DNA of 64,000 nucleotides, taken from positions 108,671 through 172,670 of IMG/VR virus record IMGVR_UViG_3300022514_000030; one strand, 5' to 3'. This document shows positions 1 through 64,000 of this stretch, one piece after another; the stretch's first letter is position 1; the number at the start of each line of letters is the position of its first letter. Made by a program: the position numbers and the translations under genes. Under the pieces are notes generated by a model. It did not search any database, was not told where the DNA came from, and was given only the letters and a program-made list of their open reading frames with translations. Source of the stretch: a virus.

Positions 1-1138
1 CACGCCTGCGTATTTCCTCGTATAAAAGTCTCCGCCTGGTCGGCCATAACCAGTTCCAGAAACTGATCTTCAACTTCCGCCTTGCCCGTTCTGCCTTTCT
101 GTCAATCGCTTTTATCCTCTCATTAATGGCATCCGGCACAACGCTTACTACCTTGAACACTGCTTCATTGAACTCTCTTTTTGCCTCTTCAAATGCTGCC
201 ATACGCATACGTCTTGCCAACCCTCTCCCCGCCTTGGCACCAAAGAAAGCTCCTAAAACAGCTCCTACAGCCGCACCAAATGGACCAAGAACTGCCCCTC
301 CCAAGGCTACACCAATCTTACTTCCTATATATCCGCCTCCTCCAACGGCTATTGTGTCACGCATCACATTGACAGCTGCCTCGCCTACGCTAATGCGCCC
401 GTTTAACAACAGATTGCCTTCCCGGATAGCTGCTAAAGCAAGGGTTACCAGAGGGATGTGAATACCGCCATCACCGAGTCTGTCTACCCCATGAATAGTA
501 TCCTTTACATGCCTTGCTACTTCATCATGGTGCAGATCGTGATCCACTATGACATTATCATTGCCATCAAAATAGTGTGCCATTTCCGCATTTACAATTA
601 CAGGTATGTCATGAAACTTGTCCAAATGTTCCCGAATAAGATCAGGATCCATAACACATTTTACCTGGACCGGATGTCCGTCAACCAATATATCCCATCC
701 TTCTTGATTGGGAATATCAGCAAACTCTACTATATGCCCCTGAGCAGCAAGATGGGCCGCTACAATCCTTTCCGCCGTATATCCCTCTAATCGTTCCATG
801 GCGCCAGCAATAGACGCCTCTGCCCCTGATAGAAAATGGTCATGCACGTATCTGCTTATTTCGTTAAAAGTATCCAAATCAAGCTTGCTGGAAAAGTCCA
901 TTGCCTCCAGCACACTATCATCTATCATAGCCAGAGCGTGAAACATGTCATAGGCCGTAACCACTCCGGCAGCAACAGCATCAACATCGCCAACCTGCTT
1001 GATAAGAGAGTTAAAGCTCTTGCTTACCTCATCCCCCACTTTAATCTCTGTTCTCAACTCCCTATCAAGCACCCGCCAGCGCCATCGCCTTATTACTGCA
1101 AACACTACAATAGACCCTGCAAGTAGCAAAAGAACCAC
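1..1138 (-). CDS. Membrane-anchored protein with nuclease-like segment and glycine-zipper region (3' end outside window)
   Basis: A minus-strand reading frame stays open from a GTG at 1138 to the left edge, so the C-terminus is missing. A GGGAGGGGG ribosome binding site lies 7 bases before the GTG. The N-terminus is a single hydrophobic segment (about residues 1-16) followed by arginines, like a membrane anchor. Near residue 120 is a G-W-D-I-L-V-D...V-Q-V-K stretch resembling the core of PD-(D/E)xK nucleases. Near residue 245 is a Gly/Ala-rich hydrophobic segment (GGGGYIGSKIGVALGGAVLG) like glycine zippers, then a basic amphipathic helix. The function is not recognised. The plus-strand frames over this region are its antisense. 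Confidence 0.72.
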   Translation of the reverse strand, partial: MVLLLLAGSIVVFAVIRRWRWRVLDRELRTEIKVGDEVSKSFNSLIKQVGDVDAVAAGVVTAYDMFHALAMIDDSVLEAMDFSSKLDLDTFNEISRYVHDHFLSGAEASIAGAMERLEGYTAERIVAAHLAAQGHIVEFADIPNQEGWDILVDGHPVQVKCVMDPDLIREHLDKFHDIPVIVNAEMAHYFDGNDNVIVDHDLHHDEVARHVKDTIHGVDRLGDGGIHIPLVTLALAAIREGNLLLNGRISVGEAAVNVMRDTIAVGGGGYIGSKIGVALGGAVLGPFGAAVGAVLGAFFGAKAGRGLARRMRMAAFEEAKREFNEAVFKVVSVVPDAINERIKAIDRKAERARRKLKISFWNWLWPTRRRLLYEEIRRR

Positions 1139-1634
1139 ACATATACCCCCTCCCGGATCCTAATGTGGTACATTACATTATTCTACACTGATAGTCATTT
1201 TCCTCCTGTTCAGAACAGAATTCGGAATGAACACAAGACAGCGTAAAAGTGAACTTGTATGAGCGAAATCATGAAGAACCGGAAAGCTAGAGGTGGCAGG
1301 ACTTAAAGTGCGTATAAACCCTGCAGAACATGGAAGTCACGCCTAAAGGATAATTTGTGCGGGAGAAATCCCGAAGGGCAGGATGCTGAAGACAGCAGCG
1401 CGCTAAAGGGGATTTTGCACGGACGAAATCCTGAGGGGGCCACCTCTCTCATCACATCGTTTCTCGCCCGTTTTGGCCCCCTCCCCCTTTGTTACCCCTC
1501 CCTCCCTGCTTCCACCTTCCTCCTCCTCGCACCACCGCTCCGCTCCCTCTAGTTGTGTGGGTGCAATAAATCATCCCCCGTTGACAGTCCGTTGAGCCGT
1601 GCGGCGGGCCGAGGGGGCAGAGGAGGTGGTTAGC
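1139..1634. other. Intergenic region between divergent genes
   Basis: No supported gene lies in these 496 bases. They separate the minus-strand gene at the left edge from the plus-strand cluster. They hold degenerate repeats (1241-1442), a strongly pyrimidine-rich tract (about 1479-1553), and near 1551-1570 the first copy of a leader motif that recurs upstream of several downstream genes (TAGTTGTGTGGGTGCAA). Confidence 0.5.
1241..1442. repeat. Degenerate short repeats
   Basis: Three imperfect copies of a roughly 42-base unit begin near 1241, 1340 and 1400. The shared pattern is TAAAnG...TTnTnnnnG then CGAAATC or AGAAATC, then TGAnG or CGAAGG. A weaker fourth copy may lie near 1303. Each GAAAT block sits between short GC arms, so small hairpins are possible. 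Function unknown. Confidence 0.35.
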
Positions 1635-2139
1635 ATGGCAGTCAGGTTTTCAGCTGTTGTTAGTGAGTTGAGGGAGGCAGGGTACATACCCGAGGGCATC
1701 GAGGTGTTTGTGGGGTCTCCGTGGGGCCCATCGGCGGTGCTGCCCCTGGAGTGCACCCGGGAGGAAAGAGAGTTTATGGAGCTCCAGGTGGGGATTCACC
1801 TGCCGGATGAGCTGGACCCCGAGGGCTGGGGGGGAAGACGCGCAGTTGGAGCTGCAGCTCCTCCGCGACAAGCTTACCCAAGCCGGTCTACCCGATGACG
1901 ACCTAGCGTTAGCCAGGTTCTTCGTGCTCCACGAGGTTGGCCACTGGGTCCACTTCATACAGGAAGGCGAGCTTCCCTTTGCAGAGGACCTTATCCTCCG
2001 CCTTGGGCTCCTCGTCGATGCAGAGGAGCAGGGCTGGAGCGATGAAGAGGCGGCCCGTCAGTATAGGCAGCTGCCAGTGGAGGTGCGGGCAGGCGCCTAT
2101 ACCTTGGAACAACTGAAACAGCTGTACGGGCGGAGCTGA
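1635..2139 (+). CDS. HExxH metallopeptidase-like protein interrupted by a frameshift in a 7-G run
   Basis: Translation from ATG 1635 (GGAGG site at 1622) runs through the residues PEGIEVFVGSP, then leaves frame at seven consecutive Gs (1828-1834). Reading with one G fewer enters the frame that continues to 2139 and contains FVLHEVGHWVHF. HEVGH is a zinc-metallopeptidase HExxH motif of the ImmA/IrrE or M78-like kind. The joined product is about 167 residues. The break may be a sequencing error in the homopolymer, a real mutation, phase variation, or slippage. Substrate unknown. Confidence 0.6.
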
Positions 2140-2160
2140 AACAAGGCTCCGCCTTTTCTT
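2129..2160 (+). terminator. Rho-independent terminator
   Basis: Arms GGCGGAGC (2129-2136) and GCTCCGCC (2146-2153) are followed by TTTTCTT. The hairpin overlaps the stop codon of the metallopeptidase-like gene. Confidence 0.8.
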
Positions 2161-2243
2161 GTTTTGCTGGTGAAATAAAACAACCCCGATGAAAGCTCAC
2201 TCTAGCATGCGGTGAGCTGAGGGGATGTAAGGAGGTGATTAGC

Positions 2244-2612
2244 ATGCTGAAGATGATTCCTGATGTCGATACAAAAGCGCTGGAGGCGGTTATTGTCCGT
2301 CTCGCAGCTAGGATCAAACAGAAAGGAGATTGGCCGGTAGAGCCGACTATTGCCGAGTGGAAAGGCTTCCGGCTCTGGGCGGGAGTCACGCCGAGGCAGG
2401 GGTTCCGGCGGGTCGTTATTACCCCGTCCGGCAAGGCGTCCTGGGCGGTCACGTTAATCGACGCCAACCCCGCCAAAGTAAGGCAAGCCGAACACAAGGT
2501 CATGGTGTACCTCACCATTGGCCTGAGGCAGGTCGTCGGCCAGGTCGACTTCAGCGGCCGGCGCCCCCTGCTCAGATGGTTCGGAGATCGAAAGGAGGTG
2601 AAAGCATGCTGA
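2244..2612 (+). CDS. Hypothetical protein, 122 aa
   Basis: ATG 2244 is chosen because AAGGAGG (2229-2235) lies 8 bases before it; an in-frame GTG at 2235 overlaps the binding site. The protein begins with a helical N-terminus (LEAVIVRLAARIKQ) and continues with an alternating hydrophobic, probably beta, segment containing several Trp and Arg residues. No family recognised. Its end overlaps the next gene by 7 bases, which suggests coupled translation. Confidence 0.6.
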   Translation: MLKMIPDVDTKALEAVIVRLAARIKQKGDWPVEPTIAEWKGFRLWAGVTPRQGFRRVVITPSGKASWAVTLIDANPAKVRQAEHKVMVYLTIGLRQVVGQVDFSGRRPLLRWFGDRKEVKAC

Positions 2613-2764
2613 AGAAGTACACGATCAGAAAGGGCAGCCTGGCCTGGTGGATCTCCAAGCTGCTGCCCTGGCTCGGATTGGCGCTCTTCCTCGTGGTCCT
2701 GGGGCTTATCGGCCACGAGGAGCTGAGCATTTATTGTCAGCGGCATTACCTGCCACTGCCGTAA
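2606..2764 (+). CDS. Small single-pass membrane protein, 52 aa
   Basis: Starts at ATG 2606, five bases after AAAGGAGGTGA and overlapping the end of the preceding gene. A basic N-terminus (MLKKYTIRKGS) is followed by one hydrophobic helix of about 20 residues (LLPWLGLALFLVVLGLIG) and a short polar tail. Positive-inside rules would put the N-terminus in the cytoplasm. Phages often encode such short membrane peptides, but no function can be assigned. Confidence 0.6.
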   Translation: MLKKYTIRKGSLAWWISKLLPWLGLALFLVVLGLIGHEELSIYCQRHYLPLP

Positions 2765-2798
2765 GGGAGGGGACGCACTGTCTCCTCCCTTTTCTTGT
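2765..2798 (+). terminator. Rho-independent terminator
   Basis: GGGAGGGGAC pairs with GTCTCCTCCC, with one mismatch, followed by TTTTCTTGTTT, directly after the small membrane protein gene. Confidence 0.75.
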
Positions 2799-2922
2799 TT
2801 GTCACACAGAAGAGCTGAATGGGACCGGCCGCTGCTCCGCATCCCCCTAGCTCTCCGGGTGAATAAACTGCCCCGTCCCGCTTCCCCATGCGGCGGCACG
2901 GGGAATGAAGGAGGTGACAAGC

Positions 2923-3414
2923 ATGGGTTGCTTTGAAGCGCGCATGTGGCTTCAGCAGTTCTGGGACCGGCATGGCCGGCTCCCACAGACTCAAGAGGTA
3001 CCCATCGAGCACAGCCGGTACCTCCGCGGTTTCAAGGTCGTCCCGGTCGGCTGGGAGTTCGAGCTCCGGCTTGCCAGTGCCCTTGCCGACCTAGGGCTGT
3101 ATGTCTACCCCTACAGCCCCGAACAGGACAGACAGGGGGTAGATATCTCGTTCGAGCTGGGCGACTACATCGTCGACCTCCAGCTCAAAGCATGCAGGCC
3201 GTACCTCAATGTCGAGCTCCTTGGCTGGCACTGGCGCTCCCCATATGTGTTGGTCGAGGCACCCTACCGCGGTGGCGAGCTCCTCACCGCAGAGGTGGAA
3301 GCAATCGTAGGCCGCCTACTACGACTGCTCGACCTCGACTACACAGTCGTGCCAGCCTGGGCTCCCAAAACCGTCCTCTGCCGCTCGTGCCGTTCCTACC
3401 GCCGTTCTCGTTAG
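2923..3414 (+). CDS. Hypothetical protein, possible PD-(D/E)xK-like fold
   Basis: ATG 2923 follows GAAGGAGGTGA by 6 bases; 163 residues. The middle contains G-V-D-I-S-F-E-L then V-D-L-Q-L-K, a spacing reminiscent of PD-(D/E)xK nucleases, but Q replaces the acidic residue before the lysine, so catalysis is doubtful. The C-terminus is basic and has two cysteines. Its own leader and strong terminator make it a single-gene transcription unit. Confidence 0.55.
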   Translation: MGCFEARMWLQQFWDRHGRLPQTQEVPIEHSRYLRGFKVVPVGWEFELRLASALADLGLYVYPYSPEQDRQGVDISFELGDYIVDLQLKACRPYLNVELLGWHWRSPYVLVEAPYRGGELLTAEVEAIVGRLLRLLDLDYTVVPAWAPKTVLCRSCRSYRRSR

Positions 3415-3425
3415 TTATTGTACCA

Positions 3426-3474
3426 CAGGGGAGACAGGAAGTCAAGCCCCCCTCCTGTCTCCCCTGTTCTTTTT
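3426..3474 (+). terminator. Strong rho-independent terminator
   Basis: A perfect 14-bp stem, CAGGGGAGACAGGA (3426-3439) with TCCTGTCTCCCCTG (3453-3466), is followed by TTCTTTTTG. Confidence 0.9.
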
Positions 3475-3721
3475 GCCTCCACTGCTCCGCACTGATTTGT
3501 TGTTTGGGTGAATTTAGTCTCCGAGCCGCGCCGGTTGGTTGGATGAGCTGGCACCGGGAATACATAAGCCGGGCCGTAAGTCATGACGTCGCCAGCCGGT
3601 CACCTCCTCTTGCGCCGGGAGAGGAGGGAGCGACTCCCTGTAACCCCTTTTGCCAGAAGGGACGCAGGGAGGGTAATAGCCACGACGGAGAATCAAACAG
3701 GCATGAAAGGAGGAGATAACG

Positions 3722-4057
3722 ATGCTGAAGAAAGTGTGGGGCCTGCTCAAGCAAGGTGCCCTCGCCGTGGCTAAGGCAGTCATGAAAGTTGCTGCTTTCC
3801 TGTACAGCCTTGCAACCGCCTTGAAAGCCCGGCTGGCTACCGTCCACCCGCTGCTGCCGGTAGCCACAGCACCCGGTGTGGCTTACGCAGCCTATAAGGG
3901 CGCCCAGCTGTTTATGGCCTTCTGGGCTATCCTGCTTGCGCTGCCGTTCGGCCTCCTGGGTGCCCAGGGGCTCGTGAACGCTGTGGTCTTTGTGACCATG
4001 CTGCTTGTTCCGTTCACAGTAGCCGGCCTCTTCTTCACCCTGGTGGAGCAGAAGTGA
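3722..4057 (+). CDS. Membrane protein, 111 aa
   Basis: ATG 3722 lies 8 bases after AAAGGAGGAG. The N-terminal third is an amphipathic Lys/Ala-rich helix (MLKKVWGLLKQGALAVAKAV). The rest is mostly hydrophobic, with about two membrane segments (near residues 60-82 and 85-107). No family recognised; a holin-like or envelope role is conceivable, but nothing here shows it. Confidence 0.6.
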   Translation: MLKKVWGLLKQGALAVAKAVMKVAAFLYSLATALKARLATVHPLLPVATAPGVAYAAYKGAQLFMAFWAILLALPFGLLGAQGLVNAVVFVTMLLVPFTVAGLFFTLVEQK

Positions 4058-4073
4058 TCCACTAGGGTGAAGG

Positions 4074-4258
4074 TGGAACGAACCATACTATGGCTAGATA
4101 TAGCAGTATGGTATGGTACATCCACATACGTGGAACGAACCAATACTATACTGCTATATCTAGATCCCTGTTCTGTTAGAAGGGTATATAGAGTACCGTA
4201 AGCTAAGAAGCTCATATGAGCTATATAGCTTACGGTATGTTTAGTATGGTTCGTTCCA
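4074..4258. repeat. TGGAACGAACCA-bounded palindromic element, copy 1
   Basis: Two direct copies of TGGAACGAACCA (4074-4085 and 4131-4142) and one inverted copy (TGGTTCGTTCCA, ending 4258) frame this non-coding stretch. Inside are a 21-base inverted repeat with one mismatch (4093-4113 and 4144-4164, around the core ATATAGCAGTAT), the palindrome AGCTCATATGAGCT, and CGTAAGCTA...TAGCTTACG. A related element lies at 36246-36369. It could be a replication or partition site, an operator array, or a small non-autonomous mobile element. Confidence 0.6.
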
Positions 4259-4376
4259 GGCCAGCTTTATTCTATACCCTCGCTCCGCTCGGTTTAGCTG
4301 TTTAGGTGACTCTGCCGGACCCGGTGAGGCCGTGTGCGGCCGGTGGAGGCGTCCGGCACAGAAAGGAGGTGTTAGT

Positions 4377-4913
4377 GTGAATCGGATTGCTATTATTGGC
4401 ACCCGGCATCCCGCGCCGGAGGCAGCGGAGCTTATCGTCCGGATCGCCCGCGCCTTCCGTGACCTGGGCTGGACCTTGGTCACAGGCAATGCGGACGGCG
4501 TGGACAGCCTGGCGCGGGATGCGTGGAACGAGACAGCGCCGGAGCGCGTGCTGCTGTTCCTGCCGTGGCGCGGGTACAATGCAGCATACATCCACCCCCG
4601 GAACCGCGTGATCGTGTTTGACCCGCAGGTGCACCGGGTGTGGCACGACTCAGTGGCTGTTTACCATCCCGCTGCTGAGCGCCTCTCCCCTGGCGCGGTC
4701 AAGCTCCACGCCCGCAACTATGGGATCGTGGAGGCGGCCGACGTTGTCATCGCCCTGCCCAACGACAGTATCGAGGGCGGTGGGACTGGCCAGGGGATCC
4801 GGGTGGCTCGGGCGATGGGCAAACCGCTGTTTGTCCTGCCCGGCGACCTGGAGGCGCTCAGACAGTTTTACCGCCGGGCTCGGGGACTAGCTTTCGTGCC
4901 GCACCGGGGCTAG
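4377..4913 (+). CDS. SLOG-type Rossmann nucleotide-binding protein
   Basis: GTG 4377 is preceded by AAAGGAGGTG at a spacing of 5-6 bases; 178 residues. The N-terminus has I-A-I-I-G-T-R-H, then LVTGNADGVDSLA and later GGGTGQGIRVARAMGKP. This is the layout of the SLOG superfamily (DprA, YpsA and LOG relatives), Rossmann-fold proteins that bind nucleotide ligands. No second domain is seen, so it resembles stand-alone phage YspA/YpsA-like proteins. The ligand is unknown. Confidence 0.7.
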   Translation: MNRIAIIGTRHPAPEAAELIVRIARAFRDLGWTLVTGNADGVDSLARDAWNETAPERVLLFLPWRGYNAAYIHPRNRVIVFDPQVHRVWHDSVAVYHPAAERLSPGAVKLHARNYGIVEAADVVIALPNDSIEGGGTGQGIRVARAMGKPLFVLPGDLEALRQFYRRARGLAFVPHRG

Positions 4914-4968
4914 TCTCCTCTCGTAAAGCCCAGTGCCCCCACGGGTGTCTCTACTGCTATTGGAAGGC

Positions 4969-4993
4969 GTAGAGGCCCCGTCGGGGCTTTTTT
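4969..4993 (+). terminator. Rho-independent terminator
   Basis: AGGCCCC-GTC-GGGGCTT hairpin followed by a T run, downstream of the SLOG gene. The loop is short (3 bases) but the stem is GC-rich. Confidence 0.6.
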
Positions 4994-5011
4994 GTTGTAC
5001 TCCCCTCTCCC

Positions 5012-5260
5012 TTATACCCTCTCCTCTTTCTCCTCCCCTCCTTTCTCCCTGCAGCAGTGATGATCCGCCCGCCGCAGTCGCCGCGCCCGCCTCAGCTCCT
5101 CATACATCTCCTCCCTACCCCTCTCATATCCCTGTTCGTACACATACCTCACCAGAGCTTCTACCGTCAGCGCCTCAAGCCGTCCATCACGCAGCATGTT
5201 GTATACCGTAGCCCTGCTCACGCCGAGCAGCTTTGCAGCCATCGTCGCACTTACCTCCAT
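5012..5260 (-). CDS. Excisionase/MerR-like helix-turn-helix protein, 82 aa
   Basis: Minus-strand gene; ATG at 5260 is preceded by GAAGGGG on that strand at suitable spacing. The N-terminus M-A-A-K-L-L-G-V-S-R-A-T-V-Y-N-M-L is a clear helix-turn-helix of the excisionase/MerR type. The C-terminus is a long charged helix rich in Arg and Glu, with a His-His-Cys-Cys cluster. Immediately upstream are two 52-bp palindromic repeats (5275-5462), likely targets for this or another regulator, so autoregulation is a reasonable inference. Confidence 0.7.
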   Translation of the reverse strand: MEVSATMAAKLLGVSRATVYNMLRDGRLEALTVEALVRYVYEQGYERGREEMYEELRRARRLRRADHHCCREKGGEEKEERV

Positions 5261-5274
5261 CGTGATACCCCTTC

Positions 5275-5462
5275 TGTCTAAAAGTGTCACATTAGTCCAC
5301 TGGATTAACATCACTTCTTTAGACACCTCTATTCCGTATATTACCCCCGATCTCAAAATGCCGCATCCCATCGCCGTTTTCGCTCCCGCTCTATACCGCA
5401 TACCTCTCTCTGTCTAAAAGTGTCGCCTTAATCCACTGGATTAACACCGCTTCTTTAGACAC
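5275..5462. repeat. Two 52-bp nested palindromes (operator-like)
   Basis: Copies at 5275-5326 and 5411-5462 begin 136 bases apart and differ at only a few positions. Each has outer arms TGTCTAAA...TTTAGACA and an inner palindrome TAATCCA-C-TGGATTA (one mismatch in the first copy). They lie upstream of the minus-strand helix-turn-helix gene. The architecture fits a multi-site operator, or sites for a replication or recombination protein. Confidence 0.75.
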
Positions 5463-5749
5463 ACAGCTCCCCTCCGCTGGCTGTAGTGTGATTTAACCAG
5501 CCTCCGGCTTACTTTAGTCCCCTTGAGTGAAGCTGCGGAGCCGGTAAACTACTCCTCCCCGGGTGGGGTGCTATGGTGGTTGCAAAAACGCCCGCGGGAC
5601 GGTAGGTCGCGACACGGGCGGCACGACCCCTCTTCGCTTCCCGTTGCCGCCAGCGCTCCGCGCTCCGTAGTCTGAACAGCAAAATTACGCAGCGGCAATC
5701 GGGATATATACCCGCACACCGGTTGTCGTTGCTGTAGGAGGTGAGAGAT
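5463..5749. other. Intergenic leader without a recognised gene
   Basis: No supported coding sequence. The stretch has GC-rich pieces with CTCCGC words typical of the leaders in this cluster, and ends with the GTAGGAGGTGAG ribosome binding site of the next gene. Confidence 0.4.
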
Positions 5750-6625
5750 ATGTGCGGGAGAGCTCCAAGAGATAACCATCTGATGGGGGTTGAGCCCCCG
5801 GTGACGGCGATGGTGGTGGTCGCCGCAGACTTGCGGCTGCCGGGTGCACCGGTGCGTACTTGGCAGTTGGCGAAGGGAGGTGAGTTGGTAATTGGCGTGG
5901 CACCGGTGGAATTCAGGAATAGGACAACCGTTGGGTATATCACCACGGTTGATCATATAGGGGAAATTCGATGGCGAATCGAGGCCGGCCCGATGGGGGT
6001 ATATGCCACCCAGAGTGTTATGCCCGGCCAAGAGTGGAGTCACTTCCTGGACCCGCTTGGGAGAGATGTTAGTCCGTATGTGCACGCTGCCGTGGCCCGG
6101 GCGGCGGCGGAGCTGCTGCGGCTGGATCCGGGTAAGCCCCTTGGGGACAGTAGGTTTAGTGGCGTAAGTCAGTGCGTGGCGTGTCATGCGTTTAGGATCT
6201 TGCCGCAGGGCGATCAGGTTTTAGGAGACGCCGAGGGATGGGTGCGCACGCCCAGTACTGGTGATCTCCGCGACAGGGGGTTATGGCAGGCTGAAAGGTA
6301 CTATTGCGTTGTCCGCCATGAGACGCCCGAGGATATAGAGCGTCTTGTGGCGAAGGCCAATGCGGAATACACGAGGGGATGGAGCGCCCCCATCCTTCCC
6401 CTCCATTATGCGGGAGAGGAGTGTCCGTACTTCCTCCCGAAGGGAGCCGGGCGCCGCGGTGGTTTCCCGGCTTGGGAAGTCCCCGGTGGCCAGATCTCGA
6501 GCGATAATGTCGACATCGTTGACCGGGATGGCGTCAGGACTCTGCGTGTGCGAGCAGGGTTCTGGCAGGTTGAGGTGCCAGTGAAAAAGAATACCCCGTG
6601 CGCACACACGGGGCAAAAACAGTAA
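5750..6625 (+). CDS. Hypothetical protein, 291 aa
   Basis: ATG 5750 is preceded by AGGAGGTGAGAG. The product is soluble with mixed alpha/beta composition. Near residue 145 it has C-V-A-C-H, and a further Cys near residues 187 and 225, so metal binding is possible, but no known zinc module is clear. No family recognised. It is followed within 16 bases by the next gene and probably shares its transcript. Confidence 0.6.
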   Translation: MCGRAPRDNHLMGVEPPVTAMVVVAADLRLPGAPVRTWQLAKGGELVIGVAPVEFRNRTTVGYITTVDHIGEIRWRIEAGPMGVYATQSVMPGQEWSHFLDPLGRDVSPYVHAAVARAAAELLRLDPGKPLGDSRFSGVSQCVACHAFRILPQGDQVLGDAEGWVRTPSTGDLRDRGLWQAERYYCVVRHETPEDIERLVAKANAEYTRGWSAPILPLHYAGEECPYFLPKGAGRRGGFPAWEVPGGQISSDNVDIVDRDGVRTLRVRAGFWQVEVPVKKNTPCAHTGQKQ

Positions 6626-6641
6626 AAGGAGGTCGATAGTT

Positions 6642-7748
6642 ATGCTGAAAGCATTCATTCTCACAGATGATTATACTGCGATCCTGTTTGACGATCAAGG
6701 GGAGGAGACCATCATCGGACGGCTCCTACCCGGCCTCCAGGAGGTTATTGCAGAGGAGTTTGGCCAGGCGGTTCCCGAAGTTGACGAGGTGGTTGACGAG
6801 GTTGCTGATGAACCTATCGAGGCCTGTCTGATAGACGAGGATATTGAGTTCGAGGGTGTCGCCGACCTCGAGCTCCTCGGGGACGACGGAGACCCCGGGG
6901 ATCGTATACTCCCGGAGGAGTTTATCCGGTCCGGCGACCCGGTGGAGGACGAAGGCCTCACTCCACTGGACGCCGAGGAACTCATTCCAACCGGCGTGCT
7001 TTCCCAGGTAGCGGCTCCGCAGGATCTCTATGTTGCATATTTTGTCAATATCCAGCGGAGCGCGGAGAATCCGTGGGGTTCCCGCGACTCCTTCGCTGGG
7101 ATCGACGCTATCGCTGCTGCCGGAAGCTCCCTCCGCAGCTTACCGTACTTCTTCCAGGTTGTTGCTGTACTCCCCCGACAGCCGCGGGGAGAGTTCAGGA
7201 ATTTTATAGGCCGCGACGGCCGTGTCCACACAGTCCAGATGAAGGACCGGCCGTACGTGGTGGTTCGAGCTGGCGACATCGACGAAAACGGGAACTTCGT
7301 CCCCGGGATCGTCGATGAGGAGACTAGTGAGAGGAGGGAGCGGTACTTTGTTATCGCAGCCTGGAGCCTGTATAACATTCGAACAGGCGAGCGGTTCCAG
7401 TACACGGAGCCGACAGCTCCAGTGCGGCTTAACGAGGAATTCCGGCGGCGTGTGTTCCAAGTTTGCTGCGAGCGGTATCCCCACCTCTTCCAGAAGGTGC
7501 TTCACCCGAGGAAACACCTCGGTGTGAAGTACTGGCGGGTTGAGGTGCCGACCGAGGGAGACGGTGAGGCCTACGTCTCCTTCAGGTTCTGGGATGGCCG
7601 CTATACCAGAGAGGTTGTGCAAGTCTCCGGTTCTCAGCCCGTGCTTCCCGCTGCTCCAATTTCCCAGCTCCGGCTCTTTGCTCTACAGGCCGTCGCGTGG
7701 CGGCTTGTAGAGCAGGAGCTGGCTGGCGGAAAGGAGGTGAGTGAGTGA
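6642..7748 (+). CDS. Hypothetical protein with acidic N-terminal region, 368 aa
   Basis: ATG 6642 follows AAAAGGAGGTCGATAGTT. Residues about 40-115 are very rich in Asp and Glu (VDEVVDEVADEP and similar), like a DNA-mimic or flexible acidic linker. Residues 120-368 look globular, with many aromatic residues and a V-S-F-R-F-W-D-G-R-Y stretch. Not recognised. Its TGA overlaps the ATG of the next gene by one base (TGATG). Confidence 0.6.
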   Translation: MLKAFILTDDYTAILFDDQGEETIIGRLLPGLQEVIAEEFGQAVPEVDEVVDEVADEPIEACLIDEDIEFEGVADLELLGDDGDPGDRILPEEFIRSGDPVEDEGLTPLDAEELIPTGVLSQVAAPQDLYVAYFVNIQRSAENPWGSRDSFAGIDAIAAAGSSLRSLPYFFQVVAVLPRQPRGEFRNFIGRDGRVHTVQMKDRPYVVVRAGDIDENGNFVPGIVDEETSERRERYFVIAAWSLYNIRTGERFQYTEPTAPVRLNEEFRRRVFQVCCERYPHLFQKVLHPRKHLGVKYWRVEVPTEGDGEAYVSFRFWDGRYTREVVQVSGSQPVLPAAPISQLRLFALQAVAWRLVEQELAGGKEVSE

Positions 7749-7972
7749 TGGCTCACCTCTCCCGCCAAGCGATGGAGCAGCAGCTTCTCCAGTGGAATCC
7801 ACACTGGAAGCGAACTACCGTAGAGAGTTGGCATGATCGCCAGCTCTATGCGGTCTACATGCGCTGCTTGGAGCAGCAGCGTCAGCGCCAGTGGGTGCAG
7901 CAGCGACGGACAGTACAATACTCCACACAGAGAGCCGTCCAGCTCTCTCTGTTTGACATCATCCAGGGGTGA
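7748..7972 (+). CDS. Small Gln/Arg-rich protein, 74 aa
   Basis: ATG 7748 overlaps the preceding stop codon and follows AAAGGAGGTGA. The composition is rich in Gln, Arg and Trp. It ends in LSLFDIIQG; a C-terminal L-S-L-F motif resembles sliding-clamp (beta) binding peptides (QLxLF), which suggests, but does not show, a clamp-binding role. Confidence 0.55.
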   Translation: MAHLSRQAMEQQLLQWNPHWKRTTVESWHDRQLYAVYMRCLEQQRQRQWVQQRRTVQYSTQRAVQLSLFDIIQG

Positions 7973-8004
7973 GCCCGGACCTTACCGGGTTCACCCCTTT
8001 TTTG
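7965..8004 (+). terminator. Strong rho-independent terminator
   Basis: AGGGGTGAGCCCGG pairs with CCGGGTTCACCCCT (one wobble or mismatch) around a 6-base loop, followed by TTTTTT. Confidence 0.9.
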
Positions 8005-8155
8005 CTTGCAATACACCGCTTCCTTGGATACAGCTTCTGGCTTGTCTTTACTTCTTACGGTGAATTACCTCTCTTAAAGGTGATTCAACTAATAGCCTGA
8101 ACTTGGGACAAAAGCGCTCCGTCCAGGGTTCAGTGCCTTGCAAGGAGGTGAAAGC

Positions 8156-8308
8156 GTGTTCAAGCAAATTCTTCTTGACCTCCTCCAGCTTGGTATTACC
8201 GATACCGAGCTGGAGGACGGCACGGAGGTACGCAACCTCCGTGTCGAGCCCGGCAGGTATCCCTGCGCCTGCCGTGGTTATGTGGTGGCCGAGGTTAATG
8301 GCCGCTAG
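8156..8308 (+). CDS. Small Cys-containing protein, 50 aa, with in-frame extension past TAG
   Basis: GTG 8156 follows CAAGGAGGTGAAAGC. The product ends at TAG 8306-8308 after CAC...VNGR. The same frame stays open after the TAG for 16 more codons to TAA 8359 and adds CQECGGCH, which together with the earlier C-A-C would make a zinc-ribbon-like cysteine set. Either the gene really stops at TAG or the TAG is a nonsense change or readthrough point in a 67-residue protein. Confidence 0.5.
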   Translation: MFKQILLDLLQLGITDTELEDGTEVRNLRVEPGRYPCACRGYVVAEVNGR

Positions 8309-8448
8309 GTGCGCTACCGCTATGCACTCCCCTGCCAGGAGTGCGGCGGTTGCCACTAACAGCAGGGAAATCACCTTACCAGGCACCCGGGTAAGGTGAT
8401 TCAAACAACAGGGTGCAAATAATAACATCTTAAGGAGGTTGATAGTTT

Positions 8449-8973
8449 ATGATCATTTCGTTAGTAGGTAACGTGGGCAATGTAAGAGTGTTTACAGGGG
8501 AGGACGGCAAGAAGGCTGTCTTGTTCTCCGTCGCGGTTGACCAGAAGGCCGCGAACGGGGAAAAAGCAGCTCCAATATGGTACAGTTTCAGAGCGGTAAA
8601 CGGCTTAGCTGAGACGCTAAGCCAGTACTTGACAAAGGGGCGGCTTGTGTATGTCGCGGGGACCTCCCCACGGATACGCCAGTACGAGGTTGAGCGCACG
8701 CTCAACGTCGCTGGCGTGGGGACGGTGAAATTCAAGGACATTCGCCAGGAGGTTGAATACCTTCTGACGGACTTCAGATTCCTTGATGCGCCTGCTACTC
8801 AGGCTGCCCCGCAGGTTATCGAAGCTCAGGTTGTTGCTCCTGCTGCTCAGGCTGCTACCGCACAGGCTGCTCCTCAAGCTACTCCGCAGACGGTCGCCCA
8901 GGCCTCCCTGAAGGCTTCGGCTGTTCAGGTCGCTCAGGCTGCTCAGGCCATTCCTGAAGACTTGCCGTTCTGA
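8449..8973 (+). CDS. ssb: Single-stranded DNA-binding protein
   Basis: ATG 8449 follows TAAGGAGGTTGATAGTTT. Residues 1-110 form an OB-fold typical of SSB (I-S-L-V-G-N-V at the start; V-L-F-S-V-A-V-D and W-Y-S-F-R-A strands). Residues 115-165 are a low-complexity Ala/Gln/Pro linker. The end, PEDLPF, is the acidic SSB tip that recruits replication and repair partners. Flanked by terminators, so probably a single-gene unit. A second SSB lies at 29307. Confidence 0.92.
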   Translation: MIISLVGNVGNVRVFTGEDGKKAVLFSVAVDQKAANGEKAAPIWYSFRAVNGLAETLSQYLTKGRLVYVAGTSPRIRQYEVERTLNVAGVGTVKFKDIRQEVEYLLTDFRFLDAPATQAAPQVIEAQVVAPAAQAATAQAAPQATPQTVAQASLKASAVQVAQAAQAIPEDLPF

Positions 8974-8988
8974 AAGCAAGGCAGCGCT

Positions 8989-9016
8989 GGACCTCCCGGT
9001 GCTGCCTTTTCTTGTT
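8989..9016 (+). terminator. Rho-independent terminator after ssb
   Basis: AGGCAGC (arm) pairs with GCTGCCT and is followed by TTTCTTGTT. Confidence 0.75.
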
Positions 9017-9101
9017 CAGCTTTGCCTGGTGCTTGGCCGGCACAGACCAGCGGTAGGCGGCTGAATGATTTCGCTTAAAGGTGCAAGTAGAGTGCCTCTC
9101 T

Positions 9102-9134
9102 AGGCAGCAACACAAACCTGTTGCTGCCTTTTCT
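9102..9134 (+). terminator. Second rho-independent terminator downstream of ssb
   Basis: AGGCAGCAAC pairs with GTTGCTGCCT and is followed by TTTCTTGTTT. It insulates the next promoter from upstream transcription. Confidence 0.8.
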
Positions 9135-9137
9135 TGT

Positions 9138-9166
9138 TTGACTTTGTGTCTCGCATATGGTACAAT
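9138..9166 (+). promoter_or_regulatory. Sigma-70-type promoter with GTGTCTC box
   Basis: TTGACT (9138-9143), a 17-base spacer and TACAAT (9161-9166). A GTGTCTC box (9146-9152) sits in the spacer 8 bases before the -10. It drives the helicase gene that starts at 9193. Confidence 0.82.
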
Positions 9167-9192
9167 GTGTCTGAAAGGAGGTGCCTAGTGTC

Positions 9193-11913
9193 ATGGTGAA
9201 GTACGAGGTTCGCGGTAATGTTGCTGTTGTCACGTTCAACTATGACCCGGACTATGTTACTAGGATAAAGCAGGTGCCGGGTGCTAGATGGAATCCCGAG
9301 GAGAAGGCCTGGCAGATACCGGCACAGCACATAGAGACGTTCCGGCGGCTGTTCGATGGCGAGATAATTGAAGACCGGCTGCCGGATTTTCATGCAGACA
9401 TTGTCAAACAGGAAGTCGGCACAGCCGTGCCACTCTATGAGTTCCAGAAGTTCGGGGCGTCGTTCCTAGCTCAGAGGGCGGCACAGAACGGCTTTGCGTT
9501 CTTGTGTGACGCAACAGGCATTGGGAAGGGTCATCCTGTAGACACTAATATTCTTACCCCCGCTGGATGGCGTCGGATAGGAGATCTGCGAGTAGGTGAC
9601 AAAGTCATAGGATCAAATGGGCAGGCGGTAACGGTAACAGGTGTATTTAGGCGTGGTATATTGCCAGTGTATCGTGTTACCTTTAACGACGGTTGCTCTA
9701 TTCTTGTCGATGCTGACCATGTCTGGGCTGTTCGCACGGGTAGTGATCAGCACCGTGGGCGCAACTTCTACCTGAAGACAACTCGTGAACTTATGAACGA
9801 CCTTACTTATAGCAATGGTTACTGTAAGTGGCGTATTCCACTGGTAGCACCGGTTCAGTTCCAAGATAGCGGTGAGAGGCCTATAGATCCATATGTCCTT
9901 GGTGTTCTATTGGCAGACGGATGTTTTAGTGGGCATACTGTACGATTTACACCTGGTGACAAACATGTTGCAGAAGAGGTGGCCTCATTACTACCTCCAG
10001 GACTTAGCTTGACAAAAGAGCGAGGTAGTCGATCTAGCTCTACCACATATTGTATATCTTCTGGTAAACCTGGAGCATCCAACCCCGTACTTGATGCACT
10101 AAGGCAACTAGGGCTTATGGGGTTGCGCTCTCACGAACGCTTCGTGCCTCGGTCTTATCTTTTTGCACCTGTTGAGGATCGGATAGCATTGCTCCAAGGT
10201 TTATTAGATTCAGACGGCGAATTTTATGTGGGCACTAACCATGTTGGGTTCTGTACTACCTCTCTCCACCTGGCGGAGGCTGTTACATTTTTGGTCCAAA
10301 GTTTCGGCGGTGTAGTGTGGCAAACGATAAAACGATCCCCAAAGTATAGACATAACGGAGAGCTTCGTGTTGGGAAACAAGCTTACTTGCTCTCTATTCG
10401 CCTGCCCGACTCTATTACACCCTTCCGTATAAGGAAACTGCCACCTCTTAAGAGGCCCAGAAAGTACTTGCCTAACCGAATCATACGCTCCATTGAACCG
10501 GCTGGTCAAGCTGAAGTGATATGTATTGCTGTCGATGCTCCTGATCAGCTCTACGTTACCGAACACTTCATAGTTACTCATAATACACCGCAGTCCCTCG
10601 GTGCCTGGCTGCTCCTTAAGGACATGCTCGGCACCGAGTCCCTACCTACTCTTGTTGTCACGCCTGCCGCCGTGCGGCACCAGTGGGTGGTTGACGCCAT
10701 CCCCAAGTTCCTGGGGAGCGACACCGACGTGGTTGAGGTGGTCGGTACGCAGCAGCAGCGGCTTGCGCTTTACGGCACGGCGGAGATAACCGTGGTTAAC
10801 TACGAGGCGCTCATGCGCGATGCCGAGCTCATCCCCAAGGATACTAAGTTTGCCTTGTTCGTCTTCGATGAGTGCCAGAGACTCAAGAATAAGAGCGGCG
10901 TTACATATAGGGCTGTCAAGAAGTTGCTTAAGCGGATGCCGGGTGCGTTTAAGTTCTTCCTGACGGCCACACCGCTCATGAACAACCTGGACGAGCTTTA
11001 TGCCCTGTTCGAATTGGCTCAGCCTGGCTTCTTCGGCAAGTACAGTCAGTTCAAACAGGAGCATATGAAGTTCGTCTGGACTGGCAAGTACCCCAAGCTT
11101 GTCGGCTATAAGAAGCTTGGTATGATTGCCCAGAAGATTGCCCCACATATCCTCCGCCGTACAGCAGAGCATCCGGAAGTTGCCACTGCGCTGCCGGAGT
11201 TTGTTGAGCAGGTGCTGTACGTGGAGCCGTCCCCCCTACAGCGGCAGCTGCATGACCTCATATACGACGACTGGCTCAAAACGCAGCAGGAGCTTGCCAA
11301 GCTTGAAGGTCCGGCACGTGAGCAGGCCGAGGTGCGCTGCCGCGGCCAGATTGTGCTTATGCAGGGTGCGGCGGATGACCCGCGGCTCTTCACTATGAGC
11401 AGCTCAAGGCAGACGGAGTACTACCTGGAGCACGTGGGAAACATTCCTGATTCTCCTTCCCCGAAGCTCCAGGCATTGTGCGAGCTTGTTAACGACCTTG
11501 TACCCGATGGCAAGGTCGTCATATTCACCTGCTTTGAACGCATGGCGCGTCTTATCCACGGCGCACTGCAGCAATACAATCCGGCCTTGTTCACGGGTAA
11601 GAACAAGGACGAGCGCGAGGTCGAGCTTAAGCGCTTCTGGCAGGATCCGTCCTGTAAGGTTATTGTCATGACTGACGCTGGAGGAGTGGGGTTGAACGTC
11701 CAAATCGCCAGGTTCCTCATTAACTTCGACCTCCCATGGAGCCCCGGCCAACTGGAACAGCGGTACGGCCGCATCAAACGCTTCGGCTCACAGTACCGCT
11801 CTGTTGTCGTTTTCAACATGCTTACGCTGGGCACCATCGACCAGCGCGTTATGCAGGCACTCCAGCGCAAGCAGGAGGTGTTTACAGCGCTCATCTATGC
11901 ATACCCCGTGTGA
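9193..11913 (+). CDS. SNF2-family DNA helicase/translocase with intein
   Basis: ATG 9193 is preferred over an in-frame GTG at 9181 that overlaps the AAAGGAGG site. The precursor has 906 residues. The N-terminus (PGARWNPEEKAWQIP) is a HARP-like DNA-binding segment. Walker A ATGIGK (107-112) is split by the intein and continues with T465. Helicase motifs follow: DECQ (about 560-563), LTATP, and GVGLN...QLEQRYGRIKR. The spliced enzyme would be 554 residues, like phage SNF2-type helicases used in replication or recombination-dependent initiation. It cannot bind ATP normally until the intein is removed. Confidence 0.9.
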   Translation: MVKYEVRGNVAVVTFNYDPDYVTRIKQVPGARWNPEEKAWQIPAQHIETFRRLFDGEIIEDRLPDFHADIVKQEVGTAVPLYEFQKFGASFLAQRAAQNGFAFLCDATGIGKGHPVDTNILTPAGWRRIGDLRVGDKVIGSNGQAVTVTGVFRRGILPVYRVTFNDGCSILVDADHVWAVRTGSDQHRGRNFYLKTTRELMNDLTYSNGYCKWRIPLVAPVQFQDSGERPIDPYVLGVLLADGCFSGHTVRFTPGDKHVAEEVASLLPPGLSLTKERGSRSSSTTYCISSGKPGASNPVLDALRQLGLMGLRSHERFVPRSYLFAPVEDRIALLQGLLDSDGEFYVGTNHVGFCTTSLHLAEAVTFLVQSFGGVVWQTIKRSPKYRHNGELRVGKQAYLLSIRLPDSITPFRIRKLPPLKRPRKYLPNRIIRSIEPAGQAEVICIAVDAPDQLYVTEHFIVTHNTPQSLGAWLLLKDMLGTESLPTLVVTPAAVRHQWVVDAIPKFLGSDTDVVEVVGTQQQRLALYGTAEITVVNYEALMRDAELIPKDTKFALFVFDECQRLKNKSGVTYRAVKKLLKRMPGAFKFFLTATPLMNNLDELYALFELAQPGFFGKYSQFKQEHMKFVWTGKYPKLVGYKKLGMIAQKIAPHILRRTAEHPEVATALPEFVEQVLYVEPSPLQRQLHDLIYDDWLKTQQELAKLEGPAREQAEVRCRGQIVLMQGAADDPRLFTMSSSRQTEYYLEHVGNIPDSPSPKLQALCELVNDLVPDGKVVIFTCFERMARLIHGALQQYNPALFTGKNKDEREVELKRFWQDPSCKVIVMTDAGGVGLNVQIARFLINFDLPWSPGQLEQRYGRIKRFGSQYRSVVVFNMLTLGTIDQRVMQALQRKQEVFTALIYAYPV
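9529..10584 (+). mobile_element. Class 3-type intein with LAGLIDADG endonuclease, inserted in Walker A
   Basis: The 352-residue insertion starts with Gly1 (GHPVDTNILTPAGW) and ends VTHN before Thr+1. Removing it rebuilds GIGKT. There is no Cys or Ser at position 1. Instead Trp66 in block B (DHVWAV), Cys332 in block F (VICIAVD) and Thr+1 match the W-C-T triad of class 3 inteins, where the block F Cys makes the first acyl shift. LAGLIDADG motifs lie near residues 120-132 (LGVLLADGCF) and 220-232 (QGLLDSDGEF), so homing activity may persist. Confidence 0.87.
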
Positions 11914-11924
11914 TTTAGCTTAGG

Positions 11925-11955
11925 TGTGAGCCGGAGAGAAAAAAGCTCCGGTTTG
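11925..11955 (+). terminator. Hairpin, possible terminator
   Basis: CCGGAG...CTCCGG with an A-rich loop, followed by a short TTT. The weak T tract makes termination uncertain. Confidence 0.5.
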
Positions 11956-11983
11956 CAAACAAGCACACGGGAGGTTGAAAGCT

Positions 11984-12181
11984 ATGCAGTCTTCTTCTGT
12001 TTACTTCGATGAGGTTAAGGAACGTACACTGCTTGCGCGTACGTCAAGGAAACACAGGATTAAGCGCGTTAGCTGGTGCACGTCGCCTATGGATGTCATC
12101 GATAGGCGGCGCCATCCGGAGTACCGCGCCAGCCGCGTGAAAGTGTATCACATTGACGCGCTTAAACTTCAACACGCCTAA
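11984..12181 (+). CDS. Small basic protein, 65 aa
   Basis: ATG 11984 follows GGGAGGTTGAAAGCT. Rich in Arg, Lys and His (TSRKHRIKRVSWC), consistent with nucleic-acid binding. No family recognised. Confidence 0.5.
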   Translation: MQSSSVYFDEVKERTLLARTSRKHRIKRVSWCTSPMDVIDRRRHPEYRASRVKVYHIDALKLQHA

Positions 12182-12276
12182 TCCTCTCTGTTGGAACAAT
12201 TACCGCCAGCCCGAGGTCGCGGGGCGACTAACAAATACCGCGGCACCCCACCGGGGGAGGGTTAAAGGAGGTTAAC

Positions 12277-12852
12277 ATGTCGTTTAAGGTTGATTCGATT
12301 CGTGTCCAGTACAAGGAAGTCGATGGTACCCGCTTCTACTATGCTGACGTAGGCTCTGAAGTCCATGGACGCTATAGTTTTAGGCTTTGGATCTCCGGTC
12401 GTCTTGTTAAGCAGGTTGTAGACAAGGATGGCAATGTTACTTACCTGGTCACGTTCCCGGTGAAGGATGCAGCAATCGTGCGGACGGAAAAAGGCACTCT
12501 TGTCCTGCGTCCAGTGCCCGGCAAGGTCACTCACAACATTCTGGTGCCATGTGGCTATCGCGGCACATCGTCTATACAGGTCGATGACATGGCAGGCGTA
12601 GAGGTGTATACTTATTACGTGTACGAGTCTCCACGCGGGAACCTTGGTATCAGCACTGGCGCACTCATCGTTGCTAATGACGTACCGGTGTTTGTCAACT
12701 GGTCGCGCTCCGGCAGGCTGTACGGTGTCCCGGACAAGGGTGTGCTTATCCTCTATCCGGACGGGGACACATACGAGCGCGAGGCGTGCGAGTGCCTCGA
12801 TGGACTGCCGGACCGTGAGGAGCTCGAGGAGCTTAAGGAACTTCTCTCCTAG
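12277..12852 (+). CDS. Hypothetical protein, 191 aa
   Basis: ATG 12277 follows AAAGGAGGTTAAC. Predicted mainly beta, with many Val, Tyr and Gly residues, ending in an acidic helix (REELEELKELLS). Not recognised. The next gene begins a few bases downstream, so they are probably co-transcribed. Confidence 0.6.
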   Translation: MSFKVDSIRVQYKEVDGTRFYYADVGSEVHGRYSFRLWISGRLVKQVVDKDGNVTYLVTFPVKDAAIVRTEKGTLVLRPVPGKVTHNILVPCGYRGTSSIQVDDMAGVEVYTYYVYESPRGNLGISTGALIVANDVPVFVNWSRSGRLYGVPDKGVLILYPDGDTYEREACECLDGLPDREELEELKELLS

Positions 12853-12864
12853 GGGGTGATAAGA

Positions 12865-13209
12865 GTGTCGGCACAGCTGGAGCGCATTGTAGACCACCGT
12901 ATCCTCAAGCATCCCCAGACGGGTCACATTGTCTATGTTAAGACAGGCTTTAACTGGTATGCTTTTCTGTTCGGCCCGTTCTGGTATATCTTCAATGATC
13001 TAGTCTTCCAAGGTCTGGCTTGGTTTGCTGTTAGTGCCGCTGCTACATCTCTCTTTAACATCGTCGGCTTAGTCCTTGTTTGGACTATTGCCGGCTTCAC
13101 TGCTTATGATGCCAAGTACAAGCAGCTTTTGAAGAAGGGCTATGTCGACATTACTGCCGAGCTGCTTGAGCGCTGGCATACGGAGTCTGATCAGAGCCAA
13201 GCTAACTAA
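12865..13209 (+). CDS. DUF2628-like membrane protein, 114 aa
   Basis: GTG 12865 is chosen for its spacing from GGGGGTG. Y-V-K-T-G-F-N-W-Y-A-F-L-F-G-P-F-W followed by a hydrophobic pair of helices and Y-D-A-K-Y matches the DUF2628 pattern, a small family of bacterial inner-membrane proteins of unknown role. Confidence 0.6.
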   Translation: MSAQLERIVDHRILKHPQTGHIVYVKTGFNWYAFLFGPFWYIFNDLVFQGLAWFAVSAAATSLFNIVGLVLVWTIAGFTAYDAKYKQLLKKGYVDITAELLERWHTESDQSQAN

Positions 13210-13288
13210 ATGCTACTACAGGCAGGAGGAGGCTGAATGTGATTCGGTTAAATCCTGCCTAAATCATATCACAGGAGGGGATAGCATT

Positions 13289-13669
13289 ATGGCTTTGTGT
13301 GCACGTAAATTTCTCCCACACGAGGATGGGGTTATCATCAACTGCATTATAGGCGCGCCTTCTTTGCATGATGGTCTACAAAAGGCTGCTACTCAGCTAG
13401 GTAGATCGTTCCGTAGTGTTGAGAGCCGTTATAGGAGACTCAAGAGCAAAGGTCTTGTATCCGCTTCGGCGCAGAGCACAGCGCCGTCTTGTAAGGTGCA
13501 TCAAACTTTTGCATCTGCACAGTCGGCAGCGAATTCTAACATGAACCGTGTCATCCAGCGCCTGCTGGACAATGCCGATGCGGTTGTCATCTATACAGGG
13601 GACTATGAGTGTCGAATTGTGCGTACCAAGCGCGTTCAGCTTGCGGCTGTCAAGCAGAGCACCGGCTGA
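13289..13669 (+). CDS. Myb/SANT-like DNA-binding protein, 126 aa
   Basis: ATG 13289 follows GGAGGGGATAGC. Residues 7-50 (LPHEDGVIIN...LGRSFRSVESRYRRL) have the three-helix Myb/SANT layout with spaced hydrophobic residues, as in RsfA-like regulators. A Ser/Ala linker leads to a small basic C-terminal domain. A transcriptional regulator is likely; targets unknown. Confidence 0.55.
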   Translation: MALCARKFLPHEDGVIINCIIGAPSLHDGLQKAATQLGRSFRSVESRYRRLKSKGLVSASAQSTAPSCKVHQTFASAQSAANSNMNRVIQRLLDNADAVVIYTGDYECRIVRTKRVQLAAVKQSTG

Positions 13670-13702
13670 CAGCCGGTATATGGCAGCCAGGACAAGTCCT
13701 AG

Positions 13703-13731
13703 TTGTATTCACCTTCCGCCGGTGTTATAAT
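13703..13731 (+). promoter_or_regulatory. Sigma-70-type promoter
   Basis: TTGTAT (13703-13708), 17-base spacer, TATAAT (13726-13731), ahead of the gene at 13768. It has no GTGTCTC box. Confidence 0.72.
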
Positions 13732-13767
13732 GTGTGCAGGAGTTCCTGTGCAGGGAGGTGAGAGCTG

Positions 13768-14298
13768 GTGTCACAAACTACTCAACAGTCATCATCACCA
13801 GGGTCACACAGGGCGCGTGCATTCATAGCATTTATCATCGCTGGCATCATGTTACTAGAGTTTATCTATCTTTACATCCCCCTGTTCCCCAGCTCCAGGA
13901 ATACTTACCATTTCTACCTATACACCCTGTTTAGCGTGCTAAGTCCTATGAAAGCCCAGTTGGAGACGCTGATACAGACTGATCCTAGCTTTCCATCTGA
14001 GTACCGCACTGACGAGTACATTCGGCTTCTGGACGGCCTTATCCGCCGATCCTACTTTGTGCTCATCGCTCTCCACTTGCGTTGTCCACCACTGGGCTAC
14101 TGGAAGATGCATCGCTCCTACATAGAGGTCGCCAAGTTCTACATACGTTACTTCAAGACGGCTAAGCACTATGTTCAGGATCCGCTTGACCCCAATGTAG
14201 AGGCTGAGTGTATGTTTCTACTGTACGAAATAGACCGTCTTAACAACGAACTATACCTAGAGGACCCGCTCACTGGTATAGTACCACTGCCCTACTAG
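13768..14298 (+). CDS. Membrane-anchored hypothetical protein, 176 aa
   Basis: GTG 13768 follows GGGAGGTGAGAGCTG. A polar Ser/Gln-rich start precedes one long hydrophobic segment (about residues 18-40). The rest is a soluble helical domain rich in Tyr and Leu, with KFYIRYFKTAKHYVQDPLDP near residue 130. Not recognised. Confidence 0.6.
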   Translation: MSQTTQQSSSPGSHRARAFIAFIIAGIMLLEFIYLYIPLFPSSRNTYHFYLYTLFSVLSPMKAQLETLIQTDPSFPSEYRTDEYIRLLDGLIRRSYFVLIALHLRCPPLGYWKMHRSYIEVAKFYIRYFKTAKHYVQDPLDPNVEAECMFLLYEIDRLNNELYLEDPLTGIVPLPY

Positions 14299-14329
14299 AG
14301 GGACGAGTATTTGTGCTCGTCCCTTTTTC
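14299..14329 (+). terminator. Rho-independent terminator
   Basis: Perfect 9-bp stem AGGGACGAG (14299-14307) with CTCGTCCCT (14316-14324), then TTTTCTT. Confidence 0.9.
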
Positions 14330-14338
14330 TTACTTGTT

Positions 14339-14380
14339 GTGTCTCGTAATATTGACGCCGTGATGCTTATATGTTATCCT
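14339..14380 (+). promoter_or_regulatory. Promoter with GTGTCTC box upstream of -35
   Basis: GTGTCTC (14339-14345) lies 6 bases before TTGACG (14352-14357). A 17-base spacer leads to TATCCT (14375-14380). It serves the operon beginning at 14402. Confidence 0.75.
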
Positions 14381-14401
14381 AGTATCGGAGGTGATACGAG
14401 T

Positions 14402-15271
14402 ATGCCGTACTTTTCACACTGCGTTCCGTGTCTTCTAGCAGTTTGTACGGAGAAGTTCGACATGCCGGCGGATCTTGCCAACATGCTTGCGGCACAGGAC
14501 GAGCGCGGACTGACGCTTTTGGAGCGTGTTATCCACTCTGACCACTTACTGCACAGCGCTCTTATGTCCTGTTCTGCGCGCACTCCTTGCGTTCCGGATA
14601 CTCCTCAGTTCCTGTTTTCCCACGTTATGTCAGCCGTTGTATCATGTCCTGTAGTTGAGCCCGCCGTGGCAGACCGAGTCCTGGAGTATGCCAGTCAAAT
14701 TGAGCATGAGATCCGGCACTGGACATTTACGCGGTTTATCAGGGCACGCTCGCCAGCACAGACTGAGCGCTATCTCTCTCCTATGTACATTGAACAGTAC
14801 TACGGCCTGCACACTCTGCGTGGACCGGACCGTGCATACGTTCTCTGCCTGATTGGTAATCTACTGGTTACTGCACTTGGCGTTCCGGGGTTTCAGCCAA
14901 GCACGACGGCCACGCTTGTCGACTACTTTGTCATGTTGTGCCACGAGTGTCCGGCTATCCTTGATTTTGCTTCCCTTTCCTCTTTGTTGTCCAAACGAAA
15001 TGGCAATCTCACGCAGGAACAAAGGGAACGCATATTCCAGCTTTTGCTTGATTATCCGTACTCAAGCGCTACCTACAGCGTGATTTCAACTATCGACTGC
15101 CCTAGTTGTTTTGTTAGAGCCTTAGCAGACATCCTGCTGAGTGACCGGGACGCTCCCGAGATGTTGCGTCTGCAGCGTGCCACGGCTCTGCTGGACCGCC
15201 AGGCTTGGCACCTTGATGAGCATATTGCGGTTGCTCTTGGGCTGCTCTGCAGCAGCTGTCCCACTAATTAG
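14402..15271 (+). CDS. Hypothetical helical protein, 289 aa
   Basis: ATG 14402 follows GGAGGTGATACGAGT. The product is alpha-helical, rich in Leu, Ala and Cys (C-V-P-C near the start, later C-P-S-C). Helical spacing suggests HEAT-like or TPR-like packing, but no repeat is clear. First gene after a strong promoter. Confidence 0.58.
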   Translation: MPYFSHCVPCLLAVCTEKFDMPADLANMLAAQDERGLTLLERVIHSDHLLHSALMSCSARTPCVPDTPQFLFSHVMSAVVSCPVVEPAVADRVLEYASQIEHEIRHWTFTRFIRARSPAQTERYLSPMYIEQYYGLHTLRGPDRAYVLCLIGNLLVTALGVPGFQPSTTATLVDYFVMLCHECPAILDFASLSSLLSKRNGNLTQEQRERIFQLLLDYPYSSATYSVISTIDCPSCFVRALADILLSDRDAPEMLRLQRATALLDRQAWHLDEHIAVALGLLCSSCPTN

Positions 15272-15287
15272 ACAGGAGGTGGTCAGT

Positions 15288-15650
15288 GTGGGCTACTATT
15301 CTGAAGTGATCATCGTAATTGCGAAGGATGCGCATGAGGCCTTCCTCAATGCGCTTGCAGCTCGAGCGTTTGAGCTGCAGTGTATCGGTGAATGCAGCCC
15401 GGCAGAACTGCTTGCGGCTGCAGAAAAGGAGGAACATCCTGATGCGGTTGTCTACCACTGGCCGTTCGTCAAGTGGTACGATAACTATGACCCTGACGTG
15501 ATGGCCATAAGGGATGCACTCAAAGAGCTTGACTCTGACTGCTACAAGTTCTACCGCCTTGGTGAGGAGTACGGCGACTTTGAGGAAGATGGTAACTATC
15601 TTGGCGATCCACAGTTCTATATGGTGCACAGGCTTGAGATGCTGTCGTAA
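15288..15650 (+). CDS. Hypothetical acidic protein, 120 aa
   Basis: GTG 15288 follows ACAGGAGGTGGTCAGT. Contains a helical N-terminal part and a Tyr/Asp/Glu-rich C-terminal part (GEEYGDFEEDGNYLGD). Unrecognised. The net charge is strongly negative, as in DNA-mimic inhibitors, but that is only a compositional remark. Confidence 0.58.
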   Translation: MGYYSEVIIVIAKDAHEAFLNALAARAFELQCIGECSPAELLAAAEKEEHPDAVVYHWPFVKWYDNYDPDVMAIRDALKELDSDCYKFYRLGEEYGDFEEDGNYLGDPQFYMVHRLEMLS

Positions 15651-15731
15651 AGGAGTTGGCCGTGTTTTGCTTCATTACCGCCAGCCGGGCGGCGGACAGT
15701 AAATAGCCCGGCTATCTGAAAGGAGGTAATT

Positions 15732-16088
15732 ATGGAACTGGCAAACAGACTTATGGCACTGCTGAGCGTGCTACCTCAGAGGATCGAAGAAGCGGAAAAG
15801 GAGGTTGTCAGCGCAACCAATGCCCTCAAGGAAGCTGAAGATGCCCTGGCGATGAAGGAAGCCACACTCATAATGGAAGGCAGGATCAACGGCAGGAATG
15901 AGACTGAGCGGAAAGCGCAGTTGCTCGCCCTCACTACCGATGAGCGCCGTGCTGTAACCGAGGCTCAGGAGCGGTTGTCGCTTGCCAAGCTCAGCTACAA
16001 CAGGTTAGTCAACGAATTCAAAGCAGCCCGCTCCATTGCTCTTGTCATAGCTCAGCTGTCGGAATTCCAGGAAGCCCAGGAGGTATAG
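15732..16088 (+). CDS. Coiled-coil protein, 118 aa
   Basis: ATG 15732 follows GAAAGGAGGTAATT. Almost all helix, with heptad-like patterns (RIEEAEKEVVSATNALKEAE) in two antiparallel-looking halves separated near residue 50. Probably a structural or adaptor protein; unrecognised. Confidence 0.6.
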   Translation: MELANRLMALLSVLPQRIEEAEKEVVSATNALKEAEDALAMKEATLIMEGRINGRNETERKAQLLALTTDERRAVTEAQERLSLAKLSYNRLVNEFKAARSIALVIAQLSEFQEAQEV

Positions 16089-16099
16089 GGGGTGTGTCT

Positions 16100-16276
16100 A
16101 TGGATCCTTTGAAGGAACTGCTTTTGTTTGTCCAGGAACAGGAGGAGTTCTATTATCACCTGATGTGGGATGAGATGGCAAAGGGCAATATGGTTGGTAT
16201 GGTTGCTATGCAGTGCCAGGCTGCAGCATTCCATAAGGTCCGCTGCAAGATCGAAGCTATGCTTGAAGAAGAGTAG
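16100..16276 (+). CDS. Small acidic helical protein, 58 aa
   Basis: ATG 16100 follows AGGGGGTGTGTCT, 12 bases after the preceding stop. Met- and Glu-rich helix. Likely co-translated with its neighbours. Confidence 0.5.
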   Translation: MDPLKELLLFVQEQEEFYYHLMWDEMAKGNMVGMVAMQCQAAAFHKVRCKIEAMLEEE

Positions 16277-16291
16277 AGGGAGGTGAATGTT

Positions 16292-17374
16292 TTGACTGCT
16301 GCTATTGATGCCAGTACTATGACTTTAGATCAGATTATGGCCGTTCTCCAGCTTTCAACTAATCTACCGCGCTTTAAGTGCCGCCACTGCGGGAGGCATC
16401 ATAGCTATGGCTGGCGACGCTGCTATGAACAGATAGGGGCACCGTTTGCGGATTTATCTCTTGCGTGCAATAGAGCATTTATCCACGCTGCCACTTTGTA
16501 TGCGGAGGAGCTAGATGGTGGTACTCTTCTTCACCTGCCGGCCGTTCGTGTCTCAATCCCGCGTGTCATTCCGTACAAGGTCGTGTTCTACAAACAGGAG
16601 GAAGCTTTATCGCTGCTTGAGCAGTACGTTGAAATACGCAATGCCATCCCGGAGCCACCACCCATTACTCTGTTTGAAAAGCGTGTTCCGCTCTCCCTTA
16701 TGCTCACACCACAGCAATACCGGGAACTGGTTTGTCGGCTGATGGACTCCCCTGCGTACAATGAGTACACGGAGTGGCTTAAGAGCTTTGTACAGCAGGT
16801 TGTGAACTTTGTCACTGCACACCCTGTACTGTTTGTACCATCTGTACCGGTACAGACCAAGCTCTGGTTTGGTAGACAGTGTTCGGGGATACCAGGTCCA
16901 TTCATGCCCGATGTCTACGTGCTTCCATCTGGGCATGACCAACCTCTCAGTCTCAACTCTATATTCTCACGCTTGGACGTGCTTAGTGCCCACCTTGTGC
17001 GGGCGGTATACAGCTTTCATGACTTCGGTTTTCTGGACCCACCACGTGCTGCCGTGCTTAATGGTATGCTGTTGCTCTCTCCTGCTGGTACACACGAGTA
17101 TACCGATGCGCAGTACTTATGCAAGACTACTCTCCTTCCCCTGGTCAATGGTTTCCAGTTCTCATTCCGCGTCAATACATTATCCAAGAATGGGCCACTA
17201 AACCATATTGACTGCAGTGATGGGATCACCGCCCGTCTTTCTGCATTATGCCACGAGCTTGACGCCATCACCCGCCCTGCCTTTAAGGCCATGTTCAGGA
17301 CGTATCTTGCTGACATGGGGCGCGCTATTTGCGCCAAGGAGGTGCAGTCATGCAACCCACCGCTGCCACTCTGA
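16292..17374 (+). CDS. Hypothetical protein with Cys-rich N-terminus, 360 aa
   Basis: TTG 16292 sits at a suitable distance from AGGGAGGTG; GTG 16283 overlaps that site. CRHCGRHHSYGWRRC near residue 30 could bind zinc. The remainder is mixed alpha/beta and unrecognised. It overlaps the next gene by 25 bases. Confidence 0.58.
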   Translation: MTAAIDASTMTLDQIMAVLQLSTNLPRFKCRHCGRHHSYGWRRCYEQIGAPFADLSLACNRAFIHAATLYAEELDGGTLLHLPAVRVSIPRVIPYKVVFYKQEEALSLLEQYVEIRNAIPEPPPITLFEKRVPLSLMLTPQQYRELVCRLMDSPAYNEYTEWLKSFVQQVVNFVTAHPVLFVPSVPVQTKLWFGRQCSGIPGPFMPDVYVLPSGHDQPLSLNSIFSRLDVLSAHLVRAVYSFHDFGFLDPPRAAVLNGMLLLSPAGTHEYTDAQYLCKTTLLPLVNGFQFSFRVNTLSKNGPLNHIDCSDGITARLSALCHELDAITRPAFKAMFRTYLADMGRAICAKEVQSCNPPLPL

Positions 17375-18180
17375 TTGAGGTTGTGGAGTGGGAGCCGGCC
17401 CTGCTTCAGACTATTGCAAATAAACTGGTGGCGGAGCTGTCGTTTGACATGTTCCATACCGTGTTTGAACGTCTTACTTCCCAGCCCTACTCTGTACAAG
17501 GGCGCCGCAAAAAGCTCAGGCCGTCGTTCTTGGCTGCAGCCCAGGAGCTTCCGTCTCTGTTCGATAATATCAGAGTTCTATGTCGCCTTGGCATGGGTGA
17601 TTCCCTGGTTGCCCGCCTGTTTCACGACTACTCCACGCTTTACGTGGACCGCGTTATACCGCCGCTTCGACAGCATGGTACTAAGCGCAATCTTGCCCAT
17701 ACAGCTATGTCCATGTTTAACAGCCTTTCAGGGCCGGTTGCTATGCTGAGTCTTGATTCTGATTCTGATGTGCTTCCTTGTCTTGAGCCGATATCACGCA
17801 TGGTTATCGCAATGACTGACTGCCTGTTGGAGCGACAGGTCAAGTCTACTACCGCTGCACGCACTGCGCGGATGCTTCTTGGGCGCTATCTCCACTTTGT
17901 CACACTCGTCAGCGACAGTCAGTCTATTATCGATCAGGTCATCCACTTACTCGCAAAGTACGCACTCCGGATGGGCAGCATATCTGTTGTTGAGTCGTTC
18001 TCGACGCTCACTACCTTGCCTGCCGATGTGATAGAGAAGCGCGTACTTGACTGCCTCGAGGAACCCCCGTGCCGAATACGTGATCCTCTGTATGCCGTTC
18101 TGCTACGCACGCTTGCGCGACTGCCTAACGCACCGGACCACGTCAAGGCTGCTGTCGAGCTTGCGCTGGTTAATCTCTAG
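17350..18180 (+). CDS. Hypothetical helical protein, 276 aa
   Basis: ATG 17350 follows CCAAGGAGGTGCAGTC inside the end of the preceding gene. Largely helical, with an Arg-rich patch near residue 50 (QGRRKKLRPS). Similar in size and composition to the 14402 product, possibly a distant relative. Function unknown. Confidence 0.58.
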   Translation: MQPTAATLIEVVEWEPALLQTIANKLVAELSFDMFHTVFERLTSQPYSVQGRRKKLRPSFLAAAQELPSLFDNIRVLCRLGMGDSLVARLFHDYSTLYVDRVIPPLRQHGTKRNLAHTAMSMFNSLSGPVAMLSLDSDSDVLPCLEPISRMVIAMTDCLLERQVKSTTAARTARMLLGRYLHFVTLVSDSQSIIDQVIHLLAKYALRMGSISVVESFSTLTTLPADVIEKRVLDCLEEPPCRIRDPLYAVLLRTLARLPNAPDHVKAAVELALVNL

Positions 18181-18195
18181 GAAAGGAGGGTTGCA

Positions 18196-18510
18196 ATGCC
18201 TAGAGTGTGTGTTGTAGGCGACAGTATAATTGGTATCTGTGACCACGGTCAGGAGTGCTGCCCGCATAATGTTACCGGCTACTTCACCGAGGGCAGCCCA
18301 ACCGTGTCCTTTAACAACAAACCGGTTGTCCGCGACGGTGACAGGTGCCGGACCACCTGTCCGCACTGCCATACAGGCTATGCAGTAGGCAGAGCGTCGC
18401 GTATTACAGTCGATGGCAAGCCGGTCCACCGCTTAGGCGATCCGGTTGTTCTCGGTGGCGGTACCGGGATATCGGTGACTGCATCAACCACAATGGAAGA
18501 CAACTCGTAG
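18196..18510 (+). CDS. PAAR-domain protein (tail-spike tip)
   Basis: ATG 18196 follows GAAAGGAGGGTTGCA; 104 residues, normal for a single PAAR domain. P-R-V-C-V-V-G-D-S near the start, then VSFNNKPVVRDGDRC, CPHCHTG and ITVDGKPVHRLGDPV give the repeated pattern of PAAR proteins, which fold into a metal-binding cone at the tip of phage tail or type VI spikes. Its presence suggests a contractile-tailed phage. Confidence 0.82.
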   Translation: MPRVCVVGDSIIGICDHGQECCPHNVTGYFTEGSPTVSFNNKPVVRDGDRCRTTCPHCHTGYAVGRASRITVDGKPVHRLGDPVVLGGGTGISVTASTTMEDNS

Positions 18511-18525
18511 GGAGGGTTGTGTTAT

Positions 18526-19065
18526 ATGCGGATACTGCTGATTGGTAAGGCTGGTTCAGGCAAAGATACTGTAGCAGACTATCTTGGCCAGCGGTATGGT
18601 TTTAAGCGGTATGCCTTTGCTGATAAGCTCAAACAGATAGCGCTTGAGCTGTTTCCTGATATGTTTAAGCAGGGCAAGCCGCGCTCCCTGCTCCAGAACA
18701 TTGGTACCTACTTCCGCACGATTGATGAAGATGTGTGGGTCAACTATGTGCTCAAGCGTATCCAGGCTGAAGCCCCGGAGCATGCTGTTATATCCGACTG
18801 TCGCTATGCTAACGAGCTGCACAGGTGCCTCGAGGAGGGTTTTGTGCCGGTGCTGGTCGAGTGTCCGCTGGAGATACGAAACGCACACCTGATTGCGCGC
18901 GGCGACCAGCCTCTGACTCCCGCGCAGCAGAGCCATCCATCAGAAAACGATGTATTCAATGCGCTTGATACAAGATACATCTACAAGCTCGATAACTCCG
19001 GTACACTGGATGAGCTTTATAGGCAGGTAGACGAGCTGATAGCGTACTGGACATCCTGCATATGA
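18526..19065 (+). CDS. Deoxynucleoside monophosphate kinase
   Basis: ATG 18526 begins MRILLIGKAGSGKDT, a Walker A loop at residues 7-14. ISDCRYANEL near residue 90 and V-E-C-P-L then R-N-A-H are as in phage dNMP kinases (T4 gp1-like), which convert dNMPs to dNDPs. Length 179 residues. It fits with ThyX, dUTPase and NrdD/G in the same window. Confidence 0.82.
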   Translation: MRILLIGKAGSGKDTVADYLGQRYGFKRYAFADKLKQIALELFPDMFKQGKPRSLLQNIGTYFRTIDEDVWVNYVLKRIQAEAPEHAVISDCRYANELHRCLEEGFVPVLVECPLEIRNAHLIARGDQPLTPAQQSHPSENDVFNALDTRYIYKLDNSGTLDELYRQVDELIAYWTSCI

Positions 19066-19132
19066 TGCACTACGGGGATGCCTCGTGGTGATTCCGCCTA
19101 GAGGTTGAGTTTTGAAGAGAGGAGGGGGCTCA

Positions 19133-19489
19133 ATGCGCCTATTCCGTACCGTCATCTCTATATATGTCTACTTCCTTTGCCGCCTCTGTATATCGGACTT
19201 TGAGTTTGGCTACGAGGCGGTTGACAGGTATGATACGCCCGAGGCTGTCACTTGCTCAGAGCTCATTGTCTTGATCGAGCGCCTTCCTCAGGCCACGCCG
19301 CAAGAGCTTGATCTGTTCTTTCAGGAGCTGGTCAGAGAACTTACAGAAGGTCCCTACCTGCTTCCTGCTAACCGCGAGCGTTTCGTCAGCCGGCTTCATG
19401 CTTTCCTTGATCTTGCCGGTGCTGAGCCTGAGGTGCGTGATATGTTTATCCAGGCAATTGAGACTGCTGAAGGGAGGAAGCAAATATGA
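19133..19489 (+). CDS. Hypothetical protein with hydrophobic N-terminus, 118 aa
   Basis: ATG 19133 follows GAGAGGAGGGGGCTCA. A hydrophobic stretch at residues 4-22 could be a signal anchor. The rest is acidic and helical. Unrecognised. Confidence 0.52.
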   Translation: MRLFRTVISIYVYFLCRLCISDFEFGYEAVDRYDTPEAVTCSELIVLIERLPQATPQELDLFFQELVRELTEGPYLLPANRERFVSRLHAFLDLAGAEPEVRDMFIQAIETAEGRKQI

Positions 19490-19503
19490 AAGGAGGAAGC
19501 TCT

Positions 19504-19638
19504 ATGGCAACTATTGAGTTCAAGTACCTATCCGTCCAGGTTCCGGACGATAAGGTACAGGAGTTCCTTGCTCAACTGGAAAGCGTGCTTGAGAAGTATG
19601 CAGAGGACTTCGCGTTTAAGTTCAGCGTTAACGAATAG
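19504..19638 (+). CDS. Small protein, 44 aa
   Basis: ATG 19504 follows AAAGGAGGAAGCTCT. A beta-then-helix layout (IEFKYLSVQVPDDKVQEFL) ending in NE. Good ribosome binding site and tight spacing to neighbours support translation. Function unknown. Confidence 0.5.
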   Translation: MATIEFKYLSVQVPDDKVQEFLAQLESVLEKYAEDFAFKFSVNE

Positions 19639-19650
19639 GAGGTGTTTTGT

Positions 19651-20007
19651 GTGCTACACACAACCAGAAAGTGGTGCGTTGTGGACATTGATGATGCCGA
19701 TAAGCTTGCCGAACTGCTGACCGAATATACACATACTCTCTGCTCCGGCTTCAGGTACAAAGGATACCTGTTCCTCAACGACTCTACCAGCGAGAACGGT
19801 GCCCAGGAGTACGCAGTTGTCAAGGAAGATACCAAACAGCAAGTGGAATCGATCACCTTTTCGTGGTGTACGCTGGACGAAGCCAAGACGTATATCCAGC
19901 GCATAGCAGCCGGCGAGTTTGATGATCAAGCGTGGGATCTGGGCTATGACATAAGCCGGTACATTGAAACGCCTGATGAACACGGTGTCTGTCCGTTTTG
20001 TGCATGA
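19651..20007 (+). CDS. Hypothetical protein, 118 aa
   Basis: GTG 19651 is favoured over GTG 19642, which overlaps AGGAGGTG. Mixed alpha/beta, ending G-V-C-P-F-C-A, a Cys pair that could coordinate metal or form a disulfide. Unrecognised. Confidence 0.55.
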   Translation: MLHTTRKWCVVDIDDADKLAELLTEYTHTLCSGFRYKGYLFLNDSTSENGAQEYAVVKEDTKQQVESITFSWCTLDEAKTYIQRIAAGEFDDQAWDLGYDISRYIETPDEHGVCPFCA

Positions 20008-20017
20008 GGAGGTGTAA

Positions 20018-20728
20018 GTGTTGCGTATCATCGATCCATGTGTATACGTTCAACCGTTTGATCCGGACAGGCTGCTGCGCAGTATAGAGCTCGCCGGGCG
20101 CGTGTGCTACAAGAGCGAGGACAGAATAACAGCCGACAGTGCAGAGCAGTTTGTGCGTAAGCTTATAAGCCGCGGCCACGAATCGGTACTTGAGCACGAG
20201 AAGATCACCGTCAAGTTTGTCACCGACCGCGCCACAGCCAATCAGATTGTACGACACAGGCTCTGCAGCTACTCACAGGAAAGCACGCGCTACTGCAACT
20301 ATGCATCGGAGAAGTTTGGCCAGGAGATCACCGTTATCCGCCCCGTCATCGTTGATACCGACCACCGTATCTACCAGGTCTGGCGCGCTGCATGCCAGCA
20401 GGCCGAGACAGCATACTTCCAGCTGCTCTCACTACCTGGTGTGCAGCCCGAGGATGCGCGCTTTGTGCTTCCCCACTCACTCAAGACTGAGCTGTTTATG
20501 ACAGCCAACATCCGCGAGTGGCGCCACGTGTTGCGCCTGCGTGCCGCCTGCAGCGCGCATCCGGAGATGCGCCGGCTCATGATACCTTTGCTCCTCTACT
20601 TCCGCCAGGTCCTCAGGCCACTGTTTGAAGATATACCATGGGACTACGATTTTCCCTCCGCCTGGTGTGTCAAGGTTTTGTCGCTGGATGACGATACTAT
20701 TCTATATGAGCCCATCACACTTTCCTGA
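20018..20728 (+). CDS. thyX: Flavin-dependent thymidylate synthase ThyX
   Basis: Makes dTMP from dUMP using methylene-tetrahydrofolate and FAD. The signature RHRxxSxxxxSxR is present as RHRLCSYSQESTR (residues 79-91), and the fold elements H-E-S-V-L-E-H (54-60) and LPHSLKTEL match the family. Length 236 is normal. GTG 20018 or TTG 20021 may be the start, after GAGGAGGTG. Confidence 0.95.
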   Translation: MLRIIDPCVYVQPFDPDRLLRSIELAGRVCYKSEDRITADSAEQFVRKLISRGHESVLEHEKITVKFVTDRATANQIVRHRLCSYSQESTRYCNYASEKFGQEITVIRPVIVDTDHRIYQVWRAACQQAETAYFQLLSLPGVQPEDARFVLPHSLKTELFMTANIREWRHVLRLRAACSAHPEMRRLMIPLLLYFRQVLRPLFEDIPWDYDFPSAWCVKVLSLDDDTILYEPITLS

Positions 20729-20743
20729 GAGGGGTGTTGCGTA

Positions 20744-20938
20744 ATGCTTATTATCGCTGCTCTCTTTCTCCTTGTCTTCATATTTGGTAACGACGCAGAC
20801 CGCAAGTATGCGCTCAAGGTGCTGTTCTTCATGCTTATCCTAGGGCTTATAGGCGTGCCACATCCGATCACGGCAGCTTTGGGTGCAGCGGGCTATGCAA
20901 TCAAGCACAGCACTAAAAAGGACGTACCTGGAGGGTAA
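20744..20938 (+). CDS. Small membrane protein, 64 aa
   Basis: ATG 20744 follows GAGAGGGGTGTTGCGTA. Two hydrophobic helices (about residues 1-14 and 25-52) separated by NDADRK. A hairpin-like membrane protein of unknown role. The AT-rich TnpB element begins just downstream. Confidence 0.55.
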   Translation: MLIIAALFLLVFIFGNDADRKYALKVLFFMLILGLIGVPHPITAALGAAGYAIKHSTKKDVPGG

Positions 20939-20992
20939 AAACAGTTAAAGATAACTATGCAGTGCAGTGCAATTTTAACCAGGTTGCACTAG

Positions 20993-22372
20993 ATGTTATT
21001 GAAAGTGCAGAAAATATCTATTAAGCGAGTGAACGAAAGTATGATAACGATTAAAGCAAGGATATATCCAGATGGAGAAAATAGAATACTGCTGGATGAT
21101 TTAATGCAGAAATGGAATTCCTGCAAGAGATATGCTTACAATCGTTTACTTGAAGGAAAAACACGGAAAGAGCTTAAGAAAGAGCTACAGAGCTTGTTCG
21201 AACTTAATTCTAGATATGTTGACGATGCCATTCTTGAAGCCAGCGAAATTCTACAGAGTGCTAAAGAACTTGGACAAAATCCCAGAAAGGTCATCTTCGG
21301 TGGAAGAGACTTGTTTAACAAGCTAAAAAGCAAGCATTTGAGCACCAAGCAACTTAAAAAGTACAGGCAGGAATGGGAAGATAAACGTAAAGGCTCTCTC
21401 TTTTCTAGAGGTGATAGCACAAAACAAGGCAATTTAAACTTAAGAGTTATTAAGCAGAATGGTCAATACTTTGTAAGAGTAAATACAGGCAATAGAAAAT
21501 GGTTATTTATCCAACTCAAAAGTTCTCACAAGAAATGGGAAAAGTTTGAAGCTGTAATGCTAAACTCTCAACCTTACAGTGTTCGTATTCAGAGGAAAAA
21601 CAATAAGTATTATGCTTACATTTCCTTTGAAGAAGACATACCGAACACAGTAATAGATTTTACCAATGGAGCCATAGGGATAGATTTAAATGCATTTCCC
21701 TCTCATATAGCATGGGCTGAAACAAAAGCAAACGGTAATTTAGCAAGCTATGGAGAAATACCAACGCCGCATCTATGGGATGGAAGAAGAGAAAAGAGAG
21801 ACTACTTTGGTTGGGTATATGCTCACGAGGTTATAAAACTGGCTCGTGAAAAGAATAAAGGCATTGTGATAGAAGATTTATCAATAAAAAACAAAGGCTA
21901 TAGAGGGGATTACAAAGGTAGAAAGTCCAGAAGGATAAAGCATAATTTTAGTTACAGGAAGCTCATTATGAGGATAAAAGCACTCGCCAAGAGGTATGGT
22001 ATAGCAGTAAAAGAAGTAAATCCATGCTATACAAGCGTAATAGGGATGCTGAAATATGCACCTCAGTTTAATCTAACAAAAGATGTAGCAGCAGCTTATG
22101 TGATAGCCAGAAAGGGATTGGCTTTAAGGGAGAGAGTTCCTTTAAAGTATAGAGAGATTTTAGGAAGCCTGCAAAGCGAGCCATGGTCGGTATCCTTGTC
22201 AACCGCTGGAAGGAACGAGGGTACTGCGGCAAAGGCGAAGACCTTGCTGTACAAACCGTGGCGAGTTTTGCGGGTAGCCCTCCTGACGGGAGCTCTCCTT
22301 GACAGGGAACTGTATAGGGACCTGTCACCGCTAAAGAGAGTACTCTTTAGTGGTTTGGGAGATGGCGGGTGA
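20993..22372 (+). CDS. tnpB: TnpB-family RNA-guided nuclease-like protein
   Basis: 459 residues from ATG 20993; ATG 21041 is an alternative start. RuvC residues are present: D231 in G-I-D-L-N, E294 in I-V-I-E-D-L-S and D364 in T-K-D-V-A-A-A-Y. The usual CxxC zinc pair between the last two motifs is missing (the sequence reads NPCYTSVIGMLKYAP), as in TnpB-related proteins without a zinc ribbon. Base composition and codon use differ from the neighbours, which points to recent arrival. Homing or element-maintenance activity is inferred. Confidence 0.85.
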   Translation: MLLKVQKISIKRVNESMITIKARIYPDGENRILLDDLMQKWNSCKRYAYNRLLEGKTRKELKKELQSLFELNSRYVDDAILEASEILQSAKELGQNPRKVIFGGRDLFNKLKSKHLSTKQLKKYRQEWEDKRKGSLFSRGDSTKQGNLNLRVIKQNGQYFVRVNTGNRKWLFIQLKSSHKKWEKFEAVMLNSQPYSVRIQRKNNKYYAYISFEEDIPNTVIDFTNGAIGIDLNAFPSHIAWAETKANGNLASYGEIPTPHLWDGRREKRDYFGWVYAHEVIKLAREKNKGIVIEDLSIKNKGYRGDYKGRKSRRIKHNFSYRKLIMRIKALAKRYGIAVKEVNPCYTSVIGMLKYAPQFNLTKDVAAAYVIARKGLALRERVPLKYREILGSLQSEPWSVSLSTAGRNEGTAAKAKTLLYKPWRVLRVALLTGALLDRELYRDLSPLKRVLFSGLGDGG

Positions 22373-22510
22373 GAAACCTGCGGCAAGTTCCATATCCTGG
22401 TGATGGGACTATGAGAGTGCCTAAAAACCGCCTGCTGGGAGTAGGTACTCTCTGAAAGGGCGGACTACAAATAGCCCAGCTCTCAAACTCGTGCATTTTT
22501 GCACAGTTTG
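22290..22510 (+). ncRNA. Candidate omega (re) RNA at the 3' end of tnpB
   Basis: The end of tnpB and the following bases contain several hairpins: GACAGG/CCTGTC, CTAAAGAG/CTCTTTAG (near 22330-22357), GAGAGT..CCTA/TAGG..ACTCTC (22413-22452) and the right-end hairpin (22484-22510). TnpB guide RNAs start inside the gene and end at the element's right end, with the guide taken from the flank. By analogy the guide would be the bases after 22510. Confidence 0.5.
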
Positions 22511-22527
22511 GGATACCAGGTGATGTG

Positions 22528-23043
22528 ATGTCAAGACAGGTTATATGTGAAAGGTGCGGCGCAGAGGTTGACGTACGCGGGCTGGCAAGTCATCGGCGGA
22601 GCTATGCATGTAAGGTAGGATACACACAAAAGAAGTATGCTGCTAAGGGCTACGTTGTGTTCCGCGGTCTCCGCTCCAATTCAGCATACTATATCGATGG
22701 GCTCTTCAAAAACGACATCGTAGGGTATTACAGACGCGGATGGTACAACTTTTACAGATACGGCTACTACGGTCCGAGCTGGCTGCATCCCGTCTGGGAG
22801 CTGGCCACGATCGTACACACAATCGACCGTGGAAAAGCCCTCGAAATGTACCGCGAAGCAATCAATCTCGGGCGTCCCGGTCCTATGTTCGAACAGCTGA
22901 ACCACGAACGTGATTTTATCCTAAGACTGGCTTATTCGGATCTAAAACCGCGCTACAAGAAGCATATTCTCGCAATGCTCCTCGAAGGTGACCAGGTTAC
23001 CGCCAAGGCTACATTCGAACTATTGTCTGCTTCTTCCCCTTGA
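22528..23043 (+). CDS. Zinc-finger hypothetical protein, 171 aa
   Basis: ATG 22528, with only a weak AGGTG site because the upstream DNA belongs to the TnpB element. CERCGAEV...SHRRSYAC at residues 8-28 is a CxxC/HxxxxxC zinc-finger pattern. The middle is very rich in Tyr, Arg and Gly. The insertion next to its start may have altered its expression. Unrecognised. Confidence 0.58.
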   Translation: MSRQVICERCGAEVDVRGLASHRRSYACKVGYTQKKYAAKGYVVFRGLRSNSAYYIDGLFKNDIVGYYRRGWYNFYRYGYYGPSWLHPVWELATIVHTIDRGKALEMYREAINLGRPGPMFEQLNHERDFILRLAYSDLKPRYKKHILAMLLEGDQVTAKATFELLSASSP

Positions 23044-23070
23044 CTTTGTGTCTCACATATGATATACAAT
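23040..23070 (+). promoter_or_regulatory. Promoter with GTGTCTC box, directed into the amidase antisense strand
   Basis: TTGACT (23040-23045), a 17-base spacer with GTGTCTC (23048-23054), and TATACA/TACAAT (23063-23070). Nearly identical to the promoter at 9138. Reading rightward it would transcribe the antisense of the minus-strand amidase before reaching the gene at 23832. Confidence 0.68.
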
Positions 23071-23082
23071 GTCTAGAGTCTG

Positions 23083-23763
23083 TTACTTGTTCCCGAGCAG
23101 CTCTGCAATCTTCGCCCATGTTAGCGGCCCCACGATACCGTCCGCTACCAGCCCGTACTTCTTCTGGAACGCCTTAACGGCGGCCTGGGTCTTGGGACCG
23201 AATATGCCATCGGCTGCGCCGCAGTTGAACCCTAGACTGTTTAGCATCTCCTGCAGCTTCCTCACGGTTTCGCCCCGTGAACCCACCTTCAGCAGCATTG
23301 TCTTTGCCTTCTCTATCCATGTATTCTCAACTGCCTCCTTGACTTTGGCCAGCGGATAGTTCTTGCCCGGGCAGTTTGTGGCGGCAAGATCCCGGTGCCC
23401 CACGATCTTGGCGTTGGGATACTTCTTCTTGAGGTAGCGGACGAGTTCAATCAGGGCTGCACTCTGCTTCTCACCCATCTGTTCGACTTCGAAATTGCCT
23501 TCGCAGCAGATGCCTATGGATTTGCTGTTGTAGCCCTGGCAGTGGGCGCCCACTGTATTCTCGGGACGCAGGCTGTACACGGTACCGTCCTTACGGACAA
23601 AGTAATGGTATCCAGCACCGGCCCAGCCTCTCTTGAGGTGCCATTCATGTATATCCTCTGGACTGCACACAGAGGCTGCAGCGTGATGCAAGACGATGTA
23701 CTGGGTTGACGATCTACGACTTAAGTGATTCCTAAACTTAAGATTGGCATTTATGATTTGCAT
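23083..23763 (-). CDS. N-acetylmuramoyl-L-alanine amidase (endolysin)
   Basis: 226 residues. Residues 1-145 form an Amidase_2 domain: IVLHHAA gives the first zinc ligand, GYHYFVRKDG, GICCEGNF, and GHRDLAATNCPG supplies the later His and Cys ligands. Residues 155-222 form a PG_binding_1 domain (V-R-K-L-Q-E-M-L-N, D-G-I-F-G-P-K-T). It cleaves the amide bond between MurNAc and L-Ala, typical of phage endolysins against Gram-positive cells. It is one of few genes on this strand. Confidence 0.93.
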   Translation of the reverse strand: MQIINANLKFRNHLSRRSSTQYIVLHHAAASVCSPEDIHEWHLKRGWAGAGYHYFVRKDGTVYSLRPENTVGAHCQGYNSKSIGICCEGNFEVEQMGEKQSAALIELVRYLKKKYPNAKIVGHRDLAATNCPGKNYPLAKVKEAVENTWIEKAKTMLLKVGSRGETVRKLQEMLNSLGFNCGAADGIFGPKTQAAVKAFQKKYGLVADGIVGPLTWAKIAELLGNK

Positions 23764-23831
23764 CTTGGCTTCCCCCTAATGACTTGGTCTTCTATTTCGT
23801 ATAATACCTAATATCTTGAGGAGGGATAGAT

Positions 23832-24878
23832 ATGATGACAACTGTAGACAAACTCATTGACCTTGATTTACCTGTTCTGCTCTGGGGGCCGCCCGGGGTC
23901 GGTAAATCGTCCATGGTGCGTGCTATTGCCGAACGCCGCGGCTGGAAACTGATTGATATGCGGCTCTCTCAGATGTCTCCTGTAGACCTAAGAGGCATCC
24001 CGGTTCCGGATCATCAAACAGGCAGGACGAAGTGGTATCCACCTGCTGAGCTGCCACTTGCCGAGCGGGACGGTGATCAGGGCATCCTGTTCCTTGATGA
24101 GCTGTTGCAGGCACCGCGCGATGTCCAGTCCGCTGCGCTGCAGCTGGTTTTGGACAGGCGGCTTGGCGAGTACGAGCTTCCCAAAGGCTGGCGGATCATT
24201 GCCGCATCAAATCGCGTGTCTGACCAGACCGGCTCGTACCAGATCATTGCTGCACTGGCCAATAGGTTTGTCCATATCCCGGTAGGCTGTTCACTTCCGC
24301 CGCTGCATCTGGACAGCTCCGAGTCCATTACGCTTGACTTCGATGCTTGGAAGAAGTGGGCGTATGAAAACAACGTACATCCGAACGTAATTGGTTTCTT
24401 ATCTTATCGTCCCGACTTCCTGTGGAAGGCAACCGGACAGGTGGCGTTTGCTACACCGCGTACCTGGGCTGATTACGTGTCCAAGATACTCCACCATATT
24501 GGTCCGGACTTTACTGCTGTTGCTGGCTGCATTGGCGAGGGCCCCGCCACCGAGTTTACAGCTTTCTGCAACCTGCAGGACAAGCTGCCGCCGGTGCAGG
24601 ACATCCTGGACGGCAAGGAGGCTGATGTTCCGAGCGCACCTGACGTGCTGTATGCTCTGTCCTGTGCAATCGTGTCTGCACTTATCAGGCTCAAGGGTAA
24701 ATCAACTCTCCAGCGTGCCGTCACGAACGTGATGCGGTACACGCTGCGCCTGCCGTCCGAGTTCCAGGTGCTCATACTCAAGGACGCGTTCGGTGCTGGC
24801 CTGGCGGCGCACTTCAGCAAGCTTGACGACTTCCGTACCTGGGCTGCTCAAAACCGCAGCATTGTGCTTGCAGCGTGA
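23832..24878 (+). CDS. MoxR-type AAA+ ATPase
   Basis: 348 residues. Walker A GPPGVGKS (19-26), Walker B I-L-F-L-D-E-L (about 84-90) and sensor A-A-S-N-R fit the MoxR/AAA_5 group, which acts with VWA proteins in chaperone-like activation of protein complexes. A matching metallopeptidase/VWA partner lies at 27797. Start at ATG 23832, with GAGGAGGG upstream. Confidence 0.85.
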   Translation: MMTTVDKLIDLDLPVLLWGPPGVGKSSMVRAIAERRGWKLIDMRLSQMSPVDLRGIPVPDHQTGRTKWYPPAELPLAERDGDQGILFLDELLQAPRDVQSAALQLVLDRRLGEYELPKGWRIIAASNRVSDQTGSYQIIAALANRFVHIPVGCSLPPLHLDSSESITLDFDAWKKWAYENNVHPNVIGFLSYRPDFLWKATGQVAFATPRTWADYVSKILHHIGPDFTAVAGCIGEGPATEFTAFCNLQDKLPPVQDILDGKEADVPSAPDVLYALSCAIVSALIRLKGKSTLQRAVTNVMRYTLRLPSEFQVLILKDAFGAGLAAHFSKLDDFRTWAAQNRSIVLAA

Positions 24879-24879
24879 A

Positions 24880-24908
24880 AAAGGGTGGGGACTCTCCCGC
24901 CCTTTCGT
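24880..24908 (+). terminator. Hairpin terminator after the MoxR gene
   Basis: AAAGGGTGGG pairs with CCCGCCCTTT (one wobble) around a short loop. The T tract after it is weak. Confidence 0.55.
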
Positions 24909-24953
24909 TATCCCTGCACAGAGAAGAATGCGCATATAAGGAGGTGACCGTTT

Positions 24954-25418
24954 GTGCTCGTTATCAATGCCGCTTTTTGTCCTTCATGTGGCTCCCCACA
25001 GCTGAACTATAATGCCACTGCTTATATAGCCGGCTATAATCTGCTTGATGGGCGCATAGTACTTTCATATGACATATCGTACGTGCCAGTGTCATGCAGC
25101 GGCTGCGGCGCTGTCTTCTCACAGCCGTATGAAGGACGCATTGTCCTGCTGCCAGACGCCCCGAACAGGGTGCATGCTTTTGTCATTGACGACATCTTTT
25201 CGCCGTCCATGTGCGAGGTGTATGAGCTGGTATGCACACGGACAGGCGGGAATGTTGCGGTCTTCCACAACCCAAAACGCCTGGCCAGGCTGGATATGAA
25301 CGAGATAGTTGACCAGCTGTACTCTGCCCTGACTGCTGCGCAGGACGATGTAGCGCTTTCTGCTTATGAAACCCTGATTTCAATGGCTACGGGATATGTG
25401 ATTCCATCTAAAGGTTGA
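24954..25418 (+). CDS. Zinc-ribbon paralog Z5, 154 aa
   Basis: Starts near GTG 24954 after AAGGAGGTGACCGTTT. CPSCGSP at residues 9-15 and C-S-G-C-G near residue 50 form a zinc ribbon. It ends with an acidic helical part containing A-R-L-D-M-N-E. It belongs to a family in this window with members at 29820, 30912, 31354, 31778 and 45422, all sharing CxxCxSP, a second Cys pair and a late L-x-x-N-x-hydrophobic motif. Role unknown. Confidence 0.65.
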   Translation: MLVINAAFCPSCGSPQLNYNATAYIAGYNLLDGRIVLSYDISYVPVSCSGCGAVFSQPYEGRIVLLPDAPNRVHAFVIDDIFSPSMCEVYELVCTRTGGNVAVFHNPKRLARLDMNEIVDQLYSALTAAQDDVALSAYETLISMATGYVIPSKG

Positions 25419-25444
25419 ACCATTACGAAAGGAGGGGTGTAGGG

Positions 25445-25546
25445 GTGTTCTGGAATACATTTGACCGGGTAGTTGGTCGTCTACTTGTCAAGTGTCTCGT
25501 GCTGTTCTATTGTCTTCTACCGCTGCCAAGGAGGCGGCTGCCATGA
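25445..25546 (+). CDS. Small membrane peptide, 33 aa
   Basis: GTG 25445 follows AAAGGAGGGGTGTAGG. After VFWNTFDRVVGR comes a hydrophobic segment, LLVKCLVLFYCLLPLP, and a basic end. Its TGA overlaps the ATG of the next gene (ATGA), suggesting coupling. Confidence 0.42.
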   Translation: MFWNTFDRVVGRLLVKCLVLFYCLLPLPRRRLP

Positions 25547-25740
25547 CAGCGCTGCTCAGGCTCCTTATGCTGTTTGGCAGGCGCTTTGCATACCGCCTGC
25601 CCTATACGCTGGCCAGGGCCATATCATATGCTATTGTCGACGCACTTGTGATGGCGGCAGGCAGCCGGGCACTCAACCGTTATGCATCACCATCGCACTC
25701 ACGGCCTGGGCGCCTGCGCAAGAAGAGGGGCTCCAAGTGA
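25543..25740 (+). CDS. Small membrane-associated protein, 65 aa
   Basis: ATG 25543 follows AAGGAGGCGGCTGCC within the preceding small gene. Hydrophobic and basic, with a strongly positive C-terminus (RPGRLRKKRGSK). Unrecognised. Confidence 0.48.
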   Translation: MTALLRLLMLFGRRFAYRLPYTLARAISYAIVDALVMAAGSRALNRYASPSHSRPGRLRKKRGSK

Positions 25741-25760
25741 GCCTCTCTTCCATTCTCTTT

Positions 25761-25802
25761 GTGTCTCAATATGTTTACATTGCCCTTCAGTTATGGTACA
25801 AT
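25761..25802 (+). promoter_or_regulatory. recA promoter with upstream GTGTCTC box
   Basis: GTGTCTC (25761-25767) lies 6 bases before TTTACA (25774-25779). A 17-base spacer leads to TACAAT (25797-25802), upstream of recA. Confidence 0.8.
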
Positions 25803-25836
25803 AGAAGAGTGACCAACGCATAAGGAGGGGACAGTA

Positions 25837-26856
25837 ATGTCTGATGACAAGAGGCAAGCTCTGCTGAAGGTCGTCGAACAGATTAACAAGAAGTTCGGCG
25901 ACAATACCGTAGTGGTGCTGGGCGAAAGTGCAGACAGACTCAAGGTGGAGGTGATACCGACTCAAAGCCTGCTGCTCAACTATGCGCTCGGCATAGGCGG
26001 CCTTCCCAAAGGCAGGATCACCGAGATATACGGTCCTGCACACAGCGGTAAGACCGGTATATGCCTTGGTGCCGTAGCCGAGTGTCAGCGGCTCGGCGGT
26101 ACCGCCGCGTGGATCGACGCTGAAAATGCCATGGATCCCGACTATGCGCGCCTGCTCGGTGTTGACCTGAACGGTATGTTCTACTGCCAGCCGCCCAATG
26201 GTGAAGAAGCAATCAATATAGCTGAGGCGCTCATCAATTCCGGTGGCCTGGACCTGCTGGTTATTGATTCAGTTGCTGCTTTAGTACCCAGTGCCGAGGT
26301 AGAGGCAGAAATGGAGCAGAACCTCATTGGTACACATGCCAGGCTGATGTCCAAGGCCCTGCGGAAGCTGGTCGGCACGGTGGCCAGAAACAACACTGCG
26401 CTGGTGTTTATCAATCAAACCAGGGAGAAAGTCGGTGTGATGTACGGTTCACCTGAAATAACGACCGGCGGGAACGCCCTTAAGTTTTATGCCTCTGTCC
26501 GAATCGAAGTACGACGAGGTGAGGAGTTCAAGAAAAAGGACGAGGTTATAGGTCACACACTGCGGTGCCGGATAGTCAAAAATAGGCTTGCCATGCCGTT
26601 CAAGAGATGCGAGTTCCCTGTCTATTACGGCAAGGGCGTGGATACCAACTATGAGCTGCTTGAGCTTGGTGTACACCTTGGGATTATTAAACGTACAGGC
26701 TCATGGTTTGCTGTTGAGATAAATGGTGAGCAGCATAAGGTGAACAGCAAGGACGCCTTTGTTGCCTATCTCAACGAACATCCCGAGGTTCGTGATTTCA
26801 TCAAAGGACGAATCTTTAGCTCATTCAGCGGCGTGCCGGTGGGTGCTGCTACCTAA
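25837..26856 (+). CDS. recA: RecA recombinase
   Basis: 339 residues, about the usual length. Walker A GPAHSGKT at 66-73, AAWIDAENAMDP after it, L-L-V-I-D-S-V-A-A-L as Walker B, and the loop region FINQTREKVGV...TTGGNALKFY match bacterial RecA. It catalyses strand exchange on ssDNA and would support recombination-dependent replication. It lacks the acidic C-terminal tail of many host RecAs, in keeping with a phage copy. ATG 25837 follows AAGGAGGGGACAGTA. Confidence 0.95.
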   Translation: MSDDKRQALLKVVEQINKKFGDNTVVVLGESADRLKVEVIPTQSLLLNYALGIGGLPKGRITEIYGPAHSGKTGICLGAVAECQRLGGTAAWIDAENAMDPDYARLLGVDLNGMFYCQPPNGEEAINIAEALINSGGLDLLVIDSVAALVPSAEVEAEMEQNLIGTHARLMSKALRKLVGTVARNNTALVFINQTREKVGVMYGSPEITTGGNALKFYASVRIEVRRGEEFKKKDEVIGHTLRCRIVKNRLAMPFKRCEFPVYYGKGVDTNYELLELGVHLGIIKRTGSWFAVEINGEQHKVNSKDAFVAYLNEHPEVRDFIKGRIFSSFSGVPVGAAT

Positions 26857-26898
26857 TCCCGCCGGTGTCGCTAATTCTATGTCCAGGGAGGGATTGTA

Positions 26899-27762
26899 AT
26901 GTTCAAGAAAGCACAGAAGTCGCAAAGCAAGGCGCGCATAGCCATCATTGGCCCCAGCGGCAGTGGTAAGACCTATACTGCACTTGCCATTGCCTCGGCA
27001 CTGGGGAAGCGGATCGCGGTGATTGATACCGAGAACGGCTCTGCGTCGAAGTATGCTGACATCTTCGATTTCGATACTGCTAATCTCACGTCGTATCATC
27101 CGGACAACTACATCAGGATGATACGCGAGGCCGAGAGTGAAGGCTATGACGTGCTGATAATTGACAGCTTGAGCCATGCCTGGTCCGGTCCGGAAGGCGT
27201 CCTGGAGCTGGTGGACAAGGCGGCTGTCAAGTACAAGGACAACAGGTTCAGCGCCTGGCGTGATGCTTCACCAGTCCACAACCGGCTTGTGCATACCATT
27301 GTGACTGCGAACATGCACATTATAGCTACTCTGCGCTCCAAGACCGAATGGCTTGTGTCCACTGATGAGCGCGGGAGGATGATACCGCAGAAGGTTGGCC
27401 TGGCGCCCGTCCAGCGTGAAGGTATCGAGTACGAGTTTGACATCGTCATGGAGATGGATATTGACCATAACCTGCGTGTCATCAAGACAAGGTGCATGGC
27501 GTTGGACAACTACGTGGTTAACAAGCCGGACAGGAGCCTGGGTCTCATCATCAAAAACTGGCTTGACGAAGGCCTGCCGCCAGACCAGGTACCGGCAACG
27601 CCGCAGGAACTCAAGAAGATGATGGAGGTAGCGGCACAGGCCGGCATCTCCGTAGACCAGCTGAAGACAATCGTCTTCCAGAAGACCGGTAAAACGTCGA
27701 GCCAGGAGCTCACGTCTGCAGATGTCAGCGCGATTGTGGCGGAGCTCACGAAGGCTTCGTAA
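26899..27762 (+). CDS. Sak4-like RecA-fold ATPase
   Basis: 287 residues, a P-loop AAA family protein of the type found beside phage SSBs: I-I-G-P-S-G-S-G-K-T (Walker A, 18-25), A-V-I-D-T-E-N-G-S-A, D-V-L-I-I-D-S (Walker B) and Y-E-F-D-I-V-M-E-M-D. Sak4 proteins assist single-strand annealing. The C-terminal region (about 230-287) has a helical segment like RecT/Rad52-partner tails. Located just after recA. Confidence 0.75.
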   Translation: MFKKAQKSQSKARIAIIGPSGSGKTYTALAIASALGKRIAVIDTENGSASKYADIFDFDTANLTSYHPDNYIRMIREAESEGYDVLIIDSLSHAWSGPEGVLELVDKAAVKYKDNRFSAWRDASPVHNRLVHTIVTANMHIIATLRSKTEWLVSTDERGRMIPQKVGLAPVQREGIEYEFDIVMEMDIDHNLRVIKTRCMALDNYVVNKPDRSLGLIIKNWLDEGLPPDQVPATPQELKKMMEVAAQAGISVDQLKTIVFQKTGKTSSQELTSADVSAIVAELTKAS

Positions 27763-27796
27763 GCTCCGCCCTAACTTCTGTCGGGGGTGAAAGTGT

Positions 27797-28945
27797 ATGG
27801 ACATACTCAGTGCTGCGCGCTCAAGACTGCTGCTTAAGCAGCCGTTCTTCGGCACACTGGCACTGTACCTTTATCCGGTGAAAAAGCCGGATATACCCAC
27901 TGCTGCAACGGATGGAATGTATCTGTACTACAACGAGGAGTGGCTGAATGAGATTAACAGTAAGTATGGCCTTGATACCGCTGCTGCTATCATAGCGCAT
28001 GAGGTAATGCACTGCGCACTGCTCCACATTACCAGGCGAGCGTCGCGCCAGCCCGCACTGTGGAACATTGCTGCTGACTACGCCGTCAATGACATTCTTG
28101 CTTCCAGTGGTGTGCCGCTCCCTGAGGGTGTGCTGCGCGACAGCAAGTATCACAACATGTCAGCTGAAGAGATTTATGCTGACCTTACCAAGAACATGCA
28201 GCAGCTGCCGCTTGAGGCACTGCTTGATGCGCTGTTGGATGACCACAGCGTATGGGATCAAGCCGTTTCCCAGGGTAACGGCGATCCTCAGTCGTCTGGC
28301 GCAAAACCGATTCTGGTGCCCGGCCAGCTTGAGTCACAGTGGCAGGCACGTGTGGCGAGCGCCGCTCAGGCGGCACGGATGCAGGGGCGCCTGCCGGCTG
28401 CGCTGGAGCGTTTGGTAGACGATCTGCTTGCACCCAAGATATCGTACAAACAGCTGCTTGCAGACTATATGCAGAGGATACAGCAGGACTACGCATGGGG
28501 GCCGTTCGACAGAAGGCACATACATGCAGGCTCCTATCTCCCCTCTGTTAGTGGTTATGGCATACAGGAAATCGTAGTGGCAATTGACACCAGTGGTTCG
28601 ATATCCGATAATGAGCTCGCCCAGTTCCTTGCAGAGGTGCACGGTGTAGCGTCCGTTAACGTGTCACAGCTGCACATAGTCTTTTGCGATGCTGACGTAC
28701 ATGACTGGTGCACGATATCCATGTCCGATCCGCTGCCCAAGCTGAAACCGCACGGCGGTGGCGGTACCGATTTCCGACCTGTATTTGATGAAGTACACCG
28801 CCGGAACATTAATCCAGCTGTGCTGCTCTACCTAACCGATGGTTACGGTTCATATCCCGAGATGCCTCAGTATCCCGTCATCTGGGTACTAACTGGTAAG
28901 GATGCTCAAAAGCCGCCGTGGGGCGCTATTGCATATCTTCACTAA
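27797..28945 (+). CDS. Putative metallopeptidase plus VWA-like protein (DUF2201 type)
   Basis: 382 residues from ATG 27797, after CGGGGGTGAAAGTGT. N-terminal domain with HEVMHCALLH (residues 68-77), a zinc-peptidase motif as in DUF2201 proteins. C-terminal VWA-like domain with I-D-T-S-G-S-I-S (MIDAS DxSxS) and later G-G-G-G-T-D-F. It pairs with the MoxR ATPase at 23832; such pairs remodel or activate partner proteins. Target in this system unknown. Confidence 0.82.
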   Translation: MDILSAARSRLLLKQPFFGTLALYLYPVKKPDIPTAATDGMYLYYNEEWLNEINSKYGLDTAAAIIAHEVMHCALLHITRRASRQPALWNIAADYAVNDILASSGVPLPEGVLRDSKYHNMSAEEIYADLTKNMQQLPLEALLDALLDDHSVWDQAVSQGNGDPQSSGAKPILVPGQLESQWQARVASAAQAARMQGRLPAALERLVDDLLAPKISYKQLLADYMQRIQQDYAWGPFDRRHIHAGSYLPSVSGYGIQEIVVAIDTSGSISDNELAQFLAEVHGVASVNVSQLHIVFCDADVHDWCTISMSDPLPKLKPHGGGGTDFRPVFDEVHRRNINPAVLLYLTDGYGSYPEMPQYPVIWVLTGKDAQKPPWGAIAYLH

Positions 28946-28961
28946 CAGGAGGTGCTTGCTC

Positions 28962-29039
28962 ATGGTACACTATGTCCGGTGCTGTGGTCTAAATACTGCT
29001 ACATATGCCCGCTCAAGCCGTGCACAAGCTTGCCGGTAG
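28962..29039 (+). CDS. Possible leader peptide or frameshifted start, 25 aa
   Basis: ATG 28962 has a good AGGAGGTGCTTGCTC site and encodes a 25-residue peptide with VRCCGL. The gene at 29005 lies in another frame without its own clear binding site. This may be a coupled leader peptide, or the true N-terminus separated by a frameshift. Confidence 0.35.
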   Translation: MVHYVRCCGLNTATYARSSRAQACR

Positions 29040-29301
29040 CTCGTACTTCACGCGCTGCCGGCGCTCTGTCGATAAGCCCATATTCTTTACGGACCACAGC
29101 CTGAAACGTCTTGAAGGAAAGCGGCAGAACGGCATTACACAGGAGGATGTTATTGCTGCTGCACGCTCTATTCCCGGTACAGTTGTCACACCGACCCGGT
29201 TCAAGAACTTCAGGAGCGCCGCCGGGCGATTGTTTGACATCGTGATTTGCGATATGGGCGAAAGAAGAATTATTGTCACCATCATTGGAAAGGGAGGTTG
29301 A
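29005..29301 (+). CDS. DUF4258/RelE-like small protein, 98 aa
   Basis: The core from about residue 26, FFTDHSLKRLEGKRQNGIT...VIAAARSIPG and later ...FDIVICDMGERRIIVTIIG, resembles DUF4258-type proteins, small basic RelE-fold relatives. No antitoxin partner is obvious beside it. The start is uncertain (ATG 29005 lacks a good binding site). Confidence 0.5.
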   Translation: MPAQAVHKLAGSSYFTRCRRSVDKPIFFTDHSLKRLEGKRQNGITQEDVIAAARSIPGTVVTPTRFKNFRSAAGRLFDIVICDMGERRIIVTIIGKGG

Positions 29302-29306
29302 TTACT

Positions 29307-29750
29307 GTGAACATGTGCTGCTTTGTAGGCCGTATTGCCACCGATCTGGAGATAAAGGAGAGTAACAATGTGTCGTACCTCAGATTCAGGGTTGCGGTCA
29401 GACGTCCTGTTTCGCGTAAGGAGGGTGAGCCGGACACCGATTTTGTACCGTGCGTAGCATTCAATAAGACGGCGGAATTCATACACAAGAACTTCAAGAA
29501 AGGCGATTACATCTCGCTCATCACGACATACAGGACGGATAAGTACACTGCACCTGACGGTACGTCACGTACAACGCACGACTTCTACGTTGAACATGCA
29601 GAGTTTTGCTCTCCGCGTCAGAGTAGGCACGAAGGTGAAGAACTGCCGCCGTCTCCAGCTCCGCGGCTCACGGTAGTCAATACCAAACAACAGAATGCCC
29701 CTGCTTCGTCCAGCACTGTTGCGGACTTTGGTATCGAATTGCCGTTTTAA
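29307..29750 (+). CDS. ssb: Second single-stranded DNA-binding protein
   Basis: GTG 29307 follows GGGAGGTTGATTACT; 147 residues. N-M-C-C-F-V-G-R-I-A-T-D-L start, Y-L-R-F-R-V-A-V, F-V-P-C-V-A-F and K-G-D-Y-I-S-L strands give the SSB OB-fold. It ends DFGIELPF, a partly conserved acidic tip. It differs strongly from the SSB at 8449, so the two probably have different partners or timing. Confidence 0.9.
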   Translation: MNMCCFVGRIATDLEIKESNNVSYLRFRVAVRRPVSRKEGEPDTDFVPCVAFNKTAEFIHKNFKKGDYISLITTYRTDKYTAPDGTSRTTHDFYVEHAEFCSPRQSRHEGEELPPSPAPRLTVVNTKQQNAPASSSTVADFGIELPF

Positions 29751-29756
29751 CACCTT

Positions 29757-29790
29757 ATCCCCTCCGGCCTCGTGCTGGAGGGGATTTTTG
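29757..29790 (+). terminator. Rho-independent terminator
   Basis: ATCCCCTCC (29757-29765) pairs with GGAGGGGAT (29777-29785), followed by TTTTTG. Confidence 0.88.
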
Positions 29791-29819
29791 CTTACCACCA
29801 CAAAGGGGAGGTAGATACC

Positions 29820-30308
29820 GTGCTGGTTATGCACGACGTGTTGATGTGCAGATATTGTGGTTCGCCGTATATTGCCTACTATACCCGGACTACGCATTTT
29901 GGTTTCGGGCCGGATGGCTCTGTCTTACAGGACACGGACCATGCTTCGGACTTTGACTACTGCTACGTATGCGGCGAAGAGCCGGACTTTGAGGAGGGCG
30001 CACTGGTCTACGTGCCCAAGCGCTCATTACTGCTTGCCTTCGGTCGCGGATCGGACTTTGGTGTGCTTCATGTGTACCGGGTACCGCATTCCGTGTCGGA
30101 TGACGGTAGTGTCTATTACGATGATATGCGTCCCACCGAGATAGCCACCCTGCAGGAGAATGAGTTCACGTTATCTCTGCTCCGCTCTCTGTTCTCCGGC
30201 GATTCTTCCGACGAACAGAAGATGGAGATACTTGAGACGCTGTTAGGCCCTGCGCTCTGCGATCCGTTCTACGACGGAGGCGAAGAAGATGCATACGCTG
30301 CTCAATGA
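29820..30308 (+). CDS. Zinc-ribbon paralog Z1, 162 aa
   Basis: GTG 29820 lies 8 bases after GGGGAGG. CRYCGSPYI at residues 10-18 and CYVCGEE near residue 50 form a zinc ribbon. A beta-rich middle is followed by ATLQENEFTLSLL, the family's helical tail. It overlaps the start of the helical gene H1 by 20 bases, so the pair is likely co-translated. Confidence 0.65.
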   Translation: MLVMHDVLMCRYCGSPYIAYYTRTTHFGFGPDGSVLQDTDHASDFDYCYVCGEEPDFEEGALVYVPKRSLLLAFGRGSDFGVLHVYRVPHSVSDDGSVYYDDMRPTEIATLQENEFTLSLLRSLFSGDSSDEQKMEILETLLGPALCDPFYDGGEEDAYAAQ

Positions 30309-30915
30309 ATTGTACGACCTGGCCAGCCGCCTGGATGTATACCTAGATATGACGCTAGAGGACAATTTACTACTCCTTAACTTCGATGAGACACTCACCA
30401 GTACTGCTCAGGTCCTTGTACGAGCTGTAGCTGTTAATGATAGGCATACCGATGCTGGATATGACGTACCATGGATCCCGTTTATTGTGTTTTACGCCAA
30501 ACACAGCAATTTTGATCCGGAGCAGTTTGTTGGTCAGACTATGTCATTTGTTCGAGACCTCATACGTACGGCTATTCAAGTAACACAGCAGATTGTGGAT
30601 GGCGCTGGTCCCGAGACGGCTGCTAACGAAGTGGACAGGTTCATTGCACACGCATCTGCTGTATATGACTATGCGTTCACCGTGCTCAGCTCATGTACGG
30701 GCATGTTTAGCACTTTCTCTATGCATGATGTGTATACTCTGCCGGCTGTGGTGCGTACCGCATCAGACGCCCATGCCGCTGCAAAGCATCTGCTCTGCTC
30801 TACTGTACACATTGTCAGCTGCCTTGCGTTTGAACTGCACACGTGGCGCGAGCGTGCTGATGAGTTCATTCGTGATTTAGCTAAACGGTGCAACCAAGAG
30901 GAGGTGAAAGCATGA
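30289..30915 (+). CDS. Helical paralog H1, 208 aa
   Basis: ATG 30289 follows GGAGGCGAAG inside the end of Z1. The protein is all-helical; its N-terminus LLNELYDLASRLDVYL matches that of H2 (LVHDLFDMAAELDVEL) and H3 (LLSKLFDVAAQFDFEP). Near the end, ERADEFIRDLAK is also shared. It ends in ATGA with the Z2 gene. Confidence 0.62.
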   Translation: MHTLLNELYDLASRLDVYLDMTLEDNLLLLNFDETLTSTAQVLVRAVAVNDRHTDAGYDVPWIPFIVFYAKHSNFDPEQFVGQTMSFVRDLIRTAIQVTQQIVDGAGPETAANEVDRFIAHASAVYDYAFTVLSSCTGMFSTFSMHDVYTLPAVVRTASDAHAAAKHLLCSTVHIVSCLAFELHTWRERADEFIRDLAKRCNQEEVKA

Positions 30916-31364
30916 CCTTGATTGTGAAGCGCTTGCTTGTGTGTCCCTGCTGCGGCTCACCATACGTTGAATACCAGCATGGTACTACCACGTATGGATT
31001 TGCCTTTACCGGTGAAGCACTATCGCACAACAGTTATATAAACACCTACTGTTGGGTGTGTGAGGACCATGTGAGCCCGCAGGAAGTATCCGTGATATAC
31101 ACACCGGACGGTCGGTTGTTCACGCTACTGTGTCAGTATGCAGAGGGAACTATGTACGTCTATAACGTTTCGTGTACTGCTGATGATAATGCTGTACACT
31201 TTACCGACGACGAGCAGATACTGATCGCCCAGCTCACACTCAACCAGTTTACCGAGTCTCTTCTTGCCACCGTTACAGACGTTTCACTGCCGGACGAGGA
31301 CAGGCTCCAAGCACTGAGCATACTGCTTGGAGAATCAGAGGAGGTGAAAGAGCGTGCTTGTTAA
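30912..31364 (+). CDS. Zinc-ribbon paralog Z2, 150 aa
   Basis: ATG 30912 overlaps the stop of H1 and follows AGAGGAGGTGAAAGC. CPCCGSPYV and CWVCEDH are the two Cys pairs; LTLNQFTESLL is the tail motif. It overlaps Z3 by 11 bases. Confidence 0.65.
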   Translation: MTLIVKRLLVCPCCGSPYVEYQHGTTTYGFAFTGEALSHNSYINTYCWVCEDHVSPQEVSVIYTPDGRLFTLLCQYAEGTMYVYNVSCTADDNAVHFTDDEQILIAQLTLNQFTESLLATVTDVSLPDEDRLQALSILLGESEEVKERAC

Positions 31365-31788
31365 GCGTATGTTCCTGTGCGAGCTTTGCGGCTCGCCATA
31401 CATACGGTATACACAGACAGTTGACTTTGAAGGCTTTACGTTAGATGGCAAGGATGTTGTGGACATAGCATATGCAGGGTATGCCTACTGCTGGGTTTGT
31501 GAAAGCAATATGGAGGCAACGGACGGATACCTAATATATGCCGATGGCAAGTTATACGGCCTGCTGGAGGACTATAACCGACAGCTGCGCATATACGAAG
31601 TGCCTTTTACATTGCAGCACGATACCGTCTCTCCCAAGAAGCAGTCGCCGCAGCTGCTTACCACACTGCAACTCAATGACTTCACGCGTGCGATCCTAGA
31701 TACGCTGCTTGATGATTACGCTCCCAAAGGATACAGGTTTGAGATGTTACACATTCTTCTTGGGGAGGTGTCAGAGCATGCTTGTTAA
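31354..31788 (+). CDS. Zinc-ribbon paralog Z3, 144 aa
   Basis: GTG 31354 begins LVKRMFLCELCGSPYI. CWVCESN is the second Cys pair and TLQLNDFTRAIL the tail. Its neighbour Z4 has the same length (435 bases) and a nearly identical first 17 residues, so the two are a recent tandem duplication. Confidence 0.67.
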   Translation: MLVKRMFLCELCGSPYIRYTQTVDFEGFTLDGKDVVDIAYAGYAYCWVCESNMEATDGYLIYADGKLYGLLEDYNRQLRIYEVPFTLQHDTVSPKKQSPQLLTTLQLNDFTRAILDTLLDDYAPKGYRFEMLHILLGEVSEHAC

Positions 31789-32212
31789 GCGTATGTTCCT
31801 GTGCGAGCTTTGCGGCTCGCCATGCATTCAGTACACACAGACAGTAGAGTTCGCAGGCTTTACCCTTAGCGGCAAGGAGATAACTGAAACTATGTATGAT
31901 GGGTATGCCTACTGCTGGGCTTGCGAGCGTACCACAGAAGCTATGGAGGGCTACCTGCTGTACAACGATGGTGAGCTGTACAGCATAATGGAGGACTACG
32001 ACCGGCACCTGCGCATATACATGGTGCCGTTTAGAATGACTCACGACGAGCTTTACCCTGAGGAGCAGCCGCCGGAGCTGCTTGCCACACTGCAGCTTAA
32101 CGAGTTCACACGTGCGCTCCTCAACGCACTGCTTGATGACTATGCTCCTCACGGCTACAGGCTCGAGATGTTCTACACTCTGCTGGGGGAGGTGGTAGAT
32201 TATGCTCAATGA
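31778..32212 (+). CDS. Zinc-ribbon paralog Z4, 144 aa
   Basis: ATG 31778 lies inside the end of Z3 after GGGGAGGTGTCAGAGC. LVKRMFLCELCGSPCI and CWACERT supply the Cys pairs; TLQLNEFTRALL is the tail. Tandem duplicate of Z3. It overlaps the start of H2 by 11 bases, repeating the Z-then-H order seen at 29820. Confidence 0.67.
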   Translation: MLVKRMFLCELCGSPCIQYTQTVEFAGFTLSGKEITETMYDGYAYCWACERTTEAMEGYLLYNDGELYSIMEDYDRHLRIYMVPFRMTHDELYPEEQPPELLATLQLNEFTRALLNALLDDYAPHGYRLEMFYTLLGEVVDYAQ

Positions 32213-33203
32213 ACTTGTCCATGACCTGTTTGATATGGCAGCGGAGCTGGATGTTGAGCTACCGCTGGATATTGAGCAGACTGTGATGATAAGCGACATG
32301 GAATCGGTAATTGCCTCTACTGCCAGGATCCTAAAACAGCTTACCAACTACCGACAGGCTGTTTACACCGGATACATAGACGCGCAGTTTAACGTACCGC
32401 AGCCGTCACTGCCAGCTGAGTTTAAGTCATACCCGGATCTGATGGCTGGGGCCCACGCTCAAATGCTTGCCGACAGATGGTACTTGTACCGCGACCTGTC
32501 TGATTCGAACCTTTTTACATGCTGCAGCCCCAAACACCTTAAGGACGCAGTCCGTACCTACTTCAGTGGTATCGTACACAAAGCATCCGGTGACGGCTGT
32601 GATACGTACAGCGCTGTAGTGGCAATCCCGCTTTGCGCATCGCAGCTGCTGCCCATGGTCAAATGGGGGCTTGATGCTGATGCGCTAACCGACCAGCTTC
32701 TCTATTTGCTCAGCGAGCTGACGCGCACCACTCTAGCAGCGGTAGAGAAGCTGCGTGCCGGCCAAAGGCCTTTTGACGTCTCCGAGCTGTTCTTCGTCAC
32801 GCTCACCCGCGTCACACCGGTATGCAGCTATGCACGGGTCGTCGTAAACGACTGCACGACACCCAGCACATTCCTGTGCTTTGACGACATATACCTGGCC
32901 ATCTCTATACTGCGTGACACGGATTCCTCAGCCGAGGCTGCGCGCCTCTTGCTGCAGCACACCGCTAGTGCCATGGCCCACTTTGCTAAACTGCTTACCC
33001 AGTGGCAGCACCAGGCTAATGAGTTCATGCGCGGCATAGAACTTGCCAGTGCGGTGCTCCGCTTCGTTACTGATGTAGCAAAGCAAAGGCTGGAGGAATA
33101 CGCTGCATCCTGTGCTACGCTCCAGCACTGGGAATCGTTTATAAGCTATAACTATCCCGGTTACTACACTCTATTCTTCGGACGGGAGGCGGTCGTGATA
33201 TGA
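32202..33203 (+). CDS. Helical paralog H2, 333 aa
   Basis: ATG 32202 follows GGGAGGTGGTAGATT. Helical throughout. The N-terminus matches H1 and H3. The C-terminus EEYAASCATLQHWESF...NYPGYYTLFF matches H4 (EDYARRCADPGHWRGF...YYHELY). No catalytic motif seen; a scaffold or DNA/protein-binding role is only a guess. It ends in ATGA with H3. Confidence 0.62.
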   Translation: MLNELVHDLFDMAAELDVELPLDIEQTVMISDMESVIASTARILKQLTNYRQAVYTGYIDAQFNVPQPSLPAEFKSYPDLMAGAHAQMLADRWYLYRDLSDSNLFTCCSPKHLKDAVRTYFSGIVHKASGDGCDTYSAVVAIPLCASQLLPMVKWGLDADALTDQLLYLLSELTRTTLAAVEKLRAGQRPFDVSELFFVTLTRVTPVCSYARVVVNDCTTPSTFLCFDDIYLAISILRDTDSSAEAARLLLQHTASAMAHFAKLLTQWQHQANEFMRGIELASAVLRFVTDVAKQRLEEYAASCATLQHWESFISYNYPGYYTLFFGREAVVI

Positions 33204-34240
33204 CACAGGTTTCTATAGCTGACTATCGCATTGACCAGCTGCTGTCAAAACTGTTCGATGTAGCGGCACAGTTTGACTTTGAGCCGGACATGCCAGTCGA
33301 TACCGCCATGCTGATTACAACACTCCCCTCTCTGTTGGATAAGGCTATGAACGCAATGCATGAGGCGGTGAAAGTGTATAGTGACGAATACGAGGACGGC
33401 TACATTATTGACACGATAACAGTTTATGAACCGTCTCCACCGTCGTCGTTCTTTGACTATGATGACCTACTCAACGCAGCATACCACATATTATCCTTAG
33501 ACTTGGGCGATCTGTATGACAACCTTAACGATCCTGACTATCTTGCGGAGCTCGTTTCTCCTGAACACAAGCGCATCATTAAGGAGTACTTTCATGAGTT
33601 TAAGTACTCCAGCTCGTATGGCTGCGTGGACTACTTTAACCTGCGCCTTGACCTTCCCAGTTGTCCGGATATCGTCCATGCATTCTACAACTGGGAGATT
33701 TCCGCTCTTGATCTTGGCGACGCGCTCAAGGAACTGATAGTTGACCTATTTGAGTATGTCACCTCTGCGCTTGTCAAACTCCATACTGATGGTGACATGG
33801 AAGCTGCACGTCGTGCGCTATATGACGTTTATTACAGTATCACTGAGCACCACTCCGAGACTATCGATAAGTTGGCGTTTGTAGCTGATCTCCATACGGA
33901 CATAGACAGCTTCAGATACGGCTTCGACAAGGATGCACACTTCTCCAGTGCCGACGAGCTGGCCCATACCGCTCTTCAGACTCTGTTCGAATTCCTGACA
34001 GAACTGACAGAGTCATTGGTAGAATGGGAAGCAGATGCCAGGTGGTTTGTAGAAGAGTGTCGGGCCTGCTTCAAAGCATTCAATAAACTGACTGACGCTA
34101 TACAGAAACAGTTCAAAGACCTTGAGGTGTGGGCTGAGGATGAGGAGGCCTGGCGCGATTTTGTCGCTGAAGCCTACCCAGAGTACTACGCTGAGGTATA
34201 CGAGTCCGACGCTGTGGCAGGTGGCTGCAATGCATCCTGA
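33200..34240 (+). CDS. Helical paralog H3, 346 aa
   Basis: ATG 33200 overlaps the stop of H2. Very acidic and Tyr-rich helical protein; the C-terminal W-R-D-F-V-A-E-A-Y-P-E-Y-Y matches the H-family ending. Overlaps H4 by 11 bases. Confidence 0.62.
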   Translation: MTQVSIADYRIDQLLSKLFDVAAQFDFEPDMPVDTAMLITTLPSLLDKAMNAMHEAVKVYSDEYEDGYIIDTITVYEPSPPSSFFDYDDLLNAAYHILSLDLGDLYDNLNDPDYLAELVSPEHKRIIKEYFHEFKYSSSYGCVDYFNLRLDLPSCPDIVHAFYNWEISALDLGDALKELIVDLFEYVTSALVKLHTDGDMEAARRALYDVYYSITEHHSETIDKLAFVADLHTDIDSFRYGFDKDAHFSSADELAHTALQTLFEFLTELTESLVEWEADARWFVEECRACFKAFNKLTDAIQKQFKDLEVWAEDEEAWRDFVAEAYPEYYAEVYESDAVAGGCNAS

Positions 34241-34810
34241 AGAGGCTCTGCGTCAGGCGCTCCTCGCTTTTCATACCGCCACCGAGCTTTGCTCAAGCCT
34301 GCCGGGCGTATCTATTGAGTCAATCTCGCTCGAGACCGCGCTTTTTCTCGAGGATGCGCATGCAAACTTTGCGTCTGTCTTCAAACAGACAGCTGATTTC
34401 TACCGGTCCTGCCAGCGCTACTTAACCGTTCTAGTCGAGATACCGGAAATTAATGTACCCAAGCTTTTCGACCAGGAACGCTATCTTGACCTTTCCATGG
34501 CCGTGTTCAAGGAAATAGCGGTGCGCTTAGTGTTGATGAGACGGTAGATTCGCTTCTGACTCACGCCGACCGTACCGTCGACAGCCTGGTCGGTACTATC
34601 ATGGGCTGGCTTGACGATATTGCCTGCGACAGACGTATAAACGAGAGGCGCGCTTCTGCTCTAGACATGATTTCCCGCTTCGTACAGGATATGCTTGAAG
34701 ACTATGCCAGACGCTGTGCTGACCCGGGGCACTGGCGCGGTTTCGTTGCTCAGCACTTTCCCCAGTACTACCATGAGCTGTACCCGGAAATTCCTCAAGA
34801 AACATGTTGA
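34230..34810 (+). pseudogene. Helical paralog H4, split by a frameshift
   Basis: From ATG 34230 the frame ends at TAG 34547. The family's C-terminal sequence continues in the -1 frame from about 34513 (SGALSVDETVDSLL...) to TGA 34810, with the diagnostic EDYARRCADPGHWRGF and Q-Y-Y-H-E-L-Y. Joining the frames gives about 193 residues. The likely break lies between 34505 and 34545. A real frameshift, a sequencing error or recoding are all possible. Confidence 0.6.
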
Positions 34811-34836
34811 CACATGTGTCCCATATATGGTACAAT
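34807..34836 (+). promoter_or_regulatory. Promoter with GTGTCCC box in the spacer
   Basis: TTGACA (34807-34812), an 18-base spacer with GTGTCCC (34816-34822) 8 bases before TACAAT (34831-34836). It overlaps the end of H4 and serves the operon at 34964. Confidence 0.8.
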
Positions 34837-34904
34837 ATAATTAGCAACACCCCTCCACCCCTGCACTGAAGTGCCCCGGAAGAGTTCACGAGTTACCGGG
34901 TTGA

Positions 34905-34936
34905 ATGCAGCCCGCCGGAAAGCCGGCGGGCTGCAT
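34905..34936 (+). promoter_or_regulatory. Perfect 14-bp hairpin in the 5' leader
   Basis: ATGCAGCCCGCCGG (34905-34918) and its exact complement (34923-34936) flank an AAAG loop. No T run follows, so it is more likely a leader structure affecting stability or translation than a terminator. Confidence 0.6.
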
Positions 34937-34963
34937 AACACTGTCTTTCAGGAGAGGTTGTGC

Positions 34964-35173
34964 ATGCTTATTGATGCACTCATCGTGAAGAACAACAAGC
35001 CGATAGTCTTCAAATGCGATACCTCATGCCCCTATTTTCACGATCACTGCTGCTGTGCAGGCAAGAAAGCGTTCAGGGGCATTCTAATTGAGCCAGGTAT
35101 GCTCTGTCCACTCTTACCCAAGGAAGGAGGTGTTTTTCTTGCCGAAGATAGCGATAACCGATCTGGACGGTAG
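34964..35173 (+). CDS. Small Cys-rich protein, 69 aa
   Basis: ATG 34964 follows GGAGAGGTTGTGC. C-D-T-S-C-P-Y-F-H-D-H-C-C-C-A-G and a later Cys form a dense Cys/His cluster that suggests metal binding. It overlaps the next gene. Confidence 0.55.
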   Translation: MLIDALIVKNNKPIVFKCDTSCPYFHDHCCCAGKKAFRGILIEPGMLCPLLPKEGGVFLAEDSDNRSGR

Positions 35174-35381
35174 AGACGTTACTATTGACGCCCAGGAGTT
35201 TATACTAGTTGGCTATGGTACGCCGGAGGGCGAAAAGGAACCGCGGATCTTCTCGCTTTCGCATGCCGCTCCAATCTTTGTTGCGCTGGCCTCCAAGATT
35301 GTAGATACCATGGCATACAACGAGATTGACGAGATCATGCGCGCAACGCAGCTTCTGCAGTCTGAAGAGGAGGAGAAGTGA
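35139..35381 (+). CDS. Hypothetical protein, 80 aa
   Basis: TTG 35139 follows AAGGAGGTGTTTTTC. Starts LPKIAITDLDGRDVTIDAQEF; the later half is helical and acidic. Two bases separate its stop from the GroES-like gene. Confidence 0.52.
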   Translation: MPKIAITDLDGRDVTIDAQEFILVGYGTPEGEKEPRIFSLSHAAPIFVALASKIVDTMAYNEIDEIMRATQLLQSEEEEK

Positions 35382-35382
35382 C

Positions 35383-35670
35383 ATGCTGCGACCGATTGGA
35401 GCACGGTGTGTTATACAGCGCATCAAAGATCCCAACTCCAAGATCATTATCCCCGAAAGCGATAAGCTGCGCGGTGATGTGTACGTCCCGGCTGTAGTCC
35501 TGGCAGTCGGTGACGGTGCCTACCTCGAGTCCGGCGAAAAGGTGCCGGTCTGTGTGAAGCCGGGCGACAAAGTCCTGGTTCCCGAGCGTGTTGGCTACCA
35601 CATTCGCCAGGACAATCAGGAGTACATCATCATAAACGAGCGCGACATTATTGCCGTCCTTGAGGAGTGA
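35383..35670 (+). CDS. GroES (Cpn10)-like co-chaperonin
   Basis: ATG 35383 follows AGAGGAGGAGAAGTGAC; 95 residues, the usual Cpn10 length. L-R-P-I-G-A-R-C-V-I-Q-R-I, a mobile-loop-like PNSKIIIPESDKLRG, A-V-V-L-A-V-G-D-G and V-K-P-G-D-K-V-L-V-P match the family. Like T4 Gp31, it may replace host GroES for folding phage proteins. No GroEL in the window. Confidence 0.82.
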   Translation: MLRPIGARCVIQRIKDPNSKIIIPESDKLRGDVYVPAVVLAVGDGAYLESGEKVPVCVKPGDKVLVPERVGYHIRQDNQEYIIINERDIIAVLEE

Positions 35671-35701
35671 CTTATCGCCGGGCCTATGGCCCGGCTGTAC
35701 G

Positions 35702-35778
35702 GGCGGAGTAGCTCAATCAGGCAGAGCAGCAGTCTCCAAAACTGCCGGCTGCGGGTTCAAGTCCCGCCTCCCCCGCCA
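35702..35778 (+). tRNA. tRNA-Trp (anticodon CCA)
   Basis: Cloverleaf: acceptor GGCGGAG (35702-35708) with CTCCCCC, D arm GCTC/GAGC, anticodon arm GCAGT/ACTGC with loop CTCCAAA (anticodon CCA), T arm GCGGG-TTCAAGT-CCCGC, discriminator G and an encoded CCA end (35776-35778). The acceptor stem has one C-C mismatch (pair 3-70). A GCCGGGCC/GGCCCGGC hairpin lies just upstream. Confidence 0.87.
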
Positions 35779-35803
35779 AAACTCTGAGAAAGGAGGTAAA
35801 AGC

Positions 35804-36001
35804 ATGCTTTTCAAGAGCGTTGAAGTAAGATGTCCGTATTGCGGAACAGTCAATATGGTCGACATTGAATTTCCTGGATACTCTCAACCCAGAGTAATCA
35901 CATGCGACATTGAACAGGGCGGTTGCGACAAATACTTTGTCGTACAGCCTCATGTAAATGTCGAAGTGAAAACCTACAAAATCGAAGGGATGGAGGATTG
36001 A
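35804..36001 (+). CDS. Small zinc-ribbon protein, 65 aa
   Basis: ATG 35804 follows GAAAGGAGGTAAAAGC. C-P-Y-C-G at residues 10-14 and C-D-I-E-Q-G-G-C near residues 34-41 form a zinc ribbon like those of phage small Zn-ribbon proteins. Function unknown. Confidence 0.6.
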   Translation: MLFKSVEVRCPYCGTVNMVDIEFPGYSQPRVITCDIEQGGCDKYFVVQPHVNVEVKTYKIEGMED

Positions 36002-36090
36002 ATCAGGACATTCGCATAACAAGTTCTCAACAGGAGAGATGATCTTTGTTACCGTGGTAGGCGTAAGGATCAAGCGTAGGAGGTGAAGGT

Positions 36091-36279
36091 ATGCCCAATA
36101 TGATACGTGTCCAAACCGAACAGGATAGGGATCAGCTTGCGATAATCCTCATCAGGGCCGGCTATAAGGTCTGGGCCGAGCGCAAGCATGACGCCAGCCT
36201 GACAAGCTGCAGTCACTATGTCTATTGGGAAGACATATCCCAGGATGGAACGAACCAATCATATTCAGTAGATCTCTAA
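36091..36279 (+). CDS. Hypothetical protein, 62 aa
   Basis: ATG 36091 follows GTAGGAGGTGAAGGT. A beta-alpha-beta-like short protein (M-I-R-V-Q-T-E-Q-D-R-D-Q-L-A-I-I-L). Its last codons overlap the first TGGAACGAACCA of the repeat element. Confidence 0.5.
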   Translation: MPNMIRVQTEQDRDQLAIILIRAGYKVWAERKHDASLTSCSHYVYWEDISQDGTNQSYSVDL

Positions 36280-36369
36280 GCTCATATAAGCAGGTATGTT
36301 ACAGTAGTACAGGATCCCTGCTATACACAAGCGTAAGCTAAGCCTTGTTTAATGGTATGGTTCGTTCCA
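36246..36369. repeat. TGGAACGAACCA-bounded element, copy 2
   Basis: TGGAACGAACCA at 36246-36257 and its inverted form ending 36369 frame a non-coding stretch with CTAAGCTCATAT, GATCCCTG and CGTAAGCTAAG words also present in copy 1 at 4074-4258. It lies directly upstream of the gene at 36407 and shortly before dnaE, a plausible place for a control or replication site. Confidence 0.6.
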
Positions 36370-36406
36370 GGGGACCATACCAAATACTAGCACGGAGGTG
36401 TGACGA

Positions 36407-37732
36407 TTGATTTACGCGCTAACGGACGTGCCACAGAAGCTCAACTCACAGACCAAGTCAAAGCTCACATGGCTCTCGCGCTACATGAGCTATGACTATA
36501 TTGCCATCTTCAAGGCCGGGGGCTGGTCTGAGGCCGACGGCTACCGCTTTACGGCGTTTCTCAACTTCATGTATCCCGAACTGAAGCATGCCATTATCTT
36601 CAACTATCCCATTGGGCATTCGGTAGGCTATATAGCCAAGCAGCTGGGCATGCGCAAGGAGGACGTCAACCACTGCCAGCACCTTGCCTGTCTGTTTGGG
36701 ATGCTCGAGAAGGATCGTCTGCTCTACTCACGCAAGAAAAAGCGTCCGGACAGGTTCCACTTTAAGACCGGTGTACCGCCGCAGCAGATAGTGGACGTGC
36801 TGCGCAGGCTCTCCTCTGCCGGTATAAAGTCTCTCAAACAGCTTACGAAGAAGAATGTTGCAGAGGCTGGTTTTACCGGTCTTGACAGAATCTATAGGCG
36901 CGACCGCCGCGGCGACAAAGGCATAACGTTTGAGGAATCCTACGCAGCAAGGCGTATGGACCAGCAGCTGCTGTTCAATATTGTCACATCACGTCCAGAG
37001 GAGCTGCTCCCCTATCTTCCCGATGGTATCAAGCCACAGCCGTTCACTCTGCCGTCCGGAAAGCAGGTCTACAGGTTTGTCGGCAAGTATGTTGACAGGT
37101 ACGTTGTCGCTGTCCTGCCGCCGATTAACCCTGGAGAGAGCTACAGCTTCAAGATCTATCCTGACCTTGACCGTTCTTTGGATGACTACAACACATTTGC
37201 CATACTGCACAAAGGCAAGCCGCTTGATGCTCCTGGTGTGGTCTTTGATGGTCTCATCAAGGACTTCATAGAGTGCTACCACGGTGTGCCGCAGGGCTAC
37301 AGCATTGTGCCTGCAGGTAATGGGATGTACAGGTTCCACAAAGATTTACCGGACGCCCCCACATCTGTCTGGCAGACCATGTTGGGCAATTACGACGCCT
37401 CTCACTTGCTCGACAGGATGTACAATTCTATTCTGGCTCCGTGTCTTGATTACGACTACTTTGAGCGGTTTGTCAATCGCCCGGCTCATGTAATCACGAC
37501 TAAATATCCCGAACTCCTGCCAGCACCTGACGGTATGGAGTGGAAACTGCGGCATGGCCGTCACGGCTGTTACTATCAGCTTACACCCCTTTCCCCGCAC
37601 CTTAAGACCGTTCCCGTTCTTACGCGCACCTACCGCGGACGCGGGCTTATGTGGCACTTTGTCAGCAAGGATAAGGTAGACGAGTTTGTAAACAGGTTCG
37701 AGAAGGAGAGAAAAAAGATCACTGCTGCGTAA
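36407..37732 (+). CDS. Unknown protein upstream of dnaE, 441 aa
   Basis: TTG 36407 is 8 bases after GGAGG. Residues about 65-95 (IGHSVGYIAKQLGMRKEDV) look like a helix-turn-helix; FTLPSGKQVYRFVGKYVDRYVV suggests a beta domain; the C-terminus is basic. Its place between a palindromic element and the polymerase gene would suit a replication initiator or loader, but no family is recognised. Confidence 0.55.
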   Translation: MIYALTDVPQKLNSQTKSKLTWLSRYMSYDYIAIFKAGGWSEADGYRFTAFLNFMYPELKHAIIFNYPIGHSVGYIAKQLGMRKEDVNHCQHLACLFGMLEKDRLLYSRKKKRPDRFHFKTGVPPQQIVDVLRRLSSAGIKSLKQLTKKNVAEAGFTGLDRIYRRDRRGDKGITFEESYAARRMDQQLLFNIVTSRPEELLPYLPDGIKPQPFTLPSGKQVYRFVGKYVDRYVVAVLPPINPGESYSFKIYPDLDRSLDDYNTFAILHKGKPLDAPGVVFDGLIKDFIECYHGVPQGYSIVPAGNGMYRFHKDLPDAPTSVWQTMLGNYDASHLLDRMYNSILAPCLDYDYFERFVNRPAHVITTKYPELLPAPDGMEWKLRHGRHGCYYQLTPLSPHLKTVPVLTRTYRGRGLMWHFVSKDKVDEFVNRFEKERKKITAA

Positions 37733-37804
37733 GGGCGGCGTCACTCTCCGTTCGCGCCGAATGTGATTCAGCTAAATAGTGCATCTAATTGAACACGAAA
37801 GGGG

Positions 37805-39004
37805 GTGTTGCCGATACTCTATGTCCCGACCCACGTCCATACCGCATTCAGCGTCCTCGATGGCCTCGCCAAGACTGAAGATCTGGTTGCCAAGGCAAAA
37901 GAGTTCGGCATGCCAGCCATTGCGGTGACGGACCATCGCAACACCGCTGCGCATGTGAAGTTCTACAGGGTATGTCAGGAGGCGGAAATAAAACCCCTGC
38001 TCGGCGTTGAGCTGAATGAAGCTGACGACAGGCTGCTGCACTCCCGTAAAGCGCGTCAGGAAAGAGGCTACGATGACTACCACATCATCATGATTGCCAA
38101 GAACCAGGAAGGCTACAAAAACCTCATGGAGATAGTCTCGGACGCCTCTACTGCGGGCTACTTTGACAAGACCGAGCAGACAGACATGACGGTCCTCCGC
38201 GAGCGCGGCAGGGGAATTATAGCCACTTCGGCGTGCCTGGCCGGCCGCATCCCGCGGTACATCCTCCAAAACAGGCTGGACGATGCCGAGCGATGGATAT
38301 CCGACTTCAAGGAAGTCTTCGACCAGTTCTATCTGGAGATTCAGCCAAACTCCCTGCCGGAGCAGGCTGTAGTAAACGAAGCGCTCATTCAGCTTGCACG
38401 CAAGACGAACACGCCGCTCATTCTTGGCACTGACGTGCACTATGTGAACCGCGAGGACGCCTTTGCACAGGACATTCTATTGTGTATCCAGACAGGCAAG
38501 AAGCTCAAAGACCAGGATCGTCTCAAGTTCAACGGAGATCCGGACTACTACATGTGGTCGCCGGAGGAGATAGACAAGTGGATTGCCGCCTCTTCCCTGC
38601 CTCATGATGCTCTGTATGAAGCTGTAGAGAACACTCTACGCGTTGCCGAAGAATGCGACGTCACACTGGATCTTGGCACGCACAAGATGCCAACGTTCAA
38701 GACACCGGACGGCTCAACGCCTGAAGACTATCTTACACGCATCTGCTACACCGAACTTGACCGCAGGTTTGCCGATCACCCCGATTACGGCACATACAAG
38801 GCACGGCTTGAGATGGAGCTGTCTGTCATAATTCCCAAAGGCTTTGCGAGCTACTTCCTCATACTGCAGGATATCCTGGACTACTGCAGACGTCAGGGTA
38901 TACCGCGTGGCGGTGGGCGCGGCAGTGCGGCGGGATGCTTCGTAGCTTACCTGCTTGGGATAACAACAATAGATCCGATACAGAACGGTCTATTGTTCGA
39001 GCGT
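37805..39004 (+). CDS. dnaE: DNA polymerase III alpha subunit DnaE, exon 1 of 5
   Basis: Exon 1 (400 codons) contains the PHP domain: [17 protein letters not shown], then the start of the polymerase core (G-R-G-S-A-A-G-C). It ends ...LLFER, after which the intron brings an immediate TAG. Splicing exons 37805-39004, 39252-40018, 41523-41684, 42785-42975 and 43217-44190 gives 3,294 bases, an unbroken frame of 1,097 codons plus stop, close to the normal DnaE length. The start is GTG 37805 or TTG 37808; both sit close to AAAGGGGG. Replicative polymerase of the element. Confidence 0.92.
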
Positions 39005-39251
39005 TAGAGGATAGCGCTCGTTAAACTGGGTGAATTCGGGGAAACTCCCTTTAGGGACAACCCCGAGCCGAGCCTGGCCGGGCCCGGCGCAAGCCGGTGG
39101 TAGCCAGGAAGGTGTAGAGGCCAGCGGCTGAGTCCCAACGATAATGCCGCCACGAGCGCCCGGCACCGGAGTCCTCCGGTGATGATATGGTCCGACCTGC
39201 CTGGCAACAGGCAGAACCAGGAGATAAAAAGCTCCTGGGATAACATAAGTG
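39005..39251 (+). ncRNA. Group I intron 1 in dnaE (247 nt, no ORF)
   Basis: The upstream exon ends in T and the intron ends in G. Exon bases CGAGCGT pair with GCGCTCG (intron 39014-39020) as a 7-bp P1 with a U-G pair at the splice site. GAATTCGGGGAAACTCC and GATGATATGGTCC are core-like blocks (P4-P6 and P3/P7). A 3' hairpin around GATAAAAAG precedes the end TAACATAAGTG. Removing it joins LLFER to FLNPERV, the canonical DnaE sequence. Confidence 0.9.
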
Positions 39252-40018
39252 TTCCTCAACCCCGAGCGCGTGAGCTTGCCCGACATTGATGTGGATATCA
39301 GTCACGAGCGTCGCGATGAGGTTATAGCCTACGTCCGCCAGACATACGGCCACGTTGCCCAAATAGCCACCTATTCCCTACTCCATCCCAAGAGTGCCGT
39401 CCGTGACATATGTCGCGTACTGGATCTTTCCTATTCTTATGCTGACATGCTCTCCAAGCTGGTGCCCGAGAAGATGCCAGACCAGTCCGAGGTAACGCTT
39501 GAGAAGTTCCTGCTCCCCGTAAACGACTTTGACAAGGCTGCCGAGAAGTGGGGACCGGCCGAGGCAAAAGCAATCAAGGCACAGGCCGAGCAGTTCCTCA
39601 AGGAAGCGCAGAAGCACCCGGAGATTATGAACATCCTCCACAAGATAGAAGGCTGTGTCCGCTCTGTAGGAATACACGCTGGTGGCGTCCTCATAGCTCC
39701 CACGGAGCTTACGGACTACTGCAGCCTTATTGCTTCTCCGGGCAAGGTCGTCTGTTCGCTCGATATGGAGGATGTCGATGTCTACGGCCTGCTGAAAGTC
39801 GACCTTCTCGGCTTAAAGACGGTGTCTATCATTTATCGAACAGCAGAAAGAGTTGGCGTTGACATAGACAGTGTGCCGCTAGATGATCCTGCTGTCTACG
39901 AGCTCTACCAGAACGGTCAGACCCACGGTATATTCCAGCTGTCCGGTGATGGTATCACGAGGTATGCCAAGGAGGTGAAGCCGCGAGAGTTCTCGGACCT
40001 GGTTGACATATTGGCCCT
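39252..40018 (+). CDS. dnaE: DnaE exon 2 (catalytic palm)
   Basis: Starts FLNPERVSLPDIDVD; the Asp residues of PDIDVD (spliced residues about 411 and 413) are polymerase metal ligands. It continues through the palm and thumb to SDLVDILAL; the last Leu codon is split by intron 2 (CT|C). Confidence 0.92.
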
Positions 40019-40285
40019 TGCCTAGGTGGTAGGGGGCCGTTAAAGCGGGTAATATGCTGGGACGCCCTTAGAGTCCAACCGACGATACCGACCGGTGACG
40101 GATCGGCGACCCGTAAAACTGGTTGGAATTGGGCAATCAGCAGGCAAAGTACTGAGTCAGTCAGTACTGGCCTCAGAGACTGCGGAGTATTCCGGCTCAT
40201 GATTGGTGACAATCATGAGTATCCCCGCTAGGCCTCTAAGGAGGCCGAATGATACAGTCCGAACCCTAGGCGAAAGCTTAGGGAG

Positions 40286-41428
40286 TCAGGCAGAAATGAC
40301 CTGACCTTCCAGGGCCATAGCTAGGCGTTGTCTAAGCCATTCTTCAGTTATTGGTTCATCGTACCGTATAACTAACAGTTTTAATCCATGGGCACTAATT
40401 AGTTTCTGCTTAATATAGTCCCGATACTTTCTGACCTTGAACTTCTCTAGCTCGTCTTCACCGAAGCGTTCTGTTTGCGGTATATAGTGTTGCTCACCAT
40501 TGTACTCTATGCATAGTTTATAGGCTGGAAAGTAAGCATCAACATAGAGCTTACGTCCCGTTTTAGGGTTAACTAGCCATGGAAATGACTTCTCCAGGAT
40601 ATAGGTGCTATTGAGAATCTTGGCTATTTTCTCTATAATGATTCGCGCTGTTACTGGATTGCCTGGTATTCGATCTTCTAGTCCGGCAGCTCTGTAAGCA
40701 TTATTAAGAGAGCCGAATCTGCGCATGAATGTCTCAACTGAGTAGCGTGATGCCTCCTTAATGACCTTGTGAGAAACATACCCGTATTCGTCTTTGAGTC
40801 GTCTTAGCTCTTCAAGGAGGTGTTCTTCAGGAATGTTTATCTCACAGTTGATGGGTAGCCCAAGTTCTCTAAGCATGTTGTTAAAGCTTCCAAACAGGCG
40901 CTCTATAGGTTTGCGTGAATACTTGCCTTCTCGTAGATAGAGTTCTTTGGTGATGCGACCATGCTCCCTAAAGACTCTTAGGACGTCTTCAACTAGTTCT
41001 TCTCTTGTAATTGGCGTGGCCCTGTGAGACGCTTCTTTATGCGGCTCGAGACCAAGAAGGCGGTAGACGTTTAGAAGTGATCCAAAGTGATCCTTATATG
41101 CCGTAGGTCCAAACCGCCCATGGTTGGCGATTATCTGATTGGTTACCTTACCGAATAGTTCGTAAAGCCGCAGGAATTCTTGTAGCAACTCTTCGTCGCT
41201 TATCTTTCCTTTATGCGGTGTTCTCACAGGACTCCGCCAGTTACGAGTTGAGATCCGTTTACTATCCTGTTTGTTAAGTTTAAGTTCTTCTGCAAGGCGC
41301 TTTATACCTCCGTACTTCTTCACTTGATAATACGTAAGTACGGGATGCTTCTGAATAAGCTCTTTGCTGATGTGCCCATGGGACTTGTAGATCTCATACA
41401 GATACCTGAGGACTTCTTCGCGAGTCAT
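40286..41428 (-). CDS. Homing endonuclease: four DNA-binding repeats plus Vsr/PD-(D/E)xK-like nuclease
   Basis: 380 residues, on the strand opposite to dnaE. Residues 1-230 hold four repeats of about 50 residues ending in patterns like F-G-S-L-N-N-A-Y-R-A-A-G-L, the homing-endonuclease-associated repeat. Residues 270-380 contain LYVDAYFPAYKLCIEYNGEQH, a Vsr-like or EDxHD/PD-(D/E)xK nuclease core. It presumably cuts intronless dnaE. Its ribosome binding site GGAGG lies in one arm of a 13-bp hairpin just upstream. Confidence 0.85.
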   Translation of the reverse strand: MTREEVLRYLYEIYKSHGHISKELIQKHPVLTYYQVKKYGGIKRLAEELKLNKQDSKRISTRNWRSPVRTPHKGKISDEELLQEFLRLYELFGKVTNQIIANHGRFGPTAYKDHFGSLLNVYRLLGLEPHKEASHRATPITREELVEDVLRVFREHGRITKELYLREGKYSRKPIERLFGSFNNMLRELGLPINCEINIPEEHLLEELRRLKDEYGYVSHKVIKEASRYSVETFMRRFGSLNNAYRAAGLEDRIPGNPVTARIIIEKIAKILNSTYILEKSFPWLVNPKTGRKLYVDAYFPAYKLCIEYNGEQHYIPQTERFGEDELEKFKVRKYRDYIKQKLISAHGLKLLVIRYDEPITEEWLRQRLAMALEGQVISA

Positions 41429-41431
41429 ACC

Positions 41432-41472
41432 GTACTATACCTCCCATTGGTATTCTCATGGAGGTATAGTAC
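41432..41472 (-). promoter_or_regulatory. Hairpin sequestering the endonuclease ribosome binding site
   Basis: GTACTATACCTCC (41432-41444) and GGAGGTATAGTAC (41460-41472) are perfect 13-base inverted repeats with a 15-base loop. In a minus-strand transcript the GGAGG next to the ATG at 41428 would be paired, limiting translation unless the hairpin opens or transcription starts inside it. Confidence 0.7.
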
Positions 41473-41522
41473 CTGGAACAAAACGTTCACATTGCCTAGC
41501 TATACCTGGATGTAACATAAAG

Positions 41523-41684
41523 CTACCGTCCAGGCCCACTCGACGCCGTAGTAGAAACAGGGCGCACCATTGCAGAACAGTATATCTACAATCGTGAGCA
41601 TCCAGATGAGATAACCTACCCGCACCCGGATTTGGAGGATATACTGAGGCCGACATACGGCGTTATGATATACCAGGAGCAGGT
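41523..41684 (+). CDS. dnaE: DnaE exon 3
   Basis: 54 codons: ...YRPGPLDAVVE, then ...RPTYGVMIYQEQV. MIYQEQV is a conserved motif of the polymerase finger region. The final Val codon is split by intron 3 (GT|G). Confidence 0.9.
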
Positions 41685-42784
41685 GACTTCGTCGCCTGGC
41701 AGATACAGAAATGTATCTGCGTAGAACCGGGCAAAATCGGCGGAGCCAACATACCGTATCGTTTAGCAGGAGGAAAACGATATGTCCAAGAGCGCTTGTC
41801 ATGACCCCGTCCGAGAGCAAGCAGTTGCATTATACAGCCAGGGATTACTTATTCGTGAAGTTGCCGAACTGTTATCCCTTAAGCCCAGTACTGTCCAGTC
41901 GTGGATATCTAAGGCTGGTATAAGCAGACATCGTGGTCCCGCTTCTGGCGTGGTTAACGAAGATTACTTCGATTACATTGATACAGAAGACAAAGCTTAC
42001 TGGCTTGGTTGGCTTATGGCTGACAGCTGTATTAGCGTCTACAACGGACAGTACTCTCTTAAGATTCACATAGCCATTGAAGATAGGATACTCATTGATA
42101 CGTTTCTAAGGTTTATTAGATCAAGCAATAAGCCATGCATCAAGCAGTACCGAGGATGTACTTCATACTACGTTAGTTTGACATCGCACCACATGGTTGA
42201 GGCTCTAATAAGACATGGTGTAGTCCAAGGTAAATCGGCGCGTTGTTCTATTCCAGATATACCGCAAGACCTTGTTAGACATTTTGTACGCGGTTATTTT
42301 GATGGAGACGGTACGATTGAGACACGTGGCAAACGACGCAGGGCAGGGATAACAGGACATCCGCTTTTGCTTGAGCAAATTTTAGACATGATCATCCAGT
42401 CACACCCGTTAGAACGGTGTCCTAAAATATATCCTTCAACCGGAACATCTTACTTTCTCATTAGTAGGCGCCATGATTTAGAGATGTTTTATGACTATCT
42501 GTATGGAGATGCAACTATATGGCTTCCCAGGAAGCGCGATGCTTTTGTTGAAGCTCTTGGGCGTGGCAACGCCGAGGTAACCATCTGGCCTAAAAACAAG
42601 ATGGCACCGTAACGCATAGAGGGTGAACCTGTGAGCACGAAATGTGCTCACAGAATATAATCCCTCCACGAGTGTCCGGCACCCAAACCGTAAAGGTCGG
42701 TGGGTGAAAACGTATGCTGACCTGTGCCGAGTGGTATGGTAGGCACAGAACTAGAGGATAAAAAGCCTCTAGGGTAACAAAGTG
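41685..42784 (+). ncRNA. Group I intron 3 in dnaE (1,100 nt) with LAGLIDADG gene
   Basis: The exon ends CAGGT, which pairs with GCCTG at the start of the intron (P1 with U-G). GAACCGGGCAAAATC near the start, CCACGAGTGTCCGGCACC after the endonuclease gene, and a 3' hairpin around GATAAAAAG ending TAACAAAGTG resemble intron 1. Splicing gives GT|G ATG, restoring EQVMNIAKKLAGYTLG. Confidence 0.87.
41782..42612 (+). CDS. LAGLIDADG homing endonuclease
   Basis: 276 residues from ATG 41782, after AGGAGGAAAACGAT. Residues 10-45 form a helix-turn-helix (LIREVAELLSLKPSTVQSWI). LAGLIDADG motifs are YWLGWLMADSCI (about residue 73) and FVRGYFDGDGTI (about residue 172). A single protein with both motifs acts as a monomer. 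Encoded in the same direction as dnaE, inside intron 3. Confidence 0.92.
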   Translation: MSKSACHDPVREQAVALYSQGLLIREVAELLSLKPSTVQSWISKAGISRHRGPASGVVNEDYFDYIDTEDKAYWLGWLMADSCISVYNGQYSLKIHIAIEDRILIDTFLRFIRSSNKPCIKQYRGCTSYYVSLTSHHMVEALIRHGVVQGKSARCSIPDIPQDLVRHFVRGYFDGDGTIETRGKRRRAGITGHPLLLEQILDMIIQSHPLERCPKIYPSTGTSYFLISRRHDLEMFYDYLYGDATIWLPRKRDAFVEALGRGNAEVTIWPKNKMAP

Positions 42785-42975
42785 GATGAACATTGCTAAG
42801 AAGCTTGCGGGCTACACTCTAGGTCAAGCGGACGCCCTAAGAAAACTTATAGCCAAAAAGAAGCTTGATGAGCTTCCTGCAGCTCGTGCACAATTTGTCC
42901 AGGGCGGCGTAGCAAATGGTTATCCTGAAGAGCTGATGAACCAGCTCTTCGACCAAATAGAGAAGTTCGGTGGGT
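42785..42975 (+). CDS. dnaE: DnaE exon 4
   Basis: Begins with the last base of the Val codon, then MNIAKKLAGYTLGQADALRK, and ends ...LFDQIEKFGG plus the first base of a Tyr codon. Conserved finger-domain sequence. Confidence 0.9.
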
Positions 42976-43216
42976 TGACAGAACAGCCCCCGTGCGGAGC
43001 AATCCGCACGTGCAAACCGGGTGAATTCAGGGGAAGCCTGAGATGGTCACCCTGAGCCAAGCCCAGCCAGGGGCCCGATGGATAATCGGTGGCGGCTGGG
43101 AAGGTGCAACGACCAGGACGTGCGTCCCCGACAATAAGCGTTCCTCGAGCGCCCGGCATCCCTCTGGGATGATGATATGGTCTAGCCCAACGGGAAATGA
43201 ACCGTTGGTAGGAGCG
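42976..43216 (+). ncRNA. Group I intron 4 in dnaE (241 nt, no ORF)
   Basis: The exon ends GGGT and pairs with GCCC in the intron for a short P1. The intron ends in G at 43216. GGGTGAATTC, GGCTGGGAAGGTG, GAGCGCCCGGCA and GATGATATGGTC blocks are shared in order with intron 1, so the two are relatives. Splicing gives T|AT GCC TTC, restoring KFGGYAFNKSHSAAYA. Confidence 0.88.
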
Positions 43217-44190
43217 ATGCCTTCAACAAGTCCCACTCCGCAGCGTACGCGTACCTGTCATACCAAACGGCCTATCTCAAAGCACATTATCCGGTAGAGT
43301 TCATGGCCGAGCTGATGTCAAGCGATGTGAACAATCCCGATAAGCTGCTGGAGCATGTACAGGAGTGCCGCAAGATGGGCATCCCGCTGCTCCCGGTAGA
43401 CGTAAACCACAGTAAAGCGGAGTTCTCCATTGAGACTGTTGACATTGCAGGCCGCCCGGTCAAGGCAATCAGGTACGCCTTAACCGGTATCAAGACCATA
43501 GGCCGCAGTGTAGCTGACGAGATTGTAGCGCACCAGCCGTACGAGTCGTTTGAAGACTTCGTGCAGAAGGTGCGCGGGCGGACGGTACACAAGAAGGTCA
43601 TGCGCACGCTTATCCTTGCCGGTCTGTTTGACTGCTTTGAATCAAACAGGTACGCTCTTCTGCACAAGTACTACTTTGTGCTCCGCAGAGAAAAGCCTGA
43701 TAATGTCGACTGTCCTGATCCGGCTACATGGAGTGATTCAGCTAAATATAGCCTTGATCAAGAGTCTTACGGCTTTGCGCTGTCTGGCCATCCTGCAGAA
43801 TCGTATCCATGTCACTATCCACCTGCTGTACCGTACGATAGGCCGTTCTACATTTCCGGAGTTATCACTGACGTAATCGTGGACAAGGACAAGCATGGGC
43901 GGCAGATGGCCAAAGTGCGGCTTGATACGCCATTTGGTCTGTATGCCATAAGATTCTACTACCGCCAGTGGCAGCGCTACAGGTCGCTCGTCAATCAGAT
44001 ACGTCAGCTCGACCTGCCGCTTGTCACCATCAAGGTTAGGAAGACACGGTACATGTCATATGACATCATCGAAGCGGTCCATGTGCTTGTGCCAGAGGAA
44101 GCACAGCGGATGTGGCAGGAGTATCTTGACAGCTGCTTTAACGTTCACACAGTCCTGCGCTCGAGCTGCCTTGTGCGATTCTACGCGTGA
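43217..44190 (+). CDS. dnaE: DnaE exon 5
   Basis: Starts with the last two bases of the Tyr codon, then AFNKSHSAAYAYLSYQTAYL. Includes helix-hairpin-helix-like sequence (ALTGIKTIGRSVADEIV) and an OB-fold region (YISGVITDVIVDKDKHGRQM), the normal C-terminal order of DnaE. Ends ...VRFYA at TGA 44190. Confidence 0.92.
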
Positions 44191-44207
44191 AGGGAGGTGC
44201 TTCATCT

Positions 44208-44579
44208 TTGCCTCGTGCCCCACATGTGCAAGCACATGAGGTGCTTTCACTTGATGACGTTATAACGAAGCTGGCTACGCAGACAGGGATGTTTAAAAGC
44301 GACGTCCGTCGGGTGGTTGTTGCTCTGCGCGACCTTATCCTGGACGAGGTAGCCAAAGGAAATGCCGTCAGGCTGTACCGCCTGGGGATCTTCGTTCCCC
44401 GGCCGCGCTACATGACAGAGAAGACCAGTGACGGCAAAAAGCGCTTCGTCCTTGACAAAAGCAAGCTGGGACTGGTGTTTTATCCTTCCACCCCGGCTGC
44501 CACACTCAAAGCCAAAACTGATGTGGAGCAGTTAATCAATACCCCTTACACAGGGTTCAAGCATAACTATGTATTCTAA
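44208..44579 (+). CDS. HU/IHF-family protein, divergent, 123 aa
   Basis: TTG 44208 follows GGGAGGTGCTTCATCT. Residues 15-100 fit the HU fold: helices VITKLATQTGMFKSDVRRVV, then a beta arm R-L-Y-R-L-G-I-F-V-P-R-P-R. The tail is longer than in HU. Directly upstream of a typical HU gene. Confidence 0.72.
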   Translation: MPRAPHVQAHEVLSLDDVITKLATQTGMFKSDVRRVVVALRDLILDEVAKGNAVRLYRLGIFVPRPRYMTEKTSDGKKRFVLDKSKLGLVFYPSTPAATLKAKTDVEQLINTPYTGFKHNYVF

Positions 44580-44589
44580 AGGAGGAGGT

Positions 44590-44877
44590 ATGGCTATCAT
44601 GAGAAAGAACGAGCTTATTTCCACTATTGCAAGCCTAACTGGTAGGGAGAAGAAGGTTGTGCGCGAGGTGCTCAATACGTTTGTGGACGTTGTACGTCAG
44701 TTCGTGCGCCAGGGTGAGAAGGTGCGCATTGCCGGGCTGGGCACATTTGCTGCCGTTGACAGGCCTGCACGCAGGTACAAAAACCCCATCACCGGAGGCG
44801 ACGTGATGGTTCCCCCTGGCAAGCGCGTGAAGTTTTCACCAAGTGCTGACTTTAAAAGCTACGTTAACAATGCCTGA
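44590..44877 (+). CDS. HU-like DNA-binding protein, 95 aa
   Basis: ATG 44590 (or ATG 44599) follows AAAGGAGG. KNELISTIASLTGREKKVV, VRIAGLGTFAAVDRPARRYKNP and P-P-G-K-R-V-K-F-S-P match HU/IHF throughout. A dimeric DNA-bending protein that would help shape phage DNA or support replication initiation. Confidence 0.92.
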   Translation: MAIMRKNELISTIASLTGREKKVVREVLNTFVDVVRQFVRQGEKVRIAGLGTFAAVDRPARRYKNPITGGDVMVPPGKRVKFSPSADFKSYVNNA

Positions 44878-44883
44878 TGAACC

Positions 44884-44906
44884 GAGCCGGGTATAACGCC
44901 CGGCTC
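44884..44906 (+). terminator. Hairpin, possible terminator
   Basis: GAGCCGGG pairs with CCCGGCTC after the HU gene. The T run is poor, so termination is uncertain. Confidence 0.5.
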
Positions 44907-44939
44907 TATGTATCTTAACTATCAAGGAGGGCGATTGAC

Positions 44940-45359
44940 ATGCGTTGGTCAGATATGTCTACGATCGAGCTTTTGCAGCTCTACGAGTCTGCACGCCAGG
45001 TAATAAACAGTGACTGCTACGGTGTATCGGACATATCGATTATTGCAGGTGTCGAGGCGGAGCTGAAGCGCCGTGCCAAATCCGTCGTTGATGAGGCCAA
45101 AGCACTAATTCACGAGGTAAAAGCTGGTATTGAGCAGGAGTTTTACCGTATCCTAGATACACAGCCGCATGAGATGGCTGTTAACAAAGCCTTTGAGCTC
45201 ATGCTGGAGGCCTCTGCTCTTGCAGAGGGATACTACACCCAGGATGACATTGTTCTGGCCGCGCGCGAGTTCCTGAGGCAAGCAGTTGAGGCATGGGTTG
45301 AAACGCAGATTCAAGGGGGGCGCATGAGTGATTCGTCTAATGGATGTAGTAGTTACTAA
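44940..45359 (+). CDS. Hypothetical helical protein, 139 aa
   Basis: ATG 44940 follows CAAGGAGGGCGATTGAC. Acidic and helical (AKSVVDEAKALIHEVKAGIEQ). Unrecognised. Its last codons enter an array of 15-base repeats. Confidence 0.55.
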   Translation: MRWSDMSTIELLQLYESARQVINSDCYGVSDISIIAGVEAELKRRAKSVVDEAKALIHEVKAGIEQEFYRILDTQPHEMAVNKAFELMLEASALAEGYYTQDDIVLAAREFLRQAVEAWVETQIQGGRMSDSSNGCSSY

Positions 45360-45407
45360 CTTACGAGTTAGTAACCTACAAGTTAGTAACTCACAAGTTA
45401 GCATACC
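45352..45407. repeat. Iteron-like 15-base direct repeats
   Basis: Three units starting ACGAGTTAGTAAC (45363), ACAAGTTAGTAAC (45378) and ACAAGTTAGCATAC (45393) are spaced 15 bases apart, preceded by an inverted GTTACTAACTT (45352-45362). They end just before the ribosome binding site of the 45422 gene. They could be an operator or replication iterons. Confidence 0.65.
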
Positions 45408-45421
45408 GGAGGTGCACACTA

Positions 45422-45898
45422 ATGTCTCTTGTGGCCGTAGATGTATGCCGGCTCTGCTACTCGCCCCTGATCATATATGAAGCTGCCGGGGTTGAGGCGC
45501 TTGGTATTAATCCAGATGGTACGCTGCTGGAACGTCCACTGTACAAGGACAATATAAGATGTGTGATATGCGGGCGTCTTTCTACATCGACAGATGCAAT
45601 TGTGAGGCTGGACAAAGGACAGGAAACACTCTACGTCATAGTGAACGAGTATCAGGACGGCTTTGCTGTAGTGTCTATTCCCGTGGTGCCAGGCGAAGAC
45701 GGCTCTGTAATATTCTCCCGCCGTGAGCCGCCTAAACTGCTGGCAAGGCTCGATGCTAATGAACTTACACGCGCAATGTATAAGCACATACACAAGGCAC
45801 TCATAGACAGGTTTGTAGACGATAGCTGCCAGGACGTCTTCAATGCCCTTTTGCATATGGCCAATGTACCTACGGAGGTGAACAGTGATGGGTCTTGA
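45422..45898 (+). CDS. Zinc-ribbon paralog Z6, 158 aa
   Basis: ATG 45422 follows CCGGAGGTGCACACTA. CRLCYSPLI (Y replaces G of the family) and CVICGRL supply the Cys pairs; ARLDANELTRAMY is the tail. As with Z1 and Z4, it is followed by an overlapping helical gene. Confidence 0.64.
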   Translation: MSLVAVDVCRLCYSPLIIYEAAGVEALGINPDGTLLERPLYKDNIRCVICGRLSTSTDAIVRLDKGQETLYVIVNEYQDGFAVVSIPVVPGEDGSVIFSRREPPKLLARLDANELTRAMYKHIHKALIDRFVDDSCQDVFNALLHMANVPTEVNSDGS

Positions 45899-46643
45899 TT
45901 TGGGTATTGTCCCGACGGATGAGGCTCTAATTAGTCTTATCAAGCGTTTGAATGAGGCATATCCCTACAAGGGCAGCAATTGCATGCTTATCGCCAAACA
46001 GATTAGGGAGCACGACTATCTAGGTGCTGCCACCACGTTTGCTTTATCGTTCTCACAGCTTGGGGACGACATGGACGATCTGCCCAGGGTGTTGGCAGCG
46101 CTGGCGGAAGACCAAGCCGACCGCGCCGCGATCATCTCTGCTCTGTATGACATCCTTGGAGACTTAACTGAGGAGGGGGACAATTTCCAGCTTGATGAAA
46201 CCAGTTGTTTTGGCTCCTACCGTGCGGTGCACTATTTTCGGTCGTTTGCTGCACGTACGCTTGACCACTGGCGCAAAAACGGCAGGCTATCCGAAAAAGA
46301 CGTACTGAAGCTGCTGCAGACTTCTCTGCAGGCGATCCTGTCTTATGACTCACATGTTTGTCCTCATCTCACCGAGCATTCCGACTGTGAGGGCTACTAC
46401 TTCCCTATTCGCACCAAACAACCCATCAATGCGATGTTTGGCTCGCTGTACAGCCTAGCAGAAGAGCTTATAGAGCTTCATCGTACAGGTGTGTGCCACG
46501 TTTTATCATCACTGATGGAGCGCAGGCTGGGCTTTGACGCTTATCTCCTTGAGTATGCGGAGTTTGTCCTAACGCGATACATTATGCTTGTACGGTTTGC
46601 TGTGGCTGCCCTTGAGTTTGATGATACCATCGTATTCTGCTGA
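45888..46643 (+). CDS. Helical hypothetical protein, 251 aa
   Basis: ATG 45888 follows GGAGGTGAACAGTG within Z6. Helical, with C-P-H-L-T-E-H-S-D-C near residue 165. Its position after a zinc-ribbon gene parallels the H-family genes, but direct similarity is weak. Confidence 0.55.
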   Translation: MGLDLGIVPTDEALISLIKRLNEAYPYKGSNCMLIAKQIREHDYLGAATTFALSFSQLGDDMDDLPRVLAALAEDQADRAAIISALYDILGDLTEEGDNFQLDETSCFGSYRAVHYFRSFAARTLDHWRKNGRLSEKDVLKLLQTSLQAILSYDSHVCPHLTEHSDCEGYYFPIRTKQPINAMFGSLYSLAEELIELHRTGVCHVLSSLMERRLGFDAYLLEYAEFVLTRYIMLVRFAVAALEFDDTIVFC

Positions 46644-46653
46644 AGGAGGTTGA

Positions 46654-46869
46654 GTGCTGATGATTGATGAAAGCTACAAGCTTGTAGGCGGCTATACCTT
46701 CGAGATTTACTACGACACCGAGGATGATTGGTACATTACGCTTGTTCCGCAGCTTGGATGTATGGGTGATGGTCCGACACCAATGGATGCGCTGCGGGAC
46801 GCGGCAGATGCGGCAGCAGCTATAATCGCGGCAGCTATCGAGGACGGACGCCTGAAAATGAACAACTGA
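46654..46869 (+). CDS. HicB-like small protein, 71 aa
   Basis: Starts at GTG 46654 or ATG 46660 after AAGGAGG. F-E-I-Y-Y-D-T-E-D-D-W-Y-I-T-L-V-P-Q-L-G-C, then G-D-G-P-T-P-M-D-A-L, has the pattern of HicB antitoxin N-domains (partial RNase H fold). No HicA toxin gene lies beside it, so it is probably a stand-alone HicB-like protein. Confidence 0.62.
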   Translation: MLMIDESYKLVGGYTFEIYYDTEDDWYITLVPQLGCMGDGPTPMDALRDAADAAAAIIAAAIEDGRLKMNN

Positions 46870-46879
46870 AGGAGGTTGA

Positions 46880-47221
46880 GTGCTGATGTCCAATGTGGTG
46901 CTCAAACCAATTCCTGAGCTTACCGAAACCAATCCTGCCGCCAGGCTGGTAGAGTTTTATGCGAAGCTCGGCTGGAACATGGAGGATCAACTGGATCCAA
47001 CCAGGGTTAGGATGTGGCGCGACGACCTAAACGCGCTGGTGGCTGCTGAGACCGAGCATGCCAAGCGCGTGCTCACTGACCCGGGCTCTAACCCCGTCTT
47101 GCTTGTGGGATTCCTTTGGGTCAGCAAGGGGCCGAGTGCAGACGGCGTCACACCCGGCAAGGTTGAGCTGCATCCCGGTTGGACTATACCGGTAACCAAG
47201 AAACAGGAGGTGTCTGCATAA
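46880..47221 (+). CDS. Hypothetical protein, 113 aa
   Basis: GTG 46880 or ATG 46886. The 23 bases before and including its start (46866-46888) are identical to those of the preceding gene (46640-46662), so the initiation region was duplicated. Unrecognised. Confidence 0.55.
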   Translation: MLMSNVVLKPIPELTETNPAARLVEFYAKLGWNMEDQLDPTRVRMWRDDLNALVAAETEHAKRVLTDPGSNPVLLVGFLWVSKGPSADGVTPGKVELHPGWTIPVTKKQEVSA

Positions 47222-47583
47222 TGGCATATCAACCAGTGTTTGTCACTATAACCGATGTTAACGGCACGAGGCAGTCGTATTCCTGCAGGAAAAAAGTGAC
47301 ATGGGTTGACACGTGCATTAACTTTTCCTCTGGAGCCCGTATCGAGGTAAGCTCTTCGTACGGCGATGAAATGTCTGGTGATGTTCCAAGTATATCTATA
47401 CAGAGAGATAACATAGGCGGGCCTGTATCACTGGATATTTCCGGATTACTTGGTACTGATACGGAGCTCTACTTAGGTGATACGAAGGTAAACATGAGAG
47501 AGCTTGCCAGAGACCCGCAGACGGCACTGGCCAGGCTGGTTGCGCAATATCTGGAACAATGCGCTCAAGCTCGTGTCTCATAG
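47221..47583 (+). CDS. Hypothetical beta-rich protein, 120 aa
   Basis: ATG 47221 shares a base with the preceding TAA (TAATG) and follows CAGGAGGTGTCTGC. Mostly predicted strands with one Cys. The end of the gene overlaps the GTGTCTC box of the next promoter. Confidence 0.55.
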   Translation: MAYQPVFVTITDVNGTRQSYSCRKKVTWVDTCINFSSGARIEVSSSYGDEMSGDVPSISIQRDNIGGPVSLDISGLLGTDTELYLGDTKVNMRELARDPQTALARLVAQYLEQCAQARVS

Positions 47584-47614
47584 TATTGACATTATGAGTC
47601 TTATTAGATACAAT
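47573..47614 (+). promoter_or_regulatory. Promoter with upstream GTGTCTC box
   Basis: GTGTCTC (47573-47579), 6 bases, TTGACA (47586-47591), 17-base spacer, TACAAT (47609-47614). Precedes the UvrD-like helicase gene. Confidence 0.82.
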
Positions 47615-47643
47615 TAGGATAGTACAGGGAAGGGGGTGTTGAG

Positions 47644-49647
47644 GTGTCTACTGCTACTGTAGCGGCACTCGACCGGTTTCAACAGCAGGCAGTAGAAGCG
47701 CCGATCGATCAGCACGTGCTCATCACTGCTCCGCCGGGCAGCGGTAAAACCCGTGTGCTCACGCACCGCTATCTGTACCTTGTCCAAAACGCTGGTATCC
47801 CCGCTGAATCGATAGTAGCTGTAACCTTTACAAACAAGGCAGCTAATGAGATGAAGCAGCGCATATCCTCCGCCCTTGGTTTGGATGATGTAAGTAAACT
47901 ACCGATTGCCACCTTCCACTCCCTTGCCTACCGCTGGTTGCGCAGGTACCACAATGTTGTCGATCTACCGAGCACGCTGACAGTGTTTGACGAAAGCAAG
48001 ACGCGCAAGGTGATACGCGAGATTGCACAGGACACTCCGTACGATACTGATATACTCTGCGCTGCTATCTCCTATCTTGCCAACCAGGGCATGTTTCCGG
48101 GATATGACACAGGCTTTTTTGACTGGTCCGGCTTTGAAGAGCGCTACCGCGGCATAGACAAATACCAGATGCTTTCGATATACCGTGAGTTCTTCGACCG
48201 GATGCTCAAGCTGCGAGCCCTTAGCTTTGACATGCTCATCCTTTACGCCATCCGTCTGTTTGAAAGAAAGACGAGTGCAGAGATGCACATATCGCACGTC
48301 CTAGTTGATGAGTGCCAAGACATAAATCCCGCACAGTATGAGCTTTTGAGGCAGATGGCAGCTGGCGGTGCCCTGCTTTATCTAACAGGTGATATAGACC
48401 AAAGCCTGTACGGCTTTCGCGGCAGCCGCCCCGAGCTGATAGAGGACTTTGTGCAGGAGTTCCAGCCGCAGCAGTACAGGCTGGTATACAACTACCGCTC
48501 TGGTGCTGAGATAGTCAACGTTGCTTCGGATGTTATACGCGTTAACTATCTTGGCAGCAACAGCAAGATCCAATTTAAGCCTATACAGCCAGTGAAGGAC
48601 GGCGGTCTGGTGCGCTGGTTTAACATAGTATGCAATGGCGACCAACCCATTTCCTCTGCCAAGCTCATTGCGGACACTCTGACGCTGCTTGTCCACAGCG
48701 GCGGCTATAAACCTGGCGATATAGCGGTGCTGTCCCGCGCATCCAGGCCTATCATCTCGATGCTGGACGAGGTGATGCGTGAGCTTGCAACGTATGCGGC
48801 ACAATCCGAGACCGATCCGATCCCTGTGCGGCTCGTACTGCCGCGCTATCCACTTGATGACGCAGCAAAGTCGTTCATCCTGTTTGCTGCCAATCCCCAC
48901 GATGTTGTCAGCCTTCGTGATTTGCTTGAAAGGTTGAAGTTTATTGGCGAGAAGACCGCTACACGGCTGGCAAACAAGTATGCACGCTCGCCAGTGGATA
49001 GTATCACTGATCTACCGGCGGTATTCAGAGGCGACCTGGTCAAGGGACTATCCAAGCGCACCAGGAAGGTGCTAGACGTTCTGGCGGACGCGTTTGACAA
49101 GATAGCTGATACAACCAAGCCGCTTTCGGAGCGTGTGTACGACTCCACACTCGAGCTGCTCTACATCCTCAAGGATGCGTCCGAGGATGACACGTCCATT
49201 GCTTTAGCCATTGAGCTTGCAGAGCAGTACAATGGCTCAGCGACGGACTTGCTCGACCTTGCTTCAATGCTTAATCTCGTCTATTCGACATACGAGGATG
49301 CCAAGGCCGGCAAGACCGACTCGGTAGTCTTTTCCACCATCCACTCAGCCAAGGGGCTGGAGTACAAGGTGGTGGTTATACTCGAGTTCCCGCGCAGCAG
49401 CTTCCTGCTCAACTCGATGGATCTAACAGAGGAGCGCAGAGTGTTTTATGTGGCCGTCACTCGCGCGATAGAGCGCGCCTACATCATCTCGTTCTATCCC
49501 AAATCGTTCTTCCTGGATGACGACTTCATTATAACCGATGTGCAGCATCCAAACCTGGTACGTGAATTCCTTATGCTCACAGACGTTGAGCCCGTGCACA
49601 TCGAGAGTGACTTTGAGTTTACTATTGCACTCTCTGCAGAGCTGTAA
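47644..49647 (+). CDS. UvrD/PcrA-like superfamily 1 helicase
   Basis: 667 residues from GTG 47644. Motif Q/I: F-Q-Q-Q-A-V-E and A-P-P-G-S-G-K-T; Ia AVTFTNKAANEMKQRI; II LVDECQDINPAQ; III TGDIDQSLYGFRG; IV YRLVYNYRS; V STIHSAKGLEYKVV; VI VAVTRAIERA. A 3'-5' translocase of the Rep/PcrA/UvrD group for replication or repair. Confidence 0.93.
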   Translation: MSTATVAALDRFQQQAVEAPIDQHVLITAPPGSGKTRVLTHRYLYLVQNAGIPAESIVAVTFTNKAANEMKQRISSALGLDDVSKLPIATFHSLAYRWLRRYHNVVDLPSTLTVFDESKTRKVIREIAQDTPYDTDILCAAISYLANQGMFPGYDTGFFDWSGFEERYRGIDKYQMLSIYREFFDRMLKLRALSFDMLILYAIRLFERKTSAEMHISHVLVDECQDINPAQYELLRQMAAGGALLYLTGDIDQSLYGFRGSRPELIEDFVQEFQPQQYRLVYNYRSGAEIVNVASDVIRVNYLGSNSKIQFKPIQPVKDGGLVRWFNIVCNGDQPISSAKLIADTLTLLVHSGGYKPGDIAVLSRASRPIISMLDEVMRELATYAAQSETDPIPVRLVLPRYPLDDAAKSFILFAANPHDVVSLRDLLERLKFIGEKTATRLANKYARSPVDSITDLPAVFRGDLVKGLSKRTRKVLDVLADAFDKIADTTKPLSERVYDSTLELLYILKDASEDDTSIALAIELAEQYNGSATDLLDLASMLNLVYSTYEDAKAGKTDSVVFSTIHSAKGLEYKVVVILEFPRSSFLLNSMDLTEERRVFYVAVTRAIERAYIISFYPKSFFLDDDFIITDVQHPNLVREFLMLTDVEPVHIESDFEFTIALSAEL

Positions 49648-49670
49648 AACTACAAAGGAGGTGCCCTAGC

Positions 49671-50249
49671 TTGATAGAGCTTACTCCTGAGTTTAGGCAA
49701 CAGTATGTCGAAGTGGTTGAGGGGCGCGACTTCATCAAGTACGACGGCTTGATGGAGCTCGCTCACGATCGCATTGCAAGCATTGAGGTTGAGCTGATTG
49801 CCCTTCCTGCCGTTACAAACCTCAACACAGCGGTGGTGAAAGCCACCATCACTGATACCGATGGACGCAAGTGGTCGGCGCTTGGTGATGCGTCCGACAC
49901 GACTTGCGCGCCCGAGCTTGCACCGCACAAGATACGCATTGCGGAGACGCGTGCCAAAGGGCGTGCGTTGAGGGATATGCTCAACATCGGCATGCCGATG
50001 TACGAGGAAGTCTTCCCCACACCGTCACAACAGACCTCTGTCGACGACAACGCACCTATAACGCTTGAGCAGATAGCCCGGTTCAAGCAGTTTATAGACG
50101 CCGGGCTCATGACGAAGGACGAGGCGCGCGACATCATGGTCAAAGCCGTGAACAAGGAAAGCTTGAACCAGTTAACCAGAGCAGAGGCAGATGCGCTGCT
50201 TAAAACCTTCACTCTGTATGTGGAGTCAAAAAGGAGCAGGGTCTCTTGA
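49671..50249 (+). CDS. Possible Rad52/DdrA-like annealing protein, 192 aa
   Basis: TTG 49671 follows AAAGGAGGTGCCCTAGC. D-F-I-K-Y-D-G-L-M-E-L-A, V-V-K-A-T-I-T-D-T-D-G-R-K, G-D-A-S and IRIAETRAKGRALRDMLNIG follow the pattern of phage Rad52-like/DdrA proteins. The C-terminal 70 residues are helical. Fits the recombination gene set; assignment is tentative. Confidence 0.55.
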   Translation: MIELTPEFRQQYVEVVEGRDFIKYDGLMELAHDRIASIEVELIALPAVTNLNTAVVKATITDTDGRKWSALGDASDTTCAPELAPHKIRIAETRAKGRALRDMLNIGMPMYEEVFPTPSQQTSVDDNAPITLEQIARFKQFIDAGLMTKDEARDIMVKAVNKESLNQLTRAEADALLKTFTLYVESKRSRVS

Positions 50250-50911
50250 ACCTTGTCGTCAAAATCCTGCTCCCCATTCTCATCTTAATCCTTCTGTTTG
50301 CCTCTGCTCGATCCTGTCCTGCACCGCCCGCTAAACGCAGTACAACTGTTGTAACTAACAACATGCCAGCCAGCAGCGGTGCAGACGGGACCGATGGAGG
50401 AGCCGAGCCTGACGAGAAAGCTGAGACTGACGAGAAAGCTGAGACTGACGAGAAAGCTGAGACTGATGAGAAAGCCGAGACCGACGAGAAAGCTGAGACT
50501 GATGAGCCGAGCTGTACAGTTACAGTTTCGCCAGCGCTACAGGTCAGCGAGGCAGATGTCTCATCCCGTCACGCGGATGAGCACAAGTCCAAGCCAGACC
50601 TGGTGGCGCAGTTCACGGTTACAGCCTATACGGCACATGATGCAGGTATGGATGGGCGCGGCATCACAGCTACCGGTACAAAAGCTACGTATGGGCGTAC
50701 GATAGCAGTCGATCCGCGCCTTATCCCCTACGGCTCCAAGGTGTATATCCCCGCGCTCCAAGACTGGCCCAATAAAGGCTGGTTCATAGCCGAGGACACC
50801 GGTGGGGCCATCAAGGGATACAAGCTGGACATCTTTATTCCGGACAGAGGTGCTGCACTACGGTTCGGCAGACAGCGCCTGGAAGCACACGTATACAAAC
50901 CTAAGGACTAG
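50246..50911 (+). CDS. Secreted 3D-domain protein with DEKAET repeats
   Basis: TTG 50246 overlaps the preceding stop codon and follows AAAAAGGAGC. Residues 1-20 form a signal or anchor helix, then Cys. Residues about 55-85 repeat DEKAET five times. Residues 120-221 form a 3D domain: T-A-Y-T-A-H, T-A-T-G-T, I-A-V-D-P, L-I-P-Y-G, ...A-E-D-T-G-G and L-D-I-F, with the three conserved Asp residues. Such domains resemble lytic transglycosylase folds of cell-wall and spore proteins; a cell-wall function is inferred. Confidence 0.82.
   Translation: MNLVVKILLPILILILLFASARSCPAPPAKRSTTVVTNNMPASSGADGTDGGAEPDEKAETDEKAETDEKAETDEKAETDEKAETDEPSCTVTVSPALQVSEADVSSRHADEHKSKPDLVAQFTVTAYTAHDAGMDGRGITATGTKATYGRTIAVDPRLIPYGSKVYIPALQDWPNKGWFIAEDTGGAIKGYKLDIFIPDRGAALRFGRQRLEAHVYKPKD
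50411..50500 (+). repeat. 18-base coding tandem repeat (DEKAET x5)
   Basis: Five in-frame copies of GACGAGAAAGCTGAGACT, with a few synonymous changes, in the linker of the 3D-domain gene. Confidence 0.88.
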
Positions 50912-50921
50912 GAGGGTGGTT

Positions 50922-51374
50922 ATGGCTGAAACTCAGTATCCAAGATTCGAGCTTGTATCAAACGCACGGCCGGGCGCCAAGCTTCCCACCAGAGCAGATG
51001 CCGGCAGTGCCGGCTATGACTTCTATCTTCCGGAAGACGTGGTGCTAAAGGCCGGCGAGGTAACTCTGGTCTTCACCGATGTTAAGGCTTATATGCCCAA
51101 GAACATGGTACTACTGATAACGATCAGGAGCTCGCTGGCAAAGCAGGGCATACTCATTGCTAACGCACCCGGTGTGGTTGATGCAACGTACTACAACAAT
51201 CCCACAAACGAGGGCAATATAGGTCTCCTGCTCTTCAATACCAACTCTGATGATGTGTTCCTCAGTGCAGGGACCAGGGTGGTCCAGGGGATATTTGCAG
51301 AGTACTACCTTGCTTCAAATGACAGTACTCTAAATGACGCCAGAACCGGCGGGTTTGGATCCTCAGGTGCATGA
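50922..51374 (+). CDS. dut: dUTPase (trimeric type)
   Basis: ATG 50922 follows TAGGAGGGTGGTT; 150 residues. Five dUTPase motifs: D-A-G-S-A-G-Y-D (I), I-R-S-S-L-A-K-Q-G (II), GVVDATYYNNPTNEGNIG (III), G-T-R-V-V-Q-G-I (IV) and T-G-G-F-G-S-S-G (V). It hydrolyses dUTP to dUMP, feeding ThyX and keeping uracil out of DNA. Confidence 0.93.
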   Translation: MAETQYPRFELVSNARPGAKLPTRADAGSAGYDFYLPEDVVLKAGEVTLVFTDVKAYMPKNMVLLITIRSSLAKQGILIANAPGVVDATYYNNPTNEGNIGLLLFNTNSDDVFLSAGTRVVQGIFAEYYLASNDSTLNDARTGGFGSSGA

Positions 51375-51398
51375 TATTGCGGTAAAGGAGGTATCGGT

Positions 51399-51821
51399 AT
51401 GCCAGCAACAAAGCATGTTTATCAGTTCAATCTAGTGGTATCTCAGGATGCGAGGTCTAACATACATGTCGACCTCAAGCAGTTCGTAGAGGAGCTGCGC
51501 GACAAACCTGTTTATACAATCCGCTCATACGAGAACGGGGAGATAGAATTCAGTCCCCGTCCGGTTGGCCAGGTCATTACCGTTATGACGAATGAGCAGA
51601 CAGGGGCCACAACAGCGCTCATCTCCCTGGACAGCTATATCAATCCCAAGCTGTTCACCATTGAGCCCCTGTTTGAGAAGTCCAGTGACGACGATACAGC
51701 GCGCTTGAACCGTCTCGTCTTAAGACCGGAATCACAGCCGGGCTTCATGTACTTCGTCCTGGATACAGAGGAATATCCAAGGGTTGAAGATATGTTTAGC
51801 GCCGATACACTGGACACATAA
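51399..51821 (+). CDS. Hypothetical protein, 140 aa
   Basis: ATG 51399 follows AAAGGAGGTATCGGT. Mixed, mainly beta; no motif recognised. Followed by a CCCGGGGC/GCCCCGGG hairpin (51828-51851). Confidence 0.55.
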   Translation: MPATKHVYQFNLVVSQDARSNIHVDLKQFVEELRDKPVYTIRSYENGEIEFSPRPVGQVITVMTNEQTGATTALISLDSYINPKLFTIEPLFEKSSDDDTARLNRLVLRPESQPGFMYFVLDTEEYPRVEDMFSADTLDT

Positions 51822-51827
51822 CTCAGT

Positions 51828-51851
51828 CCCGGGGCGCAGAGGTGCCCCGGG
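51828..51851 (+). terminator. GC-rich hairpin, possible terminator
   Basis: CCCGGGGC and GCCCCGGG, 8 bp, with a short loop. Only a weak T tract follows. Confidence 0.5.
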
Positions 51852-51877
51852 TATGTTTCTGAAAGGAGGTTTCGGTA

Positions 51878-54193
51878 TTGCGCATCCTGTTCTTCACTGA
51901 CACGCACATACGGTTTTTCTCGCCTGTCAATCGCAAGGACAATTTCCAGGAAGCCATCTTCACGAAGCTTGAAGAGGTTGTCCAAATCGCAAATGAGCAC
52001 AATGTTGACCTGGTAGTGCACGGTGGCGATCTGTTTGACAGATATGACGTCACAAACAAACTGCTTGGTCGCACGGCCGCACTGCTACGCCAGTTCAAGT
52101 GCCCCATATATGTCCTGCCGGGCAACCACGACATAGTGGGCTACTCGGTAGAAACTCTCCCCTCTACCTCGCTTGATGTCCTAGCCAAGAGCGGTGTTAT
52201 AAAGCTGCTGCTTGAACCGCAAGTGATAGACGATGTGCTCCTCTACCCTATTCCCTCCTCTGCTGATATACCGGAGTCTTCATACAGAATAGAGAGAGGT
52301 GCGGCCAGGGTTGTTGTGATTGTTGCCCACGACAATCTCCTACCCCAGCCGGTGCATAAAGATATCCCGCATAAGGTGATATCTGATTCCCTGTCCAATG
52401 CCGATATCGTGCTCTTGGGTCACTGGCATCCGGGCTGGCCGGAGCCGGTAAAAGCCGGTTCAACGCTGTACGTCAATCCCGGTTCGATTGCGCGTCTGGA
52501 CATCGGCCCTGGCTCGAGGGACAGGCGCGTACAGGTGGTACTGATAGACATCAACGATTCCGTATCCGTGCAGTATGTTCCCCTTTCCTCTGCCAGGCCC
52601 TATGACGAAGTGTTTGTTGAGGTATCCAGCAAGCACACAGCGGACCTTGAGGATGTAGGCAAGGCGATAAATACGGCGTCATCCGACATACCGGTAGTTG
52701 ATGTCTTTTCAATGCTTGCCGAGATGGACGTGCCGGATGAACTGCGTGCTGTCATCAACGAAAAGCTGGACACAACCAGTCAGGCGTCAGATGCCTGTTG
52801 GACATCGGACCTGGTGCACATATCGGAAGTTGAGCTTACCAACTTCCAGAGCCACGCTGATACTAAACTGAGATTAGCACCCGGGCTCAATGTCATAGTT
52901 GGCCCAAGTGACAGTGGCAAGAGTGCTGTCCTTCGGGCGCTGTGGTGGCTGTTCTACAATAAACCCAAGGGTGCAGACTTTGTGCGGATAGGCAGTAAGA
53001 GCGCATCGGTAAAAGCTGTATTCTCAAGCGGGTCGTACATTGAGCGTTCAAGGACGCGGTCGTCATCGGGAAGCTATACCTATCGCGTTCCCGGTTCAGA
53101 GCCGGTGGAGCTTAAAGGGTTTGGCTCGACGCTCCCGCCAGAGGTAGTATCAATACACAAGACGCCGCTTCTTACCATTGCCGGCGAGGATGTTTCGATA
53201 AACATAGCCCGTCAGTTTGACCCGCCGTTTATGCTGGGCTCGGGCCCGTCGTTCACCATATCCCTGCTTGATGTTATGACGCGCAATGACGTAGTGTTTG
53301 AGGCTATAAAGCAGCTTAAGGCAGAGCTGCAGGCAACCAAGACCGTACTGCCGCAGTACCAAGAGCTGCTTGACAAACAGAACAAAGCGATAGCCTCTTT
53401 AGAGCAGTTGCTTTCTCTGTCGGACCGTGTCGAACAGATTGAGCATGAGCTTATGCGACTGGTGGACGATTGCCGCAAACTGATACGTATACGTGATTTG
53501 TATAATGGGTGGATTAAGTTGAAAGAAAGCTCGGCGGAACGGCTCCAGGCGCTTCAGGAGCTTCAGGCAAAAGCTGAGCGGCTGGATCGAATGTTGCAGG
53601 AAGCGGAGCGCGCCGCGGCACTGCTCAGCTCCAAGCACGTACCGTTTGCGCAGGGCTATAACCAGCGCATTGCCCAGCTGAGACGACTGCTGCCGCAGCT
53701 CTCCACAGCCCAGCTCGCAAATGCGTACAAGTGCTACGTTGAGCTTATAAGTGAGCTGAACGTGTGTCCGCTGTGCGGCGGCGTGGTAAACACCTCAGGC
53801 ATCATATCCGAGATAACATCGCAGTATGAGGCAATTGTAGACCAGGTCAACAGAATTGCAAAGGAGGTCATGGGAATGACGGCAAAGGAGATTAAGACCG
53901 CCGGCGACGACGTCATGCTAAAGGTCAGGGCACTCAGGTCGAACTTTGAGTCGGCATGCGCCAACCTCAACTCCGCAATAGCGGTCGCCGCTGCTAACAT
54001 AGACGAAGCGAAGAAGCTTGAGCAGCAGTGTCAGGAGGAGTTTGGTGTTGACATTACACAGTTCGAGACGCTCATGAATGACATGCAGAAGAGCATTGAG
54101 CAGCAGCTCGGGCGTATCCAGCAGGAGCTTGAACAGCTCAAGCAGCAGTACACGGCTCTTCTTTCTTCGGTCAAGGAACAGGGGGTGTTGTAA
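51878..54193 (+). CDS. Mre11 (SbcD)-Rad50 N-terminal half fusion, 771 aa
   Basis: TTG 51878 follows GAAAGGAGGTTTCGGTA. Residues 1-230 are an Mre11/SbcD phosphodiesterase: D-T-H (8-10), G-G-D-L-F-D (49-54), G-N-H-D (82-85), A-H-D and G-H-W-H. From about 312 a Rad50/SbcC ATPase N-lobe starts: F-Q-S-H and Walker A GPSDSGKS (342-349). A coiled coil follows, with a zinc hook CPLC at 630-633 and a return helix to the end. The C-terminal ATPase lobe is encoded separately by the next gene. Normally Mre11 and Rad50 are two complete proteins. Confidence 0.88.
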   Translation: MRILFFTDTHIRFFSPVNRKDNFQEAIFTKLEEVVQIANEHNVDLVVHGGDLFDRYDVTNKLLGRTAALLRQFKCPIYVLPGNHDIVGYSVETLPSTSLDVLAKSGVIKLLLEPQVIDDVLLYPIPSSADIPESSYRIERGAARVVVIVAHDNLLPQPVHKDIPHKVISDSLSNADIVLLGHWHPGWPEPVKAGSTLYVNPGSIARLDIGPGSRDRRVQVVLIDINDSVSVQYVPLSSARPYDEVFVEVSSKHTADLEDVGKAINTASSDIPVVDVFSMLAEMDVPDELRAVINEKLDTTSQASDACWTSDLVHISEVELTNFQSHADTKLRLAPGLNVIVGPSDSGKSAVLRALWWLFYNKPKGADFVRIGSKSASVKAVFSSGSYIERSRTRSSSGSYTYRVPGSEPVELKGFGSTLPPEVVSIHKTPLLTIAGEDVSINIARQFDPPFMLGSGPSFTISLLDVMTRNDVVFEAIKQLKAELQATKTVLPQYQELLDKQNKAIASLEQLLSLSDRVEQIEHELMRLVDDCRKLIRIRDLYNGWIKLKESSAERLQALQELQAKAERLDRMLQEAERAAALLSSKHVPFAQGYNQRIAQLRRLLPQLSTAQLANAYKCYVELISELNVCPLCGGVVNTSGIISEITSQYEAIVDQVNRIAKEVMGMTAKEIKTAGDDVMLKVRALRSNFESACANLNSAIAVAAANIDEAKKLEQQCQEEFGVDITQFETLMNDMQKSIEQQLGRIQQELEQLKQQYTALLSSVKEQGVL

Positions 54194-54194
54194 G

Positions 54195-54863
54195 GTGGAC
54201 GAACTGCTTACACATATAGAGAAGCTCAAATCGGAGCTGGACGGCATGCGCGCCGTCCTTTCCCACTACTCCGACTCACTCTCTTCTGTTCGAACAAAGA
54301 GAGATGAGCTGAAGACTCAAATCGACTCCCTTGAGCAAAGGGTTGATGCTCTGCAGCGCGCTTCAGCACTGCTTCAGTCGTTGAGCAACCTCTCACGCGA
54401 GCGCGTGTCCAAACACCTGAGCGAGATCGTATCCACTGCACTCCAGTACGTCTACGGTTCAGACTTCAAGTTCGAGCTGGAGCTTGTCACGGACAAGCGC
54501 GGTAACACCACTGTTGAGTACTATGTCACAAGCGGTGATGGGATACGTACCAGGCCGCAGGACTCACGCGGCGGTGGTGTGGTGGACGTGATAAGCATAG
54601 CCTTGCGGATAGGCGTCCTGCTGCTTATGAACAATCCTCCCCTGCCGGGGCCCATCATCCTGGACGAGCCGGGCAGGCACCTCGATCAGGAGTCTGCTGT
54701 GAGGTTTGCCGAGTTCCTCAAGTACATCTCTTCCACCACTGGGAGGCAGTTCATAGTGGTCACGCACCACGAGGCAATGCTGCCGTACGCTGATGCGGCA
54801 TATGTTATCGAAAAGTCGGGTGATATCTCAACAGTGTCGGAGGTTGATGTCAATGGCGGCTAA
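54195..54863 (+). CDS. Separate Rad50/SbcC C-terminal ATPase lobe, 222 aa
   Basis: GTG 54195 begins one base after the TAA of the fusion gene. Residues 1-85 are coiled coil. Then come the signature-like R-G-G-G-V-V-D-V-I-S-I and Walker B I-I-L-D-E-P-G-R-H-L-D, followed by V-V-T-H-H-E (H-loop). It lacks Walker A and so must pair with the upstream fusion to form complete ABC-type ATPase sites. Confidence 0.88.
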   Translation: MDELLTHIEKLKSELDGMRAVLSHYSDSLSSVRTKRDELKTQIDSLEQRVDALQRASALLQSLSNLSRERVSKHLSEIVSTALQYVYGSDFKFELELVTDKRGNTTVEYYVTSGDGIRTRPQDSRGGGVVDVISIALRIGVLLLMNNPPLPGPIILDEPGRHLDQESAVRFAEFLKYISSTTGRQFIVVTHHEAMLPYADAAYVIEKSGDISTVSEVDVNGG

Positions 54864-55038
54864 GACCTACCGCCGGGTTGAGCCGGCGTACAGAAAGGAT
54901 GGCAAGTATGTCTGTCCCGAGTGCCTGTCCAGGCAGAGCCTTGAGATTGTCAACTACAACACGAAAGACAAGCTGTTTCTATTCGTCATACGCTGCAAGA
55001 AATGCTGCACTGAATTCCAGGTCTTAAAAGACGTATGA
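54853..55038 (+). CDS. Small zinc-ribbon protein, 61 aa
   Basis: ATG 54853 (or 54847) overlaps the end of the Rad50 C-lobe gene after GGAGGTTGATGTC. C-P-E-C near residue 20 and C-K-K-C-C near residue 50 form a zinc ribbon. Confidence 0.6.
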   Translation: MAAKTYRRVEPAYRKDGKYVCPECLSRQSLEIVNYNTKDKLFLFVIRCKKCCTEFQVLKDV

Positions 55039-55053
55039 GGAAGGAGAGCAGCT

Positions 55054-55572
55054 ATGTGGCGCTGCTACAAGCGCCGGGAATCGTACGGTTTCCCCGGGCT
55101 ACCTACTCTATACACAGTTATCGTTAGGTTTTACCTGGACAGAAACGGCAACCCTGTGCACCACAGCCTCGACGGCCCGGCGGCAGTAGTGATTAACGAT
55201 AAGGGTGAAGTTATACACGAACAATATCTGATAGAAGGCCGCTTGATACGCAAAGATCAGTTCTTTAAGGAGGTATGCAAGCTTATGGCACGTACGCGAT
55301 GTCCACTGTGCAGGGCAGCAACAGATATAGACCTGGACACTGTTGAGACGGACACCATACAGTGCCCGGTATGCGGTGAAACGACCGATACTGCTCTATG
55401 GCGCGAGGCCAACCGTGATCCGTACGCATTCTTCGACGCGCAGGACTTGTGCGACTGTGGCGGCGAGTTTTGGTACACCATCTCTAACGACAACTCGCCA
55501 TGTATTAAATGCGACAGATGCGGCAAAGTCCGAGATCCACGGAAAGGAGCTGGTATACTTGGGACGGAGTAA
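55054..55572 (+). CDS. Multi-zinc-ribbon protein, 172 aa
   Basis: ATG 55054. Residues 1-75 contain a beta domain with VRFYLDRNGNPVHHSLDGPA. After that come three Cys pair sets: C-P-L-C, C-P-V-C, C-D-C-G and C-I-K-C-D-R-C. A nucleic-acid or protein adaptor is likely; not identified. Confidence 0.6.
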   Translation: MWRCYKRRESYGFPGLPTLYTVIVRFYLDRNGNPVHHSLDGPAAVVINDKGEVIHEQYLIEGRLIRKDQFFKEVCKLMARTRCPLCRAATDIDLDTVETDTIQCPVCGETTDTALWREANRDPYAFFDAQDLCDCGGEFWYTISNDNSPCIKCDRCGKVRDPRKGAGILGTE

Positions 55573-56068
55573 CAGTACCAAAAAGGCTAAGCTCTATGTG
55601 TTCCCAGGTACTAAGGAGGATAACACCGGCATGTCGGGGCCGGTGTGGAAGTCACCACGGCTCTACCGCTGTAAGGATTGCGGCAATACCAGGCTGTTTT
55701 ACGGCCATACCGTTGTTCCTGCCGTGCTTACCGTAGCAGCCGTCAGTCCGTTTCACTATGACGTAATGGAATATGCCATTCCGGAAGAGGAAGAGGTCGA
55801 TCATGTGGTAACCACGTGTGCGGAGTGCGGCTCGTCAGATGTGGAGACGTACGAAGTCGATGTCAAGACTATGGCTATACACAATGTCGCTGATAAAGAA
55901 GGTGTATGGTCACACCTTATGCTCAAGACCGACGCGCTGCCGCCGCACGAACGTGATGTGGTGCGCGGTGCAGACGGTAACTGGTACGTAGGCTGCGAGC
56001 GCACTCGTGATTATCTCCTGTTCGGTAGGTTCCAGGAGCAGAACAAAGACCGGGACGAAAAAGAGTAA
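55559..56068 (+). CDS. Zinc-ribbon hypothetical protein, 169 aa
   Basis: TTG 55559 follows AAAGGAGCTGGTATAC and overlaps the preceding gene by 14 bases. C-K-D-C-G near residue 38 and C-A-E-C-G near residue 88 form a ribbon around a long insert. Unrecognised. Confidence 0.58.
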   Translation: MGRSNSTKKAKLYVFPGTKEDNTGMSGPVWKSPRLYRCKDCGNTRLFYGHTVVPAVLTVAAVSPFHYDVMEYAIPEEEEVDHVVTTCAECGSSDVETYEVDVKTMAIHNVADKEGVWSHLMLKTDALPPHERDVVRGADGNWYVGCERTRDYLLFGRFQEQNKDRDEKE

Positions 56069-56076
56069 GCAAACAC

Positions 56077-56105
56077 TTGTTCGTGTTTCGATATTGTGAT
56101 ATAAT
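56077..56105 (+). promoter_or_regulatory. Promoter of dnaG
   Basis: TTGTTC (56077-56082), 17-base spacer containing a GTGTTTC variant (56083-56089), TATAAT (56100-56105). Confidence 0.75.
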
Positions 56106-56123
56106 TAGCGGGAGGGGTGTCGC

Positions 56124-57314
56124 GTGAATCTGGCGCAGCTGAAAGACGAGGTCAAGAACCGGGTAGACATTGTAAAGCTTATAGGCGAGACGGTGGAGCT
56201 GAAACGAATGGGCAGCCTTTACGTGGGAATATGTCCTTTCCCGCACGGCTACAAGAACGGCAGGCCGGTTTATGACAGTAAGCCGAGCCTTACCGTGTAT
56301 CCCGAGCAGCAGACGTACTACTGCTACGGCTGCGGTGCCGGTGACGGCGTGAGCGTCAACGGCGGAGCAAGTGACGTGATAGGCTGGATACAAAACCTGC
56401 ACGGCGTGGATTTCAAAACAGCACTGTATTTCCTTGCCGACTATGCTGGCATTCCCTGCTCGCCTGTTGAGCCTACGGGCAAGGAAGATGTTATTGCTAG
56501 GCTACAGGAAACTACACGCCGCGATCTGGAGTACCGACAAAACCTGCTGTCGAACAAGGAGGTTCTTGATTACCTTGCCAGCCGTGGTGTAGATGAGGAG
56601 TTGATACACTACGGCAGACTCGGGCTGGTGCGTGATACCGGCAGTTCGCTCCTGGACGGTCGCCTATCTTTCGGTATTGCCTCGATCTCCAATCCGGAAT
56701 ACACGGCAGGTATGGCGTACAGAGCTTTGGACGGCTCACTCCCGAAGTACGTTAACGACAGATTGAGCCCTGCCTTCAACCGCCGCAGCTCACTCTATCT
56801 GTTTGCACAAAACCTGGAGTACATAAAGTCCTCCAGAAGAGTCGTCTTGGTTGAAGGCTACTTTGACGCTCTTGTACTGTATAAGGCCGGCATCAAAGAT
56901 GTCTGCTCATCACTCGGCACACTGGTCACGCAGGACCAGGTGTCGATTATAAGCCGCTACGCTAAAGAGGTGGTTGTGTGGTTTGATGGTGACCACGCGG
57001 GTATGCAGGCAACGCTCAGAGCTGTGCAGATGCTCATCAAGGCAGGCGTGAAGGCGCATGTCATCAATGTCCCGGGGCTGGATCCTGACGGATTTGCATT
57101 GTCGTATCAGGGAGGCCTGGCGCGGTTTATAGACAATGAGAAGCAGTACGCACTTGATTGGCTGTTACAGCTTGCCGCGAAGGAATACGCGGCAATTGCC
57201 GAGGAAAAACTACGCATTATGAAGATGCTCAGCCCTGTGCTTCAAAGTGTGCAGGACCCGCTCGAGCTGGCGATATACAGTAGTAAGGTGAAGGATATTC
57301 TTGGGACATGTTGA
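56124..57314 (+). CDS. dnaG: DnaG-type primase
   Basis: GTG 56124 follows GGGAGGGGTGTCGC; 396 residues. N-terminal CHC2-type zinc finger (C-P-F-P-H, then Y-Y-C-Y-G-C-G), the RNA polymerase domain, and a TOPRIM core (V-L-V-E-G-Y-F-D-A, V-V-W-F-D-G-D-H-A-G). It is shorter than host DnaG because the C-terminal helicase-binding domain is missing. Makes RNA primers for lagging-strand synthesis. Confidence 0.92.
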   Translation: MNLAQLKDEVKNRVDIVKLIGETVELKRMGSLYVGICPFPHGYKNGRPVYDSKPSLTVYPEQQTYYCYGCGAGDGVSVNGGASDVIGWIQNLHGVDFKTALYFLADYAGIPCSPVEPTGKEDVIARLQETTRRDLEYRQNLLSNKEVLDYLASRGVDEELIHYGRLGLVRDTGSSLLDGRLSFGIASISNPEYTAGMAYRALDGSLPKYVNDRLSPAFNRRSSLYLFAQNLEYIKSSRRVVLVEGYFDALVLYKAGIKDVCSSLGTLVTQDQVSIISRYAKEVVVWFDGDHAGMQATLRAVQMLIKAGVKAHVINVPGLDPDGFALSYQGGLARFIDNEKQYALDWLLQLAAKEYAAIAEEKLRIMKMLSPVLQSVQDPLELAIYSSKVKDILGTC

Positions 57315-57339
57315 CTTCGTGTTCCTCAAATGTTATAAT
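57311..57339 (+). promoter_or_regulatory. Promoter with GTGTTCC variant box
   Basis: TTGACT (57311-57316), 17-base spacer with GTGTTCC (57319-57325) 8 bases before TATAAT (57334-57339). It overlaps the stop of dnaG. Confidence 0.8.
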
Positions 57340-57439
57340 ATGCTTAACGGGGTAACTTCCTATGCAAGGTTAGTCCTCTGTTAGCAGAGAGATATGGGAA
57401 GGGGGTTTGGTTACTTTAAACAGCTAGGAGGTCGAAATT

Positions 57440-57964
57440 ATGAGCAGGGGTGTTGTTAAGACTTTAGCCGCAAATACCACCTCCATGACGATACTGGAGG
57501 CGCTGCGGCAAAACAGCATTAACGGTAGGGTAAAGATATCGGTGCGAGACCTATCCCAGATCACGGGGCATTCACATTCTACTGTACATCGTGCACTGCA
57601 GCGGTTGCGTTTTGAGGGCTGGATAGACATTATACCATCGGACAGAGTAAACGAGCCTGATACCATCGTTATCAAGCGCAAGCCTGACACAGTCCAGTCT
57701 TTGACGGAAAAGCTGACGCACGTCATGCAGCAGATGGAAGCTAACATGGAAGAGGCGCTGTCTATTATTCCAGTTCTGTACCAGGCCGTCTCGGCCTCAA
57801 AGACACGTTCCTCAGACGAAGTGCTATCCCTTCTACGCGATGCCGTTGCCAGCTGCAGTATGCTCCCCGGTAACTTATGCAGTGTCGTCTTTGACCTCTC
57901 CAAACTGCCACCAGATGTTGCACGCTACATCTCCTCTTTAGGGAGGGCTGATGATAACGACTAA
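57440..57964 (+). CDS. Winged-helix DNA-binding protein, 174 aa
   Basis: ATG 57440 follows GCTAGGAGGTCGAAATT. Residues 25-75 contain VRDLSQITGHSHSTVHRALQRLRFEGWI, a winged helix-turn-helix. A coiled segment (85-115) probably mediates oligomerisation. It may regulate this gene set or act in replication. Confidence 0.72.
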   Translation: MSRGVVKTLAANTTSMTILEALRQNSINGRVKISVRDLSQITGHSHSTVHRALQRLRFEGWIDIIPSDRVNEPDTIVIKRKPDTVQSLTEKLTHVMQQMEANMEEALSIIPVLYQAVSASKTRSSDEVLSLLRDAVASCSMLPGNLCSVVFDLSKLPPDVARYISSLGRADDND

Positions 57965-57978
57965 AGGGGGAGTAATAG

Positions 57979-58488
57979 GTGATAGTAGATCTGGAGTACG
58001 AGACATTCTCACATCTCTTACACTGTGATATGCGCATCACACGCTGTTCCAACTATACTAATGCCCTGGTGTCCAACCTCATCAGGTACTCTGGTGAGAT
58101 GGAAGAGCTGCTGGACACCAGGTTGTACGTAAGGGATTATTTTTCACAGGTAATCAGACTGCTGCCGTACCATGTGTCGCTGGCAGATGCCATCTCTAAA
58201 CACTCCCATGATATCCTTGTACCAGATCTCATCTATGCATCACCCGAGGCTCTGCCAGGGCTCAATATTCTAACTGACATATTCCCCTTTGTTGAGTACA
58301 AGCTTTTCAGGTCCATCTACGATATGGAAAAGGAGGTACTGCGTCTCAATGGAAAAGAACTGGGAGAACAAGGTTCAGGAGATAACCTCTCAGATCGAGT
58401 CCTTGTACATACCTTCCGACCCATCCCCATCGACATTGATTGCGCTGCAGAGCAATTTAGACAGGTTGCAAACATCACTCAGCCTTGA
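57979..58488 (+). CDS. Hypothetical protein, 169 aa
   Basis: GTG 57979 follows AAAGGGGGAGTAATAG. Helical, with Cys and His residues near the start (HLLHCDMRITRC). Its last 140 bases overlap the next gene in another frame, an unusually long overlap for this genome; the C-terminus after residue about 120 may be a frame artefact. Confidence 0.48.
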   Translation: MIVDLEYETFSHLLHCDMRITRCSNYTNALVSNLIRYSGEMEELLDTRLYVRDYFSQVIRLLPYHVSLADAISKHSHDILVPDLIYASPEALPGLNILTDIFPFVEYKLFRSIYDMEKEVLRLNGKELGEQGSGDNLSDRVLVHTFRPIPIDIDCAAEQFRQVANITQP

Positions 58489-58834
58489 GCACACGCTGCT
58501 CAAGGCTGAGCTGTCTTCACTGAAAGAGCAGCTCAAGGTCCGGTCCAAGATTCTCTACCTTGAGGTCAAGGACCAGGCAAAGACCGAGAAAGAACGGGAG
58601 GCACTCGTCTACAAGAGATTGATGGAAGACTTCAGGTACGGCGAATACGACGTGTTCACCGCCGTCAGTATTCTTGAAGGCCAGGTTGCATTCCTAGAGA
58701 CTGCACTTTCGCTTATATCCTCCAAGACACAAAGGCTGATAACCATTCTTGGATCCATGAAGCTGGAACAAGCTATTATCTCCGCTGACCAAGCTGTTTC
58801 ATCAAACGTATCCAAAATGGCACGTACAGCATGA
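58349..58834 (+). CDS. Coiled-coil protein, 161 aa
   Basis: ATG 58349 follows AAAAGGAGGTACTGCGTCTC. Almost wholly helical with heptads (LSLEHTLLKAELSSLKEQ). Structural role inferred only. Confidence 0.55.
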   Translation: MEKNWENKVQEITSQIESLYIPSDPSPSTLIALQSNLDRLQTSLSLEHTLLKAELSSLKEQLKVRSKILYLEVKDQAKTEKEREALVYKRLMEDFRYGEYDVFTAVSILEGQVAFLETALSLISSKTQRLITILGSMKLEQAIISADQAVSSNVSKMARTA

Positions 58835-58844
58835 GGTGTTCTTC

Positions 58845-59300
58845 ATGAACTGCGAGGGATGCGTAAACACCGATAAGTGTTATCGATGCAAGAATGGAAG
58901 CCTGTACAAGGCTGAAAAGAAGCGTCTGCCGCTCAGAAAGGTATCTCCAAACAAAACCTCAACTCCGTGGCGCAAGCTGGAGCACCAGGTAGCTGAGACT
59001 CTCACGTCTTGCGGCTACCAAGCCAAGCTGCAGCCGGCGTCGGGCAGCAAATGGTACGCTCCCGGCGACGTCATATCATCTGACTTCCTTGTTGAATGCA
59101 AGTCTCATCCCGTCTCGGCACGCGGTGAGAAATATCACACGATAACCAAGGAGCAGCTCAAGAAGATTGAAGACGAGGCGGCAGTCAGCGGCCGCCTTCC
59201 GATATATGCGTTCCAATTCAAAGGTGATACCGAGGTTTACGTCGTCATGAAGATGGACGTACTAGAAGAGATTCTGCAGGCTACCCGGAAGGGTATATAA
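58845..59300 (+). CDS. Holliday-resolvase/PD-(D/E)xK-like nuclease with zinc ribbon
   Basis: ATG 58845; 151 residues. C-E-G-C...C-Y-R-C at residues 3-16, then a basic linker. W-R-K-L-E-H-Q-V-A-E-T-L, G-D-V-I-S-S-D-F-L-V-E-C-K-S give the E...D...ExK residues of the PD-(D/E)xK family, in Hjc/RecU-like order. It probably cuts branched DNA during recombination or replication. Confidence 0.72.
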   Translation: MNCEGCVNTDKCYRCKNGSLYKAEKKRLPLRKVSPNKTSTPWRKLEHQVAETLTSCGYQAKLQPASGSKWYAPGDVISSDFLVECKSHPVSARGEKYHTITKEQLKKIEDEAAVSGRLPIYAFQFKGDTEVYVVMKMDVLEEILQATRKGI

Positions 59301-59358
59301 TTTTATGCCCATGTGTCCCGTATAGGAGACAAAGTATCACAACAAGGAGGACGGCGCT

Positions 59359-61191
59359 ATGCTTACAACCCGGACATTTGAAGAGGACTTAGCAAGAGAG
59401 CTTGTAGACTCGTACATTACGGAGCGTGACTGGAGGGTCAAGGAGAACGCCAACTCTACCTTCTCTCTTCAGTCTCTTAACCATTATCTTGCCTCAAGAC
59501 TGATTGCAACATACTGGCTGAGCGAGGTATACCCAAGAGATATTGCGGACGCTCACAGGAATGGTGATTTTCACATCCACGATCTGGGTTCTTTGTCGAG
59601 TTATTGCTGTGGGTGGGACCTGTATCAGCTGCTGGAGGAAGGGTTCAGGGGCTCGACGATTGGAGCTATCAGCGACCCACCCAAGCACTTTAGGACTGCC
59701 CTCGGACAGATAGTCAACTTCTTCTTCACCCTGCAGGGCGAGGCAGCGGGGGCGCAGGCTTTTGCTTCGTTTGATACCTACCTCGCTCCGTTCGTGAGGG
59801 CTGACAAGCTAACGTACGAAGAGGTCAAGCAGGCGCTCCAGGAGTTTCTGTTCAACATGAACGTGCCGATCCGCGCTTCGTCGCAGGTGCCATTCACAAA
59901 CATTACGCTGGACCTTAAACCTTCCCCTGCCCTTGCTAATCTACCTGCTCTTGTCGGCGGCAAGCCGTACGGTTACTACGGCGAGTTCCAGAAAGAGATG
60001 GACATGATAAACATGGCCCTTGCGGAGCTCATGCTGGAAGGTGATGCGCTTGGCCGTGGCTTCACATTCCCAATCCCCACATACAACGTCACTCCGGACT
60101 TTGACCCATCCAACCCAGTTGTGCGTAAGGTATTCGAGCTTACTGCTAAGTTCGGGAGTCCCTACTTTGCCAATTTCATATCCTCAGACATGAAGCCTGA
60201 GGACGTCAGGTCAATGTGCTGCCGGCTGAGGTTGGATGTTTCCGAGCTCAAAAAGAAAGGGGGCGGACTATTCGGAGCAAACCCCTTGACTGGATCCATT
60301 GGCGTCGTGACAATCAACCTGCCGCGCCTCGGGTATTTGTCGCAAACCCGTGAGGAATACTTCCAGCGTCTCGGTGAACTAGTAGACCTTGCGGTGGAGT
60401 CTCTCAACATTAAGCGTACGGTAGTTGAAGATCTTACCGAGAGAGGCTTGTACCCATACTCCAAGCATTACCTCAGACAGGTCAAAGAGGCCCGCGGTTC
60501 ATACTGGGCGAACCACTTTGGCACCGTAGGAGTTGTGGGAATGAACGAGGCATGCCTCAACCTGCTCGGGGTGGGTATAGCGCACCCGGACGGCTACCAG
60601 TTGGCCAAGGATACTCTCCTGTTTATCCGTGAGCGTCTTGTAGAGCACCAGAAGAAGCACGGCTTAATGTATAACCTTGAAGCCACGCCTGCCGAAGGCA
60701 CGTCCTACAGGCTTGCGCGTATAGACAAGAGGATGTATCCTGATATCATAGTTGCCAATGAGGAGGCTTACAGGGGCGGCGTAGAGCCCTATTACACCAA
60801 CTCCACAATGCTTCCCGTCGGCTATACGGATGACATATTTGAGCTCCTCGAGCATCAGTCGCCGCTCCAGTCGCTCTATACCGGTGGTACGGTGTTCCAT
60901 ATGTTCATCGGCGAGCGGCAGCCAGACCCCGAGGCCTGCGCATCACTCATACTCCGTGTATTTTCCAACTATACCCTGCCCTATATGTCCATAACACCGA
61001 CGTATTCGATCTGCCCCGACCACGGCTATATATTCGGTGAGCATGAAGTATGCCCGACCTGCGGCGCAGAATGTGAGGTCTACTCAAGGATTGTGGGGTA
61101 TTACAGAGCAACTAAAAACTGGAATGCCGGGAAGAGGGCAGAGTTTAAAGACCGCGCAACGTTTGACAAAGTCTTTGCAGGAGCGTGCTAA
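59359..61191 (+). CDS. nrdD: Anaerobic ribonucleoside-triphosphate reductase NrdD
   Basis: 610 residues from ATG 59359, after CAAGGAGGACGGCGCT. F-H-I-H-D-L-G-S-L, the finger-loop cysteines, a C-terminal zinc site (C-P-D-H-G...C-P-T-C-G-A) and R-I-V-G-Y-Y-R with the glycyl-radical Gly are all present. It reduces NTPs to dNTPs without oxygen, fitting an anaerobic host. The N-terminal ATP-cone is absent, as in shorter class III enzymes. Confidence 0.95.
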   Translation: MLTTRTFEEDLARELVDSYITERDWRVKENANSTFSLQSLNHYLASRLIATYWLSEVYPRDIADAHRNGDFHIHDLGSLSSYCCGWDLYQLLEEGFRGSTIGAISDPPKHFRTALGQIVNFFFTLQGEAAGAQAFASFDTYLAPFVRADKLTYEEVKQALQEFLFNMNVPIRASSQVPFTNITLDLKPSPALANLPALVGGKPYGYYGEFQKEMDMINMALAELMLEGDALGRGFTFPIPTYNVTPDFDPSNPVVRKVFELTAKFGSPYFANFISSDMKPEDVRSMCCRLRLDVSELKKKGGGLFGANPLTGSIGVVTINLPRLGYLSQTREEYFQRLGELVDLAVESLNIKRTVVEDLTERGLYPYSKHYLRQVKEARGSYWANHFGTVGVVGMNEACLNLLGVGIAHPDGYQLAKDTLLFIRERLVEHQKKHGLMYNLEATPAEGTSYRLARIDKRMYPDIIVANEEAYRGGVEPYYTNSTMLPVGYTDDIFELLEHQSPLQSLYTGGTVFHMFIGERQPDPEACASLILRVFSNYTLPYMSITPTYSICPDHGYIFGEHEVCPTCGAECEVYSRIVGYYRATKNWNAGKRAEFKDRATFDKVFAGAC

Positions 61192-61193
61192 TT

Positions 61194-61814
61194 ATGCTGC
61201 CTTCAGTAGCAGGTTTTGTAAAGCTTTCCCTGTGCGACTGGCCGGGCCACGTGGCAGCGGTAGTCTTTCTGCAGGGCTGCAACTTCCGCTGCCCGTGGTG
61301 CCACAACCCGGAATTGGTATATCCAAAGCTCTTCCCTATTCCGCTGCCGGATGACGAGGTAGAGCGCTTTATATCCTCGCTGTCTCCGAAAGTGTATGAC
61401 GGGGTGGTGGTATCGGGCGGCGAGCCCACCATCCACCCCACTCTCCCCAATCTTCTTCTGTTAGTCAAACAGAAAGGATTAAAGGTCAGGCTTGATACCA
61501 ACGGCTCTAACCCAGACCTGCTCGAACGGCTCATAGCCGAATCCCTCGTGGATGAAGTGGCTATGGACTACAAACTGCCGCTTGATATGTACCACATGGT
61601 CAGCTGCGGCAGTCCCGATGCCGTACGGAGGTCTATGGAGCTTCTCGCAGAGCGCGGTAACGGGTATCTCAGGACGACCCTGGTGCCGCTGCTGCATACA
61701 GATGAGGTGATGAGCCGTATGAGAGAGGAGTTTCAGCATATCACTGGAGGACGGCTGAAGTGGGTCTTCCAGGAGTACCATCAGCCCAAGAAGGTGCAGC
61801 CTAGTGCTTTATAA
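61194..61814 (+). CDS. nrdG: Anaerobic RNR activating enzyme NrdG
   Basis: ATG 61194, two bases after nrdD; 206 residues. The radical-SAM Cys motif is C-N-F-R-C-P-W-C (CxxxCxxC) near residue 30, with G-G-E-P afterwards. It generates the glycyl radical on NrdD. Confidence 0.93.
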   Translation: MLPSVAGFVKLSLCDWPGHVAAVVFLQGCNFRCPWCHNPELVYPKLFPIPLPDDEVERFISSLSPKVYDGVVVSGGEPTIHPTLPNLLLLVKQKGLKVRLDTNGSNPDLLERLIAESLVDEVAMDYKLPLDMYHMVSCGSPDAVRRSMELLAERGNGYLRTTLVPLLHTDEVMSRMREEFQHITGGRLKWVFQEYHQPKKVQPSAL

Positions 61815-61846
61815 AGCATCTCAGTCTTCTGGAAAGGAGTGATTTC

Positions 61847-62761
61847 GTGGTAACCGCTGAGCAATTGCTGGCTGATAAAGACCTGAGGGAGAAGTTAATT
61901 GCCAGGCTTGAGGTTCTAGACAAAGTCAAACAGGTTGTGACGATGTCGAATACTGAACTCATGACAGTAGAGCAGGTAGCGGATTATTATGAGGTGGGTG
62001 TCGATGTCATTAAGAAAGTCGCAGAGCGGCACTATGATGAGCTGACCCAGGACGGGTATGCCCTGTATGACCGGGAAAAGCTGCTGAGTCTTTTAAAGGG
62101 ACAGAATGTCACTTTAAAAACCCTCAGGGGAAGAACAGTTGCTACCATTGACAATCAGACCATTATCATTCCCAACCGCGGCCTCCGTCTCTTCACCCGC
62201 CGCGCACTGCTACGCGTAGGCATGCTTCTGCGGGATTCCGAAGTAGCCAAGAGAGTCAGGACCTACTTGCTCGACGTGGAGAACCTTGCGACGACCGAAC
62301 AGAAAATACAGGACATCCAAGAAGAGGACAGGCTGCTGCTGGCCGTCATTAAGGCTAAGACGCTGGATGAGCGGCTTGCGGCGATGAATGAGCTATACCA
62401 GTACATCGATCGCTACAAAGCACAGGTCGACTACCTGGTGAAGGAGAACAACCTCTTGGCTCGCGGCATTTCGTCCTGGCCTACCAGGCAGGCCATTAAT
62501 AAGCTTGTAAGAAAGCTAGCCTATTCAAGGTACGAGGGCAACTTTAAGGCTGCGTGGGAAAGGCTTTATGACGAGCTGCTGTACAAGCACAATGTCAATG
62601 TCAGAGCAAGGATTAACCGCAAGGGCGGCCAAACCACGACACTTTTCGATGTTTTGTCAGACGACGAAGTGGTAAAGGCGTTCCAGTCGGCCCTTGTCCT
62701 GTGCAAGGAAGCGGAGATAGACGTCTCCGAGGTGCTTGCAAAGGTTGAGATTAGAGTTTAA
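61847..62761 (+). CDS. Phage antirepressor-like/BRO-type protein, 304 aa
   Basis: GTG 61847 follows GGAAAGGAGTGATTTC. L-M-T-V-E-Q-V-A-D-Y-Y-E-V is a helix-turn-helix-like region. LRLFTRRALLRVGMLLRDS and V-R-T-Y-L-L-D-V-E match the pattern of phage antirepressors and ORF6C-like regulators. It may control a lysis/lysogeny-like switch or anti-immunity. Confidence 0.7.
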   Translation: MVTAEQLLADKDLREKLIARLEVLDKVKQVVTMSNTELMTVEQVADYYEVGVDVIKKVAERHYDELTQDGYALYDREKLLSLLKGQNVTLKTLRGRTVATIDNQTIIIPNRGLRLFTRRALLRVGMLLRDSEVAKRVRTYLLDVENLATTEQKIQDIQEEDRLLLAVIKAKTLDERLAAMNELYQYIDRYKAQVDYLVKENNLLARGISSWPTRQAINKLVRKLAYSRYEGNFKAAWERLYDELLYKHNVNVRARINRKGGQTTTLFDVLSDDEVVKAFQSALVLCKEAEIDVSEVLAKVEIRV

Positions 62762-62796
62762 GCGTGGCTCGGAGAAGCTCTTGTGGAGGGATGCAG

Positions 62797-63009
62797 ATGT
62801 TCAGAAAGATCTGCCCGCACTGCAACCAGCCATCGTACAGTGCATGTATCGAAAAGGGCAGCTGGATTTGTGCGTACTGCGGGACCGACATAACGGATGC
62901 GCCCGCATCCGCAGACCTGCGGAAAACAGTAGCCGGGCCCCGCTCAAATCCCGATTCCGCTATCTCCTCGCCAACTGAAATCCAAGGCCAAAGGGGGAAG
63001 GACCGTTGA
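62797..63009 (+). CDS. Small zinc-ribbon protein, 70 aa
   Basis: ATG 62797 (or 62791) follows GTGGAGGGATGCAG. C-P-H-C at residues 5-8 and C-A-Y-C-G near residue 24 form a zinc ribbon; the C-terminus is disordered. Confidence 0.58.
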   Translation: MFRKICPHCNQPSYSACIEKGSWICAYCGTDITDAPASADLRKTVAGPRSNPDSAISSPTEIQGQRGKDR

Positions 63010-63347
63010 AGAAAGTATATGTTGCTCATCCATACCTAGGTCTTCCCGAGAATAGGGCACGTGTAGAAGGAATCATCATTGGGCTTATGCAAGCGTACAA
63101 GGACACTGTATTCATCAGCCCAATACACACGTTCGGTTTCCTCTACAAGGTGCTCACGTACGAAGAAGGCATGAAGCTCTGTCTAGAGCTGCTCAAAATG
63201 TGCGACGAGCTGTGGTTGTGTCCCGGTTGGGAACAGAGTCGGGGCTGCCGGATAGAGAAAGAAACAGCCGAACAGTGCGGCATTCCAATAAGGTACCTGA
63301 GCAAAGAGCTGACAGAAACTCGGGACGCCAGCTCAAGCGCGGCCTGA
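63006..63347 (+). CDS. DUF4406/deoxyribosyltransferase-like protein, 113 aa
   Basis: TTG 63006 overlaps the preceding TGA. Y-V-A-H-P-Y-L-G, I-S-P-I-H-T-F-G and C-D-E-L-W-L-C-P-G-W-E-Q-S-R-G-C match the pattern of DUF4406 proteins, related to nucleoside 2-deoxyribosyltransferases. A role in nucleotide chemistry is possible. Confidence 0.65.
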   Translation: MKKVYVAHPYLGLPENRARVEGIIIGLMQAYKDTVFISPIHTFGFLYKVLTYEEGMKLCLELLKMCDELWLCPGWEQSRGCRIEKETAEQCGIPIRYLSKELTETRDASSSAA

Positions 63348-63391
63348 TGAGAGCTCAGCTAGAACAACAACACGGCAAAGGAGGAATGAGT

Positions 63392-64000
63392 TTGCAGATA
63401 GACAGAGCGCCGCAGTTTCAGATACTTGAGTCCTGCTATGCCATACTGAACGAGAGGTATAAGAAGCCACAGACCTGCTTTTCCGCCCTTCTCCAGTGGC
63501 TTGCACACAAGCTGCGCATCCAAGGCACACATGACTATCCCACTCCAACCCTTACGCTCGACATGGAAGCGAGACTGAACAGGACGCTCGACCTTGCTGT
63601 GTTGAAGCAGGAGCCGTGGGACTGGCTTGGCGAGCTCGCCGTGAAGCTCAACCTGTTTGATTGCGTGCCCCACAGGTCTACTCTGGACGAGGTAATGGAC
63701 TACGTGCAGCACAATATCCCACGCTCGATATCAAGGACAACGATCGTCTTCGACCCATCAGCCGGCACAGGCAGGCTCTTTTTCGGCATCATGCGCGCCG
63801 GTATAGAGTGCATCATGGCTGGCGCAGAGCCGTCTCCCAAGGCATATCGAATCCTGGTTGTCAACAAGCACCTGTACGATATGCCAGCCTTTGTCGTCAG
63901 AGCCGAGCTGAAGGAACCATTTGCCTCCCCCGTCTGGAATGAAGCCAATCTGTACAACCCGCTGTTCAACTTCGACAGGTCAACTACCCACCGCTTATAG
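63392..64000 (+). CDS. DNA methyltransferase-like protein, 202 aa
   Basis: TTG 63392 is chosen because AAAGGAGG (63377-63384) lies 7 bases away; ATG 63386 is only one base from it. V-F-D-P-S-A-G-T-G-R-L-F-F is the SAM-binding motif I of N6-adenine methyltransferases. The catalytic NPPY/F position reads Y-N-P-L-F, and the stop TAG falls at the last base of the window. Either it is a shortened or inactive enzyme, or the frame is cut by a mutation. Confidence 0.65.
   Translation: MQIDRAPQFQILESCYAILNERYKKPQTCFSALLQWLAHKLRIQGTHDYPTPTLTLDMEARLNRTLDLAVLKQEPWDWLGELAVKLNLFDCVPHRSTLDEVMDYVQHNIPRSISRTTIVFDPSAGTGRLFFGIMRAGIECIMAGAEPSPKAYRILVVNKHLYDMPAFVVRAELKEPFASPVWNEANLYNPLFNFDRSTTHRL

What the first reader, a model, noticed from the sequence alone, without database searches (positions are those of the whole stretch)
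40286..41472. Endonuclease gene lying antisense inside intron 2, with its ribosome binding site in a hairpin
Seen: the 380-residue homing endonuclease reads opposite to dnaE, so it cannot be expressed from the polymerase transcript. Its GGAGG is in a perfect 13-bp stem next to the ATG. Known: in T4 introns, hairpins hide endonuclease start sites in read-through mRNA. An antisense homing gene with this lock is unusual, and its transcript could interfere with intron folding or dnaE expression.
Basis: partly seen in the sequence, partly recalled or inferred. Interest (0 to 1): 0.72.

Follow-up and report, generated by a model that had tools for sequence, protein, structure and literature searches.

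The report
Backwards homing gene inside phage intron
[quoted passage not shown] I know such backwards homing genes only from introns in slime-mould ribosomal DNA, so how this one is switched on is an open, testable question.

Summary
A 380-codon homing endonuclease gene (HEG; 41428-40286, minus strand) lies antisense in dnaE intron 2 (40019-41522). Its Shine-Dalgarno GGAGG sits in a perfect 13-bp hairpin 11 nt before a well-supported ATG.

Comparison adds more. The intron belongs to a phage subfamily that keeps a HEG in the loop of one terminal stem, present in all eight HEG-bearing introns found. Six carry the HEG in sense; two, the window and L091 (same arrangement in contig L092), antisense. 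These two sit at different dnaE sites and apart on the intron tree, so antisense probably arose twice. The stem is an inverted repeat, so reversing its loop need not harm the ribozyme.

The start-site lock is not peculiar to the antisense state: sense HEG L090A buries its AUG, and antisense L091 leaves its Shine-Dalgarno free. No convincing minus-strand promoter or terminator was found for the window HEG. Interference with dnaE is untested.

Antisense intron HEGs are known from nuclear rDNA (I-DirII, I-DsqI); I found none reported in phages in the open papers searched. Verdict: real, a new variant of a known kind, moderately interesting.

The parts
40019..41522 (+). dnaE intron 2 (group I), 1504 nt; joins ...LVDILAL|YRPGPLDAVVE...
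   Evidence: RF00028 hit 39991-40282, 41.7 bits, E 2.3e-8, below gathering 50; subfamily model R1, which includes this sequence; junction translation; P1 GGCCCU/GGGGCC with U.G and P10 CUACC/GGUAG read from the sequence
40028..40038 (+). internal guide sequence: GGUAG (P10) + GGGGCC (P1)
   Evidence: sequence
40285..40305 (+). P9.1-like hairpin GTCAGGCAGAAATGACCTGAC, the GCAGAAATG motif of the subfamily; its complement also holds the last codons and stop of the antisense HEG
   Evidence: alignment A2
40309..40326 (+). left arm of the stem that encloses the HEG; its complement codes HEG residues LAMAL
   Evidence: duplex test over 8 introns, 0 of 14833 mismatched pairings as stable
41494..41509 (+). 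right arm of the enclosing stem, followed by UAACA...G at the 3' splice site
40286..41428 (-). 380-aa homing endonuclease: helical HNH_repeat array + C-terminal VSR-like nuclease domain
   Evidence: single copy in the 172,670-bp record
41432..41472 (-). 13-bp perfect hairpin holding the HEG Shine-Dalgarno
41440..41444 (-). GGAGG Shine-Dalgarno, 11 nt before ATG
   Evidence: sequence

Best explanation
Intron 2 is a mobile phage group I intron whose HEG cassette (start-site hairpin + gene) sits in the loop of a terminal P9-type stem, antisense to the ribozyme (shown from sequence and comparison). The usual state in the family is sense; the reversed state arose separately in this lineage and in L091 (inferred from two changes on small trees). 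It is tolerated because the HEG lies outside the ribozyme core and the enclosing stem, an inverted repeat, is the same whichever way the loop reads (structure shown, tolerance inferred). The enzyme is presumably made from its own minus-strand promoter in or just downstream of the intron. By analogy with T4 I-TevI, transcripts starting upstream of the hairpin give locked mRNA, and a start in or after its 5' arm would free GGAGG (inferred; no promoter found). The protein would cut intronless dnaE alleles at the ALYRPGP codons and spread the intron by repair (inferred from the family).
For: Intact ORF with conserved residues D297, E308, Q313-H314, D337, K340 and a VSR / I-Bth0305I-like fold (probability 1.00, TM by target 0.60-0.65). 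Correct DnaE on splicing, with P1 and P10. Homologous HEGs in homologous dnaE introns: L074, L075, L078, L090A, L090B, L094 sense; L091 antisense. Window and L074 introns are sisters (100/99, 71% identity) although the HEG of L074 is sense. Enclosing stem in all eight (own sum -191.8 kcal/mol; mismatched mean -101.7, best -146.5). L091 has a terminator-like hairpin after its antisense HEG and a free Shine-Dalgarno. T4 precedent for start-site locks: PMC2988022. Antisense intron HEG expressed from its own promoter: I-DirII, PMC3073962.
Against: No minus-strand promoter better than chance and no terminator recognised downstream of the HEG. No similarity between homing site and HEG upstream region that would suggest autorepression (163 of 1000 shuffles as good). 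No near relatives, so selection on the HEG and conservation of the hairpin are untested. Single metagenome contig. HEG GC is 44% against 55% for the intron core and 54% for dnaE, which would fit recent arrival of the HEG better than an old in-place flip.
Confidence: 0.6

Rival explanations
1. The HEG did not flip in place: a separate HEG invaded the stem loop of the intron in the opposite orientation, replacing a sense one or entering an empty loop.
For: HEG GC 44% versus 55% for the intron core, similar to the LAGLIDADG HEG of intron 3 at 45%. HEGs are only about 30% identical, and the protein tree places the window weakly.
Against: The nearest HEG by path and identity is that of L074, which also has the nearest intron. 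The last HEG codons run through the stem arm and the P9.1 complement, as expected if it was reversed between the arms.
Confidence: 0.3
2. The hairpin is not a translational lock but an element of another kind (DNA operator, minus-strand processing or stability element, or part of the intron fold on the plus strand).
For: The same inverted repeat can fold on the plus strand too. No minus-strand read-through source is visible in the window (57 of 59 candidate genes plus-strand). The other antisense HEG (L091) has an upstream hairpin that leaves the Shine-Dalgarno free.
Against: It covers GGAGG exactly, as in T4; the related sense HEG L090A buries its AUG in a strong hairpin (z -4.33).
Confidence: 0.25
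3. The antisense HEG is a relic that is no longer expressed.
For: No promoter or terminator found; once all sites are occupied, selection on a HEG can fade (PMC3984707).
Against: 380 intact codons, conserved nuclease residues, intact Shine-Dalgarno.
Confidence: 0.15
4. Assembly artefact: the HEG is sense in the real genome and was flipped by the assembler across the inverted-repeat arms.
For: Single metagenome contig; an inverted repeat flanks the HEG.
Against: Arms of 16-18 nt are shorter than usual assembly k-mers. A second antisense case is seen in contigs from two metagenomes (L091, L092). The HEG ORF runs intact across the left arm to a stop.
Confidence: 0.05

Closest known systems
I-DirII (Didymium iridis S956-2) and I-DsqI (D. 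squamulosum L2066), antisense HEGs in nuclear rDNA group I introns (PMC9548176, PMC3679873, PMC3073962)
   Same: HEG antisense to the group I ribozyme, in a peripheral stem (P9.2 in D. squamulosum); must be expressed from its own transcript; sense and antisense versions exist in related introns
   Different: Eukaryotic rDNA, His-Cys enzyme (I-DsqI), spliceosomal introns and poly(A); no Shine-Dalgarno or RBS hairpin
T4 I-TevI, I-TevII, I-TevIII, segB and Aeh1 mobE: RBS-sequestering hairpins (PMC2988022)
   Same: Shine-Dalgarno in a stable stem beside the AUG
   Different: The I-Tev HEGs are sense, in introns of the transcript that is locked, with mapped middle or late promoters; here antisense and no promoter found
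T4 segD, antisense free-standing HEG (PMC2988022)
   Same: HEG opposite to surrounding phage genes, no promoter recognised
   Different: Not in an intron
I-Bth0305I (EDxHD / VSR-like phage homing endonuclease)
   Same: Catalytic-domain fold (3r3p, probability 1.00, TM by target 0.65)
   Different: No sequence match found; the DNA-binding part here is an array of HNH_repeat units
Sense HEGs of the same intron subfamily in dnaE: Thomasclavelia phage TR-TP1 (L075), Alicyclobacillus phage KKP_3916 (L074), IMG/VR L090 and L094, Clostridium MAG L078
   Same: Homologous intron, enclosing stem, HEG family, host gene
   Different: HEG in sense orientation; insertion near DILGL, or in L090B 4 nt from the window's site

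Membership tests
Group I intron | Covariance-model match to the core | tested here: inconclusive
   RF00028 41.7 bits, E 2.3e-8, below gathering 50; homologous introns in L074 (41.7) and L090 (28.1, 20.4) also score below it. The strong R1 score (141 bits) is by construction, since the window is in that alignment
Group I intron | P1 with U.G at the 5' splice site, 3' terminal G, P10, correct exon joining | tested here: met
Group I intron | Self-splicing activity | not testable with these tools
   needs in vitro splicing
Antisense intron HEG (I-DirII type) | Intact HEG opposite to the ribozyme, within the intron | tested here: met
Antisense intron HEG (I-DirII type) | Own promoter / expressed antisense mRNA | tested here: inconclusive
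   no promoter above chance; no RNA data
T4-type RBS lock | Shine-Dalgarno sequestered in a stable hairpin | tested here: met
T4-type RBS lock | Internal promoter giving mRNA without the 5' arm | tested here: inconclusive
   no promoter above chance, but phage promoters of other types are not covered by the scan
T4-type RBS lock | Lock acts on transcripts of the interrupted host gene | tested here: not met
   the dnaE transcript is on the other strand; it may work like a T4 lock on minus-strand RNA, but it is not filed as a member
EDxHD / VSR-like homing endonuclease (I-Bth0305I) | VSR-like catalytic fold | tested here: met
   Foldseek 1vsr and 3r3p, probability 1.00, TM by target 0.60 and 0.65, though E-values only 0.017 and 0.037
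EDxHD / VSR-like homing endonuclease (I-Bth0305I) | E-D-x-H-D active-site residues | tested here: inconclusive
   conserved D297, E308, Q313-H314, D337, K340 not mapped residue by residue onto 3r3p; no PDB sequence match

The most novel reading that the evidence does not exclude
The HEG loop of these phage introns is an invertible module: recombination across the inverted-repeat P9-type stem flips the HEG without touching the ribozyme, switching it between expression with dnaE (sense) and expression from its own antisense transcript, which could also silence dnaE pre-mRNA.
Probability: 0.12. Interest if true: 0.8.

Novelty: new variant of a known kind. Interest (0 to 1): 0.52.

Why it matters
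In the open papers I could search, antisense HEGs inside group I introns are described only for eukaryotic rDNA, where their expression without harm to the host transcript is called an unsolved question. Two separate antisense cases in one phage intron subfamily, beside six sense relatives with the same stem, make that question testable in bacteria, where promoter mapping, reporter fusions and phage crosses are simple. They also suggest why orientation can change at little cost: the HEG sits in the loop of an inverted-repeat stem.

Tried and rejected
Sigma-70 promoter scans on the minus strand gave no hit above chance. A homing-site-like operator upstream of the HEG, as for I-TevI, was not supported. 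dnaE relatives in viral contigs by peptide patterns: none confirmed. Other antisense HEGs in 131 loci with the intron motif: none inside an intron; L214 (LAGLIDADG) and L164 (HNH) first looked like cases but lie just downstream of short HEG-less introns. A Rfam scan of 38 other loci with the nuclease domain found no group I intron at gathering score; two earlier tries were over the size limit. PDB sequence searches gave no convincing match. The 3' splice site of the L091 intron could not be fixed to the base: the tested junction gave no open frame.

Full report
WHAT IS THERE. The window is part of a 172,670-bp virus record. dnaE is split by group I introns: Rfam hits at 38995-39214, 39991-40282 and 42966-43200, plus a further insertion with a sense LAGLIDADG gene at 41782-42612. 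Intron 2 runs from 40019 to 41522. The exon ends GGCCCU, which pairs with GGGGCC at 40033-40038 with the usual U.G; the next exon begins CUACC, which pairs with GGUAG at 40028-40032 (P10); the intron ends in G; the joined exons read ...LVDILALYRPGPLDAVVETG.... The Rfam match for intron 2 is below the gathering score (41.7 against 50, E 2.3e-8), as are homologous introns in other phages, so the call rests on splice-site pairing and comparison as well.

THE GENE. The minus-strand ORF 41428-40286 has three HNH_repeat matches. AlphaFold (mean pLDDT 77.6, pTM 0.37) gives an array of helical repeats followed by an alpha/beta nuclease domain. Foldseek finds VSR (1vsr) and I-Bth0305I (3r3p) with probability 1.00 but modest E-values. 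The start is supported by an in-frame TAG three codons upstream and by homologs that align from residues 1-5. The HEG has GC 44% against 54% for the dnaE exon and 55% for the intron core.

THE HAIRPIN. The 13-bp perfect inverted repeat is confirmed. Perfect repeats of this size are rare in the window (four; none in five shuffles), and the local fold is much more stable than shuffles (z -3.64). GGAGG is almost fully buried (unpaired 0.07). Four of the 58 other candidate genes with a Shine-Dalgarno in the window are predicted to be more buried, so burial alone is not exceptional; the perfect stem is.

RELATIVES. Homologous HEGs of about 30% identity lie in homologous introns of dnaE in Alicyclobacillus phage KKP_3916 (L074), Thomasclavelia phage TR-TP1 (L075), a Clostridium MAG (L078), and IMG/VR contigs L090 (two introns; L093 a near-duplicate), L091 (L092 a near-duplicate) and L094. 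The intron core of the window is 77% identical to that of L074 by blastn over 128 bases. The junctions tested give continuous DnaE for the window, L074, L075, L078, L090A, L090B and L094; the L091 junction could not be fixed to the base. L090B is inserted 4 nt from the window's site (ALG|RPGP versus AL|YRPGP); L074, L075, L078 and L094 at DILGL.

ORIENTATION. Six HEGs are sense (L074, L075, L078, L090A, L090B, L094). Two are antisense: the window, and L091, where dnaE is on the minus strand and the HEG on the plus strand of the locus. On the intron tree the window groups with L074 (100/99), apart from L091. On the weakly resolved HEG tree the fewest changes of orientation are two. Antisense therefore most likely arose twice from sense, though eight rows and weak branches limit this.

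WHY IT IS TOLERATED. In all eight introns the region after the GCAGAAATG hairpin pairs with the region before the 3' end and encloses the HEG: summed duplex energy -191.8 kcal/mol, mismatched pairings mean -101.7 and best -146.5, 0 of 14,833 as good. The L091 stem is the weakest by eye. In the window the arms are CCAGGGCCATAGCTAGGC (from 40309) and GCCTAGCTATACCTGG (from 41494). Because the arms are an inverted repeat, the loop can be read either way without changing the stem. In the window the antisense HEG reads through the complement of the left arm and into the P9.1 complement, adding ...LAMALEGQVISA, whereas the sense HEGs end before or within the right arm or at the UAA just after it. 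This fits reversal between the arms but does not prove it; the lower GC of the HEG would also fit a separate invasion.

THE LOCK. L090A, a sense HEG, has its AUG fully paired in a hairpin of z -4.33; L091, an antisense HEG, has a free Shine-Dalgarno (0.85) with an upstream 10-bp hairpin, and a terminator-like hairpin downstream. Lock and orientation are thus separate traits. One reading is that the window's lock came along with the cassette and may be partly a relic; another is that it still guards against stray minus-strand transcripts. A -10-like TACTAT lies in the 5' arm (41471-41466), where an I-TevI-like start would free GGAGG, but no promoter stands above chance, so this is only a hypothesis.

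LITERATURE. The T4 review (PMC2988022) documents RBS-sequestering hairpins for I-TevI, II, III, segB and mobE, and the antisense free-standing segD. Antisense HEGs inside group I introns are documented for Didymium rDNA (PMC9548176, PMC3679873, PMC3073962). Ten full-text searches, seven of them aimed at strand or orientation, and the papers read gave no phage example; subscription papers are mostly not covered. The cyanophage S-PM2 psbA region has an antisense RNA linked to a homing endonuclease gene (cited in PMC5931967 and PMC3428280), a different arrangement.

VERDICT. A real, well-preserved antisense intron HEG with a start-site hairpin; a new variant of a known kind; expression, homing and any effect on dnaE are inferred, not shown.

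Noticed in passing
window 37805-44190: dnaE of this phage is split by four insertions: group I introns at about 38995-39214 and 42966-43200, intron 2 (this finding), and one with a sense LAGLIDADG HEG at 41782-42612.
   Followed up: partly
L090 1930-5436: A related phage dnaE carries two close introns of one subfamily (88% identical cores) with two different sense HEGs, one 4 nt from the window's site; the first HEG has its AUG in a strong hairpin.
   Followed up: yes
L091 3131-6100 (minus strand): A second antisense HEG in a dnaE intron, with a terminator-like hairpin after it, followed by another intron of the same subfamily without a HEG.
   Followed up: yes
L214 367-1135 and L164 1186-2689: Antisense LAGLIDADG and HNH genes lie just downstream of, not inside, short HEG-less introns of the same subfamily; possibly intron/free-standing HEG pairs.
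   Followed up: partly
L157 2384-2563: HEG-less intron of the same subfamily in the ribonucleotide reductase gene of Brochothrix phage ADU4.
   Followed up: no
L098 6386-6949: ROOL RNA next to tRNA genes in a phage contig that also encodes a VSR-like nuclease domain.
   Followed up: no
window 41432-41509: CTATACCT occurs in the hairpin and again in the right enclosing arm, so an alternative pairing of the minus-strand leader that would free the Shine-Dalgarno can be drawn; the 13-bp hairpin is predicted to win.
   Followed up: partly

Follow-up and report, generated by a model that had tools for sequence, protein, structure and literature searches.

Phage T4 gp47/gp46 and Escherichia coli SbcDC belong to the same enzyme classes as the proteins described here and probably share with them a role in DNA-end processing; in both, however, the Rad50/SbcC chain is continuous and the nuclease is encoded by a separate gene, unlike the arrangement reported below. 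Archaeal Rad50 is also one chain. Operons of nurA, herA, mre11 and rad50 occur in archaea, for example in Sulfolobus (PMC4351679); neither nurA nor herA was seen at the present locus, whereas nurA-herA operons with a split rad50, on Clostridia contigs, hold the closest relatives of its Mre11 and Rad50 parts. Fusions of Mre11 to Rad50 have been known since 2011, namely Mimivirus R555 and twelve others (Yoshida et al. 2011, PMC3175470), which contradicts the premise of a first-pass annotation of this DNA that known complexes always consist of a separate and complete Mre11 and Rad50. For two of the thirteen, the fusions of Bacillus phage 0305phi8-36 and of Anaerostipes, only one of the two NTPase segments was observed (PMC3175470).

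The locus studied here lies on the virus contig IMGVR_UViG_3300022514_000030 (172,670 bases), which carries one clear copy of each Mre11/Rad50 part. Within the window (the whole stretch of DNA analysed, 64,000 nucleotides, positions 108,671 to 172,670 of that record) these parts are distributed over two genes, ORF A and ORF B. Like the fusions of Yoshida et al., ORF A has an N-terminal Mre11-like domain covalently joined to Rad50-like sequence, but it holds the Rad50 N-lobe only, whereas most of those fusions have both lobes in one chain. The absence of one NTPase segment from the fused chain is shared with 0305phi8-36 and Anaerostipes; the 0305phi8-36 fusion was reported without the capping/helix-loop-helix part, which the window keeps, and the location of its missing lobe is not given in that report.

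The nearest phage record with both Rad50 halves is Bacillus phage vB_BboS-125 (gp32/gp35), which resembles the window in its split Rad50, its altered signature and its membership of phrog_16465 and phrog_15167. Its N-half (471 aa) ends 9 residues past CPLC, and its C-half has 211 aa. Unlike the window, it has SbcD as a separate gene, together with a small gene that we call S (a name coined in this analysis for phrog_18563, function unknown). The vB_BboS-125 SbcD gene scores clearly at 7998-8978 of locus L001 (MH884509.1) and is unannotated in GenBank; between the two Rad50 halves of the same phage, at 6158-6730, lies a gene for an AP2-domain protein, possibly a homing-endonuclease relative. 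By comparing the window with these systems and with a wide selection of viral and genome contigs, we judge the products of ORF A and ORF B likely to form a DNA-end nuclease of the Mre11-Rad50 (SbcDC) type with two chains, one of a widespread group whose Rad50 is not a continuous chain.

Gene layout and the Mre11-Rad50 junction

ORF A (51878..54193, 771 aa; all features are on the + strand) starts at a TTG 8 nt downstream of an AGGAGG ribosome-binding site (51864..51869, read in the sequence). It comprises an Mre11/SbcD part, a Rad50 N-lobe, a coil, a CPLC hook and a 138-aa tail. Its TAA stop (54191-54193) is followed by a single base (54194) and then by the GTG start of ORF B (54195..54863, 222 aa), which lies in the +1 frame and encodes a short coil and the Rad50 C-lobe. 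A ribosome-binding-like AGGGGG (54180..54185, read in the sequence) stands 9 nt before this GTG.

The genes around the locus are replication and nucleotide-metabolism genes, with a dUTPase and a UvrD helicase on one side and a DnaG-type primase on the other. An anaerobic ribonucleotide reductase is encoded nearby (59359-61191; NRDD, 4.4e-191), and this suggests that the host of the virus is apparently an anaerobic bacterium. Just 5' of the fused gene (51828-51851) is a perfect 8-bp inverted repeat, CCCGGGGC/GCCCCGGG, without a T run, and further upstream an ORF (50246-50911) has a run of DEKAET repeats close to its N-terminus.

The Mre11/SbcD phosphodiesterase domain occupies approximately residues 1-250 of ORF A (51878..52627; Pfam Metallophos, 2.5e-16, residues 1-185), and holds the complete calcineurin-type set of metal ligands (D8, H10, D51, N83, H151, H182 and H184), invariant between the window and its relatives. 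Approximately residues 256-298 (52643..52771) align, with a 4-residue gap and approximate limits, to the Rad50-binding helix-loop-helix end of the relatives' SbcD. Then comes the Mre11-Rad50 linker (52772..52819), located by comparison with relatives, which have a stop/start overlap there. At about 16 residues it exceeds the 9-12 residues judged enough to connect Mre11 and Rad50, an estimate made from the Thermotoga maritima complex (PMC3175470).

The coding frame across this junction is unbroken. Because the relatives' Mre11 stop and Rad50-N start overlap in different frames, a single-base error in the linker would suffice to produce or abolish the fusion, and there is indeed a stop in another frame near 52831 as well as an in-frame GTG at 52814. 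We nevertheless consider it unlikely that the fusion is a sequencing or assembly error, such that the window really carries two overlapping or adjacent genes as in its relatives and the split Rad50 is its sole real peculiarity: codon usage favours frame A over the linker and is strongly against the other frames (the frame A score holds over 52610-53000, and the change to frame B comes at the stop/start near 54190), and the internal GTG has no good ribosome-binding site upstream. The chief caution is that the fusion is known from a single contig. When ORF A was used as a single-protein query against viral contigs no relative was found, so that search gave no second example, and among all loci scanned the window alone has Mre11 fused to Rad50-N.

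The two Rad50 halves and the zinc motif

In ORF A the Rad50 N-lobe spans approximately residues 315-475 (52820..53302), with matches to Pfam AAA_23 (3.5e-18, residues 318-532) and phrog_16465 (2.1e-38) and a Walker A motif GPSDSGKS at 52901-52924. It is followed by a rising coiled coil (53303..53764; helix 161-276 of the model described below, equivalent to residues 470-585), and by the CPLC zinc-hook motif (residues 630-633, 53765..53776), which is read from the sequence, the Rad50_zn_hook match being sub-threshold (E 0.02). ORF B matches the C-terminal part of SMC_N (3.6e-6) and phrog_15167, a family of 211-aa phage ATPases (2.3e-42); it carries an RGGGV signature (54567-54581), a Walker B LDE (54660-54668, within IILDEP) and an H-loop TH (54762-54767). 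The domain matches of both ORFs are homologies at profile level and not due to chance. The content assigned to the first gene by the first-pass annotation (SbcD motifs, Rad50 Walker A, coil and CPLC) is thus borne out, as are the coil, Walker B and H-loop of the gene one base further on; its ABC signature, however, is RGGGV and not LSGGx. As this signature is without the serine of LSGGx, ATP hydrolysis may differ.

The two lobes are not in a single polypeptide, as they are in a canonical SbcC/Rad50, the C-lobe being in the next gene. The position of ORF B in the +1 frame after the stop, with AGGGGG just upstream, loosely recalls the frameshift site of bacterial RF2, and it could be proposed that ribosomes shift by +1 at the stop and link A to B, so that the cell makes a continuous Mre11-Rad50 as well. 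This is very unlikely in our view, as the TTG codon before the stop would re-pair poorly after slippage and AGGGGG is well placed for a start of ORF B at its GTG. The beginning of ORF B also matches the beginning of the relatives' separate C-half genes, and since relatives start the C-half at this same place as a separate gene, two chains are argued for. It could also be supposed that the non-canonical RGGGV signature and the stop interrupting Rad50 mark a decaying or non-functional locus. We give that supposition almost no credence, given that the catalytic motifs are retained on both chains, that ORF B has its own start and ribosome-binding-like site, and that very diverse phages and bacteria have kept both the split and the altered signature.

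The two-chain head proposed here was modelled from the Rad50 part only (residues 310-994), with chains A and B joined via one artificial residue. Both lobes are predicted with high confidence (pLDDT mostly 85-98), the distal coils poorly, and the overall pTM is 0.60; helices are predicted on both sides of CPLC. Foldseek matches the joined model to Rad50/SMC heads. The structures 1ii8 and 1f2u, both among the hits obtained in this analysis, are Rad50 heads crystallised with their two lobes as separate chains, so assembly from two chains is plausible. The earlier proposal, a Rad50 with its lobes on separate chains and a covalent link between Mre11 and the chain of the N-lobe, is supported.

The 138 residues after the hook (53777..54190) are predicted as a helix, a short break at GV and another helix, and stand where relatives have the small S gene. 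By eye they are like S, with the GV turn in register, and the tail was accordingly considered as an S protein. The HMM match is weak and in several pieces, and a composition-corrected PSSM lent the identification no support: the tail scored -10, whereas true S proteins score 53 or more, and scores as good came from 5 of 169 control coils and from 2 of 300 shuffles. The tail is not recognisably S by sequence. No S gene was found in the whole 172,670-base record.

Split Rad50 in phages and Clostridia

Viral and genome contigs were scanned with alignments of the Mre11 and Rad50 parts, which gave approximately 300 loci, many of them overlapping; removal of similar sequences left 101 distinct N-lobe proteins. 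In 98 of these, from both phages and bacteria, the frame that encodes the N-lobe does not include the C-lobe, and in every one of the 98 distinct Rad50 N-halves the chain ends 3-33 residues (median 9) past CxxC. By contrast, two unsplit phage proteins (L126 and L130) have CxxC in mid-chain, with 305 and 342 residues beyond it, and they have SGG in the signature, whereas an xGG-type signature without the serine is common to the split relatives. Many split loci also encode S, a conserved protein of about 80 aa with two helices and a GVxPE turn, often directly before the C-half; in other members of the group the S match is weak or absent.

The window is a member of this split-Rad50 group, with a tree position that is not firmly supported. 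It shares the gene order and the altered signature of the group, its N- and C-lobes being on separate chains with an xGG-type signature, while three features set it apart: its Mre11 forms one chain with the N-half, 138 residues follow CPLC (the other N-halves end no more than about 33 residues past CxxC), and a separate S is absent. A tree of N-lobes places the window inside the split group with moderate support and a long branch; in a concatenated tree its position is not fixed, and a grouping of the window with the D-N-C group is not rejected (p-AU 0.19).

The tails of 34 of the 98 N-halves have at least two His/Cys after CxxC, so some N-halves may bind zinc alone and not pair as a hook. In L019, L005, L024, L035 and others the residues after the CPxC at the end of the N-half are often His/Cys-rich, for example CPLCESPMSFEHSH. 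To judge from such sequences, the terminal CPxC could be a self-contained zinc site and not a two-chain hook. A model of L135, bearing on whether CxxC lies at the arm apex or part-way down, reached a pTM of 0.34. On a 272-kb phage contig, a single frame (L122, 5320-7275) encodes the C-lobe, then the N-lobe, a coil and a terminal CPLC, which makes this Rad50 circularly permuted. Elsewhere, an SbcD frame of 744 aa (L048, 887-3118) is interrupted between its nuclease motifs; the intein-like insert there is several hundred residues long, begins CFLPGTKLIDW and finishes YVAGLLLTHNC.

The closest relatives of the window by sequence have the gene order Mre11 / Rad50-N / S / Rad50-C, in most of them with an ATGA-type overlap of the Mre11 stop and the Rad50-N start. 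Most of them lie on contigs that bear Clostridia names (Peptococcaceae, Syntrophomonadaceae and Thermoanaerobacterales). ORF A was matched in all of 20 genomes of one class, most with both Mre11 and Rad50-N matches, which rules out that the split relatives are all phage-borne; the N-half was matched in 49 of 299 genomes drawn from the phylum (E <= 1e-20). Several of the Clostridia split loci are deep within contigs of at least 2 Mb, and in many Clostridia genomes nurA and herA are directly upstream of the split set. The split C-half was found in ten of ten split-Rad50 Clostridia genomes, none of which has a match reaching the curated SbcC cut-off. As that cut-off was passed by just 1 of 14 control genomes, this absence of canonical SbcC is suggestive and not proof.

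Rad50 made in pieces, cut beside its zinc-binding motif, is apparently a large and undescribed group in phages and Clostridia: no paper on split Rad50 or on S was found in a literature search without most subscription journals and all bioRxiv preprints. The novelty seems to lie in this wider group and not in the Mre11-Rad50 fusion as such. Where the first-pass annotation had seen a possible new form of the complex, the fusion has been known since 2011, and the split Rad50 and S seem unreported but, with 98 distinct N-halves, the split is not special to this phage. Of the layout that it proposed to look for elsewhere, the split Rad50 was found widely in phages and Clostridia, but no second fusion of Mre11 with an N-half was found among the loci scanned.

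A proposed mechanism and its meaning

We propose that chain A would contribute the nuclease, the Rad50-binding helices, the Rad50 N-lobe, the rising coil, the CPLC zinc motif and the helical tail, and chain B the terminal stretch of the descending coil together with the C-lobe, such that one A and one B may form a whole Rad50 head with an Mre11 of its own attached. Two A:B units would pair via Mre11 and via ATP held between the heads, perhaps also via zinc at the hooks, and the resulting 2A:2B complex would serve phage replication and recombination by binding and trimming DNA ends, in the manner of T4 gp47/gp46. The fusion would fix the stoichiometry of the complex and may alter how its arms open, as the first-pass annotation had suggested. 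The layout probably arose from a Clostridia-type Mre11 / Rad50-N / S / Rad50-C operon by loss of the overlapping Mre11 stop and Rad50-N start.

More broadly, we lean towards a branch of Mre11-Rad50 that builds Rad50 from three chains: a lobe with a coil ending at the zinc motif, the two-helix S, and a short coil with the other lobe. Such a branch would occur in phages and perhaps be the only SbcC-type system of many Clostridia; the zinc motif would be a chain end at which the arm may open, exchange or be regulated, and the window would show such parts re-joined, with Mre11 fused to the zinc-motif chain.

Accounts of how Mre11-Rad50 tethers DNA and transmits ATP signals give a central place to its long, continuous coiled-coil arm, which is tipped by a zinc hook. 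A large natural group whose chains end at the zinc motif, frequently accompanied by a small additional gene, makes it possible to ask directly what an unbroken arm is needed for. The fusion in the window and the permuted Rad50 of L122 are natural rearrangements that support a physical association of the separated parts, and the Clostridia nurA-herA operon would extend split Rad50 from a phage curiosity to a repair system of cells.
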